Origin: Vulcanimicrobiota bacterium
Lineage (GTDB): Bacteria; Vulcanimicrobiota; Vulcanimicrobiia; Vulcanimicrobiales; Vulcanimicrobiaceae
Assembly: GCA_003168375.1 (NCBI GenBank)
Contig: PMSI01000003.1
Span: 1,054,001-1,118,000, forward strand
Direction of reading: 5' to 3'
Length of the DNA stretch: 64,000 nucleotides
Both the position numbers and the translations under genes were made by a program. Every line of letters begins with the position of its first letter. Position 1 is the first letter of the stretch. Below the pieces are notes generated by a model. That model searched no databases and had not been told where the DNA came from. It worked only from the letters and a program-made list of their open reading frames with translations. Of the stretch, positions 1-64,000 are shown in pieces.

Positions 1-278
1 GGCCACGCCGGCGTGCGGCGCAGCGAGACGACGCGGCGCGAGATCACCATCGTACGTGCCGCGGTGACCGTGGTGATCAGCACGTTTGGCACCAGCGTGA
101 TCAGCAGCAACGCCAGCGCCTGCGGGAAGACGAGCGGCGGCAGCGTCAGGTAGCAGTAGGCGCCGACCAGCGGCACGCCGGCGGCGAGCCGGCGGAGCTG
201 TCCGCGCCACCAGCCGCGCGAGAAGTCGAGATTGACGAGTCCCAGCGAAAGAAAGACCGTCGCGAACAGCCAGATCAC
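1..278 (-). CDS. Integral membrane protein, partial (C-terminus outside window)
   Basis: A minus-strand frame without stops runs from a GTG at 276-278 off the left edge of the window, so only about 92 N-terminal residues are visible. It is strongly hydrophobic, with likely membrane segments around VIWLFATVFLSLGLVNL, GAYCYLTLPPLVF and ALALLLITLVPNVLI, separated by Arg-rich loops. I do not recognise the family. The start is uncertain because the frame stays open further upstream. Confidence 0.5.
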   Translation of the reverse strand, partial: MIWLFATVFLSLGLVNLDFSRGWWRGQLRRLAAGVPLVGAYCYLTLPPLVFPQALALLLITLVPNVLITTVTAARTMVISRRVVSLRRTPAW

Positions 279-346
279 GCCCGTCGCCCTTGGGCGCTCC
301 CTTGCCGCGCGCCTCCCTGGGCGTGAACGAACGGCGGAGGTGCCCC

Positions 347-643
347 TTGGAGGTTCGCTACAGCGGGACGGTCACGACGCCGCCCACGTTTTTCAGCTCG
401 CGCCGCAACCATCGCACGCACGAGCAATTCGACGTCCGCGCCGACGACGGCTCGACGTTCCGCGTGATCGACAACGTGAGCATTTCACCGCGGGTCCCGG
501 CGCGGCCGGGCGACCACGTGACGGTGCAGGGCGAACTCGTCCACGACCGCGGAAAGCCGCCGATCGTGCACTGGACGCACCACGATCCAGGCCGCCGACA
601 CGTCGACGGTTTCGTCGAGCTCGGCGGCCGGATCTATGCGTGA
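347..643 (+). CDS. DUF3465 family small protein
   Basis: A 98-residue protein matching the DUF3465 pattern: a GTV strand, H-x-x-x-H-E-Q-F-D-V, an 'NVSISPRVP' block, and the diagnostic 'VHWTHHDP' then 'GRRHVDGFVELGGR' C-terminus. The family looks like a small OB-like beta-barrel of unknown function. I chose TTG at 347 because GGAGG lies six bases upstream; GTG at 323 and TTG at 290 are alternatives in the same frame. Unlike many relatives it has no signal peptide in this form. It converges on the HU gene with a 3-base gap. Confidence 0.7.
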   Translation: MEVRYSGTVTTPPTFFSSRRNHRTHEQFDVRADDGSTFRVIDNVSISPRVPARPGDHVTVQGELVHDRGKPPIVHWTHHDPGRRHVDGFVELGGRIYA

Positions 644-646
644 GGG

Positions 647-1156
647 TTAGCGGCGGCCCTTTTTCGCGCTCGTCGCCTTGCGGGCCGGCGCGGCCTTCTT
701 CGCGGCGGTCTTCTTGGCCGGAGCGGCCTTACGGGCCGGGGCCTTCTTCGCGACGGCCTTCTTTGCGCCGCCGACGGCCTTTTTCGCCGCGCCCGAGGTC
801 TTCTTCGCCGCGCCCGAGGTCTTCTTCGCCGCGCCCGAGGCCTTTTTCGCCGGGCCGGACGCCTTTTTCGCGCCGCGCTTGGCCGTTCCGACGGCTTCCT
901 TGAGGACACGGCCGGCGATGAATTTCAGCACGCGCTTCGCGGGGACGTTCACCGGCTCGCCGGTCTGCGGGTTGCGGGCGACGCGCGCCGCGCGGTCGCG
1001 GATCTTGAACTGGCCGAAGGGGGTCAGCTGCACCTTGTCGCCCGACTTGAGCACGGCCGTGATCCGGTCGAGCAGTGCCTCGACGATCTCGGTCATCTGC
1101 CGGCGCGGGAGCTCGAAGTCGTCGGCAAGCTCTCTCGCCAGTTCGTTTTTGGTCAT
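647..1156 (-). CDS. HU-family DNA-binding protein with long Lys/Ala-rich tail
   Basis: Residues 1-95 form an HU/IHF fold, starting MTKNELARELADDFELP with the DNA-binding arm 'RVARNPQTGEPVNVPAKR'. The remaining ~70 residues are a low-complexity basic tail of repeated 'SGAAKK' and 'KKAPARK' units, resembling eukaryotic histone H1 tails and the tailed HU proteins of actinobacteria. Total length is 169 residues against ~90 for plain HU. It probably compacts the nucleoid, with the tail adding non-specific DNA or RNA binding. A second, untailed HU is at 13316-13630. Confidence 0.9.
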   Translation of the reverse strand: MTKNELARELADDFELPRRQMTEIVEALLDRITAVLKSGDKVQLTPFGQFKIRDRAARVARNPQTGEPVNVPAKRVLKFIAGRVLKEAVGTAKRGAKKASGPAKKASGAAKKTSGAAKKTSGAAKKAVGGAKKAVAKKAPARKAAPAKKTAAKKAAPARKATSAKKGRR

Positions 1157-1295
1157 AGGGTCCTTTCGTAGTCGCGGTTCGGCTCGTACCCGAGCCGTGT
1201 TGCCCGCAGTATACGCCGAAAAACCCCTATTTCCGGCCATTTTCGCAGAAATTCTCCCCCCAGCGGCCTCGGAGCGTTGGGAGTACAATCGCTGT

Positions 1296-2012
1296 ATGAA
1301 ACCGGACGAAGGGCATCGCTTCAGCCGCGCCGCGGCACTCGGCCTGCTCGGCGGTGCCGTCGGCGTTCTCGCCGCCCGGACCGGCTCCGCGGCGAGCGGC
1401 TGCGCCGTGACGCCGGAGGGCGAGATCGGACCGTTCTTCGCCGACGACAGCTTGGCGGGATTCAATCGCAGCAACATCCTGGCCAACCTCGACGGGAGGT
1501 CGGTGCAGTCCGGCGTCAAGCTGACGCTCACCGTGCACGTCTACGACACGCGAGCGAGTTGCGCCGCGATGCCGGGCGTGCAGGTCGATCTTTGGCACTG
1601 CAACGCCGCCGGCGTCTATTCGGATGAAGCGAGCGAAGGCACCACGTCGCAAACATGGCTGCGCGGCTATCAGCTCACCGATTCCGGCGGGAAGGCGGCG
1701 TTCACGACGATCTTCCCGGGCTGGTACGGCGGGCGCACGACGCACATCCACGTACGCGCGCGATCGAAGTACAACTCGGCATCCTCGACCGCGGACGGTT
1801 CGAACACGACGCAAGTGTTCTTCCGGCAAGCGATGATCGACACGATCAACACGACGATCGCGCCGTACAGCGCGAAAGGCGCGAACCCGACGACGAACGC
1901 GAACGACCACGTCTACACCCGGGAGACGAAAGGTCAGACCGAACTGGCGCTATCGGGCAGCGCCGCGGCCGGATTCTCGGCGACGGTGTCGATCGGGCTA
2001 CCGATCGCCTAG
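1296..2012 (+). CDS. Secreted intradiol ring-cleavage dioxygenase-like protein
   Basis: A 238-residue protein with a Tat-like N-terminus (MKPDEGHRFSRAAALG, then a hydrophobic stretch and Ala-Ser cleavage region). The body matches the intradiol dioxygenase fold: 'VQVDLWHCNAAGVYS', then 'FPGWYGGRTTHIHVR', which supply the Tyr/Tyr/His/His iron ligands of protocatechuate and catechol 1,2-dioxygenases. Exported relatives often have unknown substrates, so catechol cleavage is not assured. ATG at 1296 directly precedes the signal sequence. It converges on the DUF1059 gene. Confidence 0.8.
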   Translation: MKPDEGHRFSRAAALGLLGGAVGVLAARTGSAASGCAVTPEGEIGPFFADDSLAGFNRSNILANLDGRSVQSGVKLTLTVHVYDTRASCAAMPGVQVDLWHCNAAGVYSDEASEGTTSQTWLRGYQLTDSGGKAAFTTIFPGWYGGRTTHIHVRARSKYNSASSTADGSNTTQVFFRQAMIDTINTTIAPYSAKGANPTTNANDHVYTRETKGQTELALSGSAAAGFSATVSIGLPIA

Positions 2013-2025
2013 CGGCGCGTCGCGG

Positions 2026-2217
2026 TTACTTCTCGTCGTGCAGCGAGGAGCGGATCGCGTTGACCAGCTCGGGACCGGCGGTATGCCCGTGAGTCGAAAT
2101 AGCGTGTTCGGTCGCGGCTTTGACGACCTCATCCTCGGTCCCGGCGATCGTCAGCGAGCACTTGCTGTCGCTTGGAAAGTCGCGACAGTCGACGAATTTT
2201 CTGACAGACGTTTGCAT
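2026..2217 (-). CDS. DUF1059 family small protein
   Basis: A 63-residue protein with the family pattern: 'KFVDCRDFPSD', 'KCSLTIAGTEDEVV', and 'HAISTHGH'. The paired Cys and the C-terminal His residues suggest metal binding, but no function is established. It is divergent from a TetR regulator 69 bases away, with an inverted repeat between them, so the TetR protein probably controls it. Confidence 0.8.
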   Translation of the reverse strand: MQTSVRKFVDCRDFPSDSKCSLTIAGTEDEVVKAATEHAISTHGHTAGPELVNAIRSSLHDEK

Positions 2218-2241
2218 ATGTGCCTCCCCTTCGAATTTTCC

Positions 2242-2271
2242 CCTAGTAGTAGGAGTATATCTACTAGTAGG
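2242..2271. promoter_or_regulatory. Inverted repeat, candidate TetR operator
   Basis: Arms CCTAGTAGTAG (2242-2252) and CTACTAGTAGG (2261-2271) pair at 10 of 11 positions around an 8-base centre. The site lies between the divergent DUF1059 and TetR genes and covers the region where both promoters must be. Such a palindrome is the usual target of a TetR dimer. Binding is inferred. Confidence 0.6.
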
Positions 2272-2286
2272 TTAAAGTCAAGGGAA

Positions 2287-2904
2287 ATGACGGCGAAAAA
2301 GGGTGCTCGCCCCCCGGCAGCCCAGGTGTCGGTGAAGCAGCGGATCCTCGATGTCGCGGAGCAGTGCGCTCAGACGCGAGGGTTCAACGGGTTCAGCTAT
2401 GCCGACGTTGCGGAAAAGCTCCTCTGCACGAAGGCGAGCCTTCACTATCACTTCCCTTCGAAGGCGGAACTCGGTCGCGCCTTGATCGAGCGATATCACC
2501 GCGTGTTCGAGCAGGCCCTCGAAGCGATCGACGGGCGGACGAACGAGGCGGGCGAGAAGCTGCGGCGCTACGTCGCCCTGTACGACTCGGTCATGCGCAA
2601 CGATCGGATGTGCCTGTGCGGCATGTTCGCGGCCGAATACGCCACGCTCCCCGCCCCGATGCGGGACGAGCTGCGGCTCTTCTTCGACGCGAACGAGAAA
2701 TGGCTCGCGGCGGTGCTCGAAGACGGTCGTCGAGCCGGGGAGCTTGCTTTTCGGGGACCGGCGAAGCAACGGGCGCGAAGCGTCCTCGGGGCGTTAGAGG
2801 GTGCCATGCTGGTTGCGCGCGCCTACGGGGACGGCCGTCGTTTTCAATCCGCCGCGAAACAGGTATTGACGGACCTTAGCGTCGAGCGTGCGCAGCCTTC
2901 CTGA
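2287..2904 (+). CDS. TetR/AcrR-family transcriptional regulator
   Basis: A 205-residue regulator. Residues ~15-65 are the TetR N-terminal domain: 'ILDVAEQCAQTRGFNGFSYA' followed by 'TKASLHYHFPSKAEL', a typical recognition helix. The C-terminal ligand domain has Cys residues in 'NDRMCLCGMFAAEYATLP', as in TetR proteins of the AefR/YxaF-like group. It probably represses its own promoter and the divergent DUF1059 gene through the inverted repeat at 2242-2271. The ligand is unknown. Confidence 0.85.
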   Translation: MTAKKGARPPAAQVSVKQRILDVAEQCAQTRGFNGFSYADVAEKLLCTKASLHYHFPSKAELGRALIERYHRVFEQALEAIDGRTNEAGEKLRRYVALYDSVMRNDRMCLCGMFAAEYATLPAPMRDELRLFFDANEKWLAAVLEDGRRAGELAFRGPAKQRARSVLGALEGAMLVARAYGDGRRFQSAAKQVLTDLSVERAQPS

Positions 2905-2938
2905 CGCTTCCGGTGCGCCGCCTGCCGGCGCTGCGGCG

Positions 2939-4309
2939 TCAGCCGAGGCGCAGCAGCGCGGCTCGCCGTGCGCCGCCGGATTTCGCGCGGAAGCGCAGAA
3001 CGAACGTCGTTCCGGTCGCCTCGTTGCACTCGAGCCGCACCGTGCCGCCGCAACGCGCTGCGGCGCGTTCGACGATCGCCAGGCCGAGGCCCGAACCGTC
3101 GATGCCGGCCGTCGCCTCGCCCCGGAAAAACCGTTCGAAGACGTGCGCGCGCTCGGCGGTCGGGATCCCCGGACCGCGGTCGTTCACGCACACGACGACG
3201 TGGCCGGCCTCGCGAACGACGTCGACGCGGACCTGGCTGCCCGCCCCGTACTTGAGCGCGTTGTCGACCAGGTTCGCAACCGCTTCGTAGAGTTCGCCGG
3301 GATCGCCCATCACCAGCGCTGCGCCGCCGGCAGTGTGGAGCACGACGCTGCCGCGGCGCGCCACGCTGACCTCCGCGATCGCCTCCTGCGCGATCGCGAT
3401 CACATCGACCGTCTCGGGTTCGACCGCGTCCGGACGTTCGAGGCGCGCGAGCGCCATCAGCCGCTCGACCAGACGCCGCATCCGCCGCGTCTCCGTGCGC
3501 AGCGTGCTGAACGCGCGCAGCCGAATGCCGGAGTCGGTGATGCCGCCGCGCTCGAGCACGTCGAGAAATCCGCTGACGACGGTCAGCGGGGTGCGGAGCT
3601 CGTGTCCGGCATCCGCGACGAACCGCCGCATCTGCTCCTCGACGCGCACCCGTTCGGCGAAGGCCGCGGCGACTTGCGCGGCGGCGCCGTTGAACGCCGC
3701 GATCAGTTCACCGAGTTCGCTGCGGTCGTTCGTCGTCACCGGACGCGGCGTGAAGTCACCGCCCGCGAAACGCCGCAGTTCGACGGTCACCGTGATCAGC
3801 GGTGCGATCGCCTGCGCCGTGATCCAGCGCGCCGCCGCCCAGGCGAGGACGAGCGCGGCGACGATCGAGAACGCCAACGAAGCGAGGTAGAGCCGCACCG
3901 CCGGAACGAGCCTGCGCATGTCGGGCGCGATGATGATCCTGCCGCCGTCGGGCATGCGCACGAGACGCCCTTGCAGCCCCAGCAGTGACGGGACCGAGAA
4001 CGCACGCATCACATTCTGCGGGTCATCCCTCGCCGGTGGGCCGGCCGGCATATCCGGCGGCGGCAGCAGCACGACGACACCGCCGCCCGAGAGGCTGCGC
4101 TTGACGAGCATCCCCAGCTCTCTCGCGTTCATTTCGGGGTGCGCGGCGACGATCGCGTTCGCCTCGGCGACCCGCTGCGTCACGACGTCGAGCGTCGGCT
4201 GGGCCAGGAGGCTGAACGCGAAGCGGGTGAGGACGACTGCGACGACGATCAGGACGACGGCGACCAGCGCCGCGTACGAAAAGGTCAGCCGCGAGCGCAG
4301 CGTCGTCAC
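2939..4309 (-). CDS. Sensor histidine kinase
   Basis: A 456-residue membrane kinase with two transmembrane helices (about residues 12-32 and 150-170) bracketing a small periplasmic domain, then HAMP, HisKA ('FVADAGHELRTPLTVVSG', phospho-accepting His) and HATPase_c (N box 'LVDNALKYG', 'VNDRGPGIP', 'GSGLGLAIV'). The GTG start overlaps the TGA of the upstream response regulator (GTGA), so the two are translationally coupled and form a two-component pair. The signal is unknown. Confidence 0.93.
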   Translation of the reverse strand: MTTLRSRLTFSYAALVAVVLIVVAVVLTRFAFSLLAQPTLDVVTQRVAEANAIVAAHPEMNARELGMLVKRSLSGGGVVVLLPPPDMPAGPPARDDPQNVMRAFSVPSLLGLQGRLVRMPDGGRIIIAPDMRRLVPAVRLYLASLAFSIVAALVLAWAAARWITAQAIAPLITVTVELRRFAGGDFTPRPVTTNDRSELGELIAAFNGAAAQVAAAFAERVRVEEQMRRFVADAGHELRTPLTVVSGFLDVLERGGITDSGIRLRAFSTLRTETRRMRRLVERLMALARLERPDAVEPETVDVIAIAQEAIAEVSVARRGSVVLHTAGGAALVMGDPGELYEAVANLVDNALKYGAGSQVRVDVVREAGHVVVCVNDRGPGIPTAERAHVFERFFRGEATAGIDGSGLGLAIVERAAARCGGTVRLECNEATGTTFVLRFRAKSGGARRAALLRLG

Positions 4310-5004
4310 TGCTGCTCTTTGATCGCGTACCCGACGCCGCGGACCGTGTGGATGAGCCGCGGCTCGTTCGCTCGATCGATCTTCGCGCGCAAGTACGAGA
4401 TGTAGGTCTCGACCGTCGCCGGGGAAACGTCGCGATCGACGCCCCAGACGAGGTCGAGGAGCTCTTCGCGCGTGAACACGCGCTTCGGCCGGCGCGCCAA
4501 CGCCGCGAGCAGGTCGAACTCGCGTGTCGAAAGGTCGATCCAGCGCTCGCCGCGGCGTGCCGCGCGCGACTCGATGTCGATCTCCAGATCGCCGACGCGC
4601 AGATGGTGCACGCGCCGCAGCGCCGGACGGCGCAGCGCGGTATCGATTCGTGCCGACAGCTCGTCGAGGTCGAACGGCTTGGCCAGGTAGTCGTCTGCGC
4701 CCGCCTTGAGACCGTCGATCCGGTCGCGCACGTCGCCGCGCGCGGTCAGCATGATGATCGGCACCTCCGTCAGGCGCCGCAGCAGCGGGATCAGCGATAG
4801 GCCGTCGATCTTCGGCATCATGATGTCGAGCACGATGCAGTGGGGGTTCCAATCGCGGATCGCGGTCAATCCATCCGGTCCGTCGATCGCGGTCCGGACG
4901 TCGAAACCGGCCTGGGTAAGTCCGACGTCGAGCATCTCTCGAATGCTGCTCTCGTCGTCGATGACGACGACGCGCTGGACGCTCTTGGTTTCCATGGCCG
5001 CCAT
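4306..5004 (-). CDS. OmpR/PhoB-family response regulator
   Basis: A 232-residue regulator with a receiver domain ('VVVIDDESS', phospho-acceptor Asp in 'CIVLDIMMPKIDG', Lys in 'DYLAKPFDL') and a C-terminal winged helix ('LSTREFDLLAALARRP', 'VETYISYLRAKID'). ATG at 5004 has AGGAG about 11 bases upstream; ATG at 4995 is an alternative. It is coupled to the kinase gene and divergent from a second OmpR-type regulator at 5137. Confidence 0.93.
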   Translation of the reverse strand: MAAMETKSVQRVVVIDDESSIREMLDVGLTQAGFDVRTAIDGPDGLTAIRDWNPHCIVLDIMMPKIDGLSLIPLLRRLTEVPIIMLTARGDVRDRIDGLKAGADDYLAKPFDLDELSARIDTALRRPALRRVHHLRVGDLEIDIESRAARRGERWIDLSTREFDLLAALARRPKRVFTREELLDLVWGVDRDVSPATVETYISYLRAKIDRANEPRLIHTVRGVGYAIKEQQ

Positions 5005-5136
5005 TGTCACGGCGGCTCCTGGCAGCAGTCTCCGAGGTGTTCCCAGCAAGATCGCAGGGACAGCCGGAGTCCGGCCTGCAGCCTATTCTCAGGGCGCGCG
5101 GACGGGAACCTCAGCAATCGGGAGTACGGTCGGCCC

Positions 5137-5874
5137 ATGATGGTACTCGACGCAGAGACGATGACCGTGCTCCAGCGGCACGATACGGCGCCGTCCGCCA
5201 CCCGGCGGCCCCGCGTACTGGCGATCGACGACGAGCGCGCGATCCGCGAGCTGCTGGAGACGGGCCTCGCACACCACGGGTTCGACGTACGCAGCGTGTC
5301 GCGCGGCGTGGACGGCCTGCACGACGTCGCCGCCTGGAAGCCCGATGCGATCCTGCTCGATCTCGTGCTCCCCGGCGAGAACGGTCTCGAGCTGCTGGAA
5401 CGGCTCGCGACCGCGACGCGCGCGCCGATCGTCGTGCTGAGCAGGAGGGCCGGGGCCTCCGACAAGGTCGAGGCGCTGCGCAGCGGCGCCGACGACTACA
5501 TGGCAAAGCCGTTCTCGATGGCCGAGCTGGCGCTACGGCTCGACCGACTGCTGGGGCGACGGCAGGCGGTCTCCGCGGCGGTCGTGCACTACGACGACCT
5601 GATCATCGACGTCGAGCGGCACGAGGTGTTCAGCTCGGATATCCCGGTTCCGCTGACGGTCCGAGAGTTCGATCTGCTGCTCGTCCTCGTGCGCCACGCC
5701 GGACGGGTCCTCTCGCGCGACGCGCTGCTGCACGCGGTCTGGGGCGACGCCGCGGTCGCGCCGGGGATCGTCGACACGTACGTCTCCTACATCCGGCGCA
5801 AGGTCCGCAGCATTACGGGCCGCCCGCTGATTCGCACGGTGCGCGGTGTCGGCTACGCCGTACGCCTGCTCTGA
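5137..5874 (+). CDS. OmpR/PhoB-family response regulator (second copy)
   Basis: A 245-residue regulator: receiver with 'VLAIDDERAI', Asp in 'AILLDLVLPGENG', 'DDYMAKPFSM', then a winged helix with 'LTVREFDLLLVLVRHAG' and 'VDTYVSYIRRKV'. The usual 'LTAR' after strand 4 is replaced by 'LSRRAGASD'. GGAG sits 13 bases before the ATG. No kinase follows it, so it may share the kinase at 2939-4309 or use a distant one. Confidence 0.9.
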   Translation: MMVLDAETMTVLQRHDTAPSATRRPRVLAIDDERAIRELLETGLAHHGFDVRSVSRGVDGLHDVAAWKPDAILLDLVLPGENGLELLERLATATRAPIVVLSRRAGASDKVEALRSGADDYMAKPFSMAELALRLDRLLGRRQAVSAAVVHYDDLIIDVERHEVFSSDIPVPLTVREFDLLLVLVRHAGRVLSRDALLHAVWGDAAVAPGIVDTYVSYIRRKVRSITGRPLIRTVRGVGYAVRLL

Positions 5875-5877
5875 AAC

Positions 5878-6597
5878 TCAGCCGCCGCCGGCCAGCTGCT
5901 GCAGCGTGACGAAGCGGTAGCCGCGCGCCCGCAGCGCTGCGATGACGCGCGGCGCGAGCGCGGCTTCGTAGGCGCGTCCGCCGGGCTCTGCGCGGCCGCG
6001 GTCGCCGTCGTGGAGCACGACGATCGCACCGTCGCCGGCTTGCCGCAGCAGACGCTCGACCAGGGCGTCCGGCGCCACCTGCGGTGAGGTTTCGTCGAGC
6101 ATCGCGCTCCACAGCACGACGCGCATCCCGTGCCGCTGTGCCGCCGCGAGCACCGCGGCGTTGCGCGCACCATACGGCGGACGCAGCCAGCGCGCATGCC
6201 GGCCAGTCGCCGCGGCGATCGCGTCGTCGGCAGCCGTGATCTCGGCATCGAGCGCGGCGCGCGAGACGATCGCGTTGAGGTGCGGGTGCGTCTCGGAGTG
6301 ATCTTCGATCTCGTCCCCGTCCGCGGCCATGCGCCGCAGCAGCGCCGGCTCGCGGCGCGCCGCGCTTCCGACGACGAAGAACGTCCCCGGAACGCGCTCC
6401 CGCTCGAGCACGTCGAGCAGACGATCGGTGATCCCGCGGGTGGGGCCGTCGTCGAACGTCAGCGCGACGACCCGGCCGCTGCCGTGCGTGACCACCGGCG
6501 CGAACGCGGCGCTGCGCGGCGACTCCACCAGCTCGTACAGCCCGAAGAATCCGGCCGCGAGCAGCGCGAGCGCCGCGAGAAACCGCAGCGCCGTCAC
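5878..6597 (-). CDS. Polysaccharide deacetylase (NodB fold)
   Basis: A 239-residue protein with an N-terminal membrane anchor (FLAALALLAAGFFGLYELV) and the five NodB motifs: 'LTFDDGPT' (catalytic Asp and metal Asp), 'HSETHPH' (metal His pair), 'RPPYGA', 'VLWSAMLDE' and 'IVVLHDG'. It should remove acetyl groups from peptidoglycan or another N-acetylated polymer outside the membrane. Its GTG start overlaps the TGA of the upstream gene (GTGA), so the two are co-translated. Confidence 0.9.
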   Translation of the reverse strand: MTALRFLAALALLAAGFFGLYELVESPRSAAFAPVVTHGSGRVVALTFDDGPTRGITDRLLDVLERERVPGTFFVVGSAARREPALLRRMAADGDEIEDHSETHPHLNAIVSRAALDAEITAADDAIAAATGRHARWLRPPYGARNAAVLAAAQRHGMRVVLWSAMLDETSPQVAPDALVERLLRQAGDGAIVVLHDGDRGRAEPGGRAYEAALAPRVIAALRARGYRFVTLQQLAGGG

Positions 6598-7241
6598 GAC
6601 TTGAGCAGCTTCTCCCGTGCTGCCGCGACGGTCTTCTTGAATCGCGGCGGGCCGAACGCGGCGAAGTCCGCGACGACCTTCGCGTAGCGGTCGTCGGCGG
6701 TCGAAGTCGACTGCAGCGTCAGGATATTCGGCACCGGCTTGTTCTTGTCGAGATGGATTTGGTACTGGCGGCCCGCAGTCGTCGCAAGATAGTGCGGATC
6801 GGTGAAGCCGAACTTGTGCGAGCCGGAACGGTCGCCCACGACCTGCGCGACGCGTATCGTGTAGACGTCCGACGTGTTCCCGCGCAGCGGCCGCGTCTGC
6901 AGCTCCCAGATCCCGTCCTGCACGACCTTCTCGAACGCGAACGTCACGTCGTAGCCGGTGATCGGCTCGCTGAACCTCGCGACGCGCGTTCCGGCACGGT
7001 TCTGCGCGGAATACGCAGCGCTCGACTTGCCGTTGACGTTGTCGAGACGCCACTCTTCCGTCGCGATCGGCCCCTTCTCGTGCGTCACCGTCTCGACCAG
7101 GTGCAACTCCGAGCGCTGCGCACGAACGACGGTGACCGCCCGGTAGCGCTGCGACTCCGCCGAATAGAACATCCTCCAGCCGGCGACCAGTCCGACGATC
7201 GCGAGGATGACGATGAGCAGCGTGGTGGGGAAACGGCGCAT
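6594..7241 (-). CDS. Hypothetical membrane-anchored protein
   Basis: A 215-residue protein with one N-terminal membrane helix (LLIVILAIVGLVAGW) and a soluble extracytoplasmic part rich in beta strands. I do not recognise a family. It is translationally coupled to the downstream deacetylase, suggesting a role at the envelope. ATG at 7241 begins with MRR before the helix, as expected for a signal anchor. Confidence 0.65.
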   Translation of the reverse strand: MRRFPTTLLIVILAIVGLVAGWRMFYSAESQRYRAVTVVRAQRSELHLVETVTHEKGPIATEEWRLDNVNGKSSAAYSAQNRAGTRVARFSEPITGYDVTFAFEKVVQDGIWELQTRPLRGNTSDVYTIRVAQVVGDRSGSHKFGFTDPHYLATTAGRQYQIHLDKNKPVPNILTLQSTSTADDRYAKVVADFAAFGPPRFKKTVAAAREKLLKS

Positions 7242-7277
7242 CTCGTTTCCTAGTACCCCGCAGGGGCCGGTGAAGTG

Positions 7278-7697
7278 TCAGCGGTGCGCATCGAGTACCT
7301 GGTTGACGACGGCATCCGCCGCCGTGTTCTCTTTGCGCCGCACGTGGCGGATGTCGTGCCGCGCGAACTTGCGCAGCAGCACCTTCGCCTCGGCGTGCAG
7401 CGGGATCAAGCCCGGATGCTTCACCCGGTACGCGCCCGAGAGCTGCTTGACGACCAGCTCCGAGTCCAGCCGAACCGCGATCTCGTCGACCCCTCGCGCG
7501 AGCGCCGCCTTCAGCCCTTCGAGCAGCGCGGTCCACTCGGCGACGTTGTTCGTCGTCACCCCCAAGAAGGTCCCGATCTCTTCGAGCACCTCGCCGTCCT
7601 CGTCGTACAGAACGGCGCCGGACGCCGCCGGACCGGGGTTGCCGCGGGAGCCGCCGTCGGCGTAGAGCGTAGCCTTCACGTGGAGAGGGGGAACCAC
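7278..7697 (-). CDS. RNase HI family protein
   Basis: A 139-residue RNase H fold with the four acidic catalytic residues in place: Asp in 'LYADGGSRGNPG', Glu in 'TTNNVAEWTALLEGL', Asp in 'VRLDSELVVKQL', and Asp in 'NTAADAVVNQ'. The basic protrusion of E. coli RNase HI is missing, placing it in the shorter 'RNase HI family / reverse transcriptase-like' group that degrades RNA in RNA-DNA hybrids. The first GTG (7697) is used; GTG at 7682 is an alternative. Confidence 0.85.
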   Translation of the reverse strand: MVPPLHVKATLYADGGSRGNPGPAASGAVLYDEDGEVLEEIGTFLGVTTNNVAEWTALLEGLKAALARGVDEIAVRLDSELVVKQLSGAYRVKHPGLIPLHAEAKVLLRKFARHDIRHVRRKENTAADAVVNQVLDAHR

Positions 7698-7729
7698 ATC
7701 GGGCCGCTTAATACCTCCACCGGCCTCCG

Positions 7730-7807
7730 TCGGGCAGTAGCGCAGCTTGGTAGCGCATCAGTCTGGGGGACTGGGGGTCGCAGGTTCAAATCCTGTCTGC
7801 CCGACCA
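7730..7807 (+). tRNA. tRNA-Pro (anticodon GGG)
   Basis: A full cloverleaf can be drawn: acceptor TCGGGCA (7730-7736) pairs with TGCCCGA (7798-7804), D-arm GCGC-AGCTTGGTA-GCGC, anticodon loop CTGGGGG giving anticodon GGG, T-arm with GGTTCAAATCC, and encoded CCA at 7805-7807. The anticodon reads Pro CCC and CCU codons. Confidence 0.95.
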
Positions 7808-7815
7808 ACAACGAC

Positions 7816-7844
7816 AAGGGTTCGCGCTACGCGAGCCCTTTTCG
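7816..7844 (+). terminator. Rho-independent terminator of tRNA-Pro
   Basis: AAGGGTTCGCG (7816-7826) and CGCGAGCCCTT (7830-7840) form an 11-bp stem with one G-T pair around a 3-base CTA loop, running into TTTT. It lies 8 bases beyond the tRNA CCA end. Confidence 0.85.
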
Positions 7845-8018
7845 TTTGCCCGAAGGCAGGTGCTTTCGGTCGCGAAGCTGCGCGCGTGGCCTCCGACATC
7901 GTCACGTGCAGCCGTGGGTCGCCGAACGCACCGTCAGCGATTCGTGGAGCGCTACTTCGGCAAACCGTGAAGTCCGCTTACAACCGGAAGAGTTCGATGC
8001 CCAACCCAAGCTAGAGCG
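7845..8018. other. Intergenic spacer, no gene recognised
   Basis: About 175 bases between the tRNA terminator and a convergent lipoprotein gene. I see no conserved frame, repeat or integrase remnant. Confidence 0.4.
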
Positions 8019-9110
8019 TCATGGCGTGTTCGTGCAGCCGTGATATCCGTTCGAATACTCGCTCTGAAAGAGGTAGGGCGTACCATTCAGCGTCGTGGAC
8101 AAGGTGAGGAACCTGCAGAGGTCCCCGATCTCCTTATCCTGATACGCGCTGTACCAGCCGTGGCGAAACTCGGGATCCGTAATCATCTCGAACGTTTCGT
8201 GCGACATGATGTCCATGGTCGAGTCAACGACGTCGTGTCCGCCCGACGCGTTCGGTCCGTTGATCATGCGGCAGCCCGGCACGTCGGCATATCCCAAGAC
8301 GCTATAGATGACGGGCCCTGATCCGAAGTTGGCGCTCGAGTGGTAGCCGCAAAACGAAAACGTCGAGTGGTTATCGGGCGAGTAGCAGGTCGCTGTGCGA
8401 TCCCAGCACGTGTCGATGTTCGGCGGCAGAAATACGTGATAGATATGGTTGTACCCGGTCCCGAAATAGTACGACGTATAATACAGCAGCAGGAGGATAT
8501 CGCCCTCGCCGACGACCGGGTTCCCCCCGGACGGGAATGGTGCCAGATTCCACAAGGCGCCCGAACCCAGCGTGTAGCGGTTCGATTGGTAGTAGCCGAC
8601 ATACGGGTCGACCATGTGCATGAAATTGCTGGCAGCGAGATCGGTTATCCCGATTGCGGGATTACCCCAGCACGCGGTCGTGCAGCCATCCCAGAACGTC
8701 TGGATATAGACCGGGTGGATCTGCGCCGACGAGATGACCGTGCCGCCGTTGTACGGCAAGTCGTCGGGATAGATGACGGTGCGCGGCGCGCGGCGCTTCG
8801 ATGAGTTCGATGAGACGGGATCGTCGCTGCGCAACGCAATCGGATGCCGTGCTCCAAACGTTGCCTTCGCGAGAATCGCGCTCGCGTTGAGATCACCGGT
8901 CATTGCGACCGGCGTAGCAGCTGGAGCGACAGGCGGTGCCAAGCTGAGCGGCGAGCTGTTGACCGTTGTAGGCGCGTTGGAGGCGGCAGGCGCGGGCGTC
9001 GCGGTGGGCGCCACAACGGACGGAGCGACCGGCGAGGCGGTCCCGCCACCGCCGCCGCATGCGGTCAGGCCCGTGACAGCGAGTAGGATCATGACGTGGC
9101 GAATACTCAT
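8019..9110 (-). CDS. Secreted lipoprotein with SHE-x-x-E-x-x-TDP motif
   Basis: A 363-residue lipoprotein. The signal peptide ends at lipobox 'LTACGGGGG', followed by an Ala/Pro/Thr-rich linker to about residue 70. The folded part holds 'VYIQTFWDGC', 'YNHIYHVFLPP', 'FCGYHSS', 'YSVLGYADVPGC' and 'MSHETFEMITDP', then a C-terminal 'EIGDLC'. The Cys pattern and SHE-x-x-E block resemble bacterial relatives of the plant phosphate-induced/EXORDIUM proteins, and the HExxE-like motif could bind metal. A protease role is not demonstrated. Confidence 0.6.
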   Translation of the reverse strand: MSIRHVMILLAVTGLTACGGGGGTASPVAPSVVAPTATPAPAASNAPTTVNSSPLSLAPPVAPAATPVAMTGDLNASAILAKATFGARHPIALRSDDPVSSNSSKRRAPRTVIYPDDLPYNGGTVISSAQIHPVYIQTFWDGCTTACWGNPAIGITDLAASNFMHMVDPYVGYYQSNRYTLGSGALWNLAPFPSGGNPVVGEGDILLLLYYTSYYFGTGYNHIYHVFLPPNIDTCWDRTATCYSPDNHSTFSFCGYHSSANFGSGPVIYSVLGYADVPGCRMINGPNASGGHDVVDSTMDIMSHETFEMITDPEFRHGWYSAYQDKEIGDLCRFLTLSTTLNGTPYLFQSEYSNGYHGCTNTP

Positions 9111-9247
9111 AAAGCCACCCCTCCATATGGTAAACGAGAGGACCGAGCGTTCGTGAGCGTTAGTCGCTACTCCTATAGAACAATACGAGCATCCTAGCGC
9201 TCGCTCGGCGACTGGGAGGTCGACTCTGAGCCGTACTGGCGCCCCGC

Positions 9248-9362
9248 CTACGGTTTTTGCGCGGTGAAAGGGCCGTAATAGCTGGGACGGCGCGAGTGCG
9301 TCGACGTTCCTCGGAACACGCCGTCGGAACCCAACACGCCGCGGTATATCGCGACGCCGGCC
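9248..9362 (-). pseudogene. 3' fragment of a paralogue of the secreted protein at 12811-13218
   Basis: Read on the minus strand, the last ~38 codons keep an open frame ending QKP-stop: 'YRGVLGSDGVFRG', 'STHSRRP', 'YYGPFTAQKP'. The intact gene at 12811-13218 ends 'YRGVWGSDGVIRG', 'WTHSRRP', 'AYGPFTAQKL' with similar DNA throughout. The 5' three-quarters are missing; the copy is cut off where the toxin-antitoxin pair begins. Confidence 0.75.
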
Positions 9363-9376
9363 CTCTTCGCGTTTCG

Positions 9377-9619
9377 TCAGGCCCGGTGCTTCTTCACGTA
9401 TTGCCAGAGAATATGCTGGATGAGGTTTCCTCGCTTACGATTCTCGGCCGCGGCAAGCCGGTCGAGGCGCTCCAGCAGCGGCGTGCTCAAACGTACCGAG
9501 ATCGGTGCGCTCGCAGAACGTTGACCGTGCACGAGTTCGGCCTGCTCGATCTCTTCGGGCTGCGAGCGCTCCAGATCGGCATCCAGTTCGGCAGAGGTCC
9601 TCTTCGCAGCTGCCGCCAT
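9377..9619 (-). CDS. Ribbon-helix-helix antitoxin (BrnA-like)
   Basis: An 80-residue protein. The C-terminal half reads 'ISVRLSTPLLERLDRLA' then 'RGNLIQHILWQYVKKH', a CopG/Arc-type ribbon-helix-helix that dimerises to bind DNA. The N-terminal half is acidic and likely wraps the toxin. It lies 6 bases after the stop of a BrnT-like toxin gene, the normal order for BrnTA modules. The partner carries a frameshift, so the pair may be inactive. Confidence 0.7.
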   Translation of the reverse strand: MAAAAKRTSAELDADLERSQPEEIEQAELVHGQRSASAPISVRLSTPLLERLDRLAAAENRKRGNLIQHILWQYVKKHRA

Positions 9620-9625
9620 GTTGTG

Positions 9626-9920
9626 TCACTTCCCCCGCTTACGGTACTCGCGTTGTTCCAGCCTATCCATGTCCATTGCGTGGAATACTCGGAAGCGGCC
9701 ATCGCTTCGAAACTCACCGCGCAACTTCAGGAGTCGACCGTCGCCCGTCTCTCCGTAAATCTTGTAGTGATCGCCTTCTCGGCGACAAAGATAGCTTGGC
9801 TTCTCGCCGGGTACGCCGAACAGAATTTCTTGGACTTCGGTCGACGAGCACGTCGTGACGCTCCAGCAAATGCGAGATGTTCTCGTCATCCCAGTCGAGC
9901 GGTTCCCGTATCCGGGCCAT
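9626..9920 (-). pseudogene. BrnT-like toxin with a frameshift
   Basis: The ATG at 9920 begins MARIREPLDWDDENISHLL, the BrnT-type opening (L-D-W-D-x-x-N), up to 'ERHDVLVD'. The rest, 'EVQEILFGVPGEKPSYLC' through 'FRVFHAMDMDRLE', continues in another frame. One extra C around 9840-9845 accounts for the shift. BrnT is a RelE-fold ribonuclease toxin. This is either a real inactivation or a sequencing error; the rest of the gene shows no further damage. Confidence 0.65.
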
Positions 9921-9937
9921 CGCCCCACCTCCACCCG

Positions 9938-9957
9938 TGTAATACATTGTAATACAT
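9938..9957 (-). promoter_or_regulatory. Tandem 10-bp repeat, candidate antitoxin operator
   Basis: TGTAATACAT occurs twice head to tail (9938-9947 and 9948-9957), one helical turn apart, about 18 bases upstream of the toxin start. Ribbon-helix-helix antitoxins commonly bind such repeats to autoregulate. The AT-rich sequence also stands out from its GC-rich surroundings and may include the -10 region. Confidence 0.5.
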
Positions 9958-10118
9958 TCAAGACGCCCGCGCAAGCCCCGTATCGCGTCTGGATCTCTCT
10001 AATTTTATCCCGCCAGCAGGTCAACTGTATAGACGGGAATCATCTAGCGATAATTTGCCAGTTGTGCCTACCAAACTAACGGTAGCAGCCGATATCGAAC
10101 GCTTTGGCAATAATCCGC

Positions 10119-10646
10119 CTAGCCGCGCAAGTGCTCCGTAAGGAAACGCTCTTCATAACGAATCCGCCAAGCGATGACGAGCGCCATGGGAACGAGCATG
10201 AGCAGGCCCCACCACGATCCCAGCGCGAGAGGAGTCGCGAAAACCCAGACGAGCAATCCTGAATAGTATGGATGGCGAACGATTGCGTACGGCCCCGTCG
10301 AGACAACCTTCTGACCGGCCTCCACTTCGATGTTCACGGCGGCAAACGTGTTCTCTCGCAAAGCCAGGAAGATGATGAGAAAACAGACGGCGACCAGGGC
10401 GTATCCGGCAATCGTTGCGAAAAGTGGAACGTGCGACCACGAAAAGCGCTGATCGAGTGAAGACAGAACGATCGAGCCGGCGAACACGATGACTGCGGCG
10501 AGTTGTATCAGCTTCTGACTCGTCTCTTTTTCGGCGGCCGGACCGCGTAAGCGACGTTCGAGAAGTTTCGGATCTGCGCGCTGCAGATACGCCAAGATCA
10601 TCGCGCTCGAGGCGAGGGAGACGACGAGATAGACCCAACCGTTCAT
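10119..10646 (-). CDS. Isoprenylcysteine carboxyl methyltransferase-family membrane protein
   Basis: A 175-residue protein with about five membrane helices and the ICMT/PEMT-like C-terminal signature: 'VVSTGPYAIVRHPYYSG', 'LGSWWGLL', and 'RIRYEERFL'. Such proteins methylate small or lipid substrates with S-adenosylmethionine; the substrate here is unknown. Its ATG overlaps the TGA that ends the decayed DUF4386 frame upstream, so the two were once translationally coupled. Confidence 0.8.
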   Translation of the reverse strand: MNGWVYLVVSLASSAMILAYLQRADPKLLERRLRGPAAEKETSQKLIQLAAVIVFAGSIVLSSLDQRFSWSHVPLFATIAGYALVAVCFLIIFLALRENTFAAVNIEVEAGQKVVSTGPYAIVRHPYYSGLLVWVFATPLALGSWWGLLMLVPMALVIAWRIRYEERFLTEHLRG

Positions 10647-10935
10647 CTCTCAGCCGTTCCGGCTTGTTCGTTCCAACGTTGAACGTTCACGCCCATCACG
10701 AAGAGCCACAGCATCAGCGATCCCTCCGCCGCGATGCTAAGGCGAGGTTCCGGCTCACCGGCTTGAACATCTGGTAGAGAAGCACGGTAACGGCGACATA
10801 GCCCGCATTCGCGATGAGGTTGGCGGCATCGCTGTAGGCGACCGGAATGCGGCCAACCAAGGACGCTGCGACTATGGCCGTCAGAAAATACAGCAAATAG
10901 ACGGCACCGGTGGTTCTGGCCCTGGAACGCGTCAT
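10643..10935 (-). pseudogene. DUF4386 family gene with internal deletion and frameshift
   Basis: The ATG at 10935 opens a DUF4386-like N-terminus ('TTGAVYLLYFLTAIVAASL', 'YSDAANLIANAG', 'MFKPVSRNLAL'). That frame stops at 10714. In a different frame the sequence continues 'AAEGSLMLWLFVMGVNVQRW', the typical DUF4386 C-terminus, ending at TGA 10643-10645. Intact members are around 220-240 residues, so most of the middle has been lost. Translation could alternatively begin at the ATG at 10971. Confidence 0.7.
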
Positions 10936-11070
10936 TTCGTTCGCCCCTAAAAGCTCTACCAATGCAGGCATACGTTTGTTTCGACGGGGCGACGCGTCGT
11001 CGCGGGACCTGTACGATGAGATTGCGTGACGGCGTCGAAGCCCCGACAGGAAGAAAGACGAGAGTGCCGG

Positions 11071-12804
11071 GTGCGTCAGTTCGTCCTGCTCATCGGCTTT
11101 GTATTTCTCGCCGCCGCCGCCGGCTGCGGTGGGGGCAGTGCGCGCGGCCCCGTTCCGTCTTCTGTGGCTTCGCCGGGGACGAGCCTGGCAAAATACCAGG
11201 TGACCGTTCGCATCGACGCGCCCAAGCTGGCCGGGACGGCCGGCCGGCGTCGTCCGCAGTACCTTTCCGCTGCCACGACGCAAATGGTCATCGATATCCA
11301 CCAGAGCGGTGGGTCGATCGCGGGCTACCCCAAGACCGTTGCACTCACGCCGACGTCAGGCGGATGCACGAGTACGCTCGCCAGCACGTCGTGCCAAATC
11401 ATCGTTTCGCTCGCGGCGGGCAACTACATTGCGGCGCTCACCGCCGAAGATGCGAGCGGCCGCGCCTTATCAGCGGCGCAAAGTATCGCCCTTACGGTCG
11501 TCGCCAACGCCGCCAATAGCATCGCGCTCACGCTCTCGGGCATCCCGCACGAGCTCGACGTCGCATCCGGGGCGCGCGCCGTGCACGGCTCGCAGAACGA
11601 GGGTCTGCTGCTGTACGGATCGGCCGCGCAAGCTTTCATCGTCACCGCACGGGATGTCGACGGCAATATCATCGTCGGCCCGGGTGCGCCCACCTACGCG
11701 ATGAGCGTGGTCAGCGGGAGCGGCTGGACGCCGTCCGCTCCGCCTGCGACCACGCCGAATACCTTTACGCTGACCCCTCCGGGCATCAACGGTGCCGGTG
11801 CCGTGCTACGCGTTACCGCAACGTATCCCGATACGACCTGCACCCAACCAGGCGCGGTCTGCACGGCGACGTTCTCGGTGAAAAACGACATCCAGACCCT
11901 CTTCGTCGCAAACCTCAACGGCGGCACAGTGACCGAATATGCGCCACCGTACACCGGTGCACCGACGACCATTAGCCTCGGCGCGAACAGCCCGTACGCG
12001 CTAACGATGGACGCAGCCGGCAATCTCTTTGTTGCAAACCAACTCGGCAACACCGTGAGCCGGTACGCGCCACCCTACACCGGCACGCCGGCAACCATCA
12101 GCACCGGCGTCAACGTGCCCCAAGCGGTCGCGCTGGATGCTGCGGGCAATCTCTTTGTCTTGAATTACGAGGTCACCCCGGGAAATCTCTCGTTCGGGTC
12201 CGTGACCGAGTACGCGCCACCCTACACCGCCACGCCCACGACCATCCTCACCCCGTCCGGACCCCGCGCGCTAACAATGGATGCCGCGGGTCATCTCTTC
12301 GTTGCAGACTGGGGTGGCAGCGTGGTAACCGTGTACGCACTTCCCTACGATGGGCCGCCAACGACTATCTTGAGCGGCGTGAACCAACCCTTGTCACTTG
12401 CTGTCGATGCGGCCGGCAATCTCTTCGTCGGAAATTACGCCGGAGGTTACGCCGGAGGCACGGTTACTGTCTACGCGCCACCCTACACAGGCACGCCCAC
12501 AACCATCAGCACCGGCGTCAGTGCGCCTCGGTCACTCACACTCGATGCTGCAGGCAATCTCTTCGTAGGAAACCACGGGAACAACACGGTCACCGAGTAC
12601 GTCCCGCCCTACTCAGGGGCGCCCGCCACCATCAGTAGCGGCGTGAACGATCCCTATGCCCTGACGTTCGACGGTATGGGCAATCTCTTCGTTGCTAACG
12701 CCAGCGGCGATACGGTGACCGTGTATGCGCCTCCGTACACCGGCGCGCCGACGACGATCAGCACCGGTGTGAAGGCGCCCTTCGCGCTCCTTTTCACACC
12801 GTAG
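11071..12804 (+). CDS. Seven-repeat propeller lipoprotein
   Basis: A 577-residue lipoprotein starting at GTG 11071 (signal 'FVLLIGFVFLAAAAGC'). After the lipobox comes the shared lipoprotein block ('RRRPQYLSAATTQMVI') to about residue 160, a middle domain to ~275, then seven ~45-residue repeats of the type 'LFVANxxGxTVTxYAPPYTG' with 'ALTMDAAGN', an NHL/SMP-30-like seven-bladed beta-propeller. It should sit on the cell surface or in the periplasm; ligands are unknown. The repeats are alike at DNA level, suggesting growth by tandem duplication. Confidence 0.85.
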   Translation: MRQFVLLIGFVFLAAAAGCGGGSARGPVPSSVASPGTSLAKYQVTVRIDAPKLAGTAGRRRPQYLSAATTQMVIDIHQSGGSIAGYPKTVALTPTSGGCTSTLASTSCQIIVSLAAGNYIAALTAEDASGRALSAAQSIALTVVANAANSIALTLSGIPHELDVASGARAVHGSQNEGLLLYGSAAQAFIVTARDVDGNIIVGPGAPTYAMSVVSGSGWTPSAPPATTPNTFTLTPPGINGAGAVLRVTATYPDTTCTQPGAVCTATFSVKNDIQTLFVANLNGGTVTEYAPPYTGAPTTISLGANSPYALTMDAAGNLFVANQLGNTVSRYAPPYTGTPATISTGVNVPQAVALDAAGNLFVLNYEVTPGNLSFGSVTEYAPPYTATPTTILTPSGPRALTMDAAGHLFVADWGGSVVTVYALPYDGPPTTILSGVNQPLSLAVDAAGNLFVGNYAGGYAGGTVTVYAPPYTGTPTTISTGVSAPRSLTLDAAGNLFVGNHGNNTVTEYVPPYSGAPATISSGVNDPYALTFDGMGNLFVANASGDTVTVYAPPYTGAPTTISTGVKAPFALLFTP

Positions 12805-12810
12805 CAGCGC

Positions 12811-13218
12811 CTACAGTTTTTGCGCGGTGAAGGGGCCGTAGGCGCCCGGACGGCGCGAGTGCGTCCACGTTCCTCTGATGACGCCGTCGGAACCCCATAC
12901 GCCGCGGTACGTCGCGGTGCCGGCGAGGCCGACTGCATTCGTCGCGATGATGTGCCAGCGCCAGGCGATTGCGCGGCCGTTCACCGATCCGTCGGCGGAG
13001 CCGATGCCGTTGGGGCCCTTGCACGAGCCGGCGATCGCGTTGCCGGCCTGCCGGAATACGCATACCGGCGCGCTCGTCGCGACCACCGGGTTTCCGAGCC
13101 TCCCGGAAACAGCCCACGACCCTGCGAAGTTGGCAGCATCGGCGCTGCTTGCGGACGAAGCGACGATCGCAAATGCGACGAGCGCGCTTCCATAACGAAA
13201 CTTGGCGATCACGTTCAT
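12811..13218 (-). CDS. Small secreted protein
   Basis: A 135-residue protein with a signal peptide (ALVAFAIVASSASSADA, cleaved before ANFAG). The mature part is beta-rich with Gly-Trp patterns ('FAGSWAVSGRLG', 'GTATYRGVWGSDG') and one Cys pair, typical of small extracytoplasmic barrel domains of unknown function. A truncated paralogue lies at 9248-9362. It converges on the propeller lipoprotein with a 6-base gap. Confidence 0.65.
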   Translation of the reverse strand: MNVIAKFRYGSALVAFAIVASSASSADAANFAGSWAVSGRLGNPVVATSAPVCVFRQAGNAIAGSCKGPNGIGSADGSVNGRAIAWRWHIIATNAVGLAGTATYRGVWGSDGVIRGTWTHSRRPGAYGPFTAQKL

Positions 13219-13260
13219 TCCGCTGCCTCTGCTTTCTGTTCGGTCTTGGTGACAACAAAG

Positions 13261-13288
13261 AAGCGGGCTCTCGATCGAGAGTCCGCTT
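13261..13288 (-). terminator. Terminator hairpin downstream of HU
   Basis: AAGCGG (13261-13266) pairs with CCGCTT (13283-13288) and the inner CTCTCGATCGAGAG is self-complementary, giving a long hairpin. Read on the minus strand it follows the HU stop by 28 bases and runs into CTTTGTTG. A GTTTT follows on the plus strand, so it may work both ways. Confidence 0.7.
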
Positions 13289-13315
13289 CCGTTTTCGATC
13301 GAATGATTGCGCGCG

Positions 13316-13630
13316 CTACTTCTTGCGTCCGGACTTCTTTGCGCCGCCGCGCTTCGGACCGCCCACGGCGTCCTTGAGCCCCTTGCCCGGAGTGAACGCC
13401 GGCACTCTGCGCGCGGCGATCTTCAGCACTTCGCCCGTTTGCGGGTTGCGTCCGGTGCGCGCTTTGCGGTCGCGGACGACGAAACTCCCGAACGGGATCA
13501 GTTGGACCTTCTCGCCCTGCTTGAGCGCCGTCGTGATCTCGTCGAGAATGAGGTCGACGATCTCGCCGGCCTGACGCTTCGACAGCTCATGCTCGTTGGC
13601 CAGCGAGTCGACGATATCGGCTTTGGTCAC
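13316..13630 (-). CDS. hup: HU-family DNA-binding protein
   Basis: A 104-residue HU protein: 'TKADIVDSLANEHELSKRQ', 'LIPFGSFVVRDRKARTGRNP', 'VPAFTPGKGLKDAV', with a short basic tail 'GGAKKSGRKK'. It bends and compacts DNA. I chose GTG at 13630 because GTGGAG lies about 8 bases upstream; the longer upstream frame has no domain content. It is divergent from hslO. Confidence 0.92.
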   Translation of the reverse strand: MTKADIVDSLANEHELSKRQAGEIVDLILDEITTALKQGEKVQLIPFGSFVVRDRKARTGRNPQTGEVLKIAARRVPAFTPGKGLKDAVGGPKRGGAKKSGRKK

Positions 13631-13796
13631 GTTCTTCAGCTCCACCTCAAGGGTACGTCGCAACGACGCGGCTTCGTACGCCCAGGATGCCGCTCGCTGG
13701 GGTGAGGATACGCTCGCGCGCCGCCCGCTCCTTCCGCCGGTCGGCGCAAAAAAGTGCGGCGCAACGGGGGAAAGCCGCGAACGGTTCTCGGGAGAG

Positions 13797-14678
13797 ATGG
13801 ATCGCATCGTCACCGCCTCGGCCGCGCGCGGCACGGTATCGCTGGTGGCCGGGATCACGTCCGGGCTCGTCGGCCAAGCGCGCGAGCGTCACGATCTCGC
13901 GCCGAGCGCGAGCGCGGCGGTCGGGCGGCTGCTCACTGCCGTCGCGCTGCTGGGGGCATCGCTCAAGGGGCGCGAACGGCTGACGCTGCAGGTCGTCGGC
14001 GACGGCCCGATCGGCGCGATCACCGCCGATGCCTGGAGCACCGGGACGCACGCGATCGGTGCCCGTGCCTACGCGCGCAACGGCCGCGCCGACCTGCCGC
14101 TCAACGCGCGCGGGAAATTCGACGTTGCCGGTATCGTCGGCAGCGGCAAGCTGCAAGTGACGAAGACCTACGCAGTCGGCCAGCCGTACAGCGGGATCGT
14201 CCCGCTCGTCTCCGGCGAGATCGGCGACGACGTGGCATCGTATCTCGCCAACTCCGAACAGATCCCGAGCATCGTCGCGGTCGGCGTGCTCGCCGACCCG
14301 AACGGGATTCGCGCCGCCGGCGGCGTGATCGCGCAGGTGCAGCCGGGCGCCGACGAAGCGACGGTTGCCGCGCTCGAACGAAACGCCGCCGCGATGGCGC
14401 CGGTGACGACGCAGATCGTCGAGGGCGCCGGCGCCGAGGAACTGATGCGCGCCGTCGCCGGCGACCTCGACGTGAAACTGTTCGACACCTACCAGCTCTC
14501 CTTCGACTGCCGCTGTACGCGCGACAAGGTCGAGATCGCCCTGCTCGGGCTCGGCAAGGACGAGCTCGCGAAGATCGCGCGCGAACAGCCGCAGACCGAG
14601 GCGACGTGCGACTTCTGCGGCGTGACCTACGTCCTCACCGCCGACGACGTCAGGGACCTCGCCGAACGCCTGGGTTAG
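13797..14678 (+). CDS. hslO: Hsp33 redox-regulated chaperone
   Basis: A 293-residue cytoplasmic chaperone. The N-terminal domain (residues 1-230) has 'LTLQVVGDGPIGAITADA' and 'GVIAQVQPGA'. The C-terminal redox switch has four Cys in C-x-C ('DCRCTRDK') and C-x-x-C ('TCDFCG'), which hold zinc when reduced and form disulfides on oxidative stress to activate holdase function. ATG at 13797 follows GGGAGAG. Confidence 0.95.
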   Translation: MDRIVTASAARGTVSLVAGITSGLVGQARERHDLAPSASAAVGRLLTAVALLGASLKGRERLTLQVVGDGPIGAITADAWSTGTHAIGARAYARNGRADLPLNARGKFDVAGIVGSGKLQVTKTYAVGQPYSGIVPLVSGEIGDDVASYLANSEQIPSIVAVGVLADPNGIRAAGGVIAQVQPGADEATVAALERNAAAMAPVTTQIVEGAGAEELMRAVAGDLDVKLFDTYQLSFDCRCTRDKVEIALLGLGKDELAKIAREQPQTEATCDFCGVTYVLTADDVRDLAERLG

Positions 14679-14690
14679 TGGCGCTCTGAG

Positions 14691-14713
14691 CCCTTCGACA
14701 GGCTCAGGATGAC
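14691..14713 (+). repeat. Short palindrome-derived repeat (copy 1)
   Basis: CCCTTCGACAGGCTCAGGAT followed by GAC. One of about ten copies in the window; it overlaps the 3' end of the zinc-ribbon gene at 14704. Confidence 0.8.
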
Positions 14714-14964
14714 CTGGGGCCGGCGGCGGCTTCGGGGCCTTTGGTGCCGGCGCCGCCGATGCGGGGGCGGAACTCTTCGATGATGCGCCCGTGGCCGAGG
14801 TTCGTGTACCACCAGCCGCACTCACAGCGCACCGGCGCGCCGTGGTCGTGCGGATACGGGTAGACGCGCTCGCAACGGGGACAGGTGAACGTCGGGCCGT
14901 TGATCTTCCCGGCGTCGGTGTAGGTGATCGCGGGCGGTGAGACCGCGGGACGATGGGTCGCCAT
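14704..14964 (-). CDS. Small zinc-ribbon protein, hypothetical
   Basis: An 86-residue protein. The middle carries C-x-x-C ('FTCPRCERVYPYPHDHG') and C-x-C-G ('VRCECGWWYTNLGHG'), a likely zinc ribbon. The tail is Gly/Ala-rich and its last codons run into repeat copy 1. No function is assignable. It sits just downstream of tyrS on the same strand. Confidence 0.6.
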   Translation of the reverse strand: MATHRPAVSPPAITYTDAGKINGPTFTCPRCERVYPYPHDHGAPVRCECGWWYTNLGHGRIIEEFRPRIGGAGTKGPEAAAGPRSS

Positions 14965-14983
14965 ATCTTCTTCTCTTCCCCGA

Positions 14984-16195
14984 CTACGGGACTATGCGTG
15001 CGAACTTGCGCGAGCCGACCTGGAGAACCGCCGGGCCTTCGGCGGTCCAGCGGGCGCTGGGGTCGGAGGCGACGGTGCCGTCGATGCGGACGCCCCCTTC
15101 GCCGATCAGGCGCGCCGCGGCGCGCTTCGACTCGGCGAACCCCGCGGCGACGATCAGATCGACGAGCTTGCTGCGGCCGGCCAGCGGGAGCTCCGGCATC
15201 TCGGCCGGGATCTCCCCGCGCTGGATCGTCCGCTCGAACCGATCGCGCGCCGCGCGGGCGGCGTCGCGGCCATGATACAACGCGACGAGGTCCTCCGCGA
15301 TACGCTTTTTCTCGTCCATCGGCGAGATGCTGCCGTTCTTCAGCCCGGTCGCGAGCGCGTCGACCTGGCTGGAGGGCCAGCGGACAGCCAGCCGCGCGTA
15401 CTCGGGCAGCACCTCGTCCGGGATCCGCATCGTCTTTCCGAACATGTCGTTGGGCGGGTCGGTCAGCGCGATGTGGTTGCCGGTCGACTTGGACATCTTC
15501 TTGTGACCGTCGACGCCGACCAGCAGCGGAACCGTGATGCAGATCTCCGGCTCCTGCCCCGCCTGGACCTGGTACGGCCGGCTGATCAGCAGGTTGAAGA
15601 GCTGATCCGAACCGCCGAGCTCGACATCGACGTGCATCGCGACGGAGTCGTACGCGACCGCGACCGGATAGACGAACTCGTGCAGCGCGATCGGCGTGCC
15701 GGTCTCGTAGCGCTCCTTGAAGTCGTTGCGTTCGAGCATCTGCGCGACGGTCGTCAGGGAGAGCAGCTTGTAGATCTCGGAAAACGTCAGCTTCGAGAGC
15801 CACTCACTGTTGTATCGTAGCGTCACGCGGCTCATGTCGAGCACCTTGCCGGCCTGTGCCGCGTAGGTCTGCATGTTCGCCTCGATCTGCTCGTCGCTCA
15901 GGGGCGGGCGCAGCGCGTTGCGGCCGCTCGGGTCGCCGATGCGCGCGGTGAAGTCGCCGATCAGCAGGATCACGTCGTGACCGTCGTCGACGAAGCGCTG
16001 CAGCAGCCGCAGCACGACCGCGTGCCCGATGTGCAGGTCGGGCGAGGTCGGATCGAGTCCCAGGTAGACGCGCAGCGGCTGCCCGCGCTCGATGCGCTCG
16101 GTGAGTTCGTTGAGCGTCTCGACGTGGTCGCAGCCGTCGACCAGCGCCAACGCGCGTTCGCGCGCGCTGCGAGGGTTCGGCGTCGGATCGGTCAT
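14984..16195 (-). CDS. tyrS: Tyrosyl-tRNA synthetase
   Basis: A 403-residue class I synthetase that charges tRNA-Tyr. It has 'YLGLDPTSPDLHIGHAVVL' (HIGH), 'GVDGHKKMSKSTGNHI' (KMSKS) and a C-terminal S4 RNA-binding domain ('SKLVDLIVAAGFAESKRAA'). The spacing and 'LGGSDQLFNL' block fit the TyrRZ-type bacterial enzymes. ATG at 16195 is 11 bases after the mutS2 stop, implying an operon. Confidence 0.95.
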   Translation of the reverse strand: MTDPTPNPRSARERALALVDGCDHVETLNELTERIERGQPLRVYLGLDPTSPDLHIGHAVVLRLLQRFVDDGHDVILLIGDFTARIGDPSGRNALRPPLSDEQIEANMQTYAAQAGKVLDMSRVTLRYNSEWLSKLTFSEIYKLLSLTTVAQMLERNDFKERYETGTPIALHEFVYPVAVAYDSVAMHVDVELGGSDQLFNLLISRPYQVQAGQEPEICITVPLLVGVDGHKKMSKSTGNHIALTDPPNDMFGKTMRIPDEVLPEYARLAVRWPSSQVDALATGLKNGSISPMDEKKRIAEDLVALYHGRDAARAARDRFERTIQRGEIPAEMPELPLAGRSKLVDLIVAAGFAESKRAAARLIGEGGVRIDGTVASDPSARWTAEGPAVLQVGSRKFARIVP

Positions 16196-16205
16196 GCGTT
16201 GCTCA

Positions 16206-18587
16206 TCAGGTCGGCGAGCGGAGTTCAAAAACCGTCACCCCGCCGCCTCCCTCGTCGGCGTGGCCGTAGCGAACGTTCTGGACGAACGGATGCGCCTTCA
16301 GAAACTCTTGAAGGCCCTTGCCGAGCAGCCCCGTCCCCTTGCCGTGGATCAGCCGCAGCGGCGAGTGCCCGAGCATGATCGCATCGTCGATCCAACGGTC
16401 GACCAGCGGCTCGGCCTCGACGAACCGCTTCCCGCGCACGTCGATCTCGGTCTGCGCCGTCGACGCCGCCTCGAGCGTCGCCTCGCCACCCTTGTTGTCA
16501 CCCTGAGCCTGTCGAAGGGTCTTCGTGACGCCCCCGCCTCGGCGCCTCAGGTCGGCCTTCGGTACCGTTAGGCGCATAGCGCCGAGCTGTACCAGCGCGT
16601 CGGCGCCGAGGTCCTCGAGGACGGTGCCGTCCTGATCCCACGACGTGACGTGCACGCGGTCGCCCGCGGCGATCGGCTGAGGCGCCTCGTCGCTGCGCGT
16701 CCGCTCCGGGCGCGCCTCGAGCCCGAGATCGCGGTGCATCTGGTCGAGCGTGCGCGCAAGCAGGTCGGCCTGTCCGGAGGTCACCCGCGGCGCACGCACA
16801 TCGCGGTCCGTCCGCTCGGCGGCGCGGCGTTCGAGCTCCGCGGTGAACCCGCGCAGCGCGTCGGCCAGCTGCGCGTCCGCCTTCTTCGCGAGCTCGCGGC
16901 GCTCGCGCTCCAGCGCCTCGGCGCGGCGGCGCGCGTTGTCTTCGAGCGAGCGCAGGTGCAGCCGCTCGCGATCGAGCTGCTCGCGCTCGCGCGTCGCGCG
17001 GATCCGTTCTTCGGTCACCTCCGCGAGCGCGCGCTCGTAGTCGCGCTCCTGTGTCGAGAGCAGCGCCTCCGCCCGCGCCACGACCTCGGGATCCAAGTGC
17101 ATGCGCCGCGCCAGCGCGAACGCGAGCGACTGCCCCGGCGAACCGACGTCGAGCTGATAGGTCGGCTCGTAGGTGTCGGGATCGAAGCGCACGCTCGCGT
17201 TGGCGACGTAGGGATGGTCGGCGCCGAACAGCTTGAGCTCGGTCGCGTGCGTCGTCGCGACCACGCGCGCGCCGCGCTCGAGAAACGCCTCAAGCACCGC
17301 GACGGCGAGCGCGGCGCCGGAGTTGGGCTCGGTGCCGCTGCCGATCTCGTCGATGAGCACCAGCGTCCGGTCGTTCGCGGCGTCGACGATCTCGGCGAGC
17401 CGGCGCAGGTGGGCGGAGAACGTCGAGGTGTTCTGCGCGATCGACTGCTCGTCGCCGATATCGGTGCAGACGCGCTCGAAGCGCCCGACGGTCACCGCCG
17501 CCGCCGGCACGTGCAGCCCGCACCCGGCCATCGCCACCGCGAGCCCGACCATCTTCAGCGCGACCGTCTTGCCGCCCATGTTCGGTCCCGAGACGATCAG
17601 GATGCGGATCGTGTCGTCGAGCGCGATCGACTGCGGGACGGCGCGCTCGTCGAGCAGCGGATGCCGGCCGTCGACGATGCGGATCACCGCCTCGTCGACC
17701 AGTTCCGGCGCCGTCGCCTGCATGCGGTGCGCGATCGCCGCGCGCGCCGCGGCGAGATCGAGTTCGACGTAGACGTCGACGTCGGTGACGATCTGCGCCG
17801 CCTCCGCCTGCACGAGCGCCGAGAGCTCGCCCAGGATGCGTGCGATCTCGACGTCCTCCTGCACCCGAAGCGCGCGCACGCGGTTGTTGGCTTCGAGGCT
17901 CTCGAGCGGCTCGACGAACAGCGTCGCTCCCGACGAGCTGGTGTCGTGAACGATCCCCTGGATCTGGCCGGCGAACTCGGCCTTCACCGGAACGACGTAG
18001 CGGCCGTCGCGCATCGTGACGATCGCGTCTTGTATCGCGGTCGCGTATTTCGCCGAGCGCACGATCGCCGCGGCGCGGTCGCGCGCAGCTTCCTGCGCCT
18101 GCTGCATGCCGCGCCGGATGCGGCCCAGCGCCGGCGACGCGCGGTCGAGCACGGTGCCGCGCTCGTCGATCGCGTCGGTGACCCGGTTGACGATCAGCGG
18201 CAGGGCGCGGAACGGCGCGCACCGCTCGCGCAGCAGCGGCAGCTCGGCTTCGGCCTCGCGGATCGCCTTGACCGCGGCCGCCGAGGCGGCGAGCGCGTCG
18301 GCGATCGAGCGCAGATCGCGGGCGACGAGCGAGACCCCGCGCGCCGCCGTCGCGACCGCCTCGTCGACGTCGTCGATCCGCTGCATCGAGAACCCGGCGT
18401 CCTGCACGAGCGCGCGCATCTCGGTCGTCTCGCCGACCAGCCGGCGCACGAGCGCGAAATCGGTCGCCGGCTCGCACGCGATCGCGCGCGCGAACGCCTG
18501 CGCGGCATGCGTCTGCCCCGCATACCGCTCCCGGATACGTTGAAAATCGAGGACCTCGAGCCCTCGCTCGTCGACCAGCGCGTTCAC
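16206..18587 (-). CDS. mutS2: Endonuclease MutS2
   Basis: A 793-residue protein with the MutS core, ABC ATPase ('SGPNMGGKTVALK' Walker A, 'TLVLIDEIGSGTEPNSG' Walker B), coiled-coil, a KOW-like segment ('AAGDRVHVTSWDQDG') and a C-terminal Smr nuclease domain ('LIHGKGTGLLGKG'). MutS2 acts on branched DNA and on collided ribosomes. GTG at 18587 is the best start by alignment with the usual N-terminus, though no strong ribosome site is seen. The linker before Smr contains an in-frame repeat (see 16497). Confidence 0.93.
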   Translation of the reverse strand: MNALVDERGLEVLDFQRIRERYAGQTHAAQAFARAIACEPATDFALVRRLVGETTEMRALVQDAGFSMQRIDDVDEAVATAARGVSLVARDLRSIADALAASAAAVKAIREAEAELPLLRERCAPFRALPLIVNRVTDAIDERGTVLDRASPALGRIRRGMQQAQEAARDRAAAIVRSAKYATAIQDAIVTMRDGRYVVPVKAEFAGQIQGIVHDTSSSGATLFVEPLESLEANNRVRALRVQEDVEIARILGELSALVQAEAAQIVTDVDVYVELDLAAARAAIAHRMQATAPELVDEAVIRIVDGRHPLLDERAVPQSIALDDTIRILIVSGPNMGGKTVALKMVGLAVAMAGCGLHVPAAAVTVGRFERVCTDIGDEQSIAQNTSTFSAHLRRLAEIVDAANDRTLVLIDEIGSGTEPNSGAALAVAVLEAFLERGARVVATTHATELKLFGADHPYVANASVRFDPDTYEPTYQLDVGSPGQSLAFALARRMHLDPEVVARAEALLSTQERDYERALAEVTEERIRATREREQLDRERLHLRSLEDNARRRAEALERERRELAKKADAQLADALRGFTAELERRAAERTDRDVRAPRVTSGQADLLARTLDQMHRDLGLEARPERTRSDEAPQPIAAGDRVHVTSWDQDGTVLEDLGADALVQLGAMRLTVPKADLRRRGGGVTKTLRQAQGDNKGGEATLEAASTAQTEIDVRGKRFVEAEPLVDRWIDDAIMLGHSPLRLIHGKGTGLLGKGLQEFLKAHPFVQNVRYGHADEGGGGVTVFELRSPT
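16497..16519 (-). repeat. Short palindrome-derived repeat inside mutS2 (copy 2)
   Basis: GTCACCCTGAGCCTGTCGAA followed by GGG lies wholly in mutS2 and is translated in frame as TLRQAQGD in the linker between the KOW-like segment and the Smr domain. Its presence has not broken the reading frame. Confidence 0.85.
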
Positions 18588-18733
18588 GACCGGTAGGGCT
18601 TCGCTTCTGTGCGCTGCCCCTCCGGCCCGGCCGGCGCAGCTCCGCGGCCGACAGACGAATGTAAGTGGGCTGGTAAGCGTTTCGTAGGTGGGCAGCACTA
18701 CGGTAGCGGCAGCAACCCCCCGGAGATCACTCC

Positions 18734-19192
18734 ATGCACGCCCCCGTACCGGCCGACGCCGACGACCTGCGGCCAGTCCGCATCCCCTTGTCCGTCAACG
18801 ACCCGAACGCGGCCCGATCGCTCACCCGGTCGGTCGAGCGGCTCGTCTCTGACGGCCGTGGCGCCGTGCCGGTCGTCGTGGAACTGCACGGCAGCCACCT
18901 CCCGGCACCGCTCATCGCCGCGCTCATCGGAAACTTGCGGCGCGTGCGCGAGGTCGGCGGCGGGCTCGCCGTCCACGCCGGTACGCCGGGCTTGCGGAGT
19001 GCGCTCGCGCTGCACGGCCTCGACCGCGTCCTCGCGCAGCCGGAAGGCACCGCGCGCGGCGCGTCGCTGCGGCCCAGGCGTTCCACGATCGCCGAGATGG
19101 GATGGCCGGTCCTGGCGCTACTGCTCCTCACGGTGACGATCGCCGCAGTCGCGATCGTGCTACAGTTCAGCCCCGGCTTCAGCGGCCTCTGA
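18734..19192 (+). CDS. STAS-domain protein with C-terminal membrane helix
   Basis: A 152-residue protein. Residues ~15-100 fold as a STAS/anti-sigma-antagonist domain ('VPVVVELHGSHLPAPLIAAL', 'GGGLAVHAGTP', 'LALHGLDRVL'). Residues ~120-145 are one membrane helix ('WPVLALLLLTVTIAAVAIVL'). The usual phospho-acceptor Ser of SpoIIAA-type proteins is not evident; 'LHGSHLP' is the closest candidate. A tail-anchored STAS domain is unusual. It is divergent from mutS2. Confidence 0.7.
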   Translation: MHAPVPADADDLRPVRIPLSVNDPNAARSLTRSVERLVSDGRGAVPVVVELHGSHLPAPLIAALIGNLRRVREVGGGLAVHAGTPGLRSALALHGLDRVLAQPEGTARGASLRPRRSTIAEMGWPVLALLLLTVTIAAVAIVLQFSPGFSGL

Positions 19193-19228
19193 CGAATCGT
19201 CCCCGCCGGGATTGGGACCGTGGTTCGT

Positions 19229-19654
19229 TTACGCCCGCTTGGGTTTCGACCGCCGCCTCTTGGCCGGGAGTTTCAGATATGAAATCGCTGGCTGCGCAAC
19301 CTCCGGCATCGTCTGAGAGCCGGCGGCTTGCGCCAGCGTCGTCGCCACGAACAGATTGAGACTGACGCCGTTTCGCTCCGCTGCGCGGACGAGATCGCGA
19401 TGCAGTGACCTTGTAACGCGCACGACGAAGCGACCGCTGAAGTCGTCCGTTGCTACCGGCTCCGGAATCGTTTCGCGATCCGCGATTCGCGCCCCGAGCC
19501 AAGCCGCCATTGCATCGTCCAGCATCGCGAGCGCTTCTTGCTGCGTGTCACCCGTAGTGATGCATCCGGGAAGCTCCAGAACGCGCGCAAAGTATGTCCC
19601 GTCGTCCTCGCGCACGAATTCGCGCGTATACGGCAGCTTGAGATATCGCTGCAT
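19229..19654 (-). CDS. HicB-family protein, orphan antitoxin
   Basis: A 141-residue protein with an N-terminal HicB domain ('FARVLELPGCITTGDTQQEA') and a C-terminal ribbon-helix-helix ('VVRVTRSLHRDLVRAAERNG', 'LNLFVATTL'). ATG at 19654 has GGAG six bases before it. HicB normally neutralises the HicA mRNA interferase, but no HicA-like frame lies on either side. Confidence 0.8.
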   Translation of the reverse strand: MQRYLKLPYTREFVREDDGTYFARVLELPGCITTGDTQQEALAMLDDAMAAWLGARIADRETIPEPVATDDFSGRFVVRVTRSLHRDLVRAAERNGVSLNLFVATTLAQAAGSQTMPEVAQPAISYLKLPAKRRRSKPKRA

Positions 19655-19785
19655 CTCTAACTCCACGCCGCGGAGTATAGGACGATCTCTCGTATCGCGC
19701 AAGCCCGCCGCGCAGCGCTATTCGGGTGGGTCGCCGAACGCTGCCGACGCCACGAGCGCGAGACAGAAGACGACCGCGGCTCTCA

Positions 19786-21252
19786 TCAGCGCGCGGCGAG
19801 CTTTTCCTTGAGCAGTTCCTGTGCGAGCGACGGGTTCGCTTTGCCGCGTGAGGCTTTCATCACCGCGCCGGTCAGGAAGCCCATCACGTTCGTTTTGCCG
19901 GCCTTGTAGTCGGCGACGACCTTGGGGTTCGCGGCGAGCACTTCGTCGACGATCGCCTCGACGGCGCCGCGGTCACTGACTTGCGCCAGGCCTTCGCGCT
20001 CGACGATCGCCTTCGCCGAACCGCCCTCGCTCCAGAGCGTTTCGACGATCTGCTTCGCCGCCTTCGAGTTGATCGCGCTCGACGACGTCAGCGCAACCAG
20101 CTCGGCGAGCGCCTCGGGCGTCACCTTGCCGGCGGCGAGCGGCGTGCCGCTCTCGTTCGCGAGCCGGGCGAGATCGCCGAGGACGAACGCGACGACCGCC
20201 TGCGCCTTGCCGTCCGACGCCGCGACGGCGCGGTCGAACCACGCCGCGAGCGCGGCGTCATCGACGAGCTGCGTCGCGCGCTTCGAATCCACCCCGAGCG
20301 TGTCGACGTACCGCGCATAGCGCTCGTACGGCGTCTCGGTCAGCGTCGCGCGCACGCGCTCGACGACGTCGGCCGTAACGTCGATCGGCACGAGGTCGGG
20401 GTCGGGGAAGTAGCGGTAGTCGTGCGCTTCTTCTTTCGAACGCTGGCTGTGCGTCACGCCGGCCGCCTCGTCCCAGCCGCGGGTCTCCTGGATCACGCGC
20501 CCGCCGCCCTCGACCACCTCGATCTGGCGCGCGATCTCCGACGCGATCGCCCGGCGCACGCTGCGGAACGAGTTCATGTTCTTGATCTCGGCCTTGGTCC
20601 CGAGCTCGGTCGCGCCGCGCTTGCGGATCGAGACGTTGGCATCACAGCGCAGCGAGCCTTCCTCCATCTTCACGTCGCTCACGCCGAGTTCGCGGAACGT
20701 GCGCGCGAGCGTCTCGAGAAACGCGACCGCCTCGTCGGCGCTGCGAATGTCCGGCTCGCCGACGCACTCCATCAGCGGCACGCCCGCGCGGTTGAAATCG
20801 ATCAGCGAGGAGGTCGCGCCGGCGAGCCGGCCGTCGGCGCTCGCGTGCGTCGACTTCCCCGTGTCTTCTTCGAGATGGATGCGCGTCAGGCGGCACTCGC
20901 CGCGCGTGCCGTCTTCGAGCCAGTAGCGCACGACGCCGCCCTGCGTGAGCGGCATGTCGAACTGCGAGATCTGATAATTCTTGGGCATGTCCGGATAGAA
21001 GTAGTTCTTCCGGTCGAACTTCGAGTGCGGCGGGATCGTCGCGCCGAACGCGAGCCCCGCGCGCAGCATGTACTCGATCGCCATCGCGTTCGGCACCGGC
21101 AGCGCGCCCGGCAGCGCGAGGCACACCGGACACACCTTGGTGTTCGGCTCGCCCCCGAACTCGTTCGGACACCCGCAGAACATCTTGCTCACGGTTTTCA
21201 GCTCGACATGACACTCGATGCCGATAACGGCTTCCCAGTAGGGCGCGGTCAT
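19786..21252 (-). CDS. gatB: Asp-tRNA(Asn)/Glu-tRNA(Gln) amidotransferase subunit B
   Basis: A 488-residue subunit that binds misacylated tRNA and its kinase-like active site. It starts 'YWEAVIGIECHVELKT', has the Zn-binding 'FCGCPNEFGG' and 'VCPVCLALPG', 'KNYFYPDMPKNYQISQFD', and the C-terminal YqeY-like domain ending 'ANPSLAQELLKEKL'. Its ATG overlaps the TGA of gatA. It works with GatA and GatC to make Gln-tRNA(Gln) and Asn-tRNA(Asn). Confidence 0.96.
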   Translation of the reverse strand: MTAPYWEAVIGIECHVELKTVSKMFCGCPNEFGGEPNTKVCPVCLALPGALPVPNAMAIEYMLRAGLAFGATIPPHSKFDRKNYFYPDMPKNYQISQFDMPLTQGGVVRYWLEDGTRGECRLTRIHLEEDTGKSTHASADGRLAGATSSLIDFNRAGVPLMECVGEPDIRSADEAVAFLETLARTFRELGVSDVKMEEGSLRCDANVSIRKRGATELGTKAEIKNMNSFRSVRRAIASEIARQIEVVEGGGRVIQETRGWDEAAGVTHSQRSKEEAHDYRYFPDPDLVPIDVTADVVERVRATLTETPYERYARYVDTLGVDSKRATQLVDDAALAAWFDRAVAASDGKAQAVVAFVLGDLARLANESGTPLAAGKVTPEALAELVALTSSSAINSKAAKQIVETLWSEGGSAKAIVEREGLAQVSDRGAVEAIVDEVLAANPKVVADYKAGKTNVMGFLTGAVMKASRGKANPSLAQELLKEKLAAR

Positions 21253-22790
21253 CTCTGGTCATCCTTCGACAAGCTCAGGATGACAGTGGTTGGGCTCGGG
21301 ATGACAGGGGGTGGGCTCAGGATGACAATGGGGGTCAGTTTTTCGGCGTGCATCGTGGCGCGTTCGTAGGCGTGGGCGTAGCCGAGGAGGGCGCGTTCGG
21401 TGAAGAGGGGCGTCGTCATCTGCAGGCCCATCGGCATCGGCCGCGTCCCGTCCTCGGGGAGCGCGGCGCCGCACGGGACCGAGAGCGAGGGCAGGCCGGC
21501 GAGCGAGCCCGGGATCGTGTAGTAGTCCATCAGGTACATCGTCACCGGATCGCTCTTGGCGTTGAAACGGAACGCGGGCGAGGAGGCGGCGGGCGAGACG
21601 ATCACGTCGCAGCGCTCGAAGGCGCGGGCGAAGTCCTCGGCGATCCGCGTCCGCGCTTTCTGCGCCTTCAGATAATAGGCGTCATAGTAGCCCGACGAGA
21701 GGGCGTATGTCCCGATCAGGATGCGGCGCTTCACTTCGGGGCCGAAGCCGGCGGCGCGCGTGCGCTCGTACATCTCGCCGACGTCCGCACCGTCCACACG
21801 CAGGCCGTAGCGCACGCCGTCGAAGCGCGCCAGGTTCGAGGAGCACTCGGCCGGCGCGATCAGGTAGTACGTCGCCAGCCCGTATTCCGCGGTCGGCAGG
21901 GTCACGTCGACCAGCTCGGCGCCGAGCCGCACGAGGTCGGCGTACGCCGCTTCGTACACCGCACGGCTGGCCGCGTCCAAGTCGCCCAGCCCGAATTCCT
22001 TGACGACCCCGACCCGTACGCCGCGCAGGTCCTCGCGCAGCGCGCCGGCCGCCGGCTCGACCTCGCGGTCGACGCTCGTCGCGTCGAGCGGGTCTTTCCC
22101 GGCGATGACGTCGTAGACGAGGGCCGCGTCTTCGACCGAACGCGCGAACGGTCCGATCTGGTCGAGCGACGAGGCGAAGGCGATCAGCCCGTATCGGGAC
22201 ACGCGCCCGTACGTCGGCTTGAAGCCGACCACGTTGCAGAACGCGGCGGGCTCACGGATCGAACCGCCCGTATCGCTCCCCAGCGAGAGCGTCGCTTCGA
22301 AACCGCCGACCGCCGACGCGCTGCCGGCCGACGATCCGCCCGGTACGCGGTCGAGGTCGTACGGGTTGCGGGTCAGTCCGAGCGCCGAGTTCTCGCCGGA
22401 CGAGCCCATCGCGAACTCGTCGAGGTTCGTTTTGCCGATCGGGAGCGCGCCCGCGTCCAGCAGCCGCTGCACCGCCGTCGCGGTATACGGCGCGACGAAC
22501 GTCTCGAGGATCTTGGAGCCCGCGGTCGTTCTCGTCCCCATGAGGCACATGTTGTCTTTGATCGCCACGGGGACGCCGGCCAGCGGCAACTGTTCGCCGG
22601 CCGCGACGCGCGCGTCGACCGCGCGGGCGCGCTCCCGCATCAGCCCAGGCGTGAGCTCGAGGTAAGCGCCCAGCTGCGCGTCGACGCGCTCGACGTGCGG
22701 TATGAGCGCCTCGGCGACCTCGGCTGCCGACGTGGTACGTGCGTTTACATCCCGTGCAATCGCGCGGGCCGAGTCCTTGAGCGGGTCCAC
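21249..22790 (-). CDS. gatA: Asp-tRNA(Asn)/Glu-tRNA(Gln) amidotransferase subunit A
   Basis: A 513-residue amidase that releases ammonia from glutamine. The catalytic Lys-Ser-Ser set is present in 'VAIKDNMCLMGTRTTAGSK', 'PGGSSAGSASAV' and 'GSDTGGSIREPAAF'. GTG start at 22790, one base after the gatC stop. The normal C-terminus ends near 'ERATMHAEKLTP'; the last ~25 residues ('VILSPPPVIPSPTTVIL' and 'SLSKDDQR') are encoded by tandem copies of a repeat that extend the protein up to the gatB start. Confidence 0.96.
   Translation of the reverse strand: MDPLKDSARAIARDVNARTTSAAEVAEALIPHVERVDAQLGAYLELTPGLMRERARAVDARVAAGEQLPLAGVPVAIKDNMCLMGTRTTAGSKILETFVAPYTATAVQRLLDAGALPIGKTNLDEFAMGSSGENSALGLTRNPYDLDRVPGGSSAGSASAVGGFEATLSLGSDTGGSIREPAAFCNVVGFKPTYGRVSRYGLIAFASSLDQIGPFARSVEDAALVYDVIAGKDPLDATSVDREVEPAAGALREDLRGVRVGVVKEFGLGDLDAASRAVYEAAYADLVRLGAELVDVTLPTAEYGLATYYLIAPAECSSNLARFDGVRYGLRVDGADVGEMYERTRAAGFGPEVKRRILIGTYALSSGYYDAYYLKAQKARTRIAEDFARAFERCDVIVSPAASSPAFRFNAKSDPVTMYLMDYYTIPGSLAGLPSLSVPCGAALPEDGTRPMPMGLQMTTPLFTERALLGYAHAYERATMHAEKLTPIVILSPPPVIPSPTTVILSLSKDDQR
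21261..21326 (+). repeat. Tandem repeat array at the gatA 3' end (copy 3)
   Basis: A full unit (21261-21284, ATCCTTCGACAAGCTCAGGA then TGAC) is followed by two half units, GGGCTCGGGATGAC (21292-21305) and GGGCTCAGGATGAC (21313-21326). All are inside the gatA reading frame. Confidence 0.85.
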
Positions 22791-22791
22791 T

Positions 22792-23094
22792 TCAGCCCTC
22801 CTCGGCGATGATGCGCGGAACGCGGAAGTAGGGACCCTGGACCTGGGGCGCGTTCTGGAGCACGACGTCGCGCGCGAGGATCGTCTCCGGACGGATCGCG
22901 TCCTCGCGCTGCACGTTGCGTGACGGGACTACCTGTGCGGTCGCCGCGACGTTCTCTGTGTCCAGCTTTGCAAGCGCATCGACATGGGTCATCAGACTCC
23001 CGAGCTGCGGCCCGAAGGTCGCGATCTCGTCGTCGGTGAGCGCCAGCCGCGCGAGCCGCGCGACGTGGCGAATGTCGATCCGATCCGTTGGCAT
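22792..23094 (-). CDS. gatC: Asp-tRNA(Asn)/Glu-tRNA(Gln) amidotransferase subunit C
   Basis: A 100-residue subunit, 'RHVARLARLALTDDEIATFG', then 'LDTENVAATAQVVP' and a C-terminal 'QGPYFRVPRII'. It wraps around GatA and stabilises GatAB. It is the first gene of gatCAB and is divergent from the leader RNA at 23179. Confidence 0.95.
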   Translation of the reverse strand: MPTDRIDIRHVARLARLALTDDEIATFGPQLGSLMTHVDALAKLDTENVAATAQVVPSRNVQREDAIRPETILARDVVLQNAPQVQGPYFRVPRIIAEEG

Positions 23095-23178
23095 GACTCG
23101 CCACGATTCGCCTTGTCGCGGCCCGGCTCCGTCCCCGCCGCCGGCGCGTTCCGGACCATTGCGAGCCTGCGCACAGAT

Positions 23179-23390
23179 GGTAAAGTTTGGCACTGCAAGT
23201 AGGGGAGCGGCGTACCCTCGACGTAACGCGATGGACGGCTGATGGGGGTTCCCCTCTGGGAGTTTCCGTCGAGTCGCGCCCCGTTGGGGGGTACGGAGCC
23301 TTTGAGTTTTTGTCGTCTGGTACATGAGCCCGGGTGTACTCGCCGTTGTTTCGGCCGTTGGTACGCCGGGCTTTCCTTTGAGGTTTACGC
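23179..23390 (+). ncRNA. Candidate structured leader RNA (copy A)
   Basis: The leader of the lipoprotein gene at 23391 can fold into nested helices: CGTACCC (23211-23217) with GGGTACG (23289-23295), CGCGA (23227-23231) with TCGCG (23274-23278), GACGG (23234-23238) with CCGTC (23266-23270), hairpin GGGG/CCCC at 23244-23254, and hairpin CCCC-GTT-GGGG at 23279-23289. A later hairpin joins AGCCCGG and CCGGGCT (about 23327-23372) just before the start codon. A related leader precedes the gene at 36374 (see 36210). I match it to no riboswitch class I know. Confidence 0.55.
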
Positions 23391-24641
23391 GTGAGACGTC
23401 TTGCTTCGGCCTCCCTCGTGCTCTTCGGAGCGGTGGTGGCTCTCGTTGCATGTCAGGGAGGTGGCTCGAACCCGCCGCCGTTCCCGACTGGTGACTCACC
23501 GTTTTGGACCGTGACGTCATCATCGGTCGCCGTCACACTCTCGCCCGCAAGCGGACCCACGACGTTACCGTTGCCCAGTTCGCACGGCTTCAGCGGCGCC
23601 GTCACGGTGCCGGCGCCGGCGGCGACGACCTCGGCGAATCTGACCTTCACGCTGCAGAACTTCGCGCCGACCGCCGACGGCGTCCCGGCCGTTTCGAAGG
23701 ATCGGTCGGTTCAGGGCGGCCGCAGCGTTCGAGCGCTGCCCGCGCACACGACGATCGTCTATGTCGGCGTCAAGTCGGATCAGGATATCGTCCTCCCGAG
23801 CGGCCTGTCGTTCTCGCTGACCGTGCCGCCCGCGTTCATCACGCCGGGCCAGTCGTACTACATCGTGTTCTATGACAGCACGATCCCCGATTGGGTCGTC
23901 TACGCAGGCCCCGCCACGATTAGCGGCAGCACGATCACCTTCACGGCCGGCGCCGCGCTCACGCTCAAAGCGAACGTGCGGTACTGGTTCGCGCTGATCA
24001 CGACCACGGGCGTCATCCCGACGCCGACCCCGACGCCGAGTCCCACGCCGTCGCCGGTCGGGCAGACACCGTCGCCGACACCCACGCCGTCGCCGACGCC
24101 GTCGCCGGTCGGCCAGACGCCGTCGCCGACGCCGACCGCAACGCCGACACCGTCGCCGACTCCGACGCCGGGCGGTCCGACGCCGACACCGACGCCGACA
24201 CCGACTCCGACACCCACGCCGACACCCACACCGACTCCGACACCCACGCCGACACCCACGCCGACGCCGACGCCCACACCGACGCCAACGCCGACGCCAA
24301 CACCGACGCCCACCCCCGTCCCGGGGTCGCTCAACGTGAGCCCGTCGCCGACAGTAAACGTCCCAGGCACGGGCGCCGGTAATGCGCAAACCGTCACCGT
24401 CTCAGAGAGCCCGTATGCGGCGCCGAAGGCGTTCAGCCACACCGACACCTGCAATCCGGGCGCCGGTCTGATCGCGACGATCACGCCGGCAACGGTGCAG
24501 GGACCGTCGGGCAACTTCACGGTGACCGGCTCTAAGGCCGGCACCTGCACGGTGACCTTCTTCGACGTCTTCAGTCAACAGACGACCGTCAGTATCGTGG
24601 TCACGACCAGCGGGTTCATCATCCAAGGCGGTCACTGGTGA
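23391..24641 (+). CDS. Surface lipoprotein with Thr-Pro repeat linker
   Basis: A 416-residue lipoprotein, GTG start with GAGG upstream, lipobox '[11 protein letters not shown]'. Residues ~40-205 form a beta-rich domain. Residues ~208-310 are almost only Thr-Pro-Ser (coded by a CCGACG/CCGACA hexamer tract at 24020-24315), a rigid spacer. The C-terminal ~100 residues form a beta-sandwich with one Cys pair ('[18 protein letters not shown]', '[10 protein letters not shown]'). It probably presents that domain beyond the membrane. It heads the surface-protein cluster and carries the structured leader. Confidence 0.75.
24020..24315 (+). repeat. Thr-Pro hexanucleotide repeat tract
   Basis: About 300 bases made of CCGACG, CCGACA and CCCACG units within the lipoprotein gene. 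The tract is prone to slip-strand length change, and only multiples of three keep the frame. Confidence 0.9.
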
Positions 24642-24682
24642 CCGCGCTCAAATCATCACCTCATCAAGGAGCGATGTCCGAC

Positions 24683-25939
24683 ATGCGTAAGATCCTCAGC
24701 CTAGCAGCCGTCCTGGCGCTCGCGGCTTGCGGCGGGGGCGGCGGCACTGCGCCGACGTCGCCTCCTCCTCCACAGCAGACGACTGCGCCGACCGGAAATC
24801 TGGTTACGCCGCAGTTCTCGCTCACCATCGGCGGGAAATCGGGCTCGAGCACCGGCCGCAACCCGCAGTACGTCAACGCCACGTCGACGGCGTCGGTATC
24901 GATCACGCTGATCAGCAACAACGGCACCCCGACGACGGTGACGAACCCGACGGTCAATACGGACATCACGCCCCCCTGCACTCCATGCACGGTCCCTGGA
25001 CCGCCGTCGCCGCCCGGCACCGACCGGTACTCGGTGACCACGTATGACGCGGTCGGCGGCGCGGCCGGTACGGGACACGTGCTGTCGACCGCGACGAAGG
25101 ACTTCACCATCACCGCCGGCTCGGCCAACACCGGTCTGACGATCACCCTCTTCGGCGTCGTCAAGACGTTCTCGATCAGCGGTGTAACGTCGCCGAACGC
25201 GGGCACGACCCCGGCCGACGCGACGCTGACGGTAAACGCGCTCGACGCGGCCGGCGGGACGATCACCGGGACCTACGGCGACAACAGCACCGGGGCCGCC
25301 TACATCAACAACCTCGCACTGAACGGTACGCCGGTCACCGTCACGATCAACGAGACGAACCCCCTCGGCGCGACCCTGGTCGCAGGCGGCTCAACGCCGG
25401 GTGCGACGCAGAACTCGAACACCAGCGTGACGCTGCACAACAACACCGACACCATCAAGGTGCACTACGCGGGGCTCGCGGAGAACGTCAAGACCATCAC
25501 GGTCTCGGCGACCGGCGCGACCACCAACAACTCGACGACCTTCCAGCCGACGCTCCAACCGATCTCGCCGGCCAGCGGCACGGAGATCGACCTCTACGTC
25601 GATAGCACCACGGGCGGTACCGGTTCGGTGGGGACGTCGACGTACACCGAGCCCGGCTTCACCGGCGCGACGTACCAGCAGGGTTTCAGCTCGACGTTCA
25701 CGATCACGAGCGGTTTCTCGACGACGTGCAACAAGATCGCGACCATCTCGCAGGGTGGCGGCGCGAACGTCGGTATCTTCACGGTATCGGCGCCGACCGC
25801 GGCAACGCCGCCGACCGCCGGAAGCTGCGATCTCACGATCAACGACAACCTGACGCAGGCAGGGCACACATCGACGGCCACGACCGTCGTCACGTACACC
25901 ACCTCGTCGGTCGGCGCGAGCTCGAAGCACCGCAAGTAG
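24683..25939 (+). CDS. Surface lipoprotein, shared-block family
   Basis: A 418-residue lipoprotein with signal 'MRKILSLAAVLALAACGGGG'. ATG at 24683 is preferred because AAGGAG lies 11 bases upstream; ATG at 24674 would be only 2 bases from it. After a Pro/Thr linker comes the family block ('GRNPQYVNATSTASVSITL', 'YSVTTYDAVGG', 'TKDFTITAGSANTGLTITLFG') and then a long Thr/Ser/Asn-rich beta-sandwich-like region. Function unknown. Confidence 0.75.
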   Translation: MRKILSLAAVLALAACGGGGGTAPTSPPPPQQTTAPTGNLVTPQFSLTIGGKSGSSTGRNPQYVNATSTASVSITLISNNGTPTTVTNPTVNTDITPPCTPCTVPGPPSPPGTDRYSVTTYDAVGGAAGTGHVLSTATKDFTITAGSANTGLTITLFGVVKTFSISGVTSPNAGTTPADATLTVNALDAAGGTITGTYGDNSTGAAYINNLALNGTPVTVTINETNPLGATLVAGGSTPGATQNSNTSVTLHNNTDTIKVHYAGLAENVKTITVSATGATTNNSTTFQPTLQPISPASGTEIDLYVDSTTGGTGSVGTSTYTEPGFTGATYQQGFSSTFTITSGFSTTCNKIATISQGGGANVGIFTVSAPTAATPPTAGSCDLTINDNLTQAGHTSTATTVVTYTTSSVGASSKHRK

Positions 25940-25957
25940 CCCGAGCGGCTACCGCAG

Positions 25958-25995
25958 CACCGTCCGTCGTCTCCGGGGACGACGGGCGGTGATTT
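25958..25995 (+). terminator. Strong terminator hairpin between lipoprotein genes
   Basis: CACCGTCCGTCGTC (25958-25971) pairs with GACGACGGGCGGTG (25978-25991), 14 bp with one G-T pair and a 6-base loop, followed by ATTTC. It separates the lipoprotein at 24683 from the one at 26047. Confidence 0.75.
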
Positions 25996-26046
25996 CTCCG
26001 ACCTCGGATTTCACGTTCAGTCTTCAGCGACTGAGGAATGGTGCCC

Positions 26047-28188
26047 ATGACACGGCTCGGGAACAAGCTCTTCTCTTCGGTGCTCTCGATCGCAGTCGCC
26101 ACGTCCCTCGCGGCGTGCGGCGGCGGCGGCTCGCACGTGAGTGCTGTGCCGCAAGCGCAGCCCACCACGAGCAGCAGCGCGGCGTACACTGGGCCGCTCT
26201 CCGACGCGACCTTCAAGATCACGATCCCCGTGCCCGCGACCAGCGCCAAGGCGCGGCGTCCGGCCTACGTGTCGTCGTCGACGACGAAGATCGTGTTCAC
26301 GCTGAACAGCGCGACGATTGCCGGCATGACCGGCGCCACGCTAGCGACGTTCAACACCACCAACCTCGGGGCGAAGGCCGTCACGCTCAATAGCGCAACG
26401 TGCCCGGGGTCCGGGCCGTGGACATGCACGCTCACGATCAAGCTGCCGCCGGGCACCGACAACGTCACGATCTCGGCGCAGGACGGCTCGAGCAACATCC
26501 TCTCGCAGCAGGTTCAGAATTTCGTCGTCGTCGTCGCTACGGCGAACTCGTTCAGCACGACGCTCGACGCGAACGCGGCGACGATCACGGTGACCGGCAG
26601 CCAGGCCTGCCAGATCGGCACCGTCGGCACGGCGTACGGCTCGGTCGGCACGACACCGGTGACCTTCACGGTCTCCTACACCGACCTCGCCGGAAAGACC
26701 ATCGTCGCACCCGGGCTACCGAAGCTCGAAATCCAAGACGGCTCGGCGGTCTATCAGTCCGCGTCGGGCACGATCGGCAGCGGCGGCACGGGCGTCTCGT
26801 TCACCATCAACCAAGCCGCGCAGACGTTCACGATCACGCCGAACAGCACCAGCTCGAGCGTGACCATCAACGTCAAAGCGATTCAGGCCGATTCCAACGT
26901 CCCCGTCGACACCAACCCCGACGGGCTCTCATTCGCGCGGACGAAGTCCTATACGTTCCAGACCGGCGTGGCGCCGCCGACGCACAATTTCCTCGGCGCG
27001 ATCGAGCAGCTCACGCTGAGCAGCGGTCAAGTCGATTTCTTCAACGTCACGCTAGGCGGCAATAGCCCAGGATCGGACACCTTCGCGGCGTTCTCGCCCG
27101 CGACGCTCGCCGTGACAGCGTCGACGAACCAGGCCGGGGTCAACGACGTCGACAACCCCAGCGACCTGCGCTGGGACACCAACGGCGATCTTCTGATCGC
27201 CAACGGCGGCGGCGCTCCCGGCGACAACGGCAACATGGCGTGCGTCCCGGTCGGCGCGATCGCGACGGGCGCGAACGCCTCGACCACGGTGACGGCGAAC
27301 GTCGATGCGCCGGTCTCGATCGCCTACGACACCCGCGACGGCAGCGTCGCACTCGCCAACAACCCCACGAGCGCATCGGTGCAGCTCTCCGAATACGCGT
27401 TGACCGGGAACTACACTGCGTCGAGCAACAACCTGACCGCCTCCGGTTTCGGCTCGCTGGGCAGCGTCACCGAGATGCCCTCGCTGACCAAGGGCACCTA
27501 CGCCATCTCGCTGGCCACCGGGGCGGAAGAGGATCCGGCGCACGCCGGGACGACCGGGACCAACAAGGTCGTGATCTTCAGTCCGACCGGGGTGTCGACG
27601 ACGCTCAGCGACGACGTGACGTTCACGATCGACGAGCCTTGGGGACTGGCTTGGGACGCCGCGCACAGCCAGCTGGTCATCGCCAACCACTCGACGTTCC
27701 ACCGCCTGCTGAGCTTCTACAGCGATACGGGGACCCTGATCAAGAACGTCAACGTGACGCATCGCATGTCGGTCGTCGCCGCCTCGGCCGACGGGCACGT
27801 CGCGGTCGCCTATACGACGTCGTTCGGCTACATGCAGGTCCAGGTCTACGCGAACGCCGCGGGCGCGACAGCCCCGACCGCGGTCTTCGGACCGATTCCG
27901 TACAACGGCACGACGACGTCCTGCGGCTCGACCTACATCTACGGCAACGGGACGACGATCGTCAACGCGCTCAAGTGGCTCTCGAACACGAAGCTGCTGG
28001 TCGCGGTGCAGTCGAACAACTCGGGCACGCCGACCTCACTCAACGGGTTCTACATCTACGACATCACCGCTTCGGCGGCCCAGGCCGGCTTCGACGACGT
28101 CAGTTGCGCCGCGTTCGCGGCGGCGCCGGTCAACACCGGATTCGTTCACGTCAACAACAAGCCGCTCGGCGCGGCGTTCAAACCGTAA
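26047..28188 (+). CDS. Large surface lipoprotein, shared-block family
   Basis: A 713-residue lipoprotein (lipobox 'LAACGGGGS'). The N-terminal block reads 'ARRPAYVSSSTTKIVFTL', 'CPGSGPWTCTLTIKLPPG', 'VTISAQDGSSNILSQQ'. Residues ~315-713 form a propeller-like domain with 'DLRWDTNGDLLIANGGG', 'DEPWGLAWDAAHSQLVIAN' and 'TKLLVAVQS'. It is clearly paralogous over its whole length to the protein at 36374-38542. ATG at 26038 is an alternative start. No enzyme motif is seen; binding or adhesion is plausible. Confidence 0.8.
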   Translation: MTRLGNKLFSSVLSIAVATSLAACGGGGSHVSAVPQAQPTTSSSAAYTGPLSDATFKITIPVPATSAKARRPAYVSSSTTKIVFTLNSATIAGMTGATLATFNTTNLGAKAVTLNSATCPGSGPWTCTLTIKLPPGTDNVTISAQDGSSNILSQQVQNFVVVVATANSFSTTLDANAATITVTGSQACQIGTVGTAYGSVGTTPVTFTVSYTDLAGKTIVAPGLPKLEIQDGSAVYQSASGTIGSGGTGVSFTINQAAQTFTITPNSTSSSVTINVKAIQADSNVPVDTNPDGLSFARTKSYTFQTGVAPPTHNFLGAIEQLTLSSGQVDFFNVTLGGNSPGSDTFAAFSPATLAVTASTNQAGVNDVDNPSDLRWDTNGDLLIANGGGAPGDNGNMACVPVGAIATGANASTTVTANVDAPVSIAYDTRDGSVALANNPTSASVQLSEYALTGNYTASSNNLTASGFGSLGSVTEMPSLTKGTYAISLATGAEEDPAHAGTTGTNKVVIFSPTGVSTTLSDDVTFTIDEPWGLAWDAAHSQLVIANHSTFHRLLSFYSDTGTLIKNVNVTHRMSVVAASADGHVAVAYTTSFGYMQVQVYANAAGATAPTAVFGPIPYNGTTTSCGSTYIYGNGTTIVNALKWLSNTKLLVAVQSNNSGTPTSLNGFYIYDITASAAQAGFDDVSCAAFAAAPVNTGFVHVNNKPLGAAFKP

Positions 28189-28207
28189 CAGAAAAAGGGG
28201 GAAGTCT

Positions 28208-28747
28208 TTGAGTCAACCTTACGTTGGTGAGATCCGAATGTTCGGCGGAAGCTTCGCACCTGCGGGCTGGATGACGTGCGACGGCCAAGTGCTGCCGATC
28301 TCCGAGTACGACACACTCTTCAACCTGATCGGCACGACGTACGGGGGTGACGGCCAGAGCACGTTCGCACTGCCAAACCTCGCGGCGCGCCTACCGCTGC
28401 ATCAGGGCAGCAACGGGACGAGCAGCTACACCGTTGGCCAAAACGGCGGGGTCACGTCGGTGACGTTGACGACCAACCAGATTCCGGCCCACACCCACCC
28501 GATCATCGCAGACAACAACGCTGCCACGACGGGCGCCCCGAACAACGCGTATTTTGCGAACTCCTCGCCGAACAATCTCTTCACCGTTCCCAACGGTCCG
28601 GCCAACCCCGAGCCGCCGATCTTCCGGAACTTCAACGCGGCGGTGCTGCCCAGTCAAGGCGGGAGCCAGCCGCACGACAACATGCAGCCGTACCTCGCGC
28701 TCACGTACATCATCTCACTCTTCGGCATCTTTCCGAGTCAGAACTGA
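28208..28747 (+). CDS. Tail-collar domain protein 1
   Basis: A 179-residue protein, TTG start after AAGGGGGAAG. The Tail_collar domain shows 'GGSFAPAGWMTCDGQVLP', 'LFNLIGTTYGGDGQSTFALP', then 'IPAHTHPI' and C-terminal 'QPYLALTYIISLFGIFP'. Such MdpB-like proteins resemble the tips of phage tail fibres but often occur, as here, with no other phage gene. It has no signal peptide. First of three tandem paralogues. Confidence 0.85.
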   Translation: MSQPYVGEIRMFGGSFAPAGWMTCDGQVLPISEYDTLFNLIGTTYGGDGQSTFALPNLAARLPLHQGSNGTSSYTVGQNGGVTSVTLTTNQIPAHTHPIIADNNAATTGAPNNAYFANSSPNNLFTVPNGPANPEPPIFRNFNAAVLPSQGGSQPHDNMQPYLALTYIISLFGIFPSQN

Positions 28748-29286
28748 TGTCGAATCCATTCGTAGCGGAGATCCGCATCTTCCCCTTCAACTTCGCGCCC
28801 AAGGGCTGGGCGTTCTGCAACGGGCAGCTCCTGCCGATCTCGCAGAACACGGCGCTCTTCTCATTGCTCGGCACGTTCTACGGCGGCGACGGGAAGTCGA
28901 CGTTCGCGCTCCCGAATCTGGAAGGCTCCGTTGCCATGCACACGACGCAATACAGCGGCGGCGGCCCGTTCGGCACGTTCGACATCGGCCAAAGCGGCGG
29001 GGAAGACACCGTCACGCTGCTCACCTCTGAAATGGCCGCTCACACCCACACCATGCAGGGCGACGCCGACAACAACAACTCGACGGCAGTCTCTCCGAGC
29101 GGTGCGGTGCCGGTGAACGCGTCGCCGATACTGAGCTTCTCGAACAGCGCGACGCCGCAGACCGGCCTCATGAACCCCAGCATGGTGAGCATCGCCGGAG
29201 GGAGCAACCCTCACAACAACCTCATGCCGTACCTGACGCTCCAATACTGCATCGCACTCCAAGGGGTCTACCCGCCGCGCACCTAG
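28747..29286 (+). CDS. Tail-collar domain protein 2
   Basis: A 179-residue paralogue: 'FPFNFAPKGWAFCNGQLLP', 'LFSLLGTFYGGDGKSTFALP', 'MAAHTHTMQGD', 'MPYLTLQYCIALQGVYP'. Its ATG overlaps the TGA of copy 1 by one base, so the two are co-translated. The Asn/Ser-rich insert after 'HTH' differs from the other copies, suggesting divergent binding tips. Confidence 0.85.
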   Translation: MSNPFVAEIRIFPFNFAPKGWAFCNGQLLPISQNTALFSLLGTFYGGDGKSTFALPNLEGSVAMHTTQYSGGGPFGTFDIGQSGGEDTVTLLTSEMAAHTHTMQGDADNNNSTAVSPSGAVPVNASPILSFSNSATPQTGLMNPSMVSIAGGSNPHNNLMPYLTLQYCIALQGVYPPRT

Positions 29287-29320
29287 CGCGTCCGGTATGA
29301 CGGCATAAGGAAAGGAAGAG

Positions 29321-29833
29321 ATGGGAACTCCATTTTTGTCTGAGATCAGGATCATGTCGTTCACCTTCGCGCCGAAGGGGTGGGCGCTGTGCAACGGCCA
29401 GTTGCTGCCGATCAACCAGAACCAGGCCTTGTTCTCGTTGCTCGGCACGACGTACGGGGGCGATGGGCGGGTGAACTTCGCGCTGCCGGACCTCCGGGGC
29501 CGCGTCTCGATGCACATGGGCTTGGGGCACACCCTCGGCGAGCGCGGCGGCGAAGAGTCGCACACGGTCGTTCAGAGCGAGATGCCGGCCCACACCCACA
29601 TCGCCACCGCCGACGTCAAGGTCGGCGACAACCAGACCGGCAATATGACCAATGGGTATCCGGCCAACACCGGCGGGACAAAAATGTTCTCGAACGGCAG
29701 CAACAACATGGTGCCGATGTATCCGCAGATGGTCTCGACGGTCGGCGGAAGCCAAGCTCACGAGAACCGGGAGCCGTACCTGTGCCTGAGCTTCTGCATA
29801 GCCCTTCAGGGTATTTTCCCGAGCCAGAACTAA
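29321..29833 (+). CDS. Tail-collar domain protein 3
   Basis: A 170-residue paralogue: 'FTFAPKGWALCNGQLLPI', 'LFSLLGTTYGGDGRVNFALP', 'EMPAHTHIATADVKVGD', 'EPYLCLSFCIALQGIFPS'. AAGGAAAGGAAGAG precedes the ATG. Three linked copies with one fold and different inserts suggest hetero-oligomer assembly; that is inference. Confidence 0.85.
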   Translation: MGTPFLSEIRIMSFTFAPKGWALCNGQLLPINQNQALFSLLGTTYGGDGRVNFALPDLRGRVSMHMGLGHTLGERGGEESHTVVQSEMPAHTHIATADVKVGDNQTGNMTNGYPANTGGTKMFSNGSNNMVPMYPQMVSTVGGSQAHENREPYLCLSFCIALQGIFPSQN

Positions 29834-29875
29834 CCGTTCCTCACCCCCAAACCCCTCCAAAAGGACCACAACACA

Positions 29876-30787
29876 TTGAAGCGCGCCCCGTTTCTCGGGG
29901 CCTCCGCGGCCGTGCTTTTAGCCGGCTGCGGCGGTTCCCATGTGATGCGAGCGCTTCCGGGTGTCGCGCCTTCTTCGCTCAATCCTACCTCCGGTCAAGG
30001 CGGTCGCCTCGTCCCGGCGACCGCCGATCCGATACCGGACACCGTCTTGACCCGGCCGATCATCGGCGAAGCCCGCCGCTTCGACGGGACGGCGGCGCCC
30101 AGCGGGTGGTCGTTCGCCAAGGGTCAGACCGTCAATGTCGCCGACAACAAACCGCTCTTCTCGATACTTGGCACGATCGCCGGGGGTGACGGTCGTTCCA
30201 CGTTCAAGTTGCCGAATCCGAGCTTCGGCGTCATCATCGCGGTCGCCGGGATCTTCCCGACGAGTCCTGGTGTCGTCGCCCAATCGGGACGGCACATGAC
30301 GCCCACCGATTCGCTGGGGCCGAACGCGCGCGCGGTAATGCCGCGCATGCCGAAGCCCCCGTCCCAGCAGCTATTGGCCGATCGGCGCCTGCTGACGTCC
30401 GGGATCCGCGTCGGGCACGCGTTCCCTGTCCCCGTTTCGCCGGACCTGGCGGCGCGGATCAAGGGCGCGACCCAAGACGCGCGAAGCGCGGCGATCGAGG
30501 CGCTGAGCTCATCGAACCGCGCTCGGCTCGAGGCCGCGGTTCAAGCCGCGGTCGACGGGCGCATCAGCGTGTACGGTGCGGTGAGCGAGATGATATCGTC
30601 GCTTACTTCCGCTGAAGCCGATGCGCTGCTGCGGGTCAACGACGCCATGATACGCCCGTTCAACGACCAGGCGTTCGCGAGTTCCTCTCGCGACGCGCAG
30701 ATCGACGCCGGGCACTTCCTGGTCTCGGTAGCGATCACGCGTGAGCAGGCCCGCGCGATCTTTGCCCGCGAGCGCCGCACACTCTAG
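29876..30787 (+). CDS. Lipoprotein with partial collar domain and helical C-terminus
   Basis: A 303-residue protein, TTG start, lipobox 'LLAGCGGSH'. Residues ~60-125 keep the front half of a collar domain ('ARRFDGTAAPSGWSFAKGQT', 'LFSILGTIAGGDGRSTFKLP') but lack the HTH and tail half. The second half is helical ('ARSAAIEALSSSNRARLEAA', 'LTSAEADALLRVNDAMIR'). It may anchor the collar proteins to the envelope. No known family for the helical part. Confidence 0.7.
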   Translation: MKRAPFLGASAAVLLAGCGGSHVMRALPGVAPSSLNPTSGQGGRLVPATADPIPDTVLTRPIIGEARRFDGTAAPSGWSFAKGQTVNVADNKPLFSILGTIAGGDGRSTFKLPNPSFGVIIAVAGIFPTSPGVVAQSGRHMTPTDSLGPNARAVMPRMPKPPSQQLLADRRLLTSGIRVGHAFPVPVSPDLAARIKGATQDARSAAIEALSSSNRARLEAAVQAAVDGRISVYGAVSEMISSLTSAEADALLRVNDAMIRPFNDQAFASSSRDAQIDAGHFLVSVAITREQARAIFARERRTL

Positions 30788-30788
30788 C

Positions 30789-31148
30789 GTGGGGAGGATC
30801 GTCAACTTCCACCTTCCGGCGGACGACGTGGAGCGAGCCGCGACGTTCTACCGGGAGGTGTTCGGGTGGGAGTTCGTTCCCTTTCCGGGTTCGCCGGTGC
30901 CGTATCTCATCCACCAATTCGCGGACGGCGACGGGGCGGGCGTCCCGGCCGCCATCACGCAGCGCCAAACGGTCGTGAAAGCACCGACCCCGACGATCGA
31001 AGTCGACAACATCGATCAGGCGATGACAGACATCGCGATGAAGGGCGGCCAGCAGGCCCGGATCGAGGAGATCCCGGGCCTGGGCCGCTTCGGGTACGCG
31101 ATCGACTCCGAAGGGAACGTCATCGCGCTGCTCCAGCGCGAAACGTAG
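30789..31148 (+). CDS. VOC (glyoxalase/bleomycin resistance) family protein
   Basis: A 119-residue single VOC module: 'IVNFHLPADDVERAATFYRE', 'FGWEFVPF', 'IEVDNIDQAMTDI', 'GYAIDSEGNVIALLQ'. The expected metal ligands His and Glu are only partly present. GTG at 30789 follows the previous stop by one base, indicating co-transcription. Substrate unknown. Confidence 0.8.
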   Translation: MGRIVNFHLPADDVERAATFYREVFGWEFVPFPGSPVPYLIHQFADGDGAGVPAAITQRQTVVKAPTPTIEVDNIDQAMTDIAMKGGQQARIEEIPGLGRFGYAIDSEGNVIALLQRET

Positions 31149-31151
31149 CGC

Positions 31152-32933
31152 CTACGTTCCGATCTGTTCTGCCATAATCAGGACGTCGAACGTCCCGAGC
31201 CCGGTCGTGTAATCGTATCCCGGCAACGCGGTGTACGCACCGTTTCCGCCGGTGATGATGTCGTGGAACCCGCCGAGCGCCTGCGTCGGCGGCGGCCCGG
31301 TCACGGTGGTCGCGCCGCTCTGGTTCTGGAGATAGTCGCGGTACAGCCACGGAGGGGCGTAGCCCAGCATGTTGACGGTCCACGACATCATCCGCGCGTA
31401 CGCGCCCATCGTGAGCGGCGACGCTTCGCTCGTTCCGCCGATCGCGCAGCCGGCGCTGCAGTTGCCGACGCCCGGGATATTCGGCGCGTACACGTTGTAT
31501 GCGCCGGAGAACGCATCCGCCGCCATCGCCATGTCGGGGACGCCGCGCAGGTTCGTCGCCGCGAGCCCGGTGCTCGAGGGGATGACCGCCTGCTGCCAGC
31601 GCGTCGAGTTCTCGAACTGGCTCAGCCCGCCGCCGCCGGCGTTCCAGGCGGTTTCGCCGGCGTAGCTGCCGTCGGAGTTCGCGACCACCGTCGTGCCGCC
31701 GACGGCGACGACCCATGGCGAAACCGCGGGGAAACTCACCATCGGCGGACCAGACCCCGGCGCGCCGTTGGTCGGCGCGAGGGCGCATGACGATCCCGTA
31801 TCGCCGGTCGAGGCGAACATCGTCTGCCCCTGCGCGGCGGCCTGCATGAAGAGGTTGTCGTCGATCTTCATCGAGCCGTCGAGCCACGCTTGGTACTCGC
31901 ACTCGCCGAACGATGAGTTCCCGAGCCGGGCGGCGTTGTCGCCGACCCACTTGCTGTACGCACTGGCGATGTCCGAGTCAGAGAGCGAGGTCGTCGCATA
32001 GATGTACAGGCCGAGGACGTTCTGCGCCATCCCGGTCGAGCTTTGGGTGTCCAGGTCCCACTCCACGACGCCGGCGGTGTCGGGGCTCGGCAGACCGACT
32101 TGCACGATGGTGACGGGAACTTGCGGCAGATTCTGCTTTGCCTCGGCGAACCGCAGATCGCTCACCACTTGCGAAACATCGCCTTCGGCGATGACCGCGA
32201 CCTTCGTGTCCGACGCGTCGGGGACGTACGCAACGTCGTAGAACTTCTGCACGTCCGCCGCGTTGAACGTCGGCGCGCACTGCCCGGTCGGGGCGGCGGT
32301 GATGAGGCACGACGCATGGACGCGGGTCAGATTCGGCCGTACCGTCATCTTGGCCGCGTTCGTCAGCCCGAGAACGGCGCTCACGACGCCGCTGAGCGAG
32401 GCCGGAACCAGCGCCGGTTGCGTGTTGACGTACACGTTGGCCCCGCCCAGCGAGAACGACTCGAGCGAAGTGTTGAACGCCTTCGCGACCTGTGCCGCGG
32501 TGCCGTCGGCGCTGACGAGTTGCGTGTCGGCGTGCACGTTGCCGAACCCTTGGCCCTGGAGATACGAGACGACCGATTGCAGCTCGGCCGGCGTCGGTCC
32601 GTATGCGGCGGCAAACTGCGCGGGCGTCATCGGAGCCCGCTTCGCCGGCGACGCGATCGCGGTCGCGAGCTGGTCCGCGTTGTGCAGGTTGAGCCCGACG
32701 CGGATCGTGATCGGCGTCGAGGGCGAGAGCGCGCCGCGGTCGACGGCGCCGGGGATCGTCGCGCCGCGCGTCGCGGTCGCGGCCCAGCCCGCCGGAACGG
32801 CGATCGCCGCGTCGCGCGGCGAGCGAGCAAGCGCTTGTGACGAGACCGGGAGCAGCGAGCTTGCCCCGTGTCCTCCGGCACATGACGCCGTGAGGACCCC
32901 CACGGCAGCGGCGATAGCGGCGAGTCTGAGCAT
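31152..32933 (-). CDS. Sedolisin-type (S53) acid serine peptidase lipoprotein
   Basis: A 593-residue exported peptidase with lipobox 'VLTASCAGG'. Residues ~50-205 are the pro-kumamolisin activation domain. The catalytic part has Glu and Asp in 'VEWDLDTQ', an oxyanion Asp region 'STGDTGSSC', Ser in 'CAIGGTSEASPL', and the C-terminal Ca-binding 'FHDIITGGNG' with 'GYDYTTGLGTFD'. Sedolisins cleave proteins at low pH after self-removal of the prodomain. It is the last gene of a minus-strand run that includes the Nif11 peptide and could be its processing or scavenging protease. Confidence 0.88.
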   Translation of the reverse strand: MLRLAAIAAAVGVLTASCAGGHGASSLLPVSSQALARSPRDAAIAVPAGWAATATRGATIPGAVDRGALSPSTPITIRVGLNLHNADQLATAIASPAKRAPMTPAQFAAAYGPTPAELQSVVSYLQGQGFGNVHADTQLVSADGTAAQVAKAFNTSLESFSLGGANVYVNTQPALVPASLSGVVSAVLGLTNAAKMTVRPNLTRVHASCLITAAPTGQCAPTFNAADVQKFYDVAYVPDASDTKVAVIAEGDVSQVVSDLRFAEAKQNLPQVPVTIVQVGLPSPDTAGVVEWDLDTQSSTGMAQNVLGLYIYATTSLSDSDIASAYSKWVGDNAARLGNSSFGECEYQAWLDGSMKIDDNLFMQAAAQGQTMFASTGDTGSSCALAPTNGAPGSGPPMVSFPAVSPWVVAVGGTTVVANSDGSYAGETAWNAGGGGLSQFENSTRWQQAVIPSSTGLAATNLRGVPDMAMAADAFSGAYNVYAPNIPGVGNCSAGCAIGGTSEASPLTMGAYARMMSWTVNMLGYAPPWLYRDYLQNQSGATTVTGPPPTQALGGFHDIITGGNGAYTALPGYDYTTGLGTFDVLIMAEQIGT

Positions 32934-33012
32934 AGAGTTCCAATCCTCCTCACGCTCAGCGTACGAGCCGGCGCGGGCCCCCAGACATACCGTAAACCGG
33001 GTAGACCGCGCC

Positions 33013-33558
33013 CTAGCCAGCTTCTCCGGCCCGGCGAACGGCGACGACTTGAGGCCGCATGAGGTGCTCGAACCCGGGAACGACCGGCGTACGGGCGACG
33101 ACGGTGAACCCGAGCCGCTGGAGCAGGTTCCCGCTGCGCGCGTTCTCCGGATGGAAGTACGCGGTCAGCGCGGTGAGCCCGCGCTCCTCGAACACCCAGC
33201 GCACGACCCGGCCGACGGCCTCGCTCGCGTACCCGCGGCCCTCGTAGGCGCGGTCGACGGTATAGCTGAGCATCGCGCCGGGCGGGTCCTCCGTCGAGAA
33301 CCCGTCGAGCGAGACGACGCCGACCAGATCCGGCCCGTCTTTCGCAAAGGCGAGGAACGACGGCGGATATCCGCTGCGGCGCTGCTCTTCCCGCTGCGCT
33401 GCGACCCAGGCGGCGTGAAACGCCGCGTCATCGGGGCGGTCGGGTTCCCAAGGGGCGAAGCGCTCGGCGTTGCGGCGGTAGTAGTCGCGCAATGTTTCGG
33501 CATCGTCATCCTCGGGCGGGCGCAGCGTGAGCCGGGCGGTTTCCAGCGTGGGCGTCAT
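33013..33558 (-). CDS. GNAT N-acetyltransferase (RimJ/RimL type)
   Basis: A 181-residue acetyltransferase: 'LETARLTLRPPEDDDAETL', 'AMLSYTVDRAYEGRGYASEA' (acetyl-CoA P-loop) and 'FHPENARSGNLLQRLGF'. Its ATG overlaps the TGA of the sulfotransferase gene (ATGA), so it belongs to that operon. The substrate may be a protein N-terminus or small amine; within this operon the peptide or modified protein is a candidate. Confidence 0.88.
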   Translation of the reverse strand: MTPTLETARLTLRPPEDDDAETLRDYYRRNAERFAPWEPDRPDDAAFHAAWVAAQREEQRRSGYPPSFLAFAKDGPDLVGVVSLDGFSTEDPPGAMLSYTVDRAYEGRGYASEAVGRVVRWVFEERGLTALTAYFHPENARSGNLLQRLGFTVVARTPVVPGFEHLMRPQVVAVRRAGEAG

Positions 33559-34526
33559 CGTGACCGCAGCGATGCGTAGACGGGATCGAGCCAGTGCGTG
33601 GCGAGACGTTCGATCTCTGCAGACGCTTGCAGCGGGCTCGTCGCCGATTGGAACGGGCTGCCTTCGCCCTTGGCATCGATCGTTGCGATCTCGTGCAAGC
33701 GCCGTGTCTCGTCCGCGTTCGGCGAGACGCCGAACAGCGGCAGCACGTCCGTGAAGACGGCACCGGGCAGGTCAGCGTAGTCGACGAAGCGCGAGCGACC
33801 CCCTGACGCGTTCTCGAGCGCGGCGTTGCAGAACGCGGCCACCATGCGCGCGCAGAACTCCTCGGGCGAGATCGACGCCACCGCACTCGCTTGGATGCCG
33901 GCGATGCGGGGATCGATCGTAAACGGGACGATCTCCGCCCCTGGATTCTTCTCCTGCGATCGCATGACGGCGCGCGGCTCCCGGAACGCGAAGACCCACG
34001 GCGTCGTGGGAAACGCCCGTGCGATCAACGGCAAGTCGACGACATGCCACGCGTGGAACTTCACGAACGATCGGCACTCGCCGCGGCGCGGACGGGTCAG
34101 CGCGCCGGTTATCGCGCGTAACAGGCGCACCGCCGATTCATCGTCCATCATGCCCGCGCGCCGGAGCCGCAGCACTCCGTCCAGCGGCTGCGGCTCCGAG
34201 AGCACGATCGTGTCGGAGAGACGCGAGAGCATCTGCGCGATCAGCGTCGATCCGCAGCGGGACATGTGGAACACGAACCCGGTCGGCTCACCGTCGGGCA
34301 GGGTCTGCGGAAATGCGTCCAGGACGTCGAGCGGCGTCGTGCGCAGGAACACCTGATTGAACGGATGCTGCATCGCACGATACGCGCTCTGTTCGAAGAA
34401 CGGATCGGTGAACCGCTCATCGATCACCGCCCAATCCACCAGCGGTTCGGCAGCGCTGCCGTGAACGCGAATCGGCGTCCACCCCTCGAGGCTCGCGTGG
34501 TCTAACGAACCCACCGCAACGACCAT
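33555..34526 (-). CDS. Sulfotransferase family protein
   Basis: A 323-residue enzyme. The PAPS 5'-phosphate loop is 'GFVFHMSRCGSTLIAQML' and the 3'-phosphate site is 'FAFREPRAVMRSQEKNP', both characteristic of PAPS-dependent sulfotransferases. The first 80 residues are a lineage-specific N-terminus. The gene overlaps the 3' end of the Nif11 peptide gene by 25 bases and is coupled to the GNAT gene. The acceptor is unknown. Confidence 0.82.
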   Translation of the reverse strand: MVVAVGSLDHASLEGWTPIRVHGSAAEPLVDWAVIDERFTDPFFEQSAYRAMQHPFNQVFLRTTPLDVLDAFPQTLPDGEPTGFVFHMSRCGSTLIAQMLSRLSDTIVLSEPQPLDGVLRLRRAGMMDDESAVRLLRAITGALTRPRRGECRSFVKFHAWHVVDLPLIARAFPTTPWVFAFREPRAVMRSQEKNPGAEIVPFTIDPRIAGIQASAVASISPEEFCARMVAAFCNAALENASGGRSRFVDYADLPGAVFTDVLPLFGVSPNADETRRLHEIATIDAKGEGSPFQSATSPLQASAEIERLATHWLDPVYASLRSR

Positions 34527-34708
34527 GCGCGCTGCGCCGAGGCTTCGGCGCCCGCGATATCCGACTCGGTGACGTCACATCCGATCTCCGATGCGAGCCG
34601 CAGCACGTCGGCGGCGAATCGTGCCGGTTCGACGCGGCGCAGCCGCAGCGCGAGCTCCGGATCGCCGTGTACGCGCGCTCGCAGCGCCCGTAAACCTTCA
34701 ACCGACAT
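34502..34708 (-). CDS. Nif11-type small peptide, possible RiPP precursor
   Basis: A 68-residue protein, ATG 34708 with GGAG about 9 bases upstream. It matches the Nif11 leader fold: 'MSVEGLRALRARVHGDPELA', 'RFAADVLRLASEIGCDVTES'. The segment after it, 'AEASAQRAWSLRWVR', is short and lacks the GG cleavage motif of classic Nif11 precursors. It contains no Tyr, so it is not an obvious tyrosine-sulfation target. It lies between a hydroxylase and a sulfotransferase gene, all on one strand, which suggests a modified peptide or a leader-like adaptor. Confidence 0.65.
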   Translation of the reverse strand: MSVEGLRALRARVHGDPELALRLRRVEPARFAADVLRLASEIGCDVTESDIAGAEASAQRAWSLRWVR

Positions 34709-34732
34709 CGTTATTCACTCCGATGTGGCCCA

Positions 34733-34755
34733 TGCTTCGACAAGCTCAGCATGAC
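34733..34755 (+). repeat. Short palindrome-derived repeat (copy 4)
   Basis: TGCTTCGACAAGCTCAGCAT followed by GAC, at the junction of the Nif11 gene and the hydroxylase stop. The changes CCT-to-GCT and AGG-to-AGC are compensatory, keeping the outer pairing. Confidence 0.75.
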
Positions 34756-35333
34756 AATGGGGCGGTGAGCATTCGCATGAGCGCGGGGTTGACGATGCAG
34801 TCGACCACGAGATGGATGCGCGGGCCGGGACCGGGATTCGTGACGCTGTGCGCATTCAACACGTCGAGGTACCAGCATTCACCGGGAGCCATGTGCAGCG
34901 GCTCTCCGGCCAGCACGAACTCGACGCCCGGCCCGGTCACGACCGGGACGTGAAGCCGGACGAAGCCGTAGTCGACGCCGATGTTGTGGTCCTCATGCTC
35001 GAGGATGCGCGCACCCGGGCCTAGCCTCAGCAGGCGGACGGACTTCGTTTCGCGGCCGATCTCCGCGAGCACGCCGCGTACCGCCGGACAGCGCTTGAGG
35101 TACGCCGTATCGGCCCACGGCGCCGTACCGGTCGGATCGGGTGGGGCCGGCAACCGACCGTACGGAGACCGCAGCGATACGTAGCTCCAATCGCCCTCGT
35201 AGTACGCCTTGTTGAAGTGCTTGCGCCACGCGCCCTCGTCGAACGCCAGCGCCTCGACCGCAAGCGCACCCGCATCGAACGCGAACGGCAACCGCAGGCG
35301 TGACGGCAGTCCGGCCGGCGCATCTGTTGACAC
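34746..35333 (-). CDS. Aspartyl/asparaginyl beta-hydroxylase-family protein
   Basis: A 195-residue Fe(II)/2-oxoglutarate oxygenase. The family pattern is complete: 'RILEHEDHN' (first iron His and acidic ligand), 'VRLHVPVVTGPGVEFVLAGE', 'GECWYLDVLNAHSVTNPG' (second iron His) and 'RIHLVVDC' (2-oxoglutarate Arg). It would hydroxylate Asp or Asn side chains of a protein or peptide. GTG start at 35333. It is the first gene of a run with the Nif11 peptide and sulfotransferase genes. Confidence 0.85.
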   Translation of the reverse strand: MSTDAPAGLPSRLRLPFAFDAGALAVEALAFDEGAWRKHFNKAYYEGDWSYVSLRSPYGRLPAPPDPTGTAPWADTAYLKRCPAVRGVLAEIGRETKSVRLLRLGPGARILEHEDHNIGVDYGFVRLHVPVVTGPGVEFVLAGEPLHMAPGECWYLDVLNAHSVTNPGPGPRIHLVVDCIVNPALMRMLTAPLSC

Positions 35334-35344
35334 CGTCGTCTCTT

Positions 35345-35535
35345 CGTCGGCTCATTGCTCCGCGCCCTGGTCGGGAACTCCATGCCGACCGCACAGATGC
35401 CCGCGCACGCGCACACGACGACCGAATGGAGGACAACTGCCCACTCGTCGCGCGTGAAGCCCAACGTCCCCGTGCTCACCGTGCCCGGTCACCGAACCCG
35501 ATGTCACCCTGAGCCTGTCGAAGGGCGAACGATCT
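35345..35535. repeat. Dispersed duplicated segment Y, copy 1
   Basis: TTCGTCGGCTC, GCTCCGCGCCCTGGTCGGGA, CCCCGTGCTCACCGTGCC and the following short repeat recur in the same order at 38605-38716, where about 80 bases of the middle are missing. A third partial copy (GTCCTGGTCGGGA) is at 35938-35955. The plus strand can be read as 'AQMPAHAHTT', faintly like a collar domain 'PAHTH' motif. Confidence 0.65.
35503..35525 (-). repeat. Short palindrome-derived repeat (copy 5)
   Basis: GTCACCCTGAGCCTGTCGAA followed by GGG, at the right end of segment Y copy 1. The next bases GCGAACGATC are also shared with copies 7 and 8. Confidence 0.85.
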
Positions 35536-35601
35536 CCGCATAAACGCGGGCACGTGCATGATTGCGGCGCGATCCGAGGCTCGGCACGATTGTTCGCCCT
35601 T

Positions 35602-35634
35602 CGCCCTGAGCTTGTCGAACGGTCAGGGTGACAT
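35602..35634 (-). repeat. Short repeat, double unit (copy 6)
   Basis: CGCCCTGAGCTTGTCGAAC is joined to GGTCAGGGTGACAT, giving a two-sided palindrome with outer arms of the CCCTGA/TCAGGG type, like copy 9 in cheA. Confidence 0.75.
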
Positions 35635-35675
35635 CGGGGCGAGTGGCGACTCGCGATGAGCACGGGCATGAAGCG

Positions 35676-35694
35676 GAAGGCGGCGTTAGCCGCC
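35676..35694 (-). terminator. Terminator hairpin, duplicated with segment X
   Basis: GGCGGC-GTTA-GCCGCC (35679-35694); on the minus strand it follows the Nif11 remnant and runs into TTCCGCTT. It is a copy of the rlmD terminator at 39336. Confidence 0.6.
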
Positions 35695-35720
35695 CAACCT
35701 TTGCGGTCGCTCGAGGACAC

Positions 35721-35909
35721 CTATTGTTCGACGAAGTCGGGGTACTCGCTTTCGCGTACCTGTCGTCGTTGTCGACGTCGCACCCGACATCGCTCGCGAG
35801 CCATTGCACCTCGGCGGCGAATCGCTCCGCGGTGACGCGACGCAGCCGGAGCGCGAGCTCGGGGTCGGCGTGCACGCGCGCGCAACGCCTGCAGACTTTC
35901 GGCCGACAT
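35721..35909 (-). pseudogene. Decayed second Nif11-type gene joined to an rlmD tail copy
   Basis: ATG at 35909 gives 'MSAESLQALRAR'; after a one-base loss in a CG run near 35875 the frame continues 'VHADPELALRLRRVTAERFA', 'WLASDVGCDVDNDD', clearly a paralogue of the gene at 34502. From about 35765 the sequence matches the last codons of rlmD (with another one-base loss) and ends at the same TAG. So it is a chimera with two frameshifts. Confidence 0.75.
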
Positions 35910-36012
35910 GACGGGACCTTCGCCGCGTCGTTTCTCTGCGTCCTGGTCGGGATTTCCTAGCCGTTCGGCGAAGCACGGAGCAAACGCACACGACGCCCTA
36001 TAGGGGTGATCC

Positions 36013-36175
36013 ATGGCCGACGGCTTCCTTGGCGAGTCGGATGTTTGGCGGCAGCTTTCCCCCGAACAGCTGAGCCTTGTGTGAAGGCCAGCTGCTATCC
36101 ATAGCGCAGAACTCGGGACTCTTCTCGATCATCGGCGCGACGTACGGAGATGCTCAACGATTCAGCGGTCGAAGT
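36013..36175 (+). pseudogene. Decayed tail-collar gene
   Basis: ATG 36013 reads 'MADGFLGE'; after a two-base loss the frame gives 'RMFGGSFPPNS', an internal TGA, then 'ALCEGQLLSIAQNSGLFSII' and 'GATYGDAQRFS'. This aligns with the intact collar proteins at 28208-29833 ('RMFGGSFAPAGW', 'CDGQVLPI', 'LFNLIGTTYGGDG'). Everything after the first third is lost and replaced by leader RNA copy B. Confidence 0.8.
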
Positions 36176-36209
36176 CGCATAAACTGCCGAGAATCGTACG
36201 TTCCCTACG

Positions 36210-36373
36210 GTAAAGTCTGACGGCGGTCCATAGGGGACGGCTAGACCTTCGGCGTATCGGCGGCAGAACGGCTCATGGATTCCATGGGCCTCGCCCCGTC
36301 GGGGGATGCGGTGCAGGTGGTCGGTCCTAGCTACGGCTGTTTGTAACGCCGGGCTTCCCCGTGAGGTGTGCGC
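36210..36373 (+). ncRNA. Candidate structured leader RNA (copy B)
   Basis: It shares with copy A, in order, GGTAAAGT (36210), TAGGGGA (36232), ACGGCTCATGG (36269), GCCCCGTCGGGGG (36294) and ACGCCGGGCTT before the start. The long outer helix has different bases but the same place: GCTAGACC (36241-36248) with GGTCCTAGC (36324-36332, one bulge). The hairpin after ACGGCT is CATGG-ATT-CCATG instead of GGGG-GTT-CCCC. Keeping pairing while bases change argues for a functional RNA. Confidence 0.55.
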
Positions 36374-38542
36374 GTGAGACCTCGTGCTTCCGTCAGGGTT
36401 CTCTGCTCGGCGCTCGTGTGCGCTGCGGCCGCGTCGCTCGCGTCGTGCGGAAGCGGCTTGCACAGCGCATCGGTACCTCAGCCCGCAGCTACGGCTACGA
36501 CGGCCCCTTACACCGGTCCGCTCGCCGGCGCGACGTTCACGATCACGATCCCGCCGCCGCCGAAGCCGAACAGCACGCGGCGCCGTCCGAATTACGTCTC
36601 GTCGTCAACCTCGAAGGTCGTCTTCACGCTGAACACGTCGAGCATCCTCACCGCGGGACAAGTGACCTCGTTCAACGCCGGCAACCTCGGCACGTTCGCC
36701 GTGACCCTCGGCAGTGCGACGTGCCCAGGGAGCGGGCCGTGGACCTGCACGCTGACGATCAAGCTTCCCCCGGGCAGCGACAACCTCACGATCTCCGCTC
36801 AGGACTCCTCGAGCAACATCCTCTCGCAGCAGATCCAGACGTTCACCGTCACGGCCGGCGGCTCGGCGGCCGGCGCCAACCACTTCAGCACCACGCTCGA
36901 CGCGAACGCGAGCACGATGACGATCGGCGCGGCGTCGGGCTTTTGCGCCGGGAGCTTCAACGTCGGCTCTGGTCAGACCGTCCCGACCGTTGGTACCGCG
37001 GCACTCACCTTCAACGCGACATATACGGACCTCGCAGGGAAGACGATCATCGCGCCGGGCCGACCGATCCTCAGCGTCAACGGACACACCGACGACAACG
37101 GCGGCGCGGGCTACACGATCACTGGGACCGGCGGCAACGCAACCGTGAAGGTGAACCAATCGACGCAGAGCTACACGCTCGCGGCGACGACCACCAACAC
37201 GACCGCGACGATTAGCGTCGCCGCGACGCCCGCGAACACCAACACGAGCAGCGATGGACTGGGCTTCAACAAGACGCTGAGTTATACGTTCCAGAGCGGC
37301 CCGGCGCCGCCGTCGAGCTTTCTCGCCGTGATCGAGCAGACCGGCTCCAATACCGGCAAGGTCGACTTCTTCACGATCAACACGTCGAACGACACGTTCT
37401 CAACGTTCTCGCCGGCGACGCTGACGAGTACGAACCCCGGCGCGGGCCCCGACGTCGACTTCCCGCAGGACATGCTGTTCGACAGCAACGGCGATCTGCT
37501 GATCGCGAACGGCGGCGCCGGCAACCCTGACTTCGGCAACTTCGCGTGCATCCCGGCCGGCGCGGTCACGACGGGCGCCAACGCCGCGACCGTGCTCACA
37601 ACGAATATGGACGATCCGACGTTCCTGGCATTCGGTAGCGACGGCACCGTCGCGCTCGCGAATACGCCCGGCTCTGCAGGCGTCCACATGGACGAGTTCG
37701 TTCTAAACGGAACGTACGCGGCTGCCGCCACTACACGCGACATTACGAACACCGATTATCCGGGGCTGGGCGCGACAGGCGTCGTGGCGTTGCCTACGAG
37801 CGCGCAAAACCCCGCCGGGAGCTTCGCGGCCTCGATCACGAACGGGAGGACCGTCTCGCACATCGTGATCAAGCACCCCGATGGTACGACGCAGCAGATC
37901 GACGACGCGAACGTGGTCGATCCGGTGCTAGCCTTCGATCCAAACAGCGTCCAGATCGTCGCCGCCAACGGGAATGACACCGGCCCGAGCGGGGGGCCGC
38001 ACTTTTATTACTTGACGTTCTTTTCAACGACCGGAACAAAACAAAAGCAGATCCTCATACAAGATAGCAACTGCTACAGCGCCGGCGCCTACACCCACTG
38101 TCCGCCGAGTACGCCGGGAGGGCCCAGCAACATGAAGGCGAGCGTGGTCGCCGCGTCCTCGAGCGGATATGTCGCGGTCGGCGGCATCACGGCCAGTGGT
38201 GAGCCCGAGGTGCAGGTCTACGATAACACTGCGTCCCGCCTGCCCGTCGGCGGTCCAATCCCGTACGACGCGACGACGACGCCCGGCGGCGCGACCTTCG
38301 TCTACGGGAATGCGACGATCATCGTCTCCGCACTGCGCTTCATCACCCCAACGAAGCTGCTGGTCTCCCTGCAGTCCGATAATGCGGCCAAGCAGGGCAT
38401 CTACATCTACGACGTCGGCACGCTCGCGCCGTCGTGTAGTCCCTGCTACGACCCCAACGCAAACCAGTTCCCGAACAGCCCGAAACAGACGGGCTTCCAA
38501 CAGCTGGGCAACAGCCCGCTGTCCGTTGCATACAAACCATAA
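36374..38542 (+). CDS. Large surface lipoprotein, paralogue of 26047-28188
   Basis: A 722-residue lipoprotein. GTG at 36374 matches the start of the gene behind leader copy A (GAGG then seven bases). Lipobox 'SLASCGSG'. It shares with its paralogue the block 'RRRPNYVSSSTSKVVFTL', 'CPGSGPWTCTLTIKLPPG', 'NLTISAQDSSSNILSQQ' and the propeller-like half ('DSNGDLLIANGGAG', 'TKLLVSLQSDNA', 'SPLSVAYKP'). It sits beside decayed collar and Nif11 genes, repeating the collar/lipoprotein association at 24-30 kb. Confidence 0.82.
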   Translation: MRPRASVRVLCSALVCAAAASLASCGSGLHSASVPQPAATATTAPYTGPLAGATFTITIPPPPKPNSTRRRPNYVSSSTSKVVFTLNTSSILTAGQVTSFNAGNLGTFAVTLGSATCPGSGPWTCTLTIKLPPGSDNLTISAQDSSSNILSQQIQTFTVTAGGSAAGANHFSTTLDANASTMTIGAASGFCAGSFNVGSGQTVPTVGTAALTFNATYTDLAGKTIIAPGRPILSVNGHTDDNGGAGYTITGTGGNATVKVNQSTQSYTLAATTTNTTATISVAATPANTNTSSDGLGFNKTLSYTFQSGPAPPSSFLAVIEQTGSNTGKVDFFTINTSNDTFSTFSPATLTSTNPGAGPDVDFPQDMLFDSNGDLLIANGGAGNPDFGNFACIPAGAVTTGANAATVLTTNMDDPTFLAFGSDGTVALANTPGSAGVHMDEFVLNGTYAAAATTRDITNTDYPGLGATGVVALPTSAQNPAGSFAASITNGRTVSHIVIKHPDGTTQQIDDANVVDPVLAFDPNSVQIVAANGNDTGPSGGPHFYYLTFFSTTGTKQKQILIQDSNCYSAGAYTHCPPSTPGGPSNMKASVVAASSSGYVAVGGITASGEPEVQVYDNTASRLPVGGPIPYDATTTPGGATFVYGNATIIVSALRFITPTKLLVSLQSDNAAKQGIYIYDVGTLAPSCSPCYDPNANQFPNSPKQTGFQQLGNSPLSVAYKP

Positions 38543-38604
38543 CCGCTAGAGATTCGACGCGTCCGGGACATCAGGCATCGTCAGTAACACTCGGGCCCCT
38601 TTCG

Positions 38605-38716
38605 TCGGCTCGTCGCTCCGCGCCCTGGTCGGGAATGTGAACTCCGACTTCCCCGTGCTCACCGTGCCGGGTCACCAGACCCAATGTCACCCTGAGCCTG
38701 TCGAAGGGCGAACGAT
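38605..38716. repeat. Dispersed duplicated segment Y, copy 2
   Basis: TTCGTCGGCTCGTCGCTCCG, CGCCCTGGTCGGGAA, CCCCGTGCTCACCGTGCC and short repeat copy 7 (38686-38708) match 35345-35535 with the middle deleted. It follows the lipoprotein gene; the remaining ~100 bases up to 38814 hold no recognisable gene. Confidence 0.7.
38686..38708 (-). repeat. Short palindrome-derived repeat (copy 7)
   Basis: GTCACCCTGAGCCTGTCGAA followed by GGG, inside segment Y copy 2 and identical to copy 5. Confidence 0.85.
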
Positions 38717-38814
38717 CGCGACAAAGCGGAGGTAGCGCGCCGAACACATGCGGCCGAACTCGTCGATGAGAGCTTCTGTGGATTCACGTTGCTTATTGAA
38801 ACGACGAACAGACC

Positions 38815-39060
38815 TCAGAGCTTGCCCAACTCCGTCAGCAGGTCGTCTGCGGAATCGAATTGTTGCACTTGACCGGCGGCGATGGCAGCATCAGCTTCCC
38901 GCTCCATCGCTTGCCAGCGTTCGGACCAAAACCAAGCCTGAGACGCATCGACTCTGCGCTGCGGAATGAGTTCGAAACCGCCTCCTTTGCGGGGCCGGAT
39001 TTCGTAGAGCCGCGCGACGCGGTACGCCATCGGAAGCGTAAGTTTCCCGTGCTCGGACAT
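38815..39060 (-). CDS. AbrB/MazE-type antitoxin-like protein, orphan
   Basis: An 81-residue protein. 'HGKLTLPMAYRVARLYEIRP' and 'GGGFELIPQ' form a swapped-hairpin AbrB fold, and 'DASQAWFWSERWQAMEREAD' with 'QVQQFDSADDLLTEL' is the toxin-binding tail typical of these antitoxins. The start at 39060 is the first Met that fits the fold. No toxin gene remains on either side. Confidence 0.65.
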   Translation of the reverse strand: MSEHGKLTLPMAYRVARLYEIRPRKGGGFELIPQRRVDASQAWFWSERWQAMEREADAAIAAGQVQQFDSADDLLTELGKL

Positions 39061-39183
39061 CCAGACTAGGATCTTTCTCGCGCGTGGCACGAGTCGATGG
39101 TACGAGATAAGCCAGCTCCGCCGCAATACCGCATTCCGGCGGGGAAGCGCCGCTGCTGCACACTCGTCGGGGTTGAAATCAAA

Positions 39184-39216
39184 GAGGCGCGCTCGGCAGA
39201 GCGTGCCTCATCCTTT
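39184..39216. terminator. Hairpin with T-rich flanks
   Basis: GAGGCGCGCTC (39184-39194) and GAGCGTGCCTC (39199-39209) form an 11-bp stem with one G-T pair, followed by ATCCTTTT on the plus strand and TTTGATTT on the minus strand. No adjacent gene clearly uses it; it lies in a 330-base stretch that otherwise holds only repeats. Confidence 0.5.
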
Positions 39217-39252
39217 TGGGGCGCGGTCGTTTGCGCTTGTCGCGATCGTTCG

Positions 39253-39275
39253 CCCTTCGACAAGCTCAGGGTGAC
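39253..39275 (+). repeat. Short palindrome-derived repeat (copy 8)
   Basis: CCCTTCGACAAGCTCAGGGT followed by GAC, inside segment X copy 2. Confidence 0.85.
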
Positions 39276-39335
39276 ATCGGGGTCTGGTGGCGCTGCACGA
39301 TGAGCACGGGCATGAACGCGATGAGCACGGGCATG

Positions 39336-39361
39336 AAACGGAAGGGCGGCGTTAGCCGCCC
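39336..39361 (-). terminator. Rho-independent terminator of rlmD
   Basis: On the minus strand GGGCGGC-TAAC-GCCGCCC (39361-39344) is followed by TTCCGTTT. It lies 27 bases after the rlmD stop. Confidence 0.75.
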
Positions 39362-39387
39362 AACCTTTCGCGGGCGCTCGAGGACAC

Positions 39388-40872
39388 CTATTGTTCGACG
39401 AAGTCGGGGTACTCGCTTTTGGCGTATTTGTCGTCGGAGGGCCAGGCGGTGATGCGATCGTCCCATGGCGTCGCTTCGCGTTCAGGGAGGGTGACTTCGG
39501 GTTCGACGCCGGCTTTGTGCAGGGTCACCAGCGTCTCGACGTGGCCGGTTTGCGGGAACATGTCGAACGGCTGCACGACGCCGAGCGCGTAGCCGCGCTT
39601 CGCGAGGTAGGCGAGGTCGCGGGCCAGCGTCGCCGGGTTGCACGACAGGTACCACAGGTTCGGGACGCCCGCCGTCGCGATCGCGTCGAGCGTCGGCTCG
39701 TCGCTGCCTTTGCGCGGCGGGTCGAGGAACACGATCGCGGCCTCGTCGAGCGCTTGTTTTCCGTCCTTGTTCGCGACGGCGCCTTCGACGCGGCCTTCGA
39801 CGAAGCGCACGCGGTCTTCGACTTTGTTGAGGGCGGCGTTCTCGCGCGCCTCACGCACGGCGGCCGGGTTCTCCTCGATCCCGACGACGCGCGCGCCGCG
39901 CGAGGCGAAGAAGATCGCGAACGTCCCGGCGCCGCAGTACAGGTCGACGACGGTGCGGTCCGGCGCGAGCCCCGGCGCGAGAAACCGGAAGATGCGTCCG
40001 ACCATCTCGCTGTTGACTTGGAAGAACGACGCCGGCGAGACGCGGTAGCGCACGCCCTCGATCGTCTCCTCCATCTCGCGCTGGCCCCAGACGTACGACA
40101 TCTTGCGGCCGAGCACCGCGTTCGCCGTCCGCGGCTCGAACGAGTTCGAGATGCCGACGACGCCGCGCACGCGGCGCGCGATCGCCGGCGCCTTCGTGCG
40201 AATCTCCGGCGACTGACGGTCGGTCGTGATCGACAGGACGGCTTGCCCCGAGGCGGCGCCGGCGCGCACGATCGCGTGCTTCGCACCGCTGAACGCATCG
40301 CGCGAGTCAGGCGCGCGCGACGCATCGTACAGTCCGGCGATCGCGGCGTCGAGCTGCGGCAGCACGACCGGGCACGAGTCGATGCGCACCAGCGCGTGCG
40401 AGCGCGCTTGATAGAAGCCGAACGACGTCTCGCCGGCGGTCTGATCGACGACAAGCGCCATCTTGTTGCGGTAGTTGCGCGGGTAGGTCATCCCGACCGG
40501 GCGCCGCACGTCGACGTTCTCGAAGCCCCCGATCCGCCGCAGCGCGCTGCGTACGATCTGCTCCTTCCACGCCAGTTGCGCGGGGTACGCGAGGTGCTGC
40601 ACCTGACAGCCGCCGCACACCCCGAAGACGCCGCAGAACGGCTTCGCCCGCATCTCCGACTCGAACTCGTACGCGACGACCTCGCCGACCGCGTACTTCG
40701 GCTTCACCTGGGTGATGCGCACGCTCGCACGCTCGCCCGGCAGCGGACCGGCGACGAAGACGACGACCCCGTTCATGCGGCCGACTGCCTGCCCGTTGGC
40801 GAGCAGGTCGGTGAACCGCACCGACGCCACGGTCCCCGGAGCGAGGCCGCTCGCCGGGCGGGACGCCTGCAC
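39388..40872 (-). CDS. rlmD: 23S rRNA (uracil-5-)-methyltransferase, RlmD type
   Basis: A 494-residue SAM-dependent RNA methyltransferase. It has an N-terminal TRAM domain, a [4Fe-4S] cluster motif 'CGVFGVCGGC' with a later 'CPVVLP' Cys, SAM motif 'VVDLYCGAGTFAIFFA', 'VFLDPPRKG' and the catalytic Cys in 'WYLSCNPATLARDL'. It should make m5U in 23S rRNA; RlmCD- or TrmFO-like specificity cannot be excluded. GTG start overlaps the TAG of the upstream gene. Its last 13 codons recur near 35765 in the decayed Nif11 gene. Confidence 0.9.
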   Translation of the reverse strand: MQASRPASGLAPGTVASVRFTDLLANGQAVGRMNGVVVFVAGPLPGERASVRITQVKPKYAVGEVVAYEFESEMRAKPFCGVFGVCGGCQVQHLAYPAQLAWKEQIVRSALRRIGGFENVDVRRPVGMTYPRNYRNKMALVVDQTAGETSFGFYQARSHALVRIDSCPVVLPQLDAAIAGLYDASRAPDSRDAFSGAKHAIVRAGAASGQAVLSITTDRQSPEIRTKAPAIARRVRGVVGISNSFEPRTANAVLGRKMSYVWGQREMEETIEGVRYRVSPASFFQVNSEMVGRIFRFLAPGLAPDRTVVDLYCGAGTFAIFFASRGARVVGIEENPAAVREARENAALNKVEDRVRFVEGRVEGAVANKDGKQALDEAAIVFLDPPRKGSDEPTLDAIATAGVPNLWYLSCNPATLARDLAYLAKRGYALGVVQPFDMFPQTGHVETLVTLHKAGVEPEVTLPEREATPWDDRITAWPSDDKYAKSEYPDFVEQ

Positions 40873-41129
40873 TACGTCTGTTTCTTCTCGTCGAGGGTCT
40901 TGATCAGCCGGTTCGCCTCCTCGATGAGGCCCTGGATACGGTCGGCGGTCTCGTCGGTCGCCGGTGGGCGCTGCATGAGCGTCGCGCGCAGGACGAAGTA
41001 CGTCAGCGCGGCGGCCGAGACGGCTCCGATCCCGATCCCGACCCACAGGAACGTGCGGCCGACGGCTGAGGAACGGTTCCGCTGGGGAGCATCGGTCTCG
41101 GAGCTCGAGGGCGTCGTCTGATCGGTCAC
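40872..41129 (-). CDS. Small YtxH-like membrane protein
   Basis: An 85-residue protein with an N-terminal Ser/Thr-rich cytoplasmic part, one membrane helix ('TFLWVGIGIGAVSAAALTYF') and a helical tail ('ADRIQGLIEEANRLIKTLDE'). The layout resembles YtxH-like envelope proteins; function unknown. It is co-translated with rlmD. Confidence 0.65.
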   Translation of the reverse strand: MTDQTTPSSSETDAPQRNRSSAVGRTFLWVGIGIGAVSAAALTYFVLRATLMQRPPATDETADRIQGLIEEANRLIKTLDEKKQT

Positions 41130-41166
41130 GGCCCGAACTTTCGTCGGAGGTAGCCCGCGCTCCGTC

Positions 41167-41553
41167 CTAGCTCCGGCCCCACCCTAGTACCTTCGCGATC
41201 ATCTGGGAGCGGTTTTTCGACGCGGTCTTGTGCAGCAGGCTCTTGATGTGATCTTGCACCGTCGAGGGCGTGATCGCGAGACGTTCGCCGACCTCGGGGA
41301 TCTGCGCGCCGTCGAGCAAGAGCGCCAGCACCTGCGCTTCGCGCGGCGACATGGCGAACTGCGCCGCGGCCGCGGTCAGCGAGTGCGGTCGTCCGGTCCC
41401 ACCAGCGGCTGCGTGAGCACGACCAAAAACGGCGTCGGCCGCGCCACCCCCGTCTTGCGCTCCAGCCTTGTCCTCCGCCAAGCCGGCGAACGCCCATTCA
41501 CTCACGGGAACGAGATCGACGATCGAAGCCACGATGGGCCGGGCCGGGATCAT
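41167..41553 (-). CDS. LuxR-type HTH regulator
   Basis: A 128-residue protein. The C-terminal ~60 residues are a GerE/LuxR HTH ('MSPREAQVLALLLDGAQIPE', 'ITPSTVQDHIKSLLHKT'). The N-terminal ~65 residues are short for a sensory domain and unrecognised, with an Ala/Gly-rich linker. ATG at 41553 is the most plausible start; the frame is open further upstream. Confidence 0.75.
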   Translation of the reverse strand: MIPARPIVASIVDLVPVSEWAFAGLAEDKAGAQDGGGAADAVFGRAHAAAGGTGRPHSLTAAAAQFAMSPREAQVLALLLDGAQIPEVGERLAITPSTVQDHIKSLLHKTASKNRSQMIAKVLGWGRS

Positions 41554-41712
41554 TTGGTTCGAAGCGGTCGGCGGCCGAGCGCTCGCCGCCGAGAGCGGCC
41601 CCGATATCCCCCAGTTCCCACGATAGTATCGCCTCCAGGTCCGTGCTAACCTGAGATGCGCTCCCAAACAAGGCGCACGGACGCCGTTTCAAGCGTCCAG
41701 GGACACTACATC

Positions 41713-42019
41713 GTGGCACAGACGAGACGTTTCAGCTCGTGTCTCGCGGGCATCGAACCGGACGCGGTTCCACTTCTCGTCGCCGCGCTCGTCCTGATCG
41801 GCTCCGACGAGCCTACGATCCTCGCCGCGATCGACGTCAAAGCGATAGGTTCGCTCGAACCGTACAGGCAAGCTCGAGCAGTCGTGGGGTCTCGCGTGTC
41901 ATCTCGCCGGGGCGAACTGCGTGCTCTCGAATCGCGGCGGCGAAGATCGCACCGCGATCGGCCTGCTGCACGGGATCCGCAGGGGCTGTTTCACCGACCC
42001 GGCGTTCGAAGCCGCGTAA
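41713..42019 (+). other. Possible frameshifted small gene, weak
   Basis: Between the LuxR gene and the next gene, one frame from GTG 41713 gives 'AVPLLVAALVLIGSDEPT' and another from ~41870 gives 'WGLACHLAGANCVLSNRGG', ending at TAA 42017. Each half looks protein-like and the second ends just before a strong ribosome site. No family is recognised and it could be non-coding. Confidence 0.25.
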
Positions 42020-42035
42020 CTCAGGAGGTGTCGTA

Positions 42036-42227
42036 ATGGTGCTTTGTCCGTGCGGTCATACGATGGATGCTCACGACCGAGCCGGCTGCGCAGGCGACCG
42101 CCGGCTGGCGTGCAGGTGCGCGCGCGATCGGTACGCCGCGCTCGAAGACGCCGTGGACGCGGCACGACGCGGCGCGGAGGGAGCGCAGGTTCTGCGGCGC
42201 CAGGTCGGAGCCCGGCCGCAGCAGTGA
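42036..42227 (+). CDS. Small Cys-rich zinc-ribbon protein
   Basis: A 63-residue protein with AGGAGGTG seven bases before its ATG, the best ribosome site in the area. Cys/His residues in 'LCPCGHTMDAHDRAGCAG' and 'LACRCARDRY' suggest zinc binding; the rest is an amphipathic helix. Its TGA overlaps the GTG of the kinase-like gene, so the two are coupled and it may tune that protein. Confidence 0.65.
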   Translation: MVLCPCGHTMDAHDRAGCAGDRRLACRCARDRYAALEDAVDAARRGAEGAQVLRRQVGARPQQ

Positions 42228-42637
42228 GCGAGCTCAACTGGTCGTGCGTCTGCGCCGATGATTGGTCCGCCCGCGACCTGCGCGCCGAGGCGTGCTGCTA
42301 TCTCGAACGCTATGCGGACCCAGGCGCATCTGATCTGAAGGGTGCGGAACAGATCGTCGGAGAGCTGGTCGCCAACGTCATCCGGCACGGCGCGCCGCCG
42401 TTCGGCGTGTGCATCGATTGGCGCGAGGAGCAGGCGACGTTCTGCATCAGCGACCGTGGCGACGCGAAGCGGCTCCTCTATGCGTTGCCGGATCAGTTCG
42501 CCGAAAGCGGCCGCGGACTCCTGATCGTCCGCGCGCTCGGCGGCCAGTTCGTCGTCGATCCGCCGTGCGCGGACCGGCAGGGGCTGCGCGTCGTCGTGCA
42601 ACTGCCGGTCTGGAAGCCGGTCAAGACCGCCGCGTGA
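42224..42637 (+). CDS. RsbW-like serine-kinase/anti-sigma ATPase
   Basis: A 137-residue HATPase_c_2 domain: N box 'EQIVGELVANVIRHG', 'TFCISDRGD', and 'GRGLLIVRALGGQF'. Such proteins bind sigma factors or phosphorylate STAS antagonists. The STAS protein at 18734 is a possible partner but is unlinked. It converges on cheW. Confidence 0.82.
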   Translation: MSELNWSCVCADDWSARDLRAEACCYLERYADPGASDLKGAEQIVGELVANVIRHGAPPFGVCIDWREEQATFCISDRGDAKRLLYALPDQFAESGRGLLIVRALGGQFVVDPPCADRQGLRVVVQLPVWKPVKTAA

Positions 42638-42647
42638 GCGCCGACAC

Positions 42648-43124
42648 CTAGGCGGCGGCGGTCGCCTCGACCTCGGCGGACTCGAGCTCGCGCTTCTCGG
42701 AGCCGGTGATGATCTTGGCCAGGTCGAGCAGGATGATCAGCCGGTCCTCGATCTTCCCGACGCCGCGGATGTACTCGGTGTCGACGCCGGCGATCATGTC
42801 GGGCGCGGCCTCGATCTGTTCGACCGGCAGGCGCAGCACTTCGGAGACTGAGTCGACGACCATACCGACCCGCTTCGAGCCGATCTCGGTGACGACGATG
42901 CGCGTGTTCTTCGTGTGCTCCGCGCGCGGCATTCCGAAGCGCGCGCGCAGGTCGATGATCGGGATCAGCTGCCCGCGCAGGTTGATCACGCCTTCCATGA
43001 ACTGCGGCGCGCGCGGAACGTGCGTCACCGCGACCATGCGGTTGATCTCCTGGACCTGCGCGATGTCGACCCCGTACTCTTCCGAGCCGAGCTTGAACGA
43101 AACGACCTGAACTGTCTCTGACAT
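42648..43124 (-). CDS. cheW: Chemotaxis adaptor CheW
   Basis: A 158-residue adaptor: 'VVSFKLGSEEYGVDIAQVQE', 'VINLRGQLIPIIDLRARFG', 'VGMVVDSVSEVLRL'. It couples receptors to CheA. It ends the che block and lies 12 bases after cheA. Confidence 0.96.
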   Translation of the reverse strand: MSETVQVVSFKLGSEEYGVDIAQVQEINRMVAVTHVPRAPQFMEGVINLRGQLIPIIDLRARFGMPRAEHTKNTRIVVTEIGSKRVGMVVDSVSEVLRLPVEQIEAAPDMIAGVDTEYIRGVGKIEDRLIILLDLAKIITGSEKRELESAEVEATAAA

Positions 43125-43136
43125 GTCTCTTACTTC

Positions 43137-45146
43137 CTAAACTCCGGAGAATTCGGCGCGGGCGGCTTTGCCGGTGCCGTAGGCGCTGGCGACCAGCGAG
43201 TGAACGTCGATGATGAGCGAGATCGAGCCGTTGCCGAGGATCGTCGCCCCGGAGATCCCCGCGATCCGTCCGATCACGTCGGAGAGCGGCTTGATGACGA
43301 TCTCTTGCTCGCCCTGGAACGAGTCGACGACGAGACCGACCTGACGGCCCTGCAGGCCGACGATGACGATCATGACCTTGTTGGGATCGCGCGGCGCGTC
43401 GAGCCGGAAGAACTCCGCCACCCGGATCAGCGGGACGACTTGTCCGCGCAGGGTGATGACCTCGCCGCCGTGTACCGTCCGCACGTCGGCAGCGTCGATG
43501 CGTTGCGATTCGATCACCGCGTCGAGCGGGATCGAGTAGAGCTCATCGGCGACCCGCACCAGCAGCGCTTGGATGATCGCCAGCGTGAGCGGCAGCTTCA
43601 TCGTCAACTTCGTGCCTTCGCCTTGCACGGAGTCGACATCGAAGACGCCCTTCAACCGCAGGATGTTCCTCTTGACGACGTCCATCCCAACGCCGCGGCC
43701 CGAGATGTCGGTCACCTGATCGGCGGTCGAGAAGCCGGGCGTGAAGATCAGCTCGACGATCTCGCGGTCGCTGAGGCGATCGCTTTCATCGATGACGCCC
43801 ATCCGGATCGCCTTCTCGCGCACGCGCTGCAGGTCGATCCCGCCGCCGTCGTCCGAGATCTCGATGATCACCTGATTGCCTTCGTGGTAGGCGTTCAGCT
43901 TGATCGTGCCGTGACGCGGCTTCCCGCGCGATTCGCGCAGCTCCGCCGGCTCGATCCCGTGGTCGACGCAGTTGCGCACGAGGTGCATCAGGGGGTCTCC
44001 GACCTCGTCGACGATCGTCTTGTCGAGGTCGGTCTCCGCGCCGTCGATCTCGAGGTGGATCTCCTTGCCGCGAGCCTTCGCCAAATCGCGCACGACCCGC
44101 GGGAAGCGGTCGAAGACCTGCCCGATCGGCACCATGCGGACTTTCATGATGCTCTCTTGAATCTCGTTGGTCGTTCGCGCGAGCAGCGCCGACGACTCCG
44201 AAAGATCCTTGGCGAGCGAGGCCGAGACACCGCCGCCGCCGCCGCCGCCGCCGCGTCCGTTCGTCCCGAGCTCGCGCCCGAGCGTCGCAGCGATATCCGA
44301 GATGCGCGTCCGGTTGATCACCAGCTCGCCGACGAGGTTCAGCAGGCTGTCGAGCCGCTCGATGTCGACGCGGATCGTCTGGTTCTTCGATGAAACCGGA
44401 CGCTTCACGTCGGGCGCTGCGGCCTTCGGCATGTCACCCTGAGCTTGTCGAAGGGTCAGGGTGACAGGTTGGTCGAACGCCGCCGCAAACGGGGCAGCGG
44501 CGGCCGCTTGCGCGCCGGATTGCTCGGCGGAGAACAGCGCGTCGACGGCGGCTTGCGCGGCTGCAACGTCGACCGCGGGGACGTCCTCGGATTCTTCCTT
44601 GCGGCGCCGCTCGGCTTCGTCCAGCAGGCGCGCGACCTCGGCTTCGAACGCGCTGACCTGCGCGTCGTCGAGCGGGCGCAAATCGTCCGCGTCGTCGTCG
44701 GTACGGGGGCCTTCGATCGCCTGCGCCGTCGCATCGTAGACGGCGGCGAACGCATCGAGCCGCTCGACGTACTCGTCGACGCCGGCCGGCGTCTCACCGC
44801 CGCCGACGGCGGCACGCACGAGCGCGGTCAGCACGTCGCGCCCGTCGAACAGCAGCGTGATCCCGCCCTCGGTCAGCGGCATGCGATCCTTGCGCAACAG
44901 ATCGAAAACGTTCTCGAGCTTGTGCGCCACCTGCTGGACGGCGGCGAACTGCAGCATCCCCGCGCTGCCTTTGATCGTGTGCAGCGCGCGGAACAGCGAG
45001 TTCACCAGCTCGGCGTCGACCGCCTCGGCATCGACGAACTGCTCGAGGCGCAGCAGATCGCCCTCGATCGATTGGAGCAGTTCGTCCGTCTCGTCGCGGA
45101 AGTACTGGACGAACTCGGTTCGGTCGAAGAAATCGTCGGCCGGCAT
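43137..45146 (-). CDS. cheA: Chemotaxis histidine kinase CheA
   Basis: A 669-residue kinase. Domains in order: Hpt (phospho-His about residue 56 in 'SLFRALHTIKGSAGM'), a ~180-residue linker with no clear P2 response-regulator docking domain, dimerisation helices, HATPase ('LVRNCVDHGIEP', 'GRGVGMDVVKRNI') and CheW-like P5. The linker contains residues TLRQAQGD coded by a short repeat (44433-44465), and a run of eight Gly lies near residue 295. It phosphorylates CheY. Confidence 0.95.
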   Translation of the reverse strand: MPADDFFDRTEFVQYFRDETDELLQSIEGDLLRLEQFVDAEAVDAELVNSLFRALHTIKGSAGMLQFAAVQQVAHKLENVFDLLRKDRMPLTEGGITLLFDGRDVLTALVRAAVGGGETPAGVDEYVERLDAFAAVYDATAQAIEGPRTDDDADDLRPLDDAQVSAFEAEVARLLDEAERRRKEESEDVPAVDVAAAQAAVDALFSAEQSGAQAAAAAPFAAAFDQPVTLTLRQAQGDMPKAAAPDVKRPVSSKNQTIRVDIERLDSLLNLVGELVINRTRISDIAATLGRELGTNGRGGGGGGGGVSASLAKDLSESSALLARTTNEIQESIMKVRMVPIGQVFDRFPRVVRDLAKARGKEIHLEIDGAETDLDKTIVDEVGDPLMHLVRNCVDHGIEPAELRESRGKPRHGTIKLNAYHEGNQVIIEISDDGGGIDLQRVREKAIRMGVIDESDRLSDREIVELIFTPGFSTADQVTDISGRGVGMDVVKRNILRLKGVFDVDSVQGEGTKLTMKLPLTLAIIQALLVRVADELYSIPLDAVIESQRIDAADVRTVHGGEVITLRGQVVPLIRVAEFFRLDAPRDPNKVMIVIVGLQGRQVGLVVDSFQGEQEIVIKPLSDVIGRIAGISGATILGNGSISLIIDVHSLVASAYGTGKAARAEFSGV
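44433..44465. repeat. Complete palindromic repeat inside cheA (copy 9)
   Basis: GTCACCCTGA (44433-44442) and TCAGGGTGAC (44456-44465) are exact reverse complements around GCTTGTCGAAGGG. This is the fullest form of the element in the window and sits in frame in the CheA linker. Confidence 0.88.
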
Positions 45147-45163
45147 GGTTTCCTACTCTCCGG

Positions 45164-45772
45164 TTATTCGACCCCGAACACCGAGAGCAGCGGCTCCAGC
45201 GAGCCGGTCTCCGGGATCAGGATGAACTGGCCCGAGACGGCCTTGTCCTTGTCGAGGAACTGCGATTCGATCAGGAAGACGTCCTGATCGGGCAGGATCG
45301 ACATCAGCGTGCGGAACGCCGCCTGGATCGTGCCGTACGAGAGCGTCGGCACCGACGGCAGCAGGTTGATCCCGGTCAGCGAGATGAGCGCGGTGAGGTA
45401 CGAGCCGGCGATGATGTTGCCGAGCTCCTTGAGCGTCGAGTCGATGATCGAGTCGAAGATCTGGATGTCGCCGATGATCCGCTTGATGAAGCGGTTGACG
45501 AACTCATGCGCCTGATCGCGGTCGAACAAGACGACCATCTGCCCCGGCGCTTCGCCGCGGATGTACATGTGAAGGGCGGCGACGCTGCGGTCGGGGTGAC
45601 CGATCCGGTTCGAGAGGTCGCGGAATTTGAGCACGTCGATCGTCGGCTCGGCGAGTTTGACCGTCGTGTTCAGCAACTGCGAGAGCGCGGTCGCCGCGTG
45701 TCCCGCGCCGATGTTGCCGACTTCCTTGAGGGCGTCGCGCTGGAGCTCGCTCAGCGTCAACGAGTGCGTCAT
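45164..45772 (-). CDS. cheC: CheC-type CheY-P phosphatase
   Basis: A 202-residue protein with two phosphatase signatures, 'LKEVGNIGAGHAATALSQLL' and 'LKELGNIIAGSYLTALISL' (the Glu and Asn pair of each). It dephosphorylates CheY. Its ATG overlaps the TGA of cheY. No CheD or CheX is seen. Confidence 0.92.
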   Translation of the reverse strand: MTHSLTLSELQRDALKEVGNIGAGHAATALSQLLNTTVKLAEPTIDVLKFRDLSNRIGHPDRSVAALHMYIRGEAPGQMVVLFDRDQAHEFVNRFIKRIIGDIQIFDSIIDSTLKELGNIIAGSYLTALISLTGINLLPSVPTLSYGTIQAAFRTLMSILPDQDVFLIESQFLDKDKAVSGQFILIPETGSLEPLLSVFGVE

Positions 45773-46134
45773 GCCAGCACCTTCTGGATCGTCTCGAGGA
45801 TCTTCGGCGGCTGGAACGGCTTGGTGATGAACGACTTCGCACCGGCCTGGATCGCCTCGACCACCAGCGCCTGCTGACCCATCGAGGTACACATGATGAT
45901 CCGCGCGTTCGGATCGACGGCGACGATCTGTCTGACCGCCGTGATTCCGTCCATCTCGGGCATCACCATGTCCATCGTGACGAGGTCCGGCACGAGCGCG
46001 CGGTACTTCTCGACCGCCTCGACGCCGTTCTGCGCCTCGCCGACCACCTCGTAGCCGTTCTTGCTCAGGATCCCTTTGATCATCATCCGCATGACGACTG
46101 CGTCATCGACGATGAGAACTCGCTTCCCGCTCAT
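45769..46134 (-). CDS. cheY: Chemotaxis response regulator CheY
   Basis: A 121-residue single receiver domain: 'RVLIVDDAVVMR', phospho-Asp in 'DLVTMDMVMPEMDG', 'IIMCTSMGQQ', and 'SFITKPFQP'. CheY-P binds FliM/FliN to alter motor rotation. It is coupled to cheC. Confidence 0.95.
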   Translation of the reverse strand: MSGKRVLIVDDAVVMRMMIKGILSKNGYEVVGEAQNGVEAVEKYRALVPDLVTMDMVMPEMDGITAVRQIVAVDPNARIIMCTSMGQQALVVEAIQAGAKSFITKPFQPPKILETIQKVLA

Positions 46135-46150
46135 CCCTGTACGTTTCTCC

Positions 46151-46831
46151 TCAAGCCAAGCCGCGGTTTCGCCGTTCGGCTTGCCGCTTGTTGATGAACT
46201 CCATGATTGCCCGGTCTTCTTCGGGCTTGACTCCGTGGAACCGAAGACCCAACGATAGTCTTTTCGACGATTCGATGGCGGAACTGCGCATGACCTCACC
46301 GAGGAGCACGAGCGGCGCGGCCGCCGTGCTGACGTTGAAGCGCGCCTCGACGAACGTCCCCTTCTTCACCTCGCGGTCGACGATCAGCGAAGCGCCTGAG
46401 CGGCTGATGTCGGTGAGCGAGCCGCGCACGTAGTCGCCGGTCCCTTTGCCGTTTGGCGCGAAGCGCCATTGGGAGGGGACGGTGGCGTCGATGCGCACGG
46501 CGGAGCGCTGTTGCGCGCCGGAGAAGACTTGCAGCGTCTCGATCCGTTCGGGGATCGCGAAGAGCGCGTAGCCGCCGCGCAGCTCGGTGCACTTCGCGCT
46601 GAAGCGGAAGCGGCCGACGGTGTTGCTGTACGAGAACACGCCGGTCCCGCCGGGCTTCGTTCCGGGCAGCGAGCCGACGGTGAGGCTGCGCTCGTTCAGC
46701 CCTTCGACACAGACCGAACCGCGCGGGCCGCCGCCGGTCATCGTCAGGTCGACGAAACTGTTGATCTGCGGCAGCTTCAGCTTGAGCTGCGCGGTCGCCG
46801 GCTTCGGCCCGAACCCCAGCATTCTCAGCAT
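46151..46831 (-). CDS. PilZ-domain protein, flagellar-brake type
   Basis: A 226-residue protein with a YcgR-like N-terminal beta domain (residues 1-105) and a C-terminal PilZ domain carrying the cyclic di-GMP site R-x-x-x-R ('QQRSAVRIDA') and D-x-S-x-x-G ('TDISRSGASLIV'). It begins 2 bases after flhA, where flhF/flhG often stand. It probably links cyclic di-GMP to motor output. Confidence 0.85.
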   Translation of the reverse strand: MLRMLGFGPKPATAQLKLKLPQINSFVDLTMTGGGPRGSVCVEGLNERSLTVGSLPGTKPGGTGVFSYSNTVGRFRFSAKCTELRGGYALFAIPERIETLQVFSGAQQRSAVRIDATVPSQWRFAPNGKGTGDYVRGSLTDISRSGASLIVDREVKKGTFVEARFNVSTAAAPLVLLGEVMRSSAIESSKRLSLGLRFHGVKPEEDRAIMEFINKRQAERRNRGLA

Positions 46832-46833
46832 GG

Positions 46834-48969
46834 TCAGGCCGACGCCCCCACGGGTTCGCGCGCTTCTTCGGTCGTGGAGATCTGGCCGATCGACTCGACC
46901 CGCAGGCCGGAGGCGATCTCGCTGTACGAGAGCACGACCAGCGACGGCGCGGCGCGCTCGGTGAGCCGTTTGAGCGCGAGGCGCGTGCCGGGCGAGGTCA
47001 GCACGATCGGCTGCAGGCCGCCTTGCTGTGCTTCCTGCACGCGCGCGGTGAGCGAGGCGTAGATCTTGGCGACCGTGCCGGGGTCGAGCAGCGCGTATGC
47101 GTCTTCGCCGCGGCGCACCGCTTCGCCGAGCAGCGTCTCGAGCCGCGGGTCGACGGTGATCACCGAGAGGAGGCCGTTCTCCGCGTACTCCGCGCAGATG
47201 TGGCGCGCCATTGCGGCACGGACGCGTTCGGTCAGGTAGTCGACTTCCTTCGACGCGCGCGCTCCGTCGGCCAAGTTCTCCAGGATCAGCAGCAGGTTGC
47301 GGATCGGGATGCGCTCGCGCAGCAGGTTCTGCAGGACGCGCTGCACTTCGCCGACGGTGAGCAGGTTCGGGATCAGCTCTTCGACGACGACCGGATAGTG
47401 CTGCTTCACGTTGTCGAGCAGCGCCGAGGTCTCTTGGCGGCCGAGCAGATCCGGCGCGTGGGTCTTGATGATCTCGGTCAGATGCGTCGCGATCACCGAG
47501 GTCGGATCGATGACGGTGTAGCCCGCCATCTCCGCGTCGCCGCGCGCGCCCTCCGCGATCCACAGCGCCGGCAGGCCGAACGCGGGCTCGGTCGTCGGAA
47601 TGCCGTCGATCCCGTTGGTCGCGGTACCGGGGTTCATGGCGAGCAGGCGCGAGACCATGACCTCCGCGCGCGCGACCTCGAGCCCGTAGATCTTCACGAC
47701 GTACGTCGACGGCTTCAGTTGCAGGTTGTCGCGCACGCGGATCGGCGGCACGACGATCCCGAGCTCGCGCGCGGCGTGGCGGCGGATCATCGTGATGCGT
47801 TCGAGCAGATCGCCGCCTTGCGAGACGTCGACCAGCGGGATCAGGCCGAAGCCGATCTCCAGCTCCATCGGATCGTACGAGAGCAGCGGGACGACCGACT
47901 CGGCCGGCTTGATCGCGGTCTGCGAGGACCCGCCGATCCCCGCTGCGCCGGGCTGCCCGCCGATGCCTTTGGGTCCGGCTTTGAGCGCCGCGGCTCTCTG
48001 TGCGTTGCGCTGCCGCAGGTACAGCGCGAAGACGACCGCCGCGAGCGGGAACATGTAGAGCGGCGGCAGCCCGAAGAACCCGAACAGCACGAGCAGCACC
48101 GAAGCGATCAGCAGCGCGCGCGGTTCCTGTACCAGCTGGCGCGAGAGGTCGTTGCCGAACGAGCCCTCGGAGGCGGCCCGCGTCACGATGATGCCGGTCG
48201 CGGTCGAGATCAGCAGCGCAGGGATCTGGGTGACGATCCCTTCACCGATCGTCAGCAGCGTGAAGCGCTGCAGCGCCTCTACGATCGACATCCCCTGTTG
48301 AAGAACGCCGATGACGAAGCCGCCGATGATGTTGACGAAGACGATGATGACCGCCGCGATCGCGTCGCCGCGGACGAACTTCGACGCACCGTCCATCGCG
48401 CCGTAGAAGTCGGCGGAGCGCTGGATGTCCCGCCGGCGCTGGCGCGCCTCGGCCTCGGTGATGAGCCCGGCGTTCAGGTCGGCGTCGACCGCGAGCTGCT
48501 TGCCGGGCATCGCGTCCAAGGTGAACCGCGCCGCGACCTCCGCGACACGTCCGGCGCCGTTGGTGATGACGACGAACTGGATGATGATCAGGATCGCGAA
48601 GATCACGATCCCGACCGCGTAGTTGCCCCCGACGACGACGTTCCCGAACGCCTCGATCACTTGCCCCGCGTAGCCGTGCAGCAGGATCGAGCGGGTCCCG
48701 GTGATGTTCAGCGAGAGGCGGAACAGCGTGACGATCAAGAGCAGCGTCGGGAAGACGCTGAACGCCAGCGCGTTCTCGGTGTAGAGGGTGACCAGCAAGA
48801 TGACGAGCGCCAGCGTGATGTTCGTCGAGAGCAGCAGGTCGAGGACCCACGGCGGCACCGGCACGATCATCAGGACCACGAGGACGACTGAAGCCGCGGC
48901 CACCCATGCATGGGAGGTCGAAGCCAGTCGGTCGAGGAGGCCCGGGCGCGCGGGAGCGGCCGTTGCCAC
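46834..48969 (-). CDS. flhA: Flagellar export gate protein FlhA
   Basis: A 711-residue membrane protein with eight helices (residues ~25-320), the FHIPEP region 'FPTLLLIVTLFRLSLNITGT' with 'DAMPGKQLAVDADLNAG', and a C-terminal cytoplasmic domain. It forms the nonameric ring of the flagellar type III exporter. GTG at 48969 precedes the first helix by ~20 residues. Confidence 0.96.
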   Translation of the reverse strand: MATAAPARPGLLDRLASTSHAWVAAASVVLVVLMIVPVPPWVLDLLLSTNITLALVILLVTLYTENALAFSVFPTLLLIVTLFRLSLNITGTRSILLHGYAGQVIEAFGNVVVGGNYAVGIVIFAILIIIQFVVITNGAGRVAEVAARFTLDAMPGKQLAVDADLNAGLITEAEARQRRRDIQRSADFYGAMDGASKFVRGDAIAAVIIVFVNIIGGFVIGVLQQGMSIVEALQRFTLLTIGEGIVTQIPALLISTATGIIVTRAASEGSFGNDLSRQLVQEPRALLIASVLLVLFGFFGLPPLYMFPLAAVVFALYLRQRNAQRAAALKAGPKGIGGQPGAAGIGGSSQTAIKPAESVVPLLSYDPMELEIGFGLIPLVDVSQGGDLLERITMIRRHAARELGIVVPPIRVRDNLQLKPSTYVVKIYGLEVARAEVMVSRLLAMNPGTATNGIDGIPTTEPAFGLPALWIAEGARGDAEMAGYTVIDPTSVIATHLTEIIKTHAPDLLGRQETSALLDNVKQHYPVVVEELIPNLLTVGEVQRVLQNLLRERIPIRNLLLILENLADGARASKEVDYLTERVRAAMARHICAEYAENGLLSVITVDPRLETLLGEAVRRGEDAYALLDPGTVAKIYASLTARVQEAQQGGLQPIVLTSPGTRLALKRLTERAAPSLVVLSYSEIASGLRVESIGQISTTEEAREPVGASA

Positions 48970-49145
48970 TAGGTCACGGTCTCCACATTGCACTAGTGAT
49001 CGGCCGGAGCGAGCCCTCGTGTGAGGGGGCCGGACGGCCCGGCACCGTTGGGGCGGAAGCCACGGGAACCTCCACGTTGGACAGGGCAAGCTCAAAAGAC
49101 ATGCGCTTCGGCCGAAGGGGTGTTCGGTATTGCGAGGAGGGTCCC

Positions 49146-50570
49146 GTGAGCCGCTGCCACCCTATACGACGAGTCGCCGCTGCGCTTGCGCTCGCGATCA
49201 CCTCGAGCGTGCTGGCTTCGACCGTCGCGGCGACGGCCCAGACCACGCCCCCGCGCGAGTTCGGGCGCCCGCCCTCCGGCGAGATTCCGATCATCTTCAA
49301 CGACGAGCACGTCTACGCGAAGCCCGACATGCTCAAGGCCGGCCGCGTTCTGGCCGCCCTGGTCCGCAACGGCGTGGTCATGGTCCCGCTGCGCTCGATG
49401 TTCGAGCAGCTCGGGGCCACGGTCTCGTGGGACGAGGCGACCCGCACCGCCGACGTCTCGAAGCCCGGCTCGGACGTCAAGGTCACGCTCGACAAGCCCG
49501 TCGTCGTCGTGAACGGCGAGGACCGCCCGCTCGACGTCGCGCCGATGATCTACCGGGGCGTCGTCGTGGTGCCGGTCCGCGTGATCTCTGAAGCGATGGG
49601 CGCATACGTGCAGTGGATCCCTGATCGGCGCGTCGTCGTCGTGCGCGTCCTCGCGGCGCCCGTGCCGACCCCGCTCACGACGCCCGCGCCGACGCCGACT
49701 CCCTCGCCGCCGCTGCGGCCCACGCCGCTGCCCGTCGTCACGCCGAGCCCGACGCCCTCGCCGGTCCCGGCCCACTCCGAGGCATTCATCGCCGGCGACT
49801 ACCTCTTCTCACCCAAGGTCTACAACGAGATCAGCCCCGGCAACACGGCGACCGGATCGTACGCGCTCCGCGGCGCGGTCGAGTTCCCGCTGTTCGGCAT
49901 GCCGTGGATGCTCGAAGGCGACTATCGCCACTACCAGTACCAGCACACCGCCCAGCAGATCGTCGGTGCGTGCACGCCCGGGGCGCCGGGAGTCGCCGGC
50001 TGCGGAACGGTCGTCGGCAGCCAGGTCTATCAGACCGGCATCTGTCCGTCGACCACCGACCAGGGCTGCGTGACCGTCATCGGTTTCCAGAACATCATCA
50101 AGTTCAACGGCCTCGGGCAGGCCTACGTCCCGGCGCTGAGCGCGCAGGAAAACGAAGGTGACGTCCGGCTCGGCTTCAAGATCTTCGATCCGCGCGTCTA
50201 CATCGGCGCCGGTTATTTGACGAAGTCGTACAACTATCTCGGGGTCCCGCGCCTCTCCGGCGTCGGTTTCGGCGTCACGAAGCTGCCCGATCTCGACCAA
50301 GCGGTCTCGCTCGAGGGAAGCGCGTGGTACTACCCCCGCATCTCCGGCAACTACACCTATCCGACGACGCCGCTGCTCGGGCCGCTCTCGGCGCAGACGA
50401 TCCCGCTCTCGTACTCCTACTGGAAGTACCGCGCGGGCGCGGCCGTCCGGCTCGGCAGCACGCTCTTCATCGACTTCGGACTCGCCGGCGAGCGGGCTAC
50501 CGCGCGCACCAACGCGCCGTCGGACACCACCGTGAACGCGCCGTACGCCGGGGTCGGCATCCATTTCTAG
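49146..50570 (+). CDS. Copper-amine-oxidase N-domain protein with C-terminal barrel-like domain
   Basis: A 474-residue exported protein; GGAGG precedes the GTG start and the signal ends 'TVAATAQ'. Residues ~60-175 form the stalk domain also seen in copper amine oxidases ('VMVPLRSMFEQLGATVSWDE', 'VVVVPVRVISEAMGAYVQW'). A Pro/Thr linker (~180-215) leads to a C-terminal ~255 residues of amphipathic strands ending in Phe ('YAGVGIHF'), as in outer-membrane barrels. It may tie the cell wall to the outer membrane. Confidence 0.78.
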   Translation: MSRCHPIRRVAAALALAITSSVLASTVAATAQTTPPREFGRPPSGEIPIIFNDEHVYAKPDMLKAGRVLAALVRNGVVMVPLRSMFEQLGATVSWDEATRTADVSKPGSDVKVTLDKPVVVVNGEDRPLDVAPMIYRGVVVVPVRVISEAMGAYVQWIPDRRVVVVRVLAAPVPTPLTTPAPTPTPSPPLRPTPLPVVTPSPTPSPVPAHSEAFIAGDYLFSPKVYNEISPGNTATGSYALRGAVEFPLFGMPWMLEGDYRHYQYQHTAQQIVGACTPGAPGVAGCGTVVGSQVYQTGICPSTTDQGCVTVIGFQNIIKFNGLGQAYVPALSAQENEGDVRLGFKIFDPRVYIGAGYLTKSYNYLGVPRLSGVGFGVTKLPDLDQAVSLEGSAWYYPRISGNYTYPTTPLLGPLSAQTIPLSYSYWKYRAGAAVRLGSTLFIDFGLAGERATARTNAPSDTTVNAPYAGVGIHF

Positions 50571-50607
50571 CTCAGCGCCGCGCCGCGCCGCCACAGAAAG
50601 GGCCCCT

Positions 50608-51663
50608 ATGAGCGCTCTCCTTCGCGCCGCTCCACTGGCGCTGACGCTCGCGCTCGGCGCCTGCACCGGCAGCGGCGGCAGCGGCGCGCCGGTGGCGCCG
50701 ATCGCCGGGCCGGGCGCGACGCCGACGCCGACGCCTTTGCCGACCGCGACGCCGGTCCCCACGGCGACGTTCGGGCTGAGCGTCACGATCCCGAACCGTT
50801 CCGGCACGAGCGCGTCACGCTCTCCGCAGTACGTTTCGCAGGGCACGGCTTCGATCGCCGCCTATGACGGCAACTCGCTCATCTACGTCGGGAACGTCGT
50901 GCCCGGCACCCCGCCGACGCTCACGACCGTGTACGCGAAAGTCGGGACGACGACCGTGACCGGCGGGTCGTGCGTCACCGGTTCCTCGTCGACGACGTGC
51001 ACGATCTCACTCACCACGACGCCCGGTGCGCACGCGTTCGACGTGATCGCGTATCCCGTCGCGCAAGGCGGGTCGTCCGGCGGCAGCCTGGCGCGCTCAC
51101 CGAACGACGTCGGGACAATCCCGACGTTCACCGGCGTGATCTTGTCGGAAGGCGAGCTCGCGGTCACGCTGAGCGCCGGCGCGAATCCCGCCCAGACGAT
51201 CAACCCGCTCGGCGTCGCCGATCGGACGAACTTCACCGGCCCGGTGCTGACCCAGCATCTCAACGGCAACGGTCCGCTGGTCGGGATCATCGGGACGACG
51301 TACGCGTTCCAATACGTGGTTACCGATTCGTCGAACATGCAAGCCGGCGGCTTTCAGATCACGACGCCCGGCGACTACGACAACGGCCCGGTGACGATCG
51401 CCGAGACCGACGGCGGCGGCATCGTCACGATGACGGCGATTTCGCAGAGCACTCCGCCCGCGGCCACCGGCCCGCAGTCGTTCAACGTCACCTGCGCCGC
51501 CAACGGGACCGCGACGATCACCGCGTCGGCGAAGGCCAAGCCGAACGCGACGTATGCGTCGGCGCTCACGTACACGTCGAGCAACTATCCGACGGCGACG
51601 ATCGGAACGACGACCCTCCAATGCGTGCCGAACTCGGCGACGCTGCCGGTCACCGTCCAATAA
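50608..51663 (+). CDS. Surface lipoprotein, shared-block family (tandem copy 1)
   Basis: A 351-residue lipoprotein, lipobox 'LALGACTGS', Thr/Pro linker, then 'SRSPQYVSQGTASIAAYDGN', 'SCVTGSSSTTCTISL', 'GVILSEGELAVTLSAG' and C-terminal 'NATYASALTYTSSNYPTATI'. First of three tandem paralogues lying between flhA and flhB. Function unknown; Ser/Thr-rich beta fold. Confidence 0.78.
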   Translation: MSALLRAAPLALTLALGACTGSGGSGAPVAPIAGPGATPTPTPLPTATPVPTATFGLSVTIPNRSGTSASRSPQYVSQGTASIAAYDGNSLIYVGNVVPGTPPTLTTVYAKVGTTTVTGGSCVTGSSSTTCTISLTTTPGAHAFDVIAYPVAQGGSSGGSLARSPNDVGTIPTFTGVILSEGELAVTLSAGANPAQTINPLGVADRTNFTGPVLTQHLNGNGPLVGIIGTTYAFQYVVTDSSNMQAGGFQITTPGDYDNGPVTIAETDGGGIVTMTAISQSTPPAATGPQSFNVTCAANGTATITASAKAKPNATYASALTYTSSNYPTATIGTTTLQCVPNSATLPVTVQ

Positions 51664-51676
51664 GGTGAGAACGCAC

Positions 51677-52666
51677 ATGAGAGCACGACATCTCGCGGCA
51701 CTCGCCGCGATGCTCGCGGTTGCCGCTTGCGGCGGCGGGGGTGGGGGCGCCACGAACCCGGCCGCGCCGGCCGCGCCGACCACCGCGCCGCAAGGCCTCG
51801 GCACGATCCCGATGACGATCTCGATCCCGCGTGGCACGCCGTCCTCGTCGGCCCGCAGTCCGCAGTTCCTCTCCCCGAGTGTCGCAGCGCTCGCCGTCTA
51901 CGACGGGGCGACGCTGATCTACGTCGCAAACCTCGCCTTGGACAGCACACCGCAGTTCACGACGGTGTACGCGAAATCAGGCAGCACGACGGTGGCGTTC
52001 GGTTCGTGCACGTTCACGAGCAGCGCCGCGATTTGCACGCTGACCATCACGTCGACGATCGGCGCGCATCTCTTCGATCTCATCGGGTATCCGACGTCGC
52101 AGGGGACACAAGCGCAAACCGCGCAGCGCAAGGTCTCGGACACCGGAACGCCGCCGGTGTTCGCCGGCGTCATCTCCTCGGAAGGCGAGCTCTCCGCCAA
52201 CCTCAGCCCCGGCACGAACCCCGGGCAGACGCTCACGCTGCTCGGCGTCGCGTCGAAGATCATCTTCGCCGGATTGTCCGAGGCGGCGTTCAACTCCGTG
52301 ACGACCTATGGATACCGCCTCCAGGACTCGACGAACTCACAGATCGTGCTGCCGGGCAATGCCTACGACAATGGCCCCATCACGATCACCGCGGCGCCGA
52401 GCGGCATCGTGACGATCGCACCGAACTCGATCGCTACCCCACCGGCCGCCGTGGGCGATCAAAACTTCACGGTCACCTGCGTCAACGCGAGCGGTGGAAC
52501 GGTGACGATCTCGTTCGGGGCGCGGACGAGCCCCAACACCGCCTACGCATCCGGGCTCACGTACTCGACCGGCAATTACTCCGGCGCGACGATCACGACC
52601 ACGCCGTTTACGTGCGATCCGGCCACGTCTACGATCCCGATCACGGTACAGGGGAAACACTCATGA
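51677..52666 (+). CDS. Surface lipoprotein, shared-block family (tandem copy 2)
   Basis: A 329-residue paralogue, AAGGTGAG before the ATG, lipobox 'LAVAACGGGG'. 'ARSPQFLSPSVAALAVYDGA', 'SCTFTSSAAICTLTI', 'GVISSEGELSANLSPG', 'NAYDNGPITITAAPSG' mark the same fold. It overlaps the next gene by ATGA. Confidence 0.78.
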   Translation: MRARHLAALAAMLAVAACGGGGGGATNPAAPAAPTTAPQGLGTIPMTISIPRGTPSSSARSPQFLSPSVAALAVYDGATLIYVANLALDSTPQFTTVYAKSGSTTVAFGSCTFTSSAAICTLTITSTIGAHLFDLIGYPTSQGTQAQTAQRKVSDTGTPPVFAGVISSEGELSANLSPGTNPGQTLTLLGVASKIIFAGLSEAAFNSVTTYGYRLQDSTNSQIVLPGNAYDNGPITITAAPSGIVTIAPNSIATPPAAVGDQNFTVTCVNASGGTVTISFGARTSPNTAYASGLTYSTGNYSGATITTTPFTCDPATSTIPITVQGKHS

Positions 52667-53628
52667 GATCCGCACAGGTCGCGGCGCTCGCGCTGACGCT
52701 GGTCGCCGCCGGTTGCGGCGGGGGATCCGGCGGCGCCGCTTCGGCGCCCTCCGTTCCGGCGCCGACGAATGCACCGGCGTCGACGGCGACCATGACGCTG
52801 GCCATCTCATTTCCGTTCGGGACGGCGCCGAACTCTGCCGCACGAACGCCGCGGTACCTCTCCGACGGAACGGAGGCCCTCGCCGTCTACGACGGGGCGA
52901 CGCTGCTCTACGTCGGCAACCTGATCCTAACCACCTCGCCGGCATTCGTGACGCCGCCGGTTTATTCAAAATCCGGCACCACGACCGTCACCACCGGCGA
53001 CTGCGTCAGGGGCAATCTCGCTTCTACCTGCACGCTTACGATCACCACGGTTCCCGGACCGCACACGTTCGGCCTGACGGCGTACGCGGATTTTCAGGGC
53101 GGCTTCAGCCTGCCTGGAAGCGTGCGACGGAACGTGTCGGACATCGGCACGCCGCCGACGTTCACCGGCCTCATCCTCTCGGAGGGTGAGCTGGCGATGA
53201 CGGCCGTCGGGGGGAACAACTCGCCGCAGACGATCACGCTGCTCGGCGTCGCGGACATCGCCCAGTGGTTCGGCCCGCAGACCGCTTCGTTCAACCAGAC
53301 CGCTACCGTCGGTTACGAGATCCAAGAAGCGCGCTCCGGTCAAATCCTGTTGCCCGGCAACGCCTACGACAACGGGCCCGTCACGATCACGGCGTCGCCG
53401 AGCGGCATCCTCACGTTCACCCCGATCTCACAGAGCGTGCCGCCGGCAACGAACGGATCGCAGACGTTCAACGTCACGTGTTCCTCATCGAACGGGGGAC
53501 TCGTCACCTTCACCGCGAGTGCCGGAACCCACCCGAACGCGACCTACGCCTCCGGTCTGACGTACAACTCGAGCAACTACTCGAACGGAACGCTCAGCAC
53601 CCGAGGGTTCCGCTGCTTCGGCAGCTGA
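52663..53628 (+). CDS. Surface lipoprotein, shared-block family (tandem copy 3)
   Basis: A 321-residue paralogue, lipobox 'LVAAGCGGG', with 'ARTPRYLSDGTEALAVYDGA', 'DCVRGNLASTCTLTI', 'GLILSEGELAMTAVGG', 'NAYDNGPVTITASPSG' and the C-terminal 'NSSNYSNGTLSTRGFRC'. It is translationally coupled to copy 2 and converges on flhB with 6 bases between stops. Confidence 0.78.
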   Translation: MRSAQVAALALTLVAAGCGGGSGGAASAPSVPAPTNAPASTATMTLAISFPFGTAPNSAARTPRYLSDGTEALAVYDGATLLYVGNLILTTSPAFVTPPVYSKSGTTTVTTGDCVRGNLASTCTLTITTVPGPHTFGLTAYADFQGGFSLPGSVRRNVSDIGTPPTFTGLILSEGELAMTAVGGNNSPQTITLLGVADIAQWFGPQTASFNQTATVGYEIQEARSGQILLPGNAYDNGPVTITASPSGILTFTPISQSVPPATNGSQTFNVTCSSSNGGLVTFTASAGTHPNATYASGLTYNSSNYSNGTLSTRGFRCFGS

Positions 53629-53634
53629 CGGCGA

Positions 53635-54702
53635 CTACGCGATCGTGCGGTTCTTGAGCTTGTAGACGAACGCGATGATCTGCGCGACCGCGGCGTACAG
53701 GTCGGGCGGGACCGGGGAGTCCAGCTCGACCTTCGCATAGAGCGTCCGCGCGAGCGGCGGGTTCTCGAGGATCGGGATTCCGTGTTGGACGGCGAGCTCG
53801 CGGATGCGCTTCGCGATGAGGTCCGCGCCCTTGGCGGTCAGGATCGGCGCGTCCATCTTGAGGTCGTCCCACTCGAGCGCCACCGCGTAGTGGGTCGGGT
53901 TGGTCACGACGACGGTCGCTTTCGGCACGGCGGCCATCATGCGCTTGCGCGCCATCGCGCGCTGGCGCTGGCGCAGCGCGCTCTTCGCTTCCGGGTTGCC
54001 CTCCGACTGGCGGTGCTCGTCGCGAACCTCGGTCTTGGTCATCTTCAGCGACTGCTCGAGGCGGCGGCGCTCCCAGATGTAATCGAAGAGGCCCAGCAGC
54101 AGCAGCAGGATCCCGACCTTGACCCCGATCCCGAAGACGATCCCCTCGATCGCGATGATGATGTCGCGCGGCGCGGCGTGCGCCAGCGCGTAGAGCATGG
54201 TGAGGTTGTCCTTCACGCCGAGCCAGCAGATCACGATCACGATCGTCAGCTTCAGCAACTGTTTCGCGAGCTGCACGAGTGTCTGCGGCGAGAAGAAAAT
54301 GCGCTGAAAGCCGCTCAGCGGGTTCAGCTTGCTGAACTTCGGCGCGATCAGCTGCGGGGAGAACAGCAGCCCGAACTGCAGCACATTGGCGACGACCGCG
54401 AGCACCAGCGCCGACGCGAACGCCATCCCGAGCAGCGGCGTGTACGGCATGACGGCGGCGACGAACAGCCCGCCGACCGAGCGGATCGTGAGCTCTTCGT
54501 GCGATCCGGCGTGGGTGAGCGCGACCATGAACGCCTGTCCGCCGGCGTCGATCGCGGCCAGAAACCCGAGGTGCAGGGCGACCACGATCGCGATGAAGAT
54601 CGCCGAGCTGCCGATATCGTGCGAACGCGGGACCTGCCCGCGCTCGCGGGCCTCGCGCTTTCGTTTCGGAGTGGCTTTTTCGGTGGCGTCAGGGCGGGCC
54701 AT
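53635..54702 (-). CDS. flhB: Flagellar export protein FlhB
   Basis: A 355-residue protein with four membrane helices and the self-cleaving cytoplasmic domain carrying N-P-T-H ('VVVTNPTHYAVALEWD'). Cleavage there switches export from rod/hook to filament substrates. It starts 4 bases after fliR. Confidence 0.96.
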   Translation of the reverse strand: MARPDATEKATPKRKREARERGQVPRSHDIGSSAIFIAIVVALHLGFLAAIDAGGQAFMVALTHAGSHEELTIRSVGGLFVAAVMPYTPLLGMAFASALVLAVVANVLQFGLLFSPQLIAPKFSKLNPLSGFQRIFFSPQTLVQLAKQLLKLTIVIVICWLGVKDNLTMLYALAHAAPRDIIIAIEGIVFGIGVKVGILLLLLGLFDYIWERRRLEQSLKMTKTEVRDEHRQSEGNPEAKSALRQRQRAMARKRMMAAVPKATVVVTNPTHYAVALEWDDLKMDAPILTAKGADLIAKRIRELAVQHGIPILENPPLARTLYAKVELDSPVPPDLYAAVAQIIAFVYKLKNRTIA

Positions 54703-54706
54703 CGCG

Positions 54707-55531
54707 CTACGGGGTGGGGCTCGGGAGCGGGGAGGGACCGCCCGACGGGCTCATCGCCCGCAGGACCGTGTCGAGCTGGCGGGCCTGGGTGTCGACTAGC
54801 GCCGGGAAGACCGCGCCCATCAGCGGGAGCGAGACGATCAGCATGAGGAGTCCGATCGAGATCTGGATCGGGAATCCGACGATGAAGACGTTCATCTGCG
54901 GCGCGACCCGCGCCATCAGCCCGAGCATCACGTTGACCAGGAACAGCGCGATCGCGACCGGCGCGGCGATCTGGAAGACGATGAACAGCGCCTGCGCGAA
55001 GAAGCGCATCACGTCGCCGGCGACCAGCTCGGGCGTCCCGGCGAACGGCAGCGGGACGAGCTGGAACGACCCCGCGATCCCCGCGATCAGCACGTGGTGC
55101 GCGTCCAAGGCGAGGTAGAGCAGCGTCGCGAGCGCGAGCTCGAAGTTTCCGATGACGGTGACGTTCTGCGAGGTGAGCGGGTTGACGATGTTGACGACCG
55201 CGAAGCCGATCTGCACGTCGATGATCTCGCCGGCGAATTGGATCCCGGTGAACAGCAGGAACGCGACGAAGCCGAACACGAGCCCGACGAACGCTTGCGC
55301 CAGCACGGCGACCGCGAGCTCACCGAGACCGCCGAGCGGCGCGATCGGCGGCACGATCCGCACGATGACGAACGCCAGCATCAGTCCGAGACCGAACCGC
55401 ACCAGCTGCGGGATCTGCGTCTGCGAGAAGATCGGCACTAGCGCGAGCATGCAGCTCACCCGCACGAGCACCAGCAGCATCGTCTCGAACTGCGCCGTCC
55501 CCAGCCCGAAGACGTTGAACAGGGAAGTCAT
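54707..55531 (-). CDS. fliR: Flagellar export protein FliR
   Basis: A 274-residue membrane protein of six helices: 'ETMLLVLVRVSCMLALVPIF', 'FTGIQFAGEIIDVQIGFAVV'. Part of the FliPQR export gate. ATGA overlap with fliQ. Confidence 0.95.
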   Translation of the reverse strand: MTSLFNVFGLGTAQFETMLLVLVRVSCMLALVPIFSQTQIPQLVRFGLGLMLAFVIVRIVPPIAPLGGLGELAVAVLAQAFVGLVFGFVAFLLFTGIQFAGEIIDVQIGFAVVNIVNPLTSQNVTVIGNFELALATLLYLALDAHHVLIAGIAGSFQLVPLPFAGTPELVAGDVMRFFAQALFIVFQIAAPVAIALFLVNVMLGLMARVAPQMNVFIVGFPIQISIGLLMLIVSLPLMGAVFPALVDTQARQLDTVLRAMSPSGGPSPLPSPTP

Positions 55532-55797
55532 TGGATGAACTGAGGTATGTTGGTGAAGACTCGGGTCGTGAAGTCGGTGAGCAGCGCCAGCATGAACGGG
55601 CCGAACAGGAGGATCGCGAGCGCGACGACCACGATCTTGGGGATGAAGGCGAGCGTCGGTTCCTGGATCTGCGTAACGGCCTGAAACACCGAGACGATCA
55701 GCCCGGTCGCGAGCCCCAGCAGCAGCGCCGGCGCGCACACGAGCAGCGCGATGAAGATCGCTTCGCGACCGAGCGAGAGCGCCGCGGCGTACGTCAC
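55528..55797 (-). CDS. fliQ: Flagellar export protein FliQ
   Basis: An 89-residue protein with two helices and the typical 'VSVFQAVTQIQEPTLAFIPK' hairpin. It packs around FliP/FliR in the gate. GTGA overlap with fliP. Confidence 0.95.
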   Translation of the reverse strand: MTYAAALSLGREAIFIALLVCAPALLLGLATGLIVSVFQAVTQIQEPTLAFIPKIVVVALAILLFGPFMLALLTDFTTRVFTNIPQFIQ

Positions 55798-56582
55798 CGC
55801 TGGAAACTCGCGAACAAGGCGGCGACGGTCAGGTTCCAGCCGTCGACCAGCAGGAAGATCAGGATCTTGAACGGGAGCGAGATGATGACCGGCGGGATCA
55901 TCATCATCCCCATCGAGAGCAGCACGGACGCGACCACCATGTCGATCACGATGAACGGGATGTAGATCGCGAAGCCGATCTGGAACGCCGTCTTCAGCTC
56001 GCTGATCACGAACGCGGGCACCAGCAGGTACGTCGGCACTTCGGCCTGGTTCGCCGGCCGCTTCTCCTTCGTGAGCGAGTAGAAGAGCGCGATGTCCTTC
56101 TCACGGGTCTGCTTGAACATGAACGCGCGGAGCGGTTTCGCGGCTCGGTCGACGGCGACCGATTGCGAGATCTTGTTCGAGAGGTACGGCTGCAGCGCGT
56201 TCTTGTTGATATCCTGGATCACCGGGTTCATCACGAAAAACGTCAGCAGCAGCGAGAGCCCGACCAGCACCTGTGTCGGCGGAACCTGCTGCGTCCCGAG
56301 CGCGGTCCGCACGAACGAGAGGACGATGACGATCCGCGTGAACGAGGTCAGCAGGACCAGCAGCGTCGGCGCCAGCGTGACGACCGTCAGCAGGACCAGG
56401 ATCTGCAGCGAGAGGGCGACGTCCGATGGTTTGGTTGCCGGGCTGACGCCGATGTTGATGCGCGGGATCGGGATCGTCGGGTTGGCCGGTCCGGCGCTCT
56501 GCGCGAACGCGGGTACGGCGAAGACGACGATGGCGAACAGCGAGGCCAGCGCGGCAATGACGATGAGGAGACGGCGGTTCAC
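55794..56582 (-). CDS. fliP: Flagellar export protein FliP
   Basis: A 262-residue protein with a cleavable signal (ending 'VPAFAQS') and four helices: 'LTSFTRIVIVLSFVRTALGT', 'IPFIVIDMVVASVLLSMGMM'. It forms the core of the export gate. GTG start overlaps the fliO stop. Confidence 0.96.
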   Translation of the reverse strand: MNRRLLIVIAALASLFAIVVFAVPAFAQSAGPANPTIPIPRINIGVSPATKPSDVALSLQILVLLTVVTLAPTLLVLLTSFTRIVIVLSFVRTALGTQQVPPTQVLVGLSLLLTFFVMNPVIQDINKNALQPYLSNKISQSVAVDRAAKPLRAFMFKQTREKDIALFYSLTKEKRPANQAEVPTYLLVPAFVISELKTAFQIGFAIYIPFIVIDMVVASVLLSMGMMMIPPVIISLPFKILIFLLVDGWNLTVAALFASFQR

Positions 56583-56881
56583 GGCTGCTTTCGGAATCTC
56601 TGCAAGAGGCGGAGCACCGCATCGCGTTGCTCGCCGAGCGCCTTCCGTTGCGTCTCGATGTAGGGGTCGACGACATCACCCGGGACGTCGGCGATATGGG
56701 TGACCCCGGCGGATCCTCCGCCTACCAGATAGTATCGGTCGCCGACCTTCACGACGTGAAGGGTCACGTTCTGTGCCAAGAACGTCGACTCGACGACCGT
56801 GACCAGCCGCTTCCCGGTCGCCGCCACGATCCGGCCGCGGTTGAGCATCCGGACCGCGTACGTCAGGCCGACCAGAAGCAC
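56579..56881 (-). CDS. fliO: Flagellar biosynthesis protein FliO-like
   Basis: The C-terminal ~100 residues match FliO ('RGRIVAATGKRLVTVVEST', 'VVKVGDRYYLVGGGSAGVTH'). The visible start codon (GTG 56881) would cut the membrane helix short. In the same frame the helix continues upstream as 'FGVVLQAIWALAVVAV' to just after the fliN stop, where only a CTG (near 56932) is available. Translation may start there or by reinitiation after fliN. FliO assists FliP assembly. Confidence 0.75.
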   Translation of the reverse strand: MLLVGLTYAVRMLNRGRIVAATGKRLVTVVESTFLAQNVTLHVVKVGDRYYLVGGGSAGVTHIADVPGDVVDPYIETQRKALGEQRDAVLRLLQRFRKQP

Positions 56882-56934
56882 GGCGACGACCGCCAGCGCC
56901 CAGATCGCCTGCAGAACGACGCCGAAGGTCAGCG

Positions 56935-57795
56935 CTACACCTTGTCGACGACGGGGTTGAGCTCGCTGATCTTCACGGCGAACTTGTCGTCGACGACCAC
57001 CACCTCGCCGCGCGCGATGAGGATGTTGTTCACGTAGAGGTCGATCGGCTCGGTCGAGAGCTTGTCGAGCTCGAACACGCTGCCGGTCGTCATCGAGACG
57101 ACCTCGCGCAACGAGAGCTCCGTCTGACCCAGGACCGCCGAGATCTCGAGCGGGACGTCGTGCACCAGATCGAGGTTCGCATGGCCGGGCGCGGCGGTGC
57201 GCATCGGCGTCGGCTGCATCGAAGCGAACGTGACCGGCTGCCCTTCCTCGACGTGCCGCACCGCGGCGGCGGCCGGGCGCGGTGCCTGCGGCCCGAGCCG
57301 GTGCTGCGCCAGGACGTCGAAGTCGAGGGTGAGACTGGTCTTGAAGCCCGCGCCGAGGTCGAGCGACGCGCTGAACGTCGTGAACGGCGGCGCGGGGAAG
57401 GCACCGGCGTCGGTCGCGACGGTCGACTCGATCCCGGTCGCTGCATGGTTCGTATCGCTCGCGAGCGCCTCGCCCATCGCGCTCGAGATCTGCGCGACGG
57501 TCTCGGCGACGATCGAGAGCTGCATCGCGTCGAGCTCTCCGCCGTCGCCCGGGGTACCGAGCATCAGCTCGACGATCCGCGCCAGGTCGCGCTTGCGGTA
57601 GCGAGCGACGAACGCGAGGTCGGCCGAGGGGATCCGAGTGACGGTCGCCACCACGTCCGGGTCGATGCGGATCGACGACTCGCTCGCGGTACGGGCCGAT
57701 TTGCCGGCCGCGACGGTGCGGCCGGCAAGCGTGCCAAGGACGCTCGCGGCCGAGGCGAACATCGCGTCGGCGATGGGTCGAAGGCTGTCGGGCAC
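56935..57795 (-). CDS. fliN: Flagellar motor switch protein FliN/FliY type
   Basis: A 286-residue protein. The last ~80 residues are the SpoA/FliN domain ('VPLEISAVLGQTELSLREVV', 'LYVNNILIARGEVVVVDDKF'). The N-terminal ~190 residues include 'ELDAMQLSIVAETVAQISSA', resembling the CheC-like part of FliY, so it is longer than E. coli FliN (137). It forms the C-ring with FliM. GTG start 2 bases after fliM. Confidence 0.88.
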   Translation of the reverse strand: MPDSLRPIADAMFASAASVLGTLAGRTVAAGKSARTASESSIRIDPDVVATVTRIPSADLAFVARYRKRDLARIVELMLGTPGDGGELDAMQLSIVAETVAQISSAMGEALASDTNHAATGIESTVATDAGAFPAPPFTTFSASLDLGAGFKTSLTLDFDVLAQHRLGPQAPRPAAAAVRHVEEGQPVTFASMQPTPMRTAAPGHANLDLVHDVPLEISAVLGQTELSLREVVSMTTGSVFELDKLSTEPIDLYVNNILIARGEVVVVDDKFAVKISELNPVVDKV

Positions 57796-57797
57796 CG

Positions 57798-58781
57798 TTA
57801 CTCCTCGTTCTCGACGATGCGGCTGACGCGAACCGCGAGCTTGTCGCGATTGACGCCGGGGAAGACCTTGAACTTCTCTCGATCGTTCACCGTCACCGCC
57901 AGCGGCTCATCGACCGATTTGTCGAACATCAGCAAGTCGCCCGGCTGCAGCGCGATCAGGTCACGCAGCGAAACGACGGTCTTGCCCAGCTCGACCTTCA
58001 CGTCGACCGGGGCGCGCTCGACGTTGCGGGCGAGCTGCGCGATGTCAACGTCGGTCATCCCGCGGCCGGCGACGACGCTCGGCGACCACTGGAAGTCCGA
58101 GAGCTGCGGCCCGATCTGCTGCAGCACGAGATACGGCAGGCAGAAGTTCATCACGCCGGTCATGTCGCCGACCTTGAGCTCGCACGAGACGAACGCGACG
58201 ATCTGGTCGAGCGGGATGATCCGCGGGATGAACTGCGGGTTCGAGTCGAGCGCCTCGATCTTGAGCGAGAGCGTCAGCAGGTAGTTCCACGACTCACGAT
58301 AGCTGTTGAGCATGCGGGCCATGAAGCGCTGCATCAGCGTGCGCTCGATGTCGGTCAGGTCGCGGAGCTTCTGCGGGTACCAGCCCGGGCCGCCGAGCAG
58401 CCGGTCGATGATCGAGAACACCAGGTTCAGATCGAGCTGTGCCATCCCTGAACCCGGCAGCGGGTCCATCGAGAAGATCGAGAGGATCGACGGGTTCCCG
58501 ATCGAGGCGATGAAGTCGCCGTAGCTGATCTGCTCGATCGAGACGATCGTCGCCTCGACTCGCGTCCGCAGGTAGACCGAGAGCGAGTTGTTGAGCAGCC
58601 GCGTGAAGTTGTCGTGCAGCGTCCGCAGCGTCTGGAGCTGGTTCGTGCTGAACTTGTCGAGCCGCTTGTTGAACCGGAAGTCGAACGACTTGATCTTCCG
58701 AACTTCGGGCACCGCCGCGGTCTCCGGCGCCGCCAGCTGGTTGACCAGAGCATCGATTTCTTCTTGAGAAAGCACGCTCAT
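57798..58781 (-). CDS. fliM: Flagellar motor switch protein FliM
   Basis: A 327-residue protein: N-terminal CheY-binding motif 'LSQEEIDALVNQL', middle domain with 'DLTDIERTLMQRFMARML', C-terminal SpoA domain ('LQPGDLLMFDK'). It receives CheY-P and sets rotation. ATGA overlap with motB. Confidence 0.96.
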   Translation of the reverse strand: MSVLSQEEIDALVNQLAAPETAAVPEVRKIKSFDFRFNKRLDKFSTNQLQTLRTLHDNFTRLLNNSLSVYLRTRVEATIVSIEQISYGDFIASIGNPSILSIFSMDPLPGSGMAQLDLNLVFSIIDRLLGGPGWYPQKLRDLTDIERTLMQRFMARMLNSYRESWNYLLTLSLKIEALDSNPQFIPRIIPLDQIVAFVSCELKVGDMTGVMNFCLPYLVLQQIGPQLSDFQWSPSVVAGRGMTDVDIAQLARNVERAPVDVKVELGKTVVSLRDLIALQPGDLLMFDKSVDEPLAVTVNDREKFKVFPGVNRDKLAVRVSRIVENEE

Positions 58782-59551
58782 GGGTTTGCCTCAGTCTCCG
58801 GGACGGGGGTCGGCGTGCTTGCGCCGTTCAGGATCACGATGTCGACGCGCCGGTTCTGCTGGCGGTGCGCATCGGTGTCGTTGGGGAACTTCGGGTGGAA
58901 CTCGCCGTAGCCGGCGAACGAGATGCGGGTCGGGTCGATCTTCTCCCGTTCGACCAGGTAGCGCGTGACGCCGGTCGCGCGGGCGGCGGAGAGCTCCCAG
59001 TTGCTCGGATACGCCGCCGTCGCGATCGGGACGTTGTCGGTGCTGCCTTCGACGCGCACCGCGTTGCGCACGTTGCGCAGCTGTCCCGCGACGACCGCGA
59101 GGAGCCGCTGCGTCTCGGGACGCAGATCAGCCGAACCCGAGTTGTAGTACGCCTTGTCGCTGAGCAGCGTAATGACCAGGCCTTGTTTGGTGATGCGGGT
59201 CTGGACCTTCGACTGCAGGTTCTGCTGCGCGATGTACCGGTCGAGCTGCGACTTCGCATCGGCCATGTTCGCTTCGTCGGTGTGGCCGCGCTCGGAACCG
59301 ATCGCCCCGCCGTTGGGGGGCTCGTTGATCGAGCTCGAGCTGTTGAACCCACCGGAGATCGCACGCGCCAGCTTGTTGAACTTCACCGCGGAGATGTTCG
59401 AGATCGCAAAGAGGATGATGAACAGCGCCAGCAGGAGCGTGATCATGTCGGCGTAGGTCAGCAGCCAGCGCATCATGCCGGCGCTCTCCAGCGCTTCCCG
59501 GTCGCTGCCGCGCCGCAGACGCGAGCGCGATTCGGTCCTGGTCAGCGCCAC
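58778..59551 (-). CDS. motB: Flagellar stator protein MotB
   Basis: A 257-residue protein with one helix carrying the ion-channel Asp ('WLLTYADMITLLLALFIILF') and a C-terminal OmpA-like peptidoglycan-binding domain ('VEGSTDNVP', 'NWELSAARA', 'NRRVDIVIL'). It anchors the stator. GTG start directly abuts the motA stop. Confidence 0.95.
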   Translation of the reverse strand: MALTRTESRSRLRRGSDREALESAGMMRWLLTYADMITLLLALFIILFAISNISAVKFNKLARAISGGFNSSSSINEPPNGGAIGSERGHTDEANMADAKSQLDRYIAQQNLQSKVQTRITKQGLVITLLSDKAYYNSGSADLRPETQRLLAVVAGQLRNVRNAVRVEGSTDNVPIATAAYPSNWELSAARATGVTRYLVEREKIDPTRISFAGYGEFHPKFPNDTDAHRQQNRRVDIVILNGASTPTPVPETEANP

Positions 59552-60394
59552 CTAAGCGCCCGCGAGCTCCGGCTCGCCGACGTCGACGGCGGCGCCGCCG
59601 GCTTCGATCTCGGTCTCGCGCTCCGCCGGGTCGAGGAAGGCGTGCAGCTTCTCTTCGAGCAGACGCGGGTTGTCGCCGGCCTGGATCGACAGAATCCCCT
59701 CGACCATGATCTCGCGCAGCAGCAGCTGCTCGCCGGCGCGCTCCTTGATCTTGCTGGCCAGCGGGATCCACAGCAAGTTGGCCAGCGCGATCCCGAAGAA
59801 CGTCGCGACGAACGCCTGCGCGGTGGCGACGCCGAGCTGGCCGGCGATGTTGCTCGAGCCGGTCAGCGCGCCCAGCGCCTTCAGCATCGCGATCAGGCCG
59901 AGCACCGTGCCGATGATGCCGAGCGTCGGCGAGAAGCCGCCCATCGTCATGAAGATCGCCTCGGCCTTCGCGTTGCGCTCCTGCACGAACGCGATCTCGG
60001 TCTCGAGAATCTTGCGGATGATGTCGGTGTCGCGCCCGTCGATGACGAGCTGGATCCCCTTGCGCATGAAATCGTCTTCGAGCGCCGCAGCCTCGTTCTC
60101 GAGCGCCAGTAGACCCTCGCGGCGCGCCTTCTCGGCGAACGAGACGAGCGTTCCGATCACCTCGCGTTCGTGGTACACGGGCTCGACGAACGCGGTCCGC
60201 AGACCGCCGACGAGCCCGCGCCAAAACGTACGCATCGGAAAGGAGACCATCGTGGCACCGATCGTCCCGACGAAGACCAAGAGGAACGCCTCGTAACGGG
60301 CGAAGATGATACCGGCGTCGACTTTGCCGATCAGCGCCGCAAGCGCGAGGGCGGCGACGGCCAGTACCAGGCCGATGATCGTCGCGAAATCCAA
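59552..60394 (-). CDS. motA: Flagellar stator protein MotA
   Basis: A 280-residue four-helix proton/sodium channel subunit: 'FVGTIGATMVSFPMRTFW', 'FSPTLGIIGTVLGLIAMLKA', 'TFFGIALANLLWIPLASKIK'. TTG start at 60394. It drives torque against FliG with MotB. Confidence 0.94.
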   Translation of the reverse strand: MDFATIIGLVLAVAALALAALIGKVDAGIIFARYEAFLLVFVGTIGATMVSFPMRTFWRGLVGGLRTAFVEPVYHEREVIGTLVSFAEKARREGLLALENEAAALEDDFMRKGIQLVIDGRDTDIIRKILETEIAFVQERNAKAEAIFMTMGGFSPTLGIIGTVLGLIAMLKALGALTGSSNIAGQLGVATAQAFVATFFGIALANLLWIPLASKIKERAGEQLLLREIMVEGILSIQAGDNPRLLEEKLHAFLDPAERETEIEAGGAAVDVGEPELAGA

Positions 60395-60472
60395 GGTACG
60401 GCCTTTCCGAACGGGGACCGGGACACGGAGGTGCTCTCAGAGACTATCGGCCCCGCGGAAGGCGCAGTTGAG

Positions 60473-60495
60473 CCCTTCGATAGGCTCAGGATGAC
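60473..60495 (+). repeat. Short palindrome-derived repeat (copy 10)
   Basis: CCCTTCGATAGGCTCAGGAT followed by GAC in the 131-base gap between flbD and motA. No other feature is seen in that gap. Confidence 0.8.
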
Positions 60496-60525
60496 GGAGG
60501 CGAAGGCGAGCCGTCTGGAAGGAGG

Positions 60526-60732
60526 CTAGCGAGCGTCCGCCTGTGCATCGGGCCCGTGGATCTGCCGCTTGAACTCGACGATCTTCTCGCGGACCTCGTC
60601 CATGGAATCGCGGACCAGGAGCTTGTTGCCGTTGGTCAGCGTCACGACGGTATCCGGGGTCGCCTCGAGCGTCTCGATCAAGTCCGGATTGACCATGATG
60701 GGCTCGTTGTTGAGGCGTCGTAGGGCGATCAT
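60526..60732 (-). CDS. flbD: Flagellar protein FlbD
   Basis: A 68-residue protein: 'MIALRRLNNEPIMVNPDLIE', 'ATPDTVVTLTNGNKLLV', 'EEV'-like helix with 'VREKIVEFKRQI'. FlbD (swarming motility protein) commonly stands between flgE and motA. Its exact role is unknown. Confidence 0.9.
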   Translation of the reverse strand: MIALRRLNNEPIMVNPDLIETLEATPDTVVTLTNGNKLLVRDSMDEVREKIVEFKRQIHGPDAQADAR

Positions 60733-60751
60733 CGTGCTCGCTTTCTACGCC

Positions 60752-60785
60752 ATAAAAGAAGAGGGGACCGCCTCCCTGCGGCCCC
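60752..60785 (-). terminator. Terminator between flgE and flbD
   Basis: On the minus strand GGGGGCCGC-AGGGAG-GCGGTCCCC (60785-60763) is followed by TCTTCTTTTAT. It should reduce read-through from flgE into flbD-motAB, giving less of the downstream genes than of the hook protein. Confidence 0.75.
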
Positions 60786-60825
60786 CTTTCCCGTCCCTCG
60801 CGCCCTCCGTGGAGCGATACGCCGT

Positions 60826-62436
60826 TTACCGGATCAGGGCAATGACCGTTTGCATGTCCTCCGACGCGGTGGTGATGCTCTTCGAGTTCGCCTGATACGC
60901 GTTCTGTGCCGCGATCATCTTGGTGAACTCGTCGGCGATCGAGACGTTCGATGACTCGAGCGAACCCGCGACGATCGCGCCGAACCGGCCCACGCCGGCC
61001 GTGCCGACCTGGGCCAGCCCGGAGTTGGCGGTCTCGGAGAAATCGCTGCCGCCGATGCGCTGCAGACCTTGCTCGTTCTGAAACGTCGCGACCGCGACGC
61101 GCCCGAGTGTCGTCGTCTGGCCGTTCGAGAACGCGCCGTTGATCGTCCCGTCCTGACCGATCGTCAGGTTCGACAGGATCCCCGCCGCGTAGCCGTTTTG
61201 CGCGATGACGTTCGCGGTCGCGGTACCCGACAGTGAGCTCGCGCTGTGGAAGTCGAGCCCGATAGGCCCGGTCTGCGGGGCCGGCGCACCGGCGGTCGGG
61301 GCGACCGCCGCGTTCGTGCTGCCGGTTCCCCAGGACCGGATGTTGAGCTGGTCGCCGGTCGCCAGCGACGCGGCGCCGTTGTTCGCGTGAACGTTCGCGC
61401 CGGTGATGTTCTGGCCGGGTGCGGTGCCTTCGATCGACGACGTGTTGATGTACTGACCGTTCTGATCGAAGTAGGCGAAGCCGACCGTCCCCGCGGAAAC
61501 CGGCGCCGCGGTCAAGACTGCCGGCGTCACCACGCCGCCGGCCGCGATCGAGCCGGGCGTTTGGATCGCGTCGAACGTCGTGCCGTCGGCGAACGAAACG
61601 GAGACCTTCCACCGCGTCGCGGCGTTGTGAAGCGCCGCGCTCGGATCCGCGACCTGATTGGGCAGGCCGTTCACCGCAGGCGGCCCCGCGGCGGCGCCGG
61701 TGGCATCCGGCGTGTAGGTGATCTGCGCGAGGTGCGCGTTTCCGAGCGAATCGTAGACCGTCGTCGAGATCGTGTACGGCGCGCCGGTGCCCGCCGCCGG
61801 CGGGGCCGCCTGCAGGCCTTGCGCCTCTTTGATCCACTGGCTCTGGTCCAGATTGCCGCCCAGCGAGACGTCGAAGACCTGATCGCCGGTGTTGCCGAAC
61901 TTCAGTTTCGCATTCAGCCCGGTGCCGACGGCTTGCGACTGCAGGCCGAGCGGGATCGTGATGTCGCCCGGCGTCCCTGTCTGCGTGATGTTCCCGTTCT
62001 TGTCGGCGAGGTAGCCCTGCACCGCCATCCCGTTCGATCCGTCGTAGAGCAGACCGTTGGAGTTGAGCGAGAAGTCGCCGTTGCGCGTGTAGAGCGGCGT
62101 ACCGTTGCCGTTCGGCTTGCGCAGGATGAAGAACCCGTCGCCGTTCAAGGCGAGGTTCGTGTTCACACCCGTCGTCGTGAGGCCGCCCTGCGAGAAGTTC
62201 GTGTCGATCGAACCGATCTTCACGCCCAGACCCGAATCCTGGCCGTTGACCCCGCCCGTCGTCTGCGTCGGGGCGGTTGCGAAGCTCTGCGCCTGATAGA
62301 TCAGGTCTTGGAAGTTGACCGACTGGCCTTTGAAGCCGGTCGTACCAACGTTTGCGATGTTGTTCGAGATGGTGTCGATCTGGTTCTGGTAGGCTTCCAG
62401 ACCGGTCACACCGATGAACATCGAATCGAAAGCCAT
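60826..62436 (-). CDS. flgE: Flagellar hook protein FlgE
   Basis: A 536-residue hook subunit with N-terminal 'FIGVTGLEAYQNQIDTISNN', 'ALNGDGFFIL' and 'YTRNGDFSLNSNG', a variable middle with Ala/Pro/Gly-rich loops, and C-terminal 'AAQNAYQANSKSITTASEDM'. Terminal helices form the D0 coiled coil. Longer than E. coli FlgE (402) because of the surface-exposed middle. Confidence 0.95.
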   Translation of the reverse strand: MAFDSMFIGVTGLEAYQNQIDTISNNIANVGTTGFKGQSVNFQDLIYQAQSFATAPTQTTGGVNGQDSGLGVKIGSIDTNFSQGGLTTTGVNTNLALNGDGFFILRKPNGNGTPLYTRNGDFSLNSNGLLYDGSNGMAVQGYLADKNGNITQTGTPGDITIPLGLQSQAVGTGLNAKLKFGNTGDQVFDVSLGGNLDQSQWIKEAQGLQAAPPAAGTGAPYTISTTVYDSLGNAHLAQITYTPDATGAAAGPPAVNGLPNQVADPSAALHNAATRWKVSVSFADGTTFDAIQTPGSIAAGGVVTPAVLTAAPVSAGTVGFAYFDQNGQYINTSSIEGTAPGQNITGANVHANNGAASLATGDQLNIRSWGTGSTNAAVAPTAGAPAPQTGPIGLDFHSASSLSGTATANVIAQNGYAAGILSNLTIGQDGTINGAFSNGQTTTLGRVAVATFQNEQGLQRIGGSDFSETANSGLAQVGTAGVGRFGAIVAGSLESSNVSIADEFTKMIAAQNAYQANSKSITTASEDMQTVIALIR

Positions 62437-62543
62437 CTAGGTGACCTTTCGTGTCATCGAACCGCGAGGCGTCATTCGATCGGCCTCACGCGAGAGCCCC
62501 ACGAGTGGTCCGCTCTCTGTAGTGATATGTGGCTTGCGCACGA

Positions 62544-62945
62544 TCAATCCAAGATCGCGGCGCTGTCTATGTTGGTGAAGACGTTCTCCTTCATGCTGTT
62601 CTGGTCGACGGCGGTGATGACGGTGCGATTTTGAATCGACACGACCATCGCGACGTCGCGCATCATGAAGAGCGACTGTTTCGCGCCTTTGGCCGCCGCC
62701 TTGTCCGCCATCGCGTTCATTTTCGCGACGTCGTCTGAGGTGAGGCGGATGTTGCGCGACTCCAGGCGCTGCTGCGCGTGAGCCGAGAACTTGAGCGGCT
62801 GCTGGACCGACGGCGCCTGCGCCGTGCGCAGAACGTCGCGGAACGCACCGCCGGCCGGCGGGATCTGGACCGGAACGCCCTTCGGGCGCGCGGCCGGATC
62901 GATCGCCGGCGGGATGTTGATTCCGTTGATCTTCGGGTCGGCCAT
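62544..62945 (-). CDS. Flagellar operon protein, TIGR02530 family
   Basis: A 133-residue protein; the C-terminal ~85 residues match the family found next to flgD ('LKFSAHAQQRLESRNIRLTS', 'SLFMMRDVAMVVSIQNRTVI', 'ENVFTNIDSA'). Role unknown, perhaps in hook assembly. It lies between flgE and flgD. Confidence 0.88.
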   Translation of the reverse strand: MADPKINGINIPPAIDPAARPKGVPVQIPPAGGAFRDVLRTAQAPSVQQPLKFSAHAQQRLESRNIRLTSDDVAKMNAMADKAAAKGAKQSLFMMRDVAMVVSIQNRTVITAVDQNSMKENVFTNIDSAAILD

Positions 62946-62949
62946 TCGT

Positions 62950-63435
62950 TCAGCCGATGGACAGGATCGCGGAAGTGGGCAGCTGCAGCGGGCTACCGTT
63001 GCTGTCGACCAAGAGCTTTCCGCTCTGGTCGGCGAGCGTGAACTCGGGCTGACCGTTGATGACCGAGATGGTCTTGACGGTGCCCTGGACGGTGGTGACG
63101 GCTCCGGACGCGTCGGTCGACTGCGCCGAGACCGTCTTGCCGAGGAGCCCGGCCGACTGCATCACGGAGAAGTTCGACGAAAACGTCGAGAACGCGTTCT
63201 TCAGATCGGTCGTCGCTTGCAGCGCAGAGAACTGCGCCAGTTGTGCGATCGACTGAGTCTGATCCACGGGGTTGAGGGGGTCTTGGTTCTGCAGCTGCGT
63301 CGTGAGCAGCTTGAGGAAGGCATCTTCCCCGAGCTGCGAGCCCAGCGACGACGACGCTTGCGCGGCGGCGCTCTGGGGCTGGCTGATCAACTGGTCGATC
63401 GGCAGACCGCCGGTCGATCCGGTGACGCTGGACAT
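62950..63435 (-). CDS. flgD: Flagellar hook-capping protein FlgD
   Basis: A 161-residue protein with 'LGEDAFLKLLTTQLQNQDPL' and 'QTQSIAQLAQFSALQAT', the N-terminal FlgD signature, then a short beta domain. It caps the growing hook. The C-terminal Ig/tudor part is shorter than in E. coli. Confidence 0.92.
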   Translation of the reverse strand: MSSVTGSTGGLPIDQLISQPQSAAAQASSSLGSQLGEDAFLKLLTTQLQNQDPLNPVDQTQSIAQLAQFSALQATTDLKNAFSTFSSNFSVMQSAGLLGKTVSAQSTDASGAVTTVQGTVKTISVINGQPEFTLADQSGKLLVDSNGSPLQLPTSAILSIG

Positions 63436-63451
63436 GGTGTGCTTTCCTTCG

Positions 63452-64000
63452 TTACGCTAGGATGTTGAAGTTGCCGGGCAGCGAGCGCGCCGAATAGATC
63501 GGCGGGCCGAAGCTCGAGCTTGCGAGCAGCGAGGCGTCGTCGGACGCGTCGACCTCGACCGACGACACACCGCCGAAGCGGCGCGAGCCGGACCGAGTCC
63601 ACGAATCGTTCGAACGTGACTCGTCGCGGGCGTCCGCGAATCCGCCGCCGGCGAGACCGACGGTGAAGCTCTGCAGCTTCAGGCCGGCATCGGCGAGCGT
63701 TTTCGCCAGCTGGGATTGGCCGCCGGCGAGCGCGTTCTGCGCGTCGGCGGTGTGCGCGATGATCGACGCGTCGACCGAACCGCCGGAGACGATCAGCTTC
63801 ACGCTGACGTCGCCGAGCTGCTCGGGGACGAGCCGGAGCCGCACTTCCGACTGACCGTCGGTGGTGCGGATCGCCATCGCGCGCAGGATTTGGTCGACCA
63901 CCGCGTTCGCGTCGACGTGCTGCGGCTGCGGCATCGTCGGAGCGGGCGTCGGGGGCGCGACCGGGACCGCATCGTGCACGAACGGAATCGCGAACGAGAG
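63452..64000 (-). CDS. fliK: Flagellar hook-length control protein FliK, partial
   Basis: Only the C-terminal ~182 residues are in the window; the frame continues off the right edge. It has the Flg_hook domain ('SEVRLRLVPEQLGDVSVKLI', 'AHTADAQNALAGGQSQLAKT', 'LADAGLKLQSFTVGL') preceded by Pro-rich sequence. FliK senses hook length and triggers the FlhB switch. Confidence 0.88.
   Translation of the reverse strand, partial: LSFAIPFVHDAVPVAPPTPAPTMPQPQHVDANAVVDQILRAMAIRTTDGQSEVRLRLVPEQLGDVSVKLIVSGGSVDASIIAHTADAQNALAGGQSQLAKTLADAGLKLQSFTVGLAGGGFADARDESRSNDSWTRSGSRRFGGVSSVEVDASDDASLLASSSFGPPIYSARSLPGNFNILA

Follow-up and report, generated by a model that had tools for sequence, protein, structure and literature searches.

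What is modified by the enzymes of a compact gene cluster in a Vulcanimicrobiota genome, and is the small Nif11-type peptide encoded among them a substrate or a part of the machinery? The window, i.e., the whole stretch of 64,000 nucleotides that was analyzed, contains five adjacent minus-strand genes, and every one of these open reading frames, first proposed in a sequence-only reading, was confirmed (Table 1). The sulfotransferase frame overlaps the Nif11 frame, and the start of the GNAT gene overlaps the sulfotransferase end via ATGA. Four tail-collar genes spanning positions 28208-30787 are located nearby on the plus strand (PF07484, 2e-28 to 5e-14).

Table 1 Features of the hydroxylase-Nif11-sulfotransferase locus and its surroundings in the window.
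Feature	Coordinates	Strand	Evidence
Lipoprotein-like secreted protein, immediately 5' of the collar genes	26038..28188	+	Conserved beside collars in relatives; no Pfam match
Tail-collar protein A (C-terminus ...GIFPSQN), proposed substrate	28208..28747	+	PF07484 3.3e-27
C-terminal Asn codon of collar A, candidate modification site	28742..28744	+	Top hydroxylase-tracking feature
Tail-collar protein B, ends ...GVYPPRT	28747..29286	+	PF07484 4.5e-27
Tail-collar protein C (C-terminus ...GIFPSQN), proposed substrate	29321..29833	+	PF07484 2.3e-28
C-terminal Asn codon of collar C, candidate modification site	29828..29830	+	Top hydroxylase-tracking feature
Collar-domain lipoprotein-like protein D	29876..30787	+	PF07484 4.5e-14; lipobox LLAGC; conserved in relatives
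S53 sedolisin-like protease, optional neighbour	31152..32933	-	Pro-kuma_activ 3.2e-25
GNAT acetyltransferase (RimJ-like), collar-associated accessory	33013..33558	-	Acetyltransf_3 1.1e-26
TPST-like PAPS sulfotransferase, core enzyme 2	33555..34526	-	Model fold; invariant motif residues
Free-standing 68-aa Nif11 domain, proposed to act as docking adaptor for both enzymes	34502..34708	-	Profile, model, fusions, selection
Hydroxylase, PF05118 (AspH-type), 2OG/Fe(II), core enzyme 1	34746..35333	-	Asp_Arg_Hydrox 4.9e-15
Decayed second Nif11 copy	35711..35881	-	tblastn 57% identity to intact copy, 1e-15; C-terminal part lost; profile match
Decayed collar gene fragment, in-frame TGA	36038..36190	+	tblastn 2e-12

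We found the AspH-type hydroxylase, Nif11, and the sulfotransferase conserved together as a module across three phyla, which bears out the earlier idea of a recurring modification system. In a survey of 60 related genomes, the hydroxylase gene was located less than 0.9 kb from the sulfotransferase gene in all six genomes that possess it, and each of the 10 sulfotransferase loci had a collar gene less than 6 kb away, for which the chance expectation was 0.3-1.1% per locus. The sulfotransferase was present in 8 of 14 collar-bearing genomes compared to none of 46 collar-less genomes (p=1e-6). Adjacency within the triad recurs far above chance. Nif11 is encoded beside or fused to every collar-linked sulfotransferase in the phylum of the window and most of those elsewhere. 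Three loci (L061, L063, and L066) harbor hydroxylase and sulfotransferase genes without nearby collars, which counts against a collar target; two of these genomes (G581 and G691) carry collars elsewhere. No description of the module was found in the openly accessible literature, and it is apparently both widespread and undescribed.

Tail-collar genes occur on bacterial chromosomes in about one tenth of the sampled Pseudomonadota genomes, and to our knowledge no function has been established for these chromosomal proteins. They share the collar domain with the tip of the T4 short tail fibre, gp12 (PF07484), resemble the structures of gp12 and of long tail fibres, and contain an invariant HxH pair. 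Unlike phage collars, they are not encoded in a phage tail operon but as chromosomal triads, with proteins of ~175 aa and genes for GNAT and DUF6916 alongside.

In order to find collar features that track the hydroxylase, 176 alignment columns were scanned for each of the 20 residues in an unbiased manner. A C-terminal Asn was the best feature among 77 genomes from three phyla (z=5.7, 0 of 1000 permutations), although the hypothesis was drawn from part of the tested data and the new genomes alone lend it modest support. Phylogenetically separated pairs favoured the association 18 to 1 (p=4e-5). In Pseudomonadota, all 19 collars from 10 hydroxylase genomes end in Asn, compared to 31 of 123 collars without hydroxylase. 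The Asn tracks the hydroxylase even when the genes are unlinked, as in G581, G679, G691, and G1048, whose unlinked collars likewise all end in Asn. The collar C-terminus is the candidate target. All-Asn collars in 9 of 47 hydroxylase-free genomes weigh against this assignment. In the phylum of the window, Asn is found on only some paralogues (66% vs 24%), and collar B of the window ends in Thr. Tyr was rejected as a covarying target, as no Tyr column is conserved in the collars and the mean Tyr count does not differ; that an initial with/without comparison yielded no clearly outstanding Tyr column also speaks against the proposal of modified collars. A rare Tyr in column 21, in place of Trp, is enriched, but only in a minority of collars.

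The sequence-only reading had considered, as its alternative, that Nif11 acts as an adaptor and that neighbouring proteins such as the collars are modified, and the evidence favours this version. The module might nonetheless act on another co-encoded molecule, such as secreted lipoproteins, giant adhesins, or an alphaproteobacterial lasso peptide, the collars being merely co-regulated neighbours. Large secreted or adhesin-like proteins flank several loci (L027, L028, L063, L064, and L086), and at two sphingomonad-type loci (L059 and L060) the module is located among lasso-type genes, where a peptide substrate is possible. A published Pontixanthobacter gene list, given there without interpretation, shows lasso B2, sulfotransferase, Asp beta-hydroxylase, a second sulfotransferase, PqqD, and Asn synthase genes in near-consecutive order (PMC10040529). 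In sphingomonad-type loci, lasso clusters with HPr-kinase-like and sulfotransferase genes are interleaved with collars and with the module, and the AsnB cyclase, PqqD, and B2 protease occur in some relatives; however, most collar loci are devoid of lasso-type genes, and no AsnB, PqqD, HPr-kinase, or B2 match was found within the window. Collars moreover remain the constant neighbour, while the flanking partners change between loci, and it is the C-terminus of collars, linked or not, that follows the hydroxylase. We regard a target other than collars as unlikely, albeit worth keeping in view.

The two enzymes themselves bear on the nature of the substrate. The hydroxylase matches PF05118 in Pfam (4.9e-15), and H113xD115, H162, and R172, corresponding to the HxD...H triad and the Arg for 2OG, are invariant across 15 homologues. 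The domain and these metal/2OG residues are common to AspH, the cis-4-proline hydroxylase 4p7w, and the "proline oxidase" 1e5r, of which the latter two are the nearest solved relatives (1e-18 and 4e-11, respectively). In contrast to known PF05118 hydroxylases, the window-type enzyme is partnered with Nif11 and a sulfotransferase and covaries with the collar C-terminal Asn. The strict Asp/Asn beta-hydroxylase label given previously is not borne out: the nearest solved structures are free-proline hydroxylases, although the Asn covariation fits an Asn target and points indirectly to hydroxylation of Asp/Asn within a protein as a candidate function.

Assignment of the second enzyme as a PAPS sulfotransferase was upheld by its family rather than by the single sequence, which scored 25.9 bits against the Pfam cut-off of 27 for Sulfotransfer_3; by family profile, 11 of 13 members match. 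A search of this profile against PDB sequences gave no match up to E 0.1, and the best chance matches beyond were CNNM domains. The predicted model (pLDDT 79.7) was closest to the solved folds of TPST1/2 (Z 16.1 over 219 residues), which ranked on top by both Foldseek and VIA-align (Z 15-16). It carries a predicted 5'-PSB loop, the catalytic Glu, and the 3'-PB Arg/Ser residues, and R90, G92, S93, T94, E111, K156, R182, and S190 are invariant in 13 collar-linked homologues; R90 is replaced by Lys in the distant loci L030/L031. The spacing of the motifs presumably matches that of TPST2. A PAPS-making APS kinase is encoded within the operon at two relative loci (L063 and L086). Together with the modelled fold, these features suggest a putative protein-type, TPST-like, PAPS-using enzyme. 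Fold, PAPS-type motifs, and a proposed protein substrate are shared with TPST1/2 and with RaxST, a bacterial enzyme that sulfates RaxX (PMC6637879). Unlike TPST1/2, the window enzyme has at most 20% identity, forms its own family, contains an extra N-terminal segment, and is proposed to couple to a hydroxylase through Nif11, its protein target being putative.

Since the nearest solved hydroxylases use free L-proline, both enzymes could instead act on a small molecule (a free amino acid, a lipid, or a sugar) with which the collars are decorated or which they bind. In Methylobacter and Crenothrix, distant relatives of the sulfotransferase are encoded in unrelated metabolic contexts, which would be in line with this. 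However, the nearest sulfotransferase folds are protein-tyrosine sulfotransferases, an adaptor of the RiPP-leader type is expected with peptide or protein substrates, and the covariation involves a protein terminus, which renders a small-molecule substrate improbable.

With regard to Nif11, the 68-residue frame without Tyr or a GG-type cleavage site was present as described. It scored below the cut-offs of both the Pfam Nif11 model (18.6 bits vs 23.8) and the TIGR03798 leader family (27.3 bits). We consider its Nif11 membership confirmed because 8 of 18 family members match the Pfam/TIGR models and because the family profile reaches the solved Nif11 leader 9zn4 (MppE) at 5.5e-8. A Pfam Nif11 scan of the window's own genome found nothing; the curated model therefore misses this Nif11 branch. 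The predicted structure comprises four helices (pLDDT 90), and homologues end in a conserved W..RW. Between relatives, dN/dS is 0.20-0.68 for the Nif11 frame, a range that overlaps the 0.29-0.70 of the sulfotransferase. The frame is under purifying selection; neither its absence nor rarity of the gene neighbourhood, which would have spoken against the original proposal, was observed.

Nif11 is best known from RiPP precursors (TIGR03798/N11P; Haft et al. 2010, PMC2887384), and the sequence-only reading had likewise seen the peptide as such a precursor. A RiPP reading would have the peptide hydroxylated and sulfated, and the S53 protease would release the product. The sub-threshold TIGR03798 match, the shared leader domain with the MppE leader as nearest solved structure, and the two adjoining modifying enzymes are compatible with this view. 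Unlike these precursors, however, the window Nif11 has no C-terminal core peptide in the model, in which an ordered last helix (residues 48-66) extends to residue 66 of 68, nor a GG site or a Tyr, and the S53 gene is not kept with the module. In addition, relatives show single-frame fusions to the enzymes, with Nif11 at the hydroxylase C-terminus at four loci (L061, L063, L064, and L065) and at the sulfotransferase N-terminus at three clear loci (L059, L060, and L062). The missing core and the presence of enzyme fusions led us to reject the RiPP pathway reading, and we deem a precursor role very unlikely. Because of these fusions, Nif11, modelled as a complete four-helix domain, is most likely an adaptor. 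L086 likewise holds a fusion involving Nif11.

The two remaining genes of the cluster, earlier counted as parts of the system, are not supported as members of the module. GNATs accompany collars with or without it: they are found beside collars at two module-less loci (L092 and L093), and in Pseudomonadota, 27 of 33 collar loci have a GNAT of another subfamily close by. The S53 gene is split into several frames in L018 and has no match in L023 and L025, and two copies occur at L091, where collars are present but the module is absent; the protease was thus rejected as a member and is probably outside the module. Between G000 and G004, hydroxylase dS is 0.27 compared to about 0.7-1.2 for neighbours, and the hydroxylase was exchanged more recently than the adjacent genes. 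A loose defence or mobile island, assembled by chance adjacency or horizontal hitch-hiking, would fit this exchange and the decayed copies upstream, but is scarcely credible given the triad and its common partner in three phyla and the fusions on both sides.

As the best explanation overall, in which we place moderate confidence, we propose that a cytoplasmic hydroxylase/Nif11/sulfotransferase module modifies the co-encoded collar proteins. Nif11 would dock the two enzymes together and probably help to recruit the target, most likely the collar C-terminus (FPSQN/FPSRN-COOH). The hydroxylase would oxidize the C-terminal Asn or an adjoining residue, and the TPST-like enzyme might then use PAPS to sulfate either the hydroxyl so formed or a Tyr/Ser/Thr close by. 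The modified collars, similar to trimeric phage-fibre tips, would reach the cell surface. A more specific version, in which the Asn is beta-hydroxylated, the new hydroxyl is O-sulfated, and detached Nif11 scaffolds both enzymes in trans, is tentative.

Overall, a maturation module with a predicted residue provides an entry to the function of chromosomal tail-collar proteins, and this residue makes collar modification testable by one mass spectrometry experiment. If the proposal is true, hydroxylation/sulfation of protein C-termini would join the known bacterial modifications, and Nif11 would prove to serve as an enzyme adaptor besides its known role as a precursor leader.

Of 60 related genomes, eight carry the sulfotransferase of the window, at ten loci in total (in relative G010, the gene is divided over two contigs). 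Each of the six AspH-type hydroxylases is located no more than 0.9 kb away from it, and strong Nif11 matches are only found adjoining or fused to a module-type sulfotransferase, except for a decayed copy in the window. The sequence-only reading had proposed a check for recurring neighbourhoods of these three genes, and such neighbourhoods indeed recur in the window's phylum, in Verrucomicrobiota (loci L027-L029, L054-L057) and in Pseudomonadota (L058-L066), for which 388 and 397 genomes were surveyed, as well as in two viral-collection contigs (L085, L086). Hydroxylase, Nif11, and sulfotransferase very probably constitute a conserved adaptor module. All five minus-strand genes described previously are present and their domain assignments stand, with Nif11 and the sulfotransferase slightly under the curated Pfam cut-offs as single sequences and secure as families. 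The window Nif11 scores 27.3 bits with the NCBIfam Nif11 model (cut-off 32.3). The Pfam and NCBIfam models match 8 of 18 Nif11 family members, and the family profile retrieves the solved Nif11 leader 9zn4, the MppE leader (5.5e-8). Sulfotransfer_3 matches 11 of 13 members of the sulfotransferase family.

Coordinates of the module, its surroundings and related features
Feature	Sequence	Position	Strand	Remark
Collar genes	window	28208-30787	+	PF07484 domains
Small glyoxalase/VOC-like gene	window	30789-31148	+	between collars and S53; kept within genus
S53 protease	window	31152-32933	-	
GNAT	window	33013-33558	-	
Sulfotransferase	window	33555-34526	-	module
Nif11	window	34502-34708	-	module
REP-like element	window	34739-34770		hydroxylase gene 3' end
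Hydroxylase (PF05118)	window	34746-35333	-	module
REP-like element	window	35500-35640		upstream of hydroxylase
Decayed second island copy	window	35711-36190		upstream of hydroxylase
Hydroxylase of relative G004	L018	12479-13096		
Possible lasso precursor	L059	12138-12326		

The S53 protease, previously counted as a member of the system, has to be removed from it. Within the window's genus, most of the locus does not vary: it runs gatA/gatC, lipoproteins, collars, a variable slot, an RNA methyltransferase-like gene, cheW, cheA. Depending on the species, S53, GNAT or the module occupies this slot; S53 is thus not part of the module. The proposal that Nif11 is a RiPP precursor fared no better. 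In the predicted four-helix domain (pLDDT 90), the last helix spans residues 48-66 of 68 and leaves no space for a core peptide. Moreover, direct reading of the ORFs places Nif11 at the C-terminus of the hydroxylase chain (L061, L063, L064, and L065) or at the N-terminus of the sulfotransferase chain (L059, L060, and L062); in the L063 chain, Pfam detects both PF05118 and, weakly, Nif11 (6e-4). The window Nif11 stands alone between the two enzyme genes, in the same order as in the fusions. A lack of purifying selection on the Nif11 frame had been named as grounds for rejecting the proposed system; dN/dS values of 0.20-0.68 indicate that such selection is present. Nif11 most likely serves as an adaptor rather than as a precursor.

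The closest folds to the sulfotransferase model (pLDDT 79.7, pTM 0.81) are tyrosylprotein sulfotransferases (TPST; Foldseek 3.5e-6; Z 16.1, 3.4 A over 219 residues). All 13 homologues retain R90, G92, S93, T94, E111, K156, R182, and S190, with a spacing that we take to fit the TPST active site. In viral-collection locus L086, the gene order is APS kinase, hydroxylase, sulfotransferase (396 aa, its N-terminus Nif11-like but divergent), GNAT, three collars, another sulfotransferase, and a gene for a giant surface protein. An APS kinase also lies directly upstream in L063 (Pfam, 5.8e-53 and 1.7e-50), and its presence in both operons suggests that PAPS donates the sulfate. In Methylobacter and Crenothrix (L030, L031), more remote relatives of the sulfotransferase directly follow a phosphosulfolactate synthase-like gene, a context of their own; neither Nif11 nor a collar was found at these two loci.

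In the hydroxylase, the HxD motif, the downstream His, and the Arg are kept in 15/15 homologues. The solved structures closest to the enzyme are cis-4-proline hydroxylase and 1e5r, so that the substrate cannot be named from homology. Between the window genome and G004, dS of the hydroxylase gene is 0.27, far below the approximately 0.7-1.2 of its neighbours, which suggests a more recent exchange. The hydroxylase C-terminus diverges from that of G004 at the position of a REP-like element (short inverted sequences GACAAGCTCAG / CTGAGCCTGTC). Two remnants were seen in the decayed island copy: a minus-strand Nif11 relic, which can be recognised up to residue 46 or so, and a piece of a collar gene that contains a TGA in frame.

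The window collars are similar to the tips of phage tail fibres, T4 gp12 among them, and share an invariant HxH pair. A collar gene lies inside 6 kb at 10/10 sulfotransferase loci (chance per locus 0.3-1.1%), loci of one genus not being independent. Among the 60 related genomes, the sulfotransferase is present in 8/14 collar-bearing genomes versus 0/46 others (p=1e-6). In 299 Pseudomonadota genomes, we found 33 collar loci, 27 with GNAT and 21 with DUF6916 nearby. Collar, GNAT, and DUF6916 therefore form a widespread core, to which the module is one optional addition. These loci are collar triads (L098-L130), which mostly take the form of a collar-GNAT-DUF6916 cassette. Lasso-type genes (AsnB, PqqD, B2, HPr-kinase-like, sulfotransferase) lie near a few of the 33 loci and repeatedly adjoin Pseudomonadota triads (L059, L060, L111, L120, L125, L129, L032).

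The C-terminal collar residue was first spotted when collars with and without the module were compared, and was tested afterwards in 57 collar-bearing Pseudomonadota genomes scored for both enzymes. Collars end in Asn in 19/19 cases in the ten hydroxylase genomes versus 31/123 elsewhere, several genes stemming from one genome; per genome, the counts are 10/10 versus 9/47 (p=2e-6). G679, at first listed as an exception, carries the hydroxylase, and in G581, G679, G691, and G1048 hydroxylase and collars are on separate contigs. An unbiased scan covered all residues in all columns of the alignment (77 genomes, with stratification by phylum) and placed C-terminal Asn at the top of the features tracking the hydroxylase (z=5.7; permutation 95% maximum 4.3; 0/1000). 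Its frequency with and without hydroxylase differs in the same direction in Pseudomonadota (1.00/0.30), the window's phylum (0.66/0.24), and Verrucomicrobiota (1.00/0.00), and phylogenetically separated pairs, drawn from a collar tree for which the tail was left out, favour the link 18 to 1 (p=4e-5). Collars of the sulfotransferase-only Pseudomonadota G992 and G1013 end in Asn, too; at the four Verrucomicrobiota loci with sulfotransferase and without hydroxylase, they end in Ser or Thr. Part of these data suggested the hypothesis; in genomes first met in the order survey only, all collars end in Asn in 4/4 module genomes, including two sulfotransferase-only genomes, versus 5/17 of the rest, a modest difference (about p=0.02).

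Nif11 precursors were defined by Haft et al. 2010 (PMC2887384), and the passages searched in that paper name neither sulfotransferases nor Nif11 fusions to tailoring enzymes. In a list of Pontixanthobacter genes (PMC10040529), clusters for hydroxylase, sulfotransferase, PqqD, and Asn synthase follow one another almost directly and are recorded as co-occurring with salt tolerance. The literature searched yielded no description of the module.

By eye, no signal peptides were seen in the enzymes and collars, and the modification is thus probably cytoplasmic. Nif11 would dock the hydroxylase and the sulfotransferase; the former would act on the collar C-terminal Asn or near that residue, and the latter would next sulfate the new hydroxyl or a side chain close by. 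We consider the collars the fairly likely substrate of the module. Hydroxylation at their C-terminal Asn is a tentative assignment, and sulfation at that same site appears rather unlikely. The component families are all known and the chemistry is putative; no system with such parts or such a target is known to have been described.
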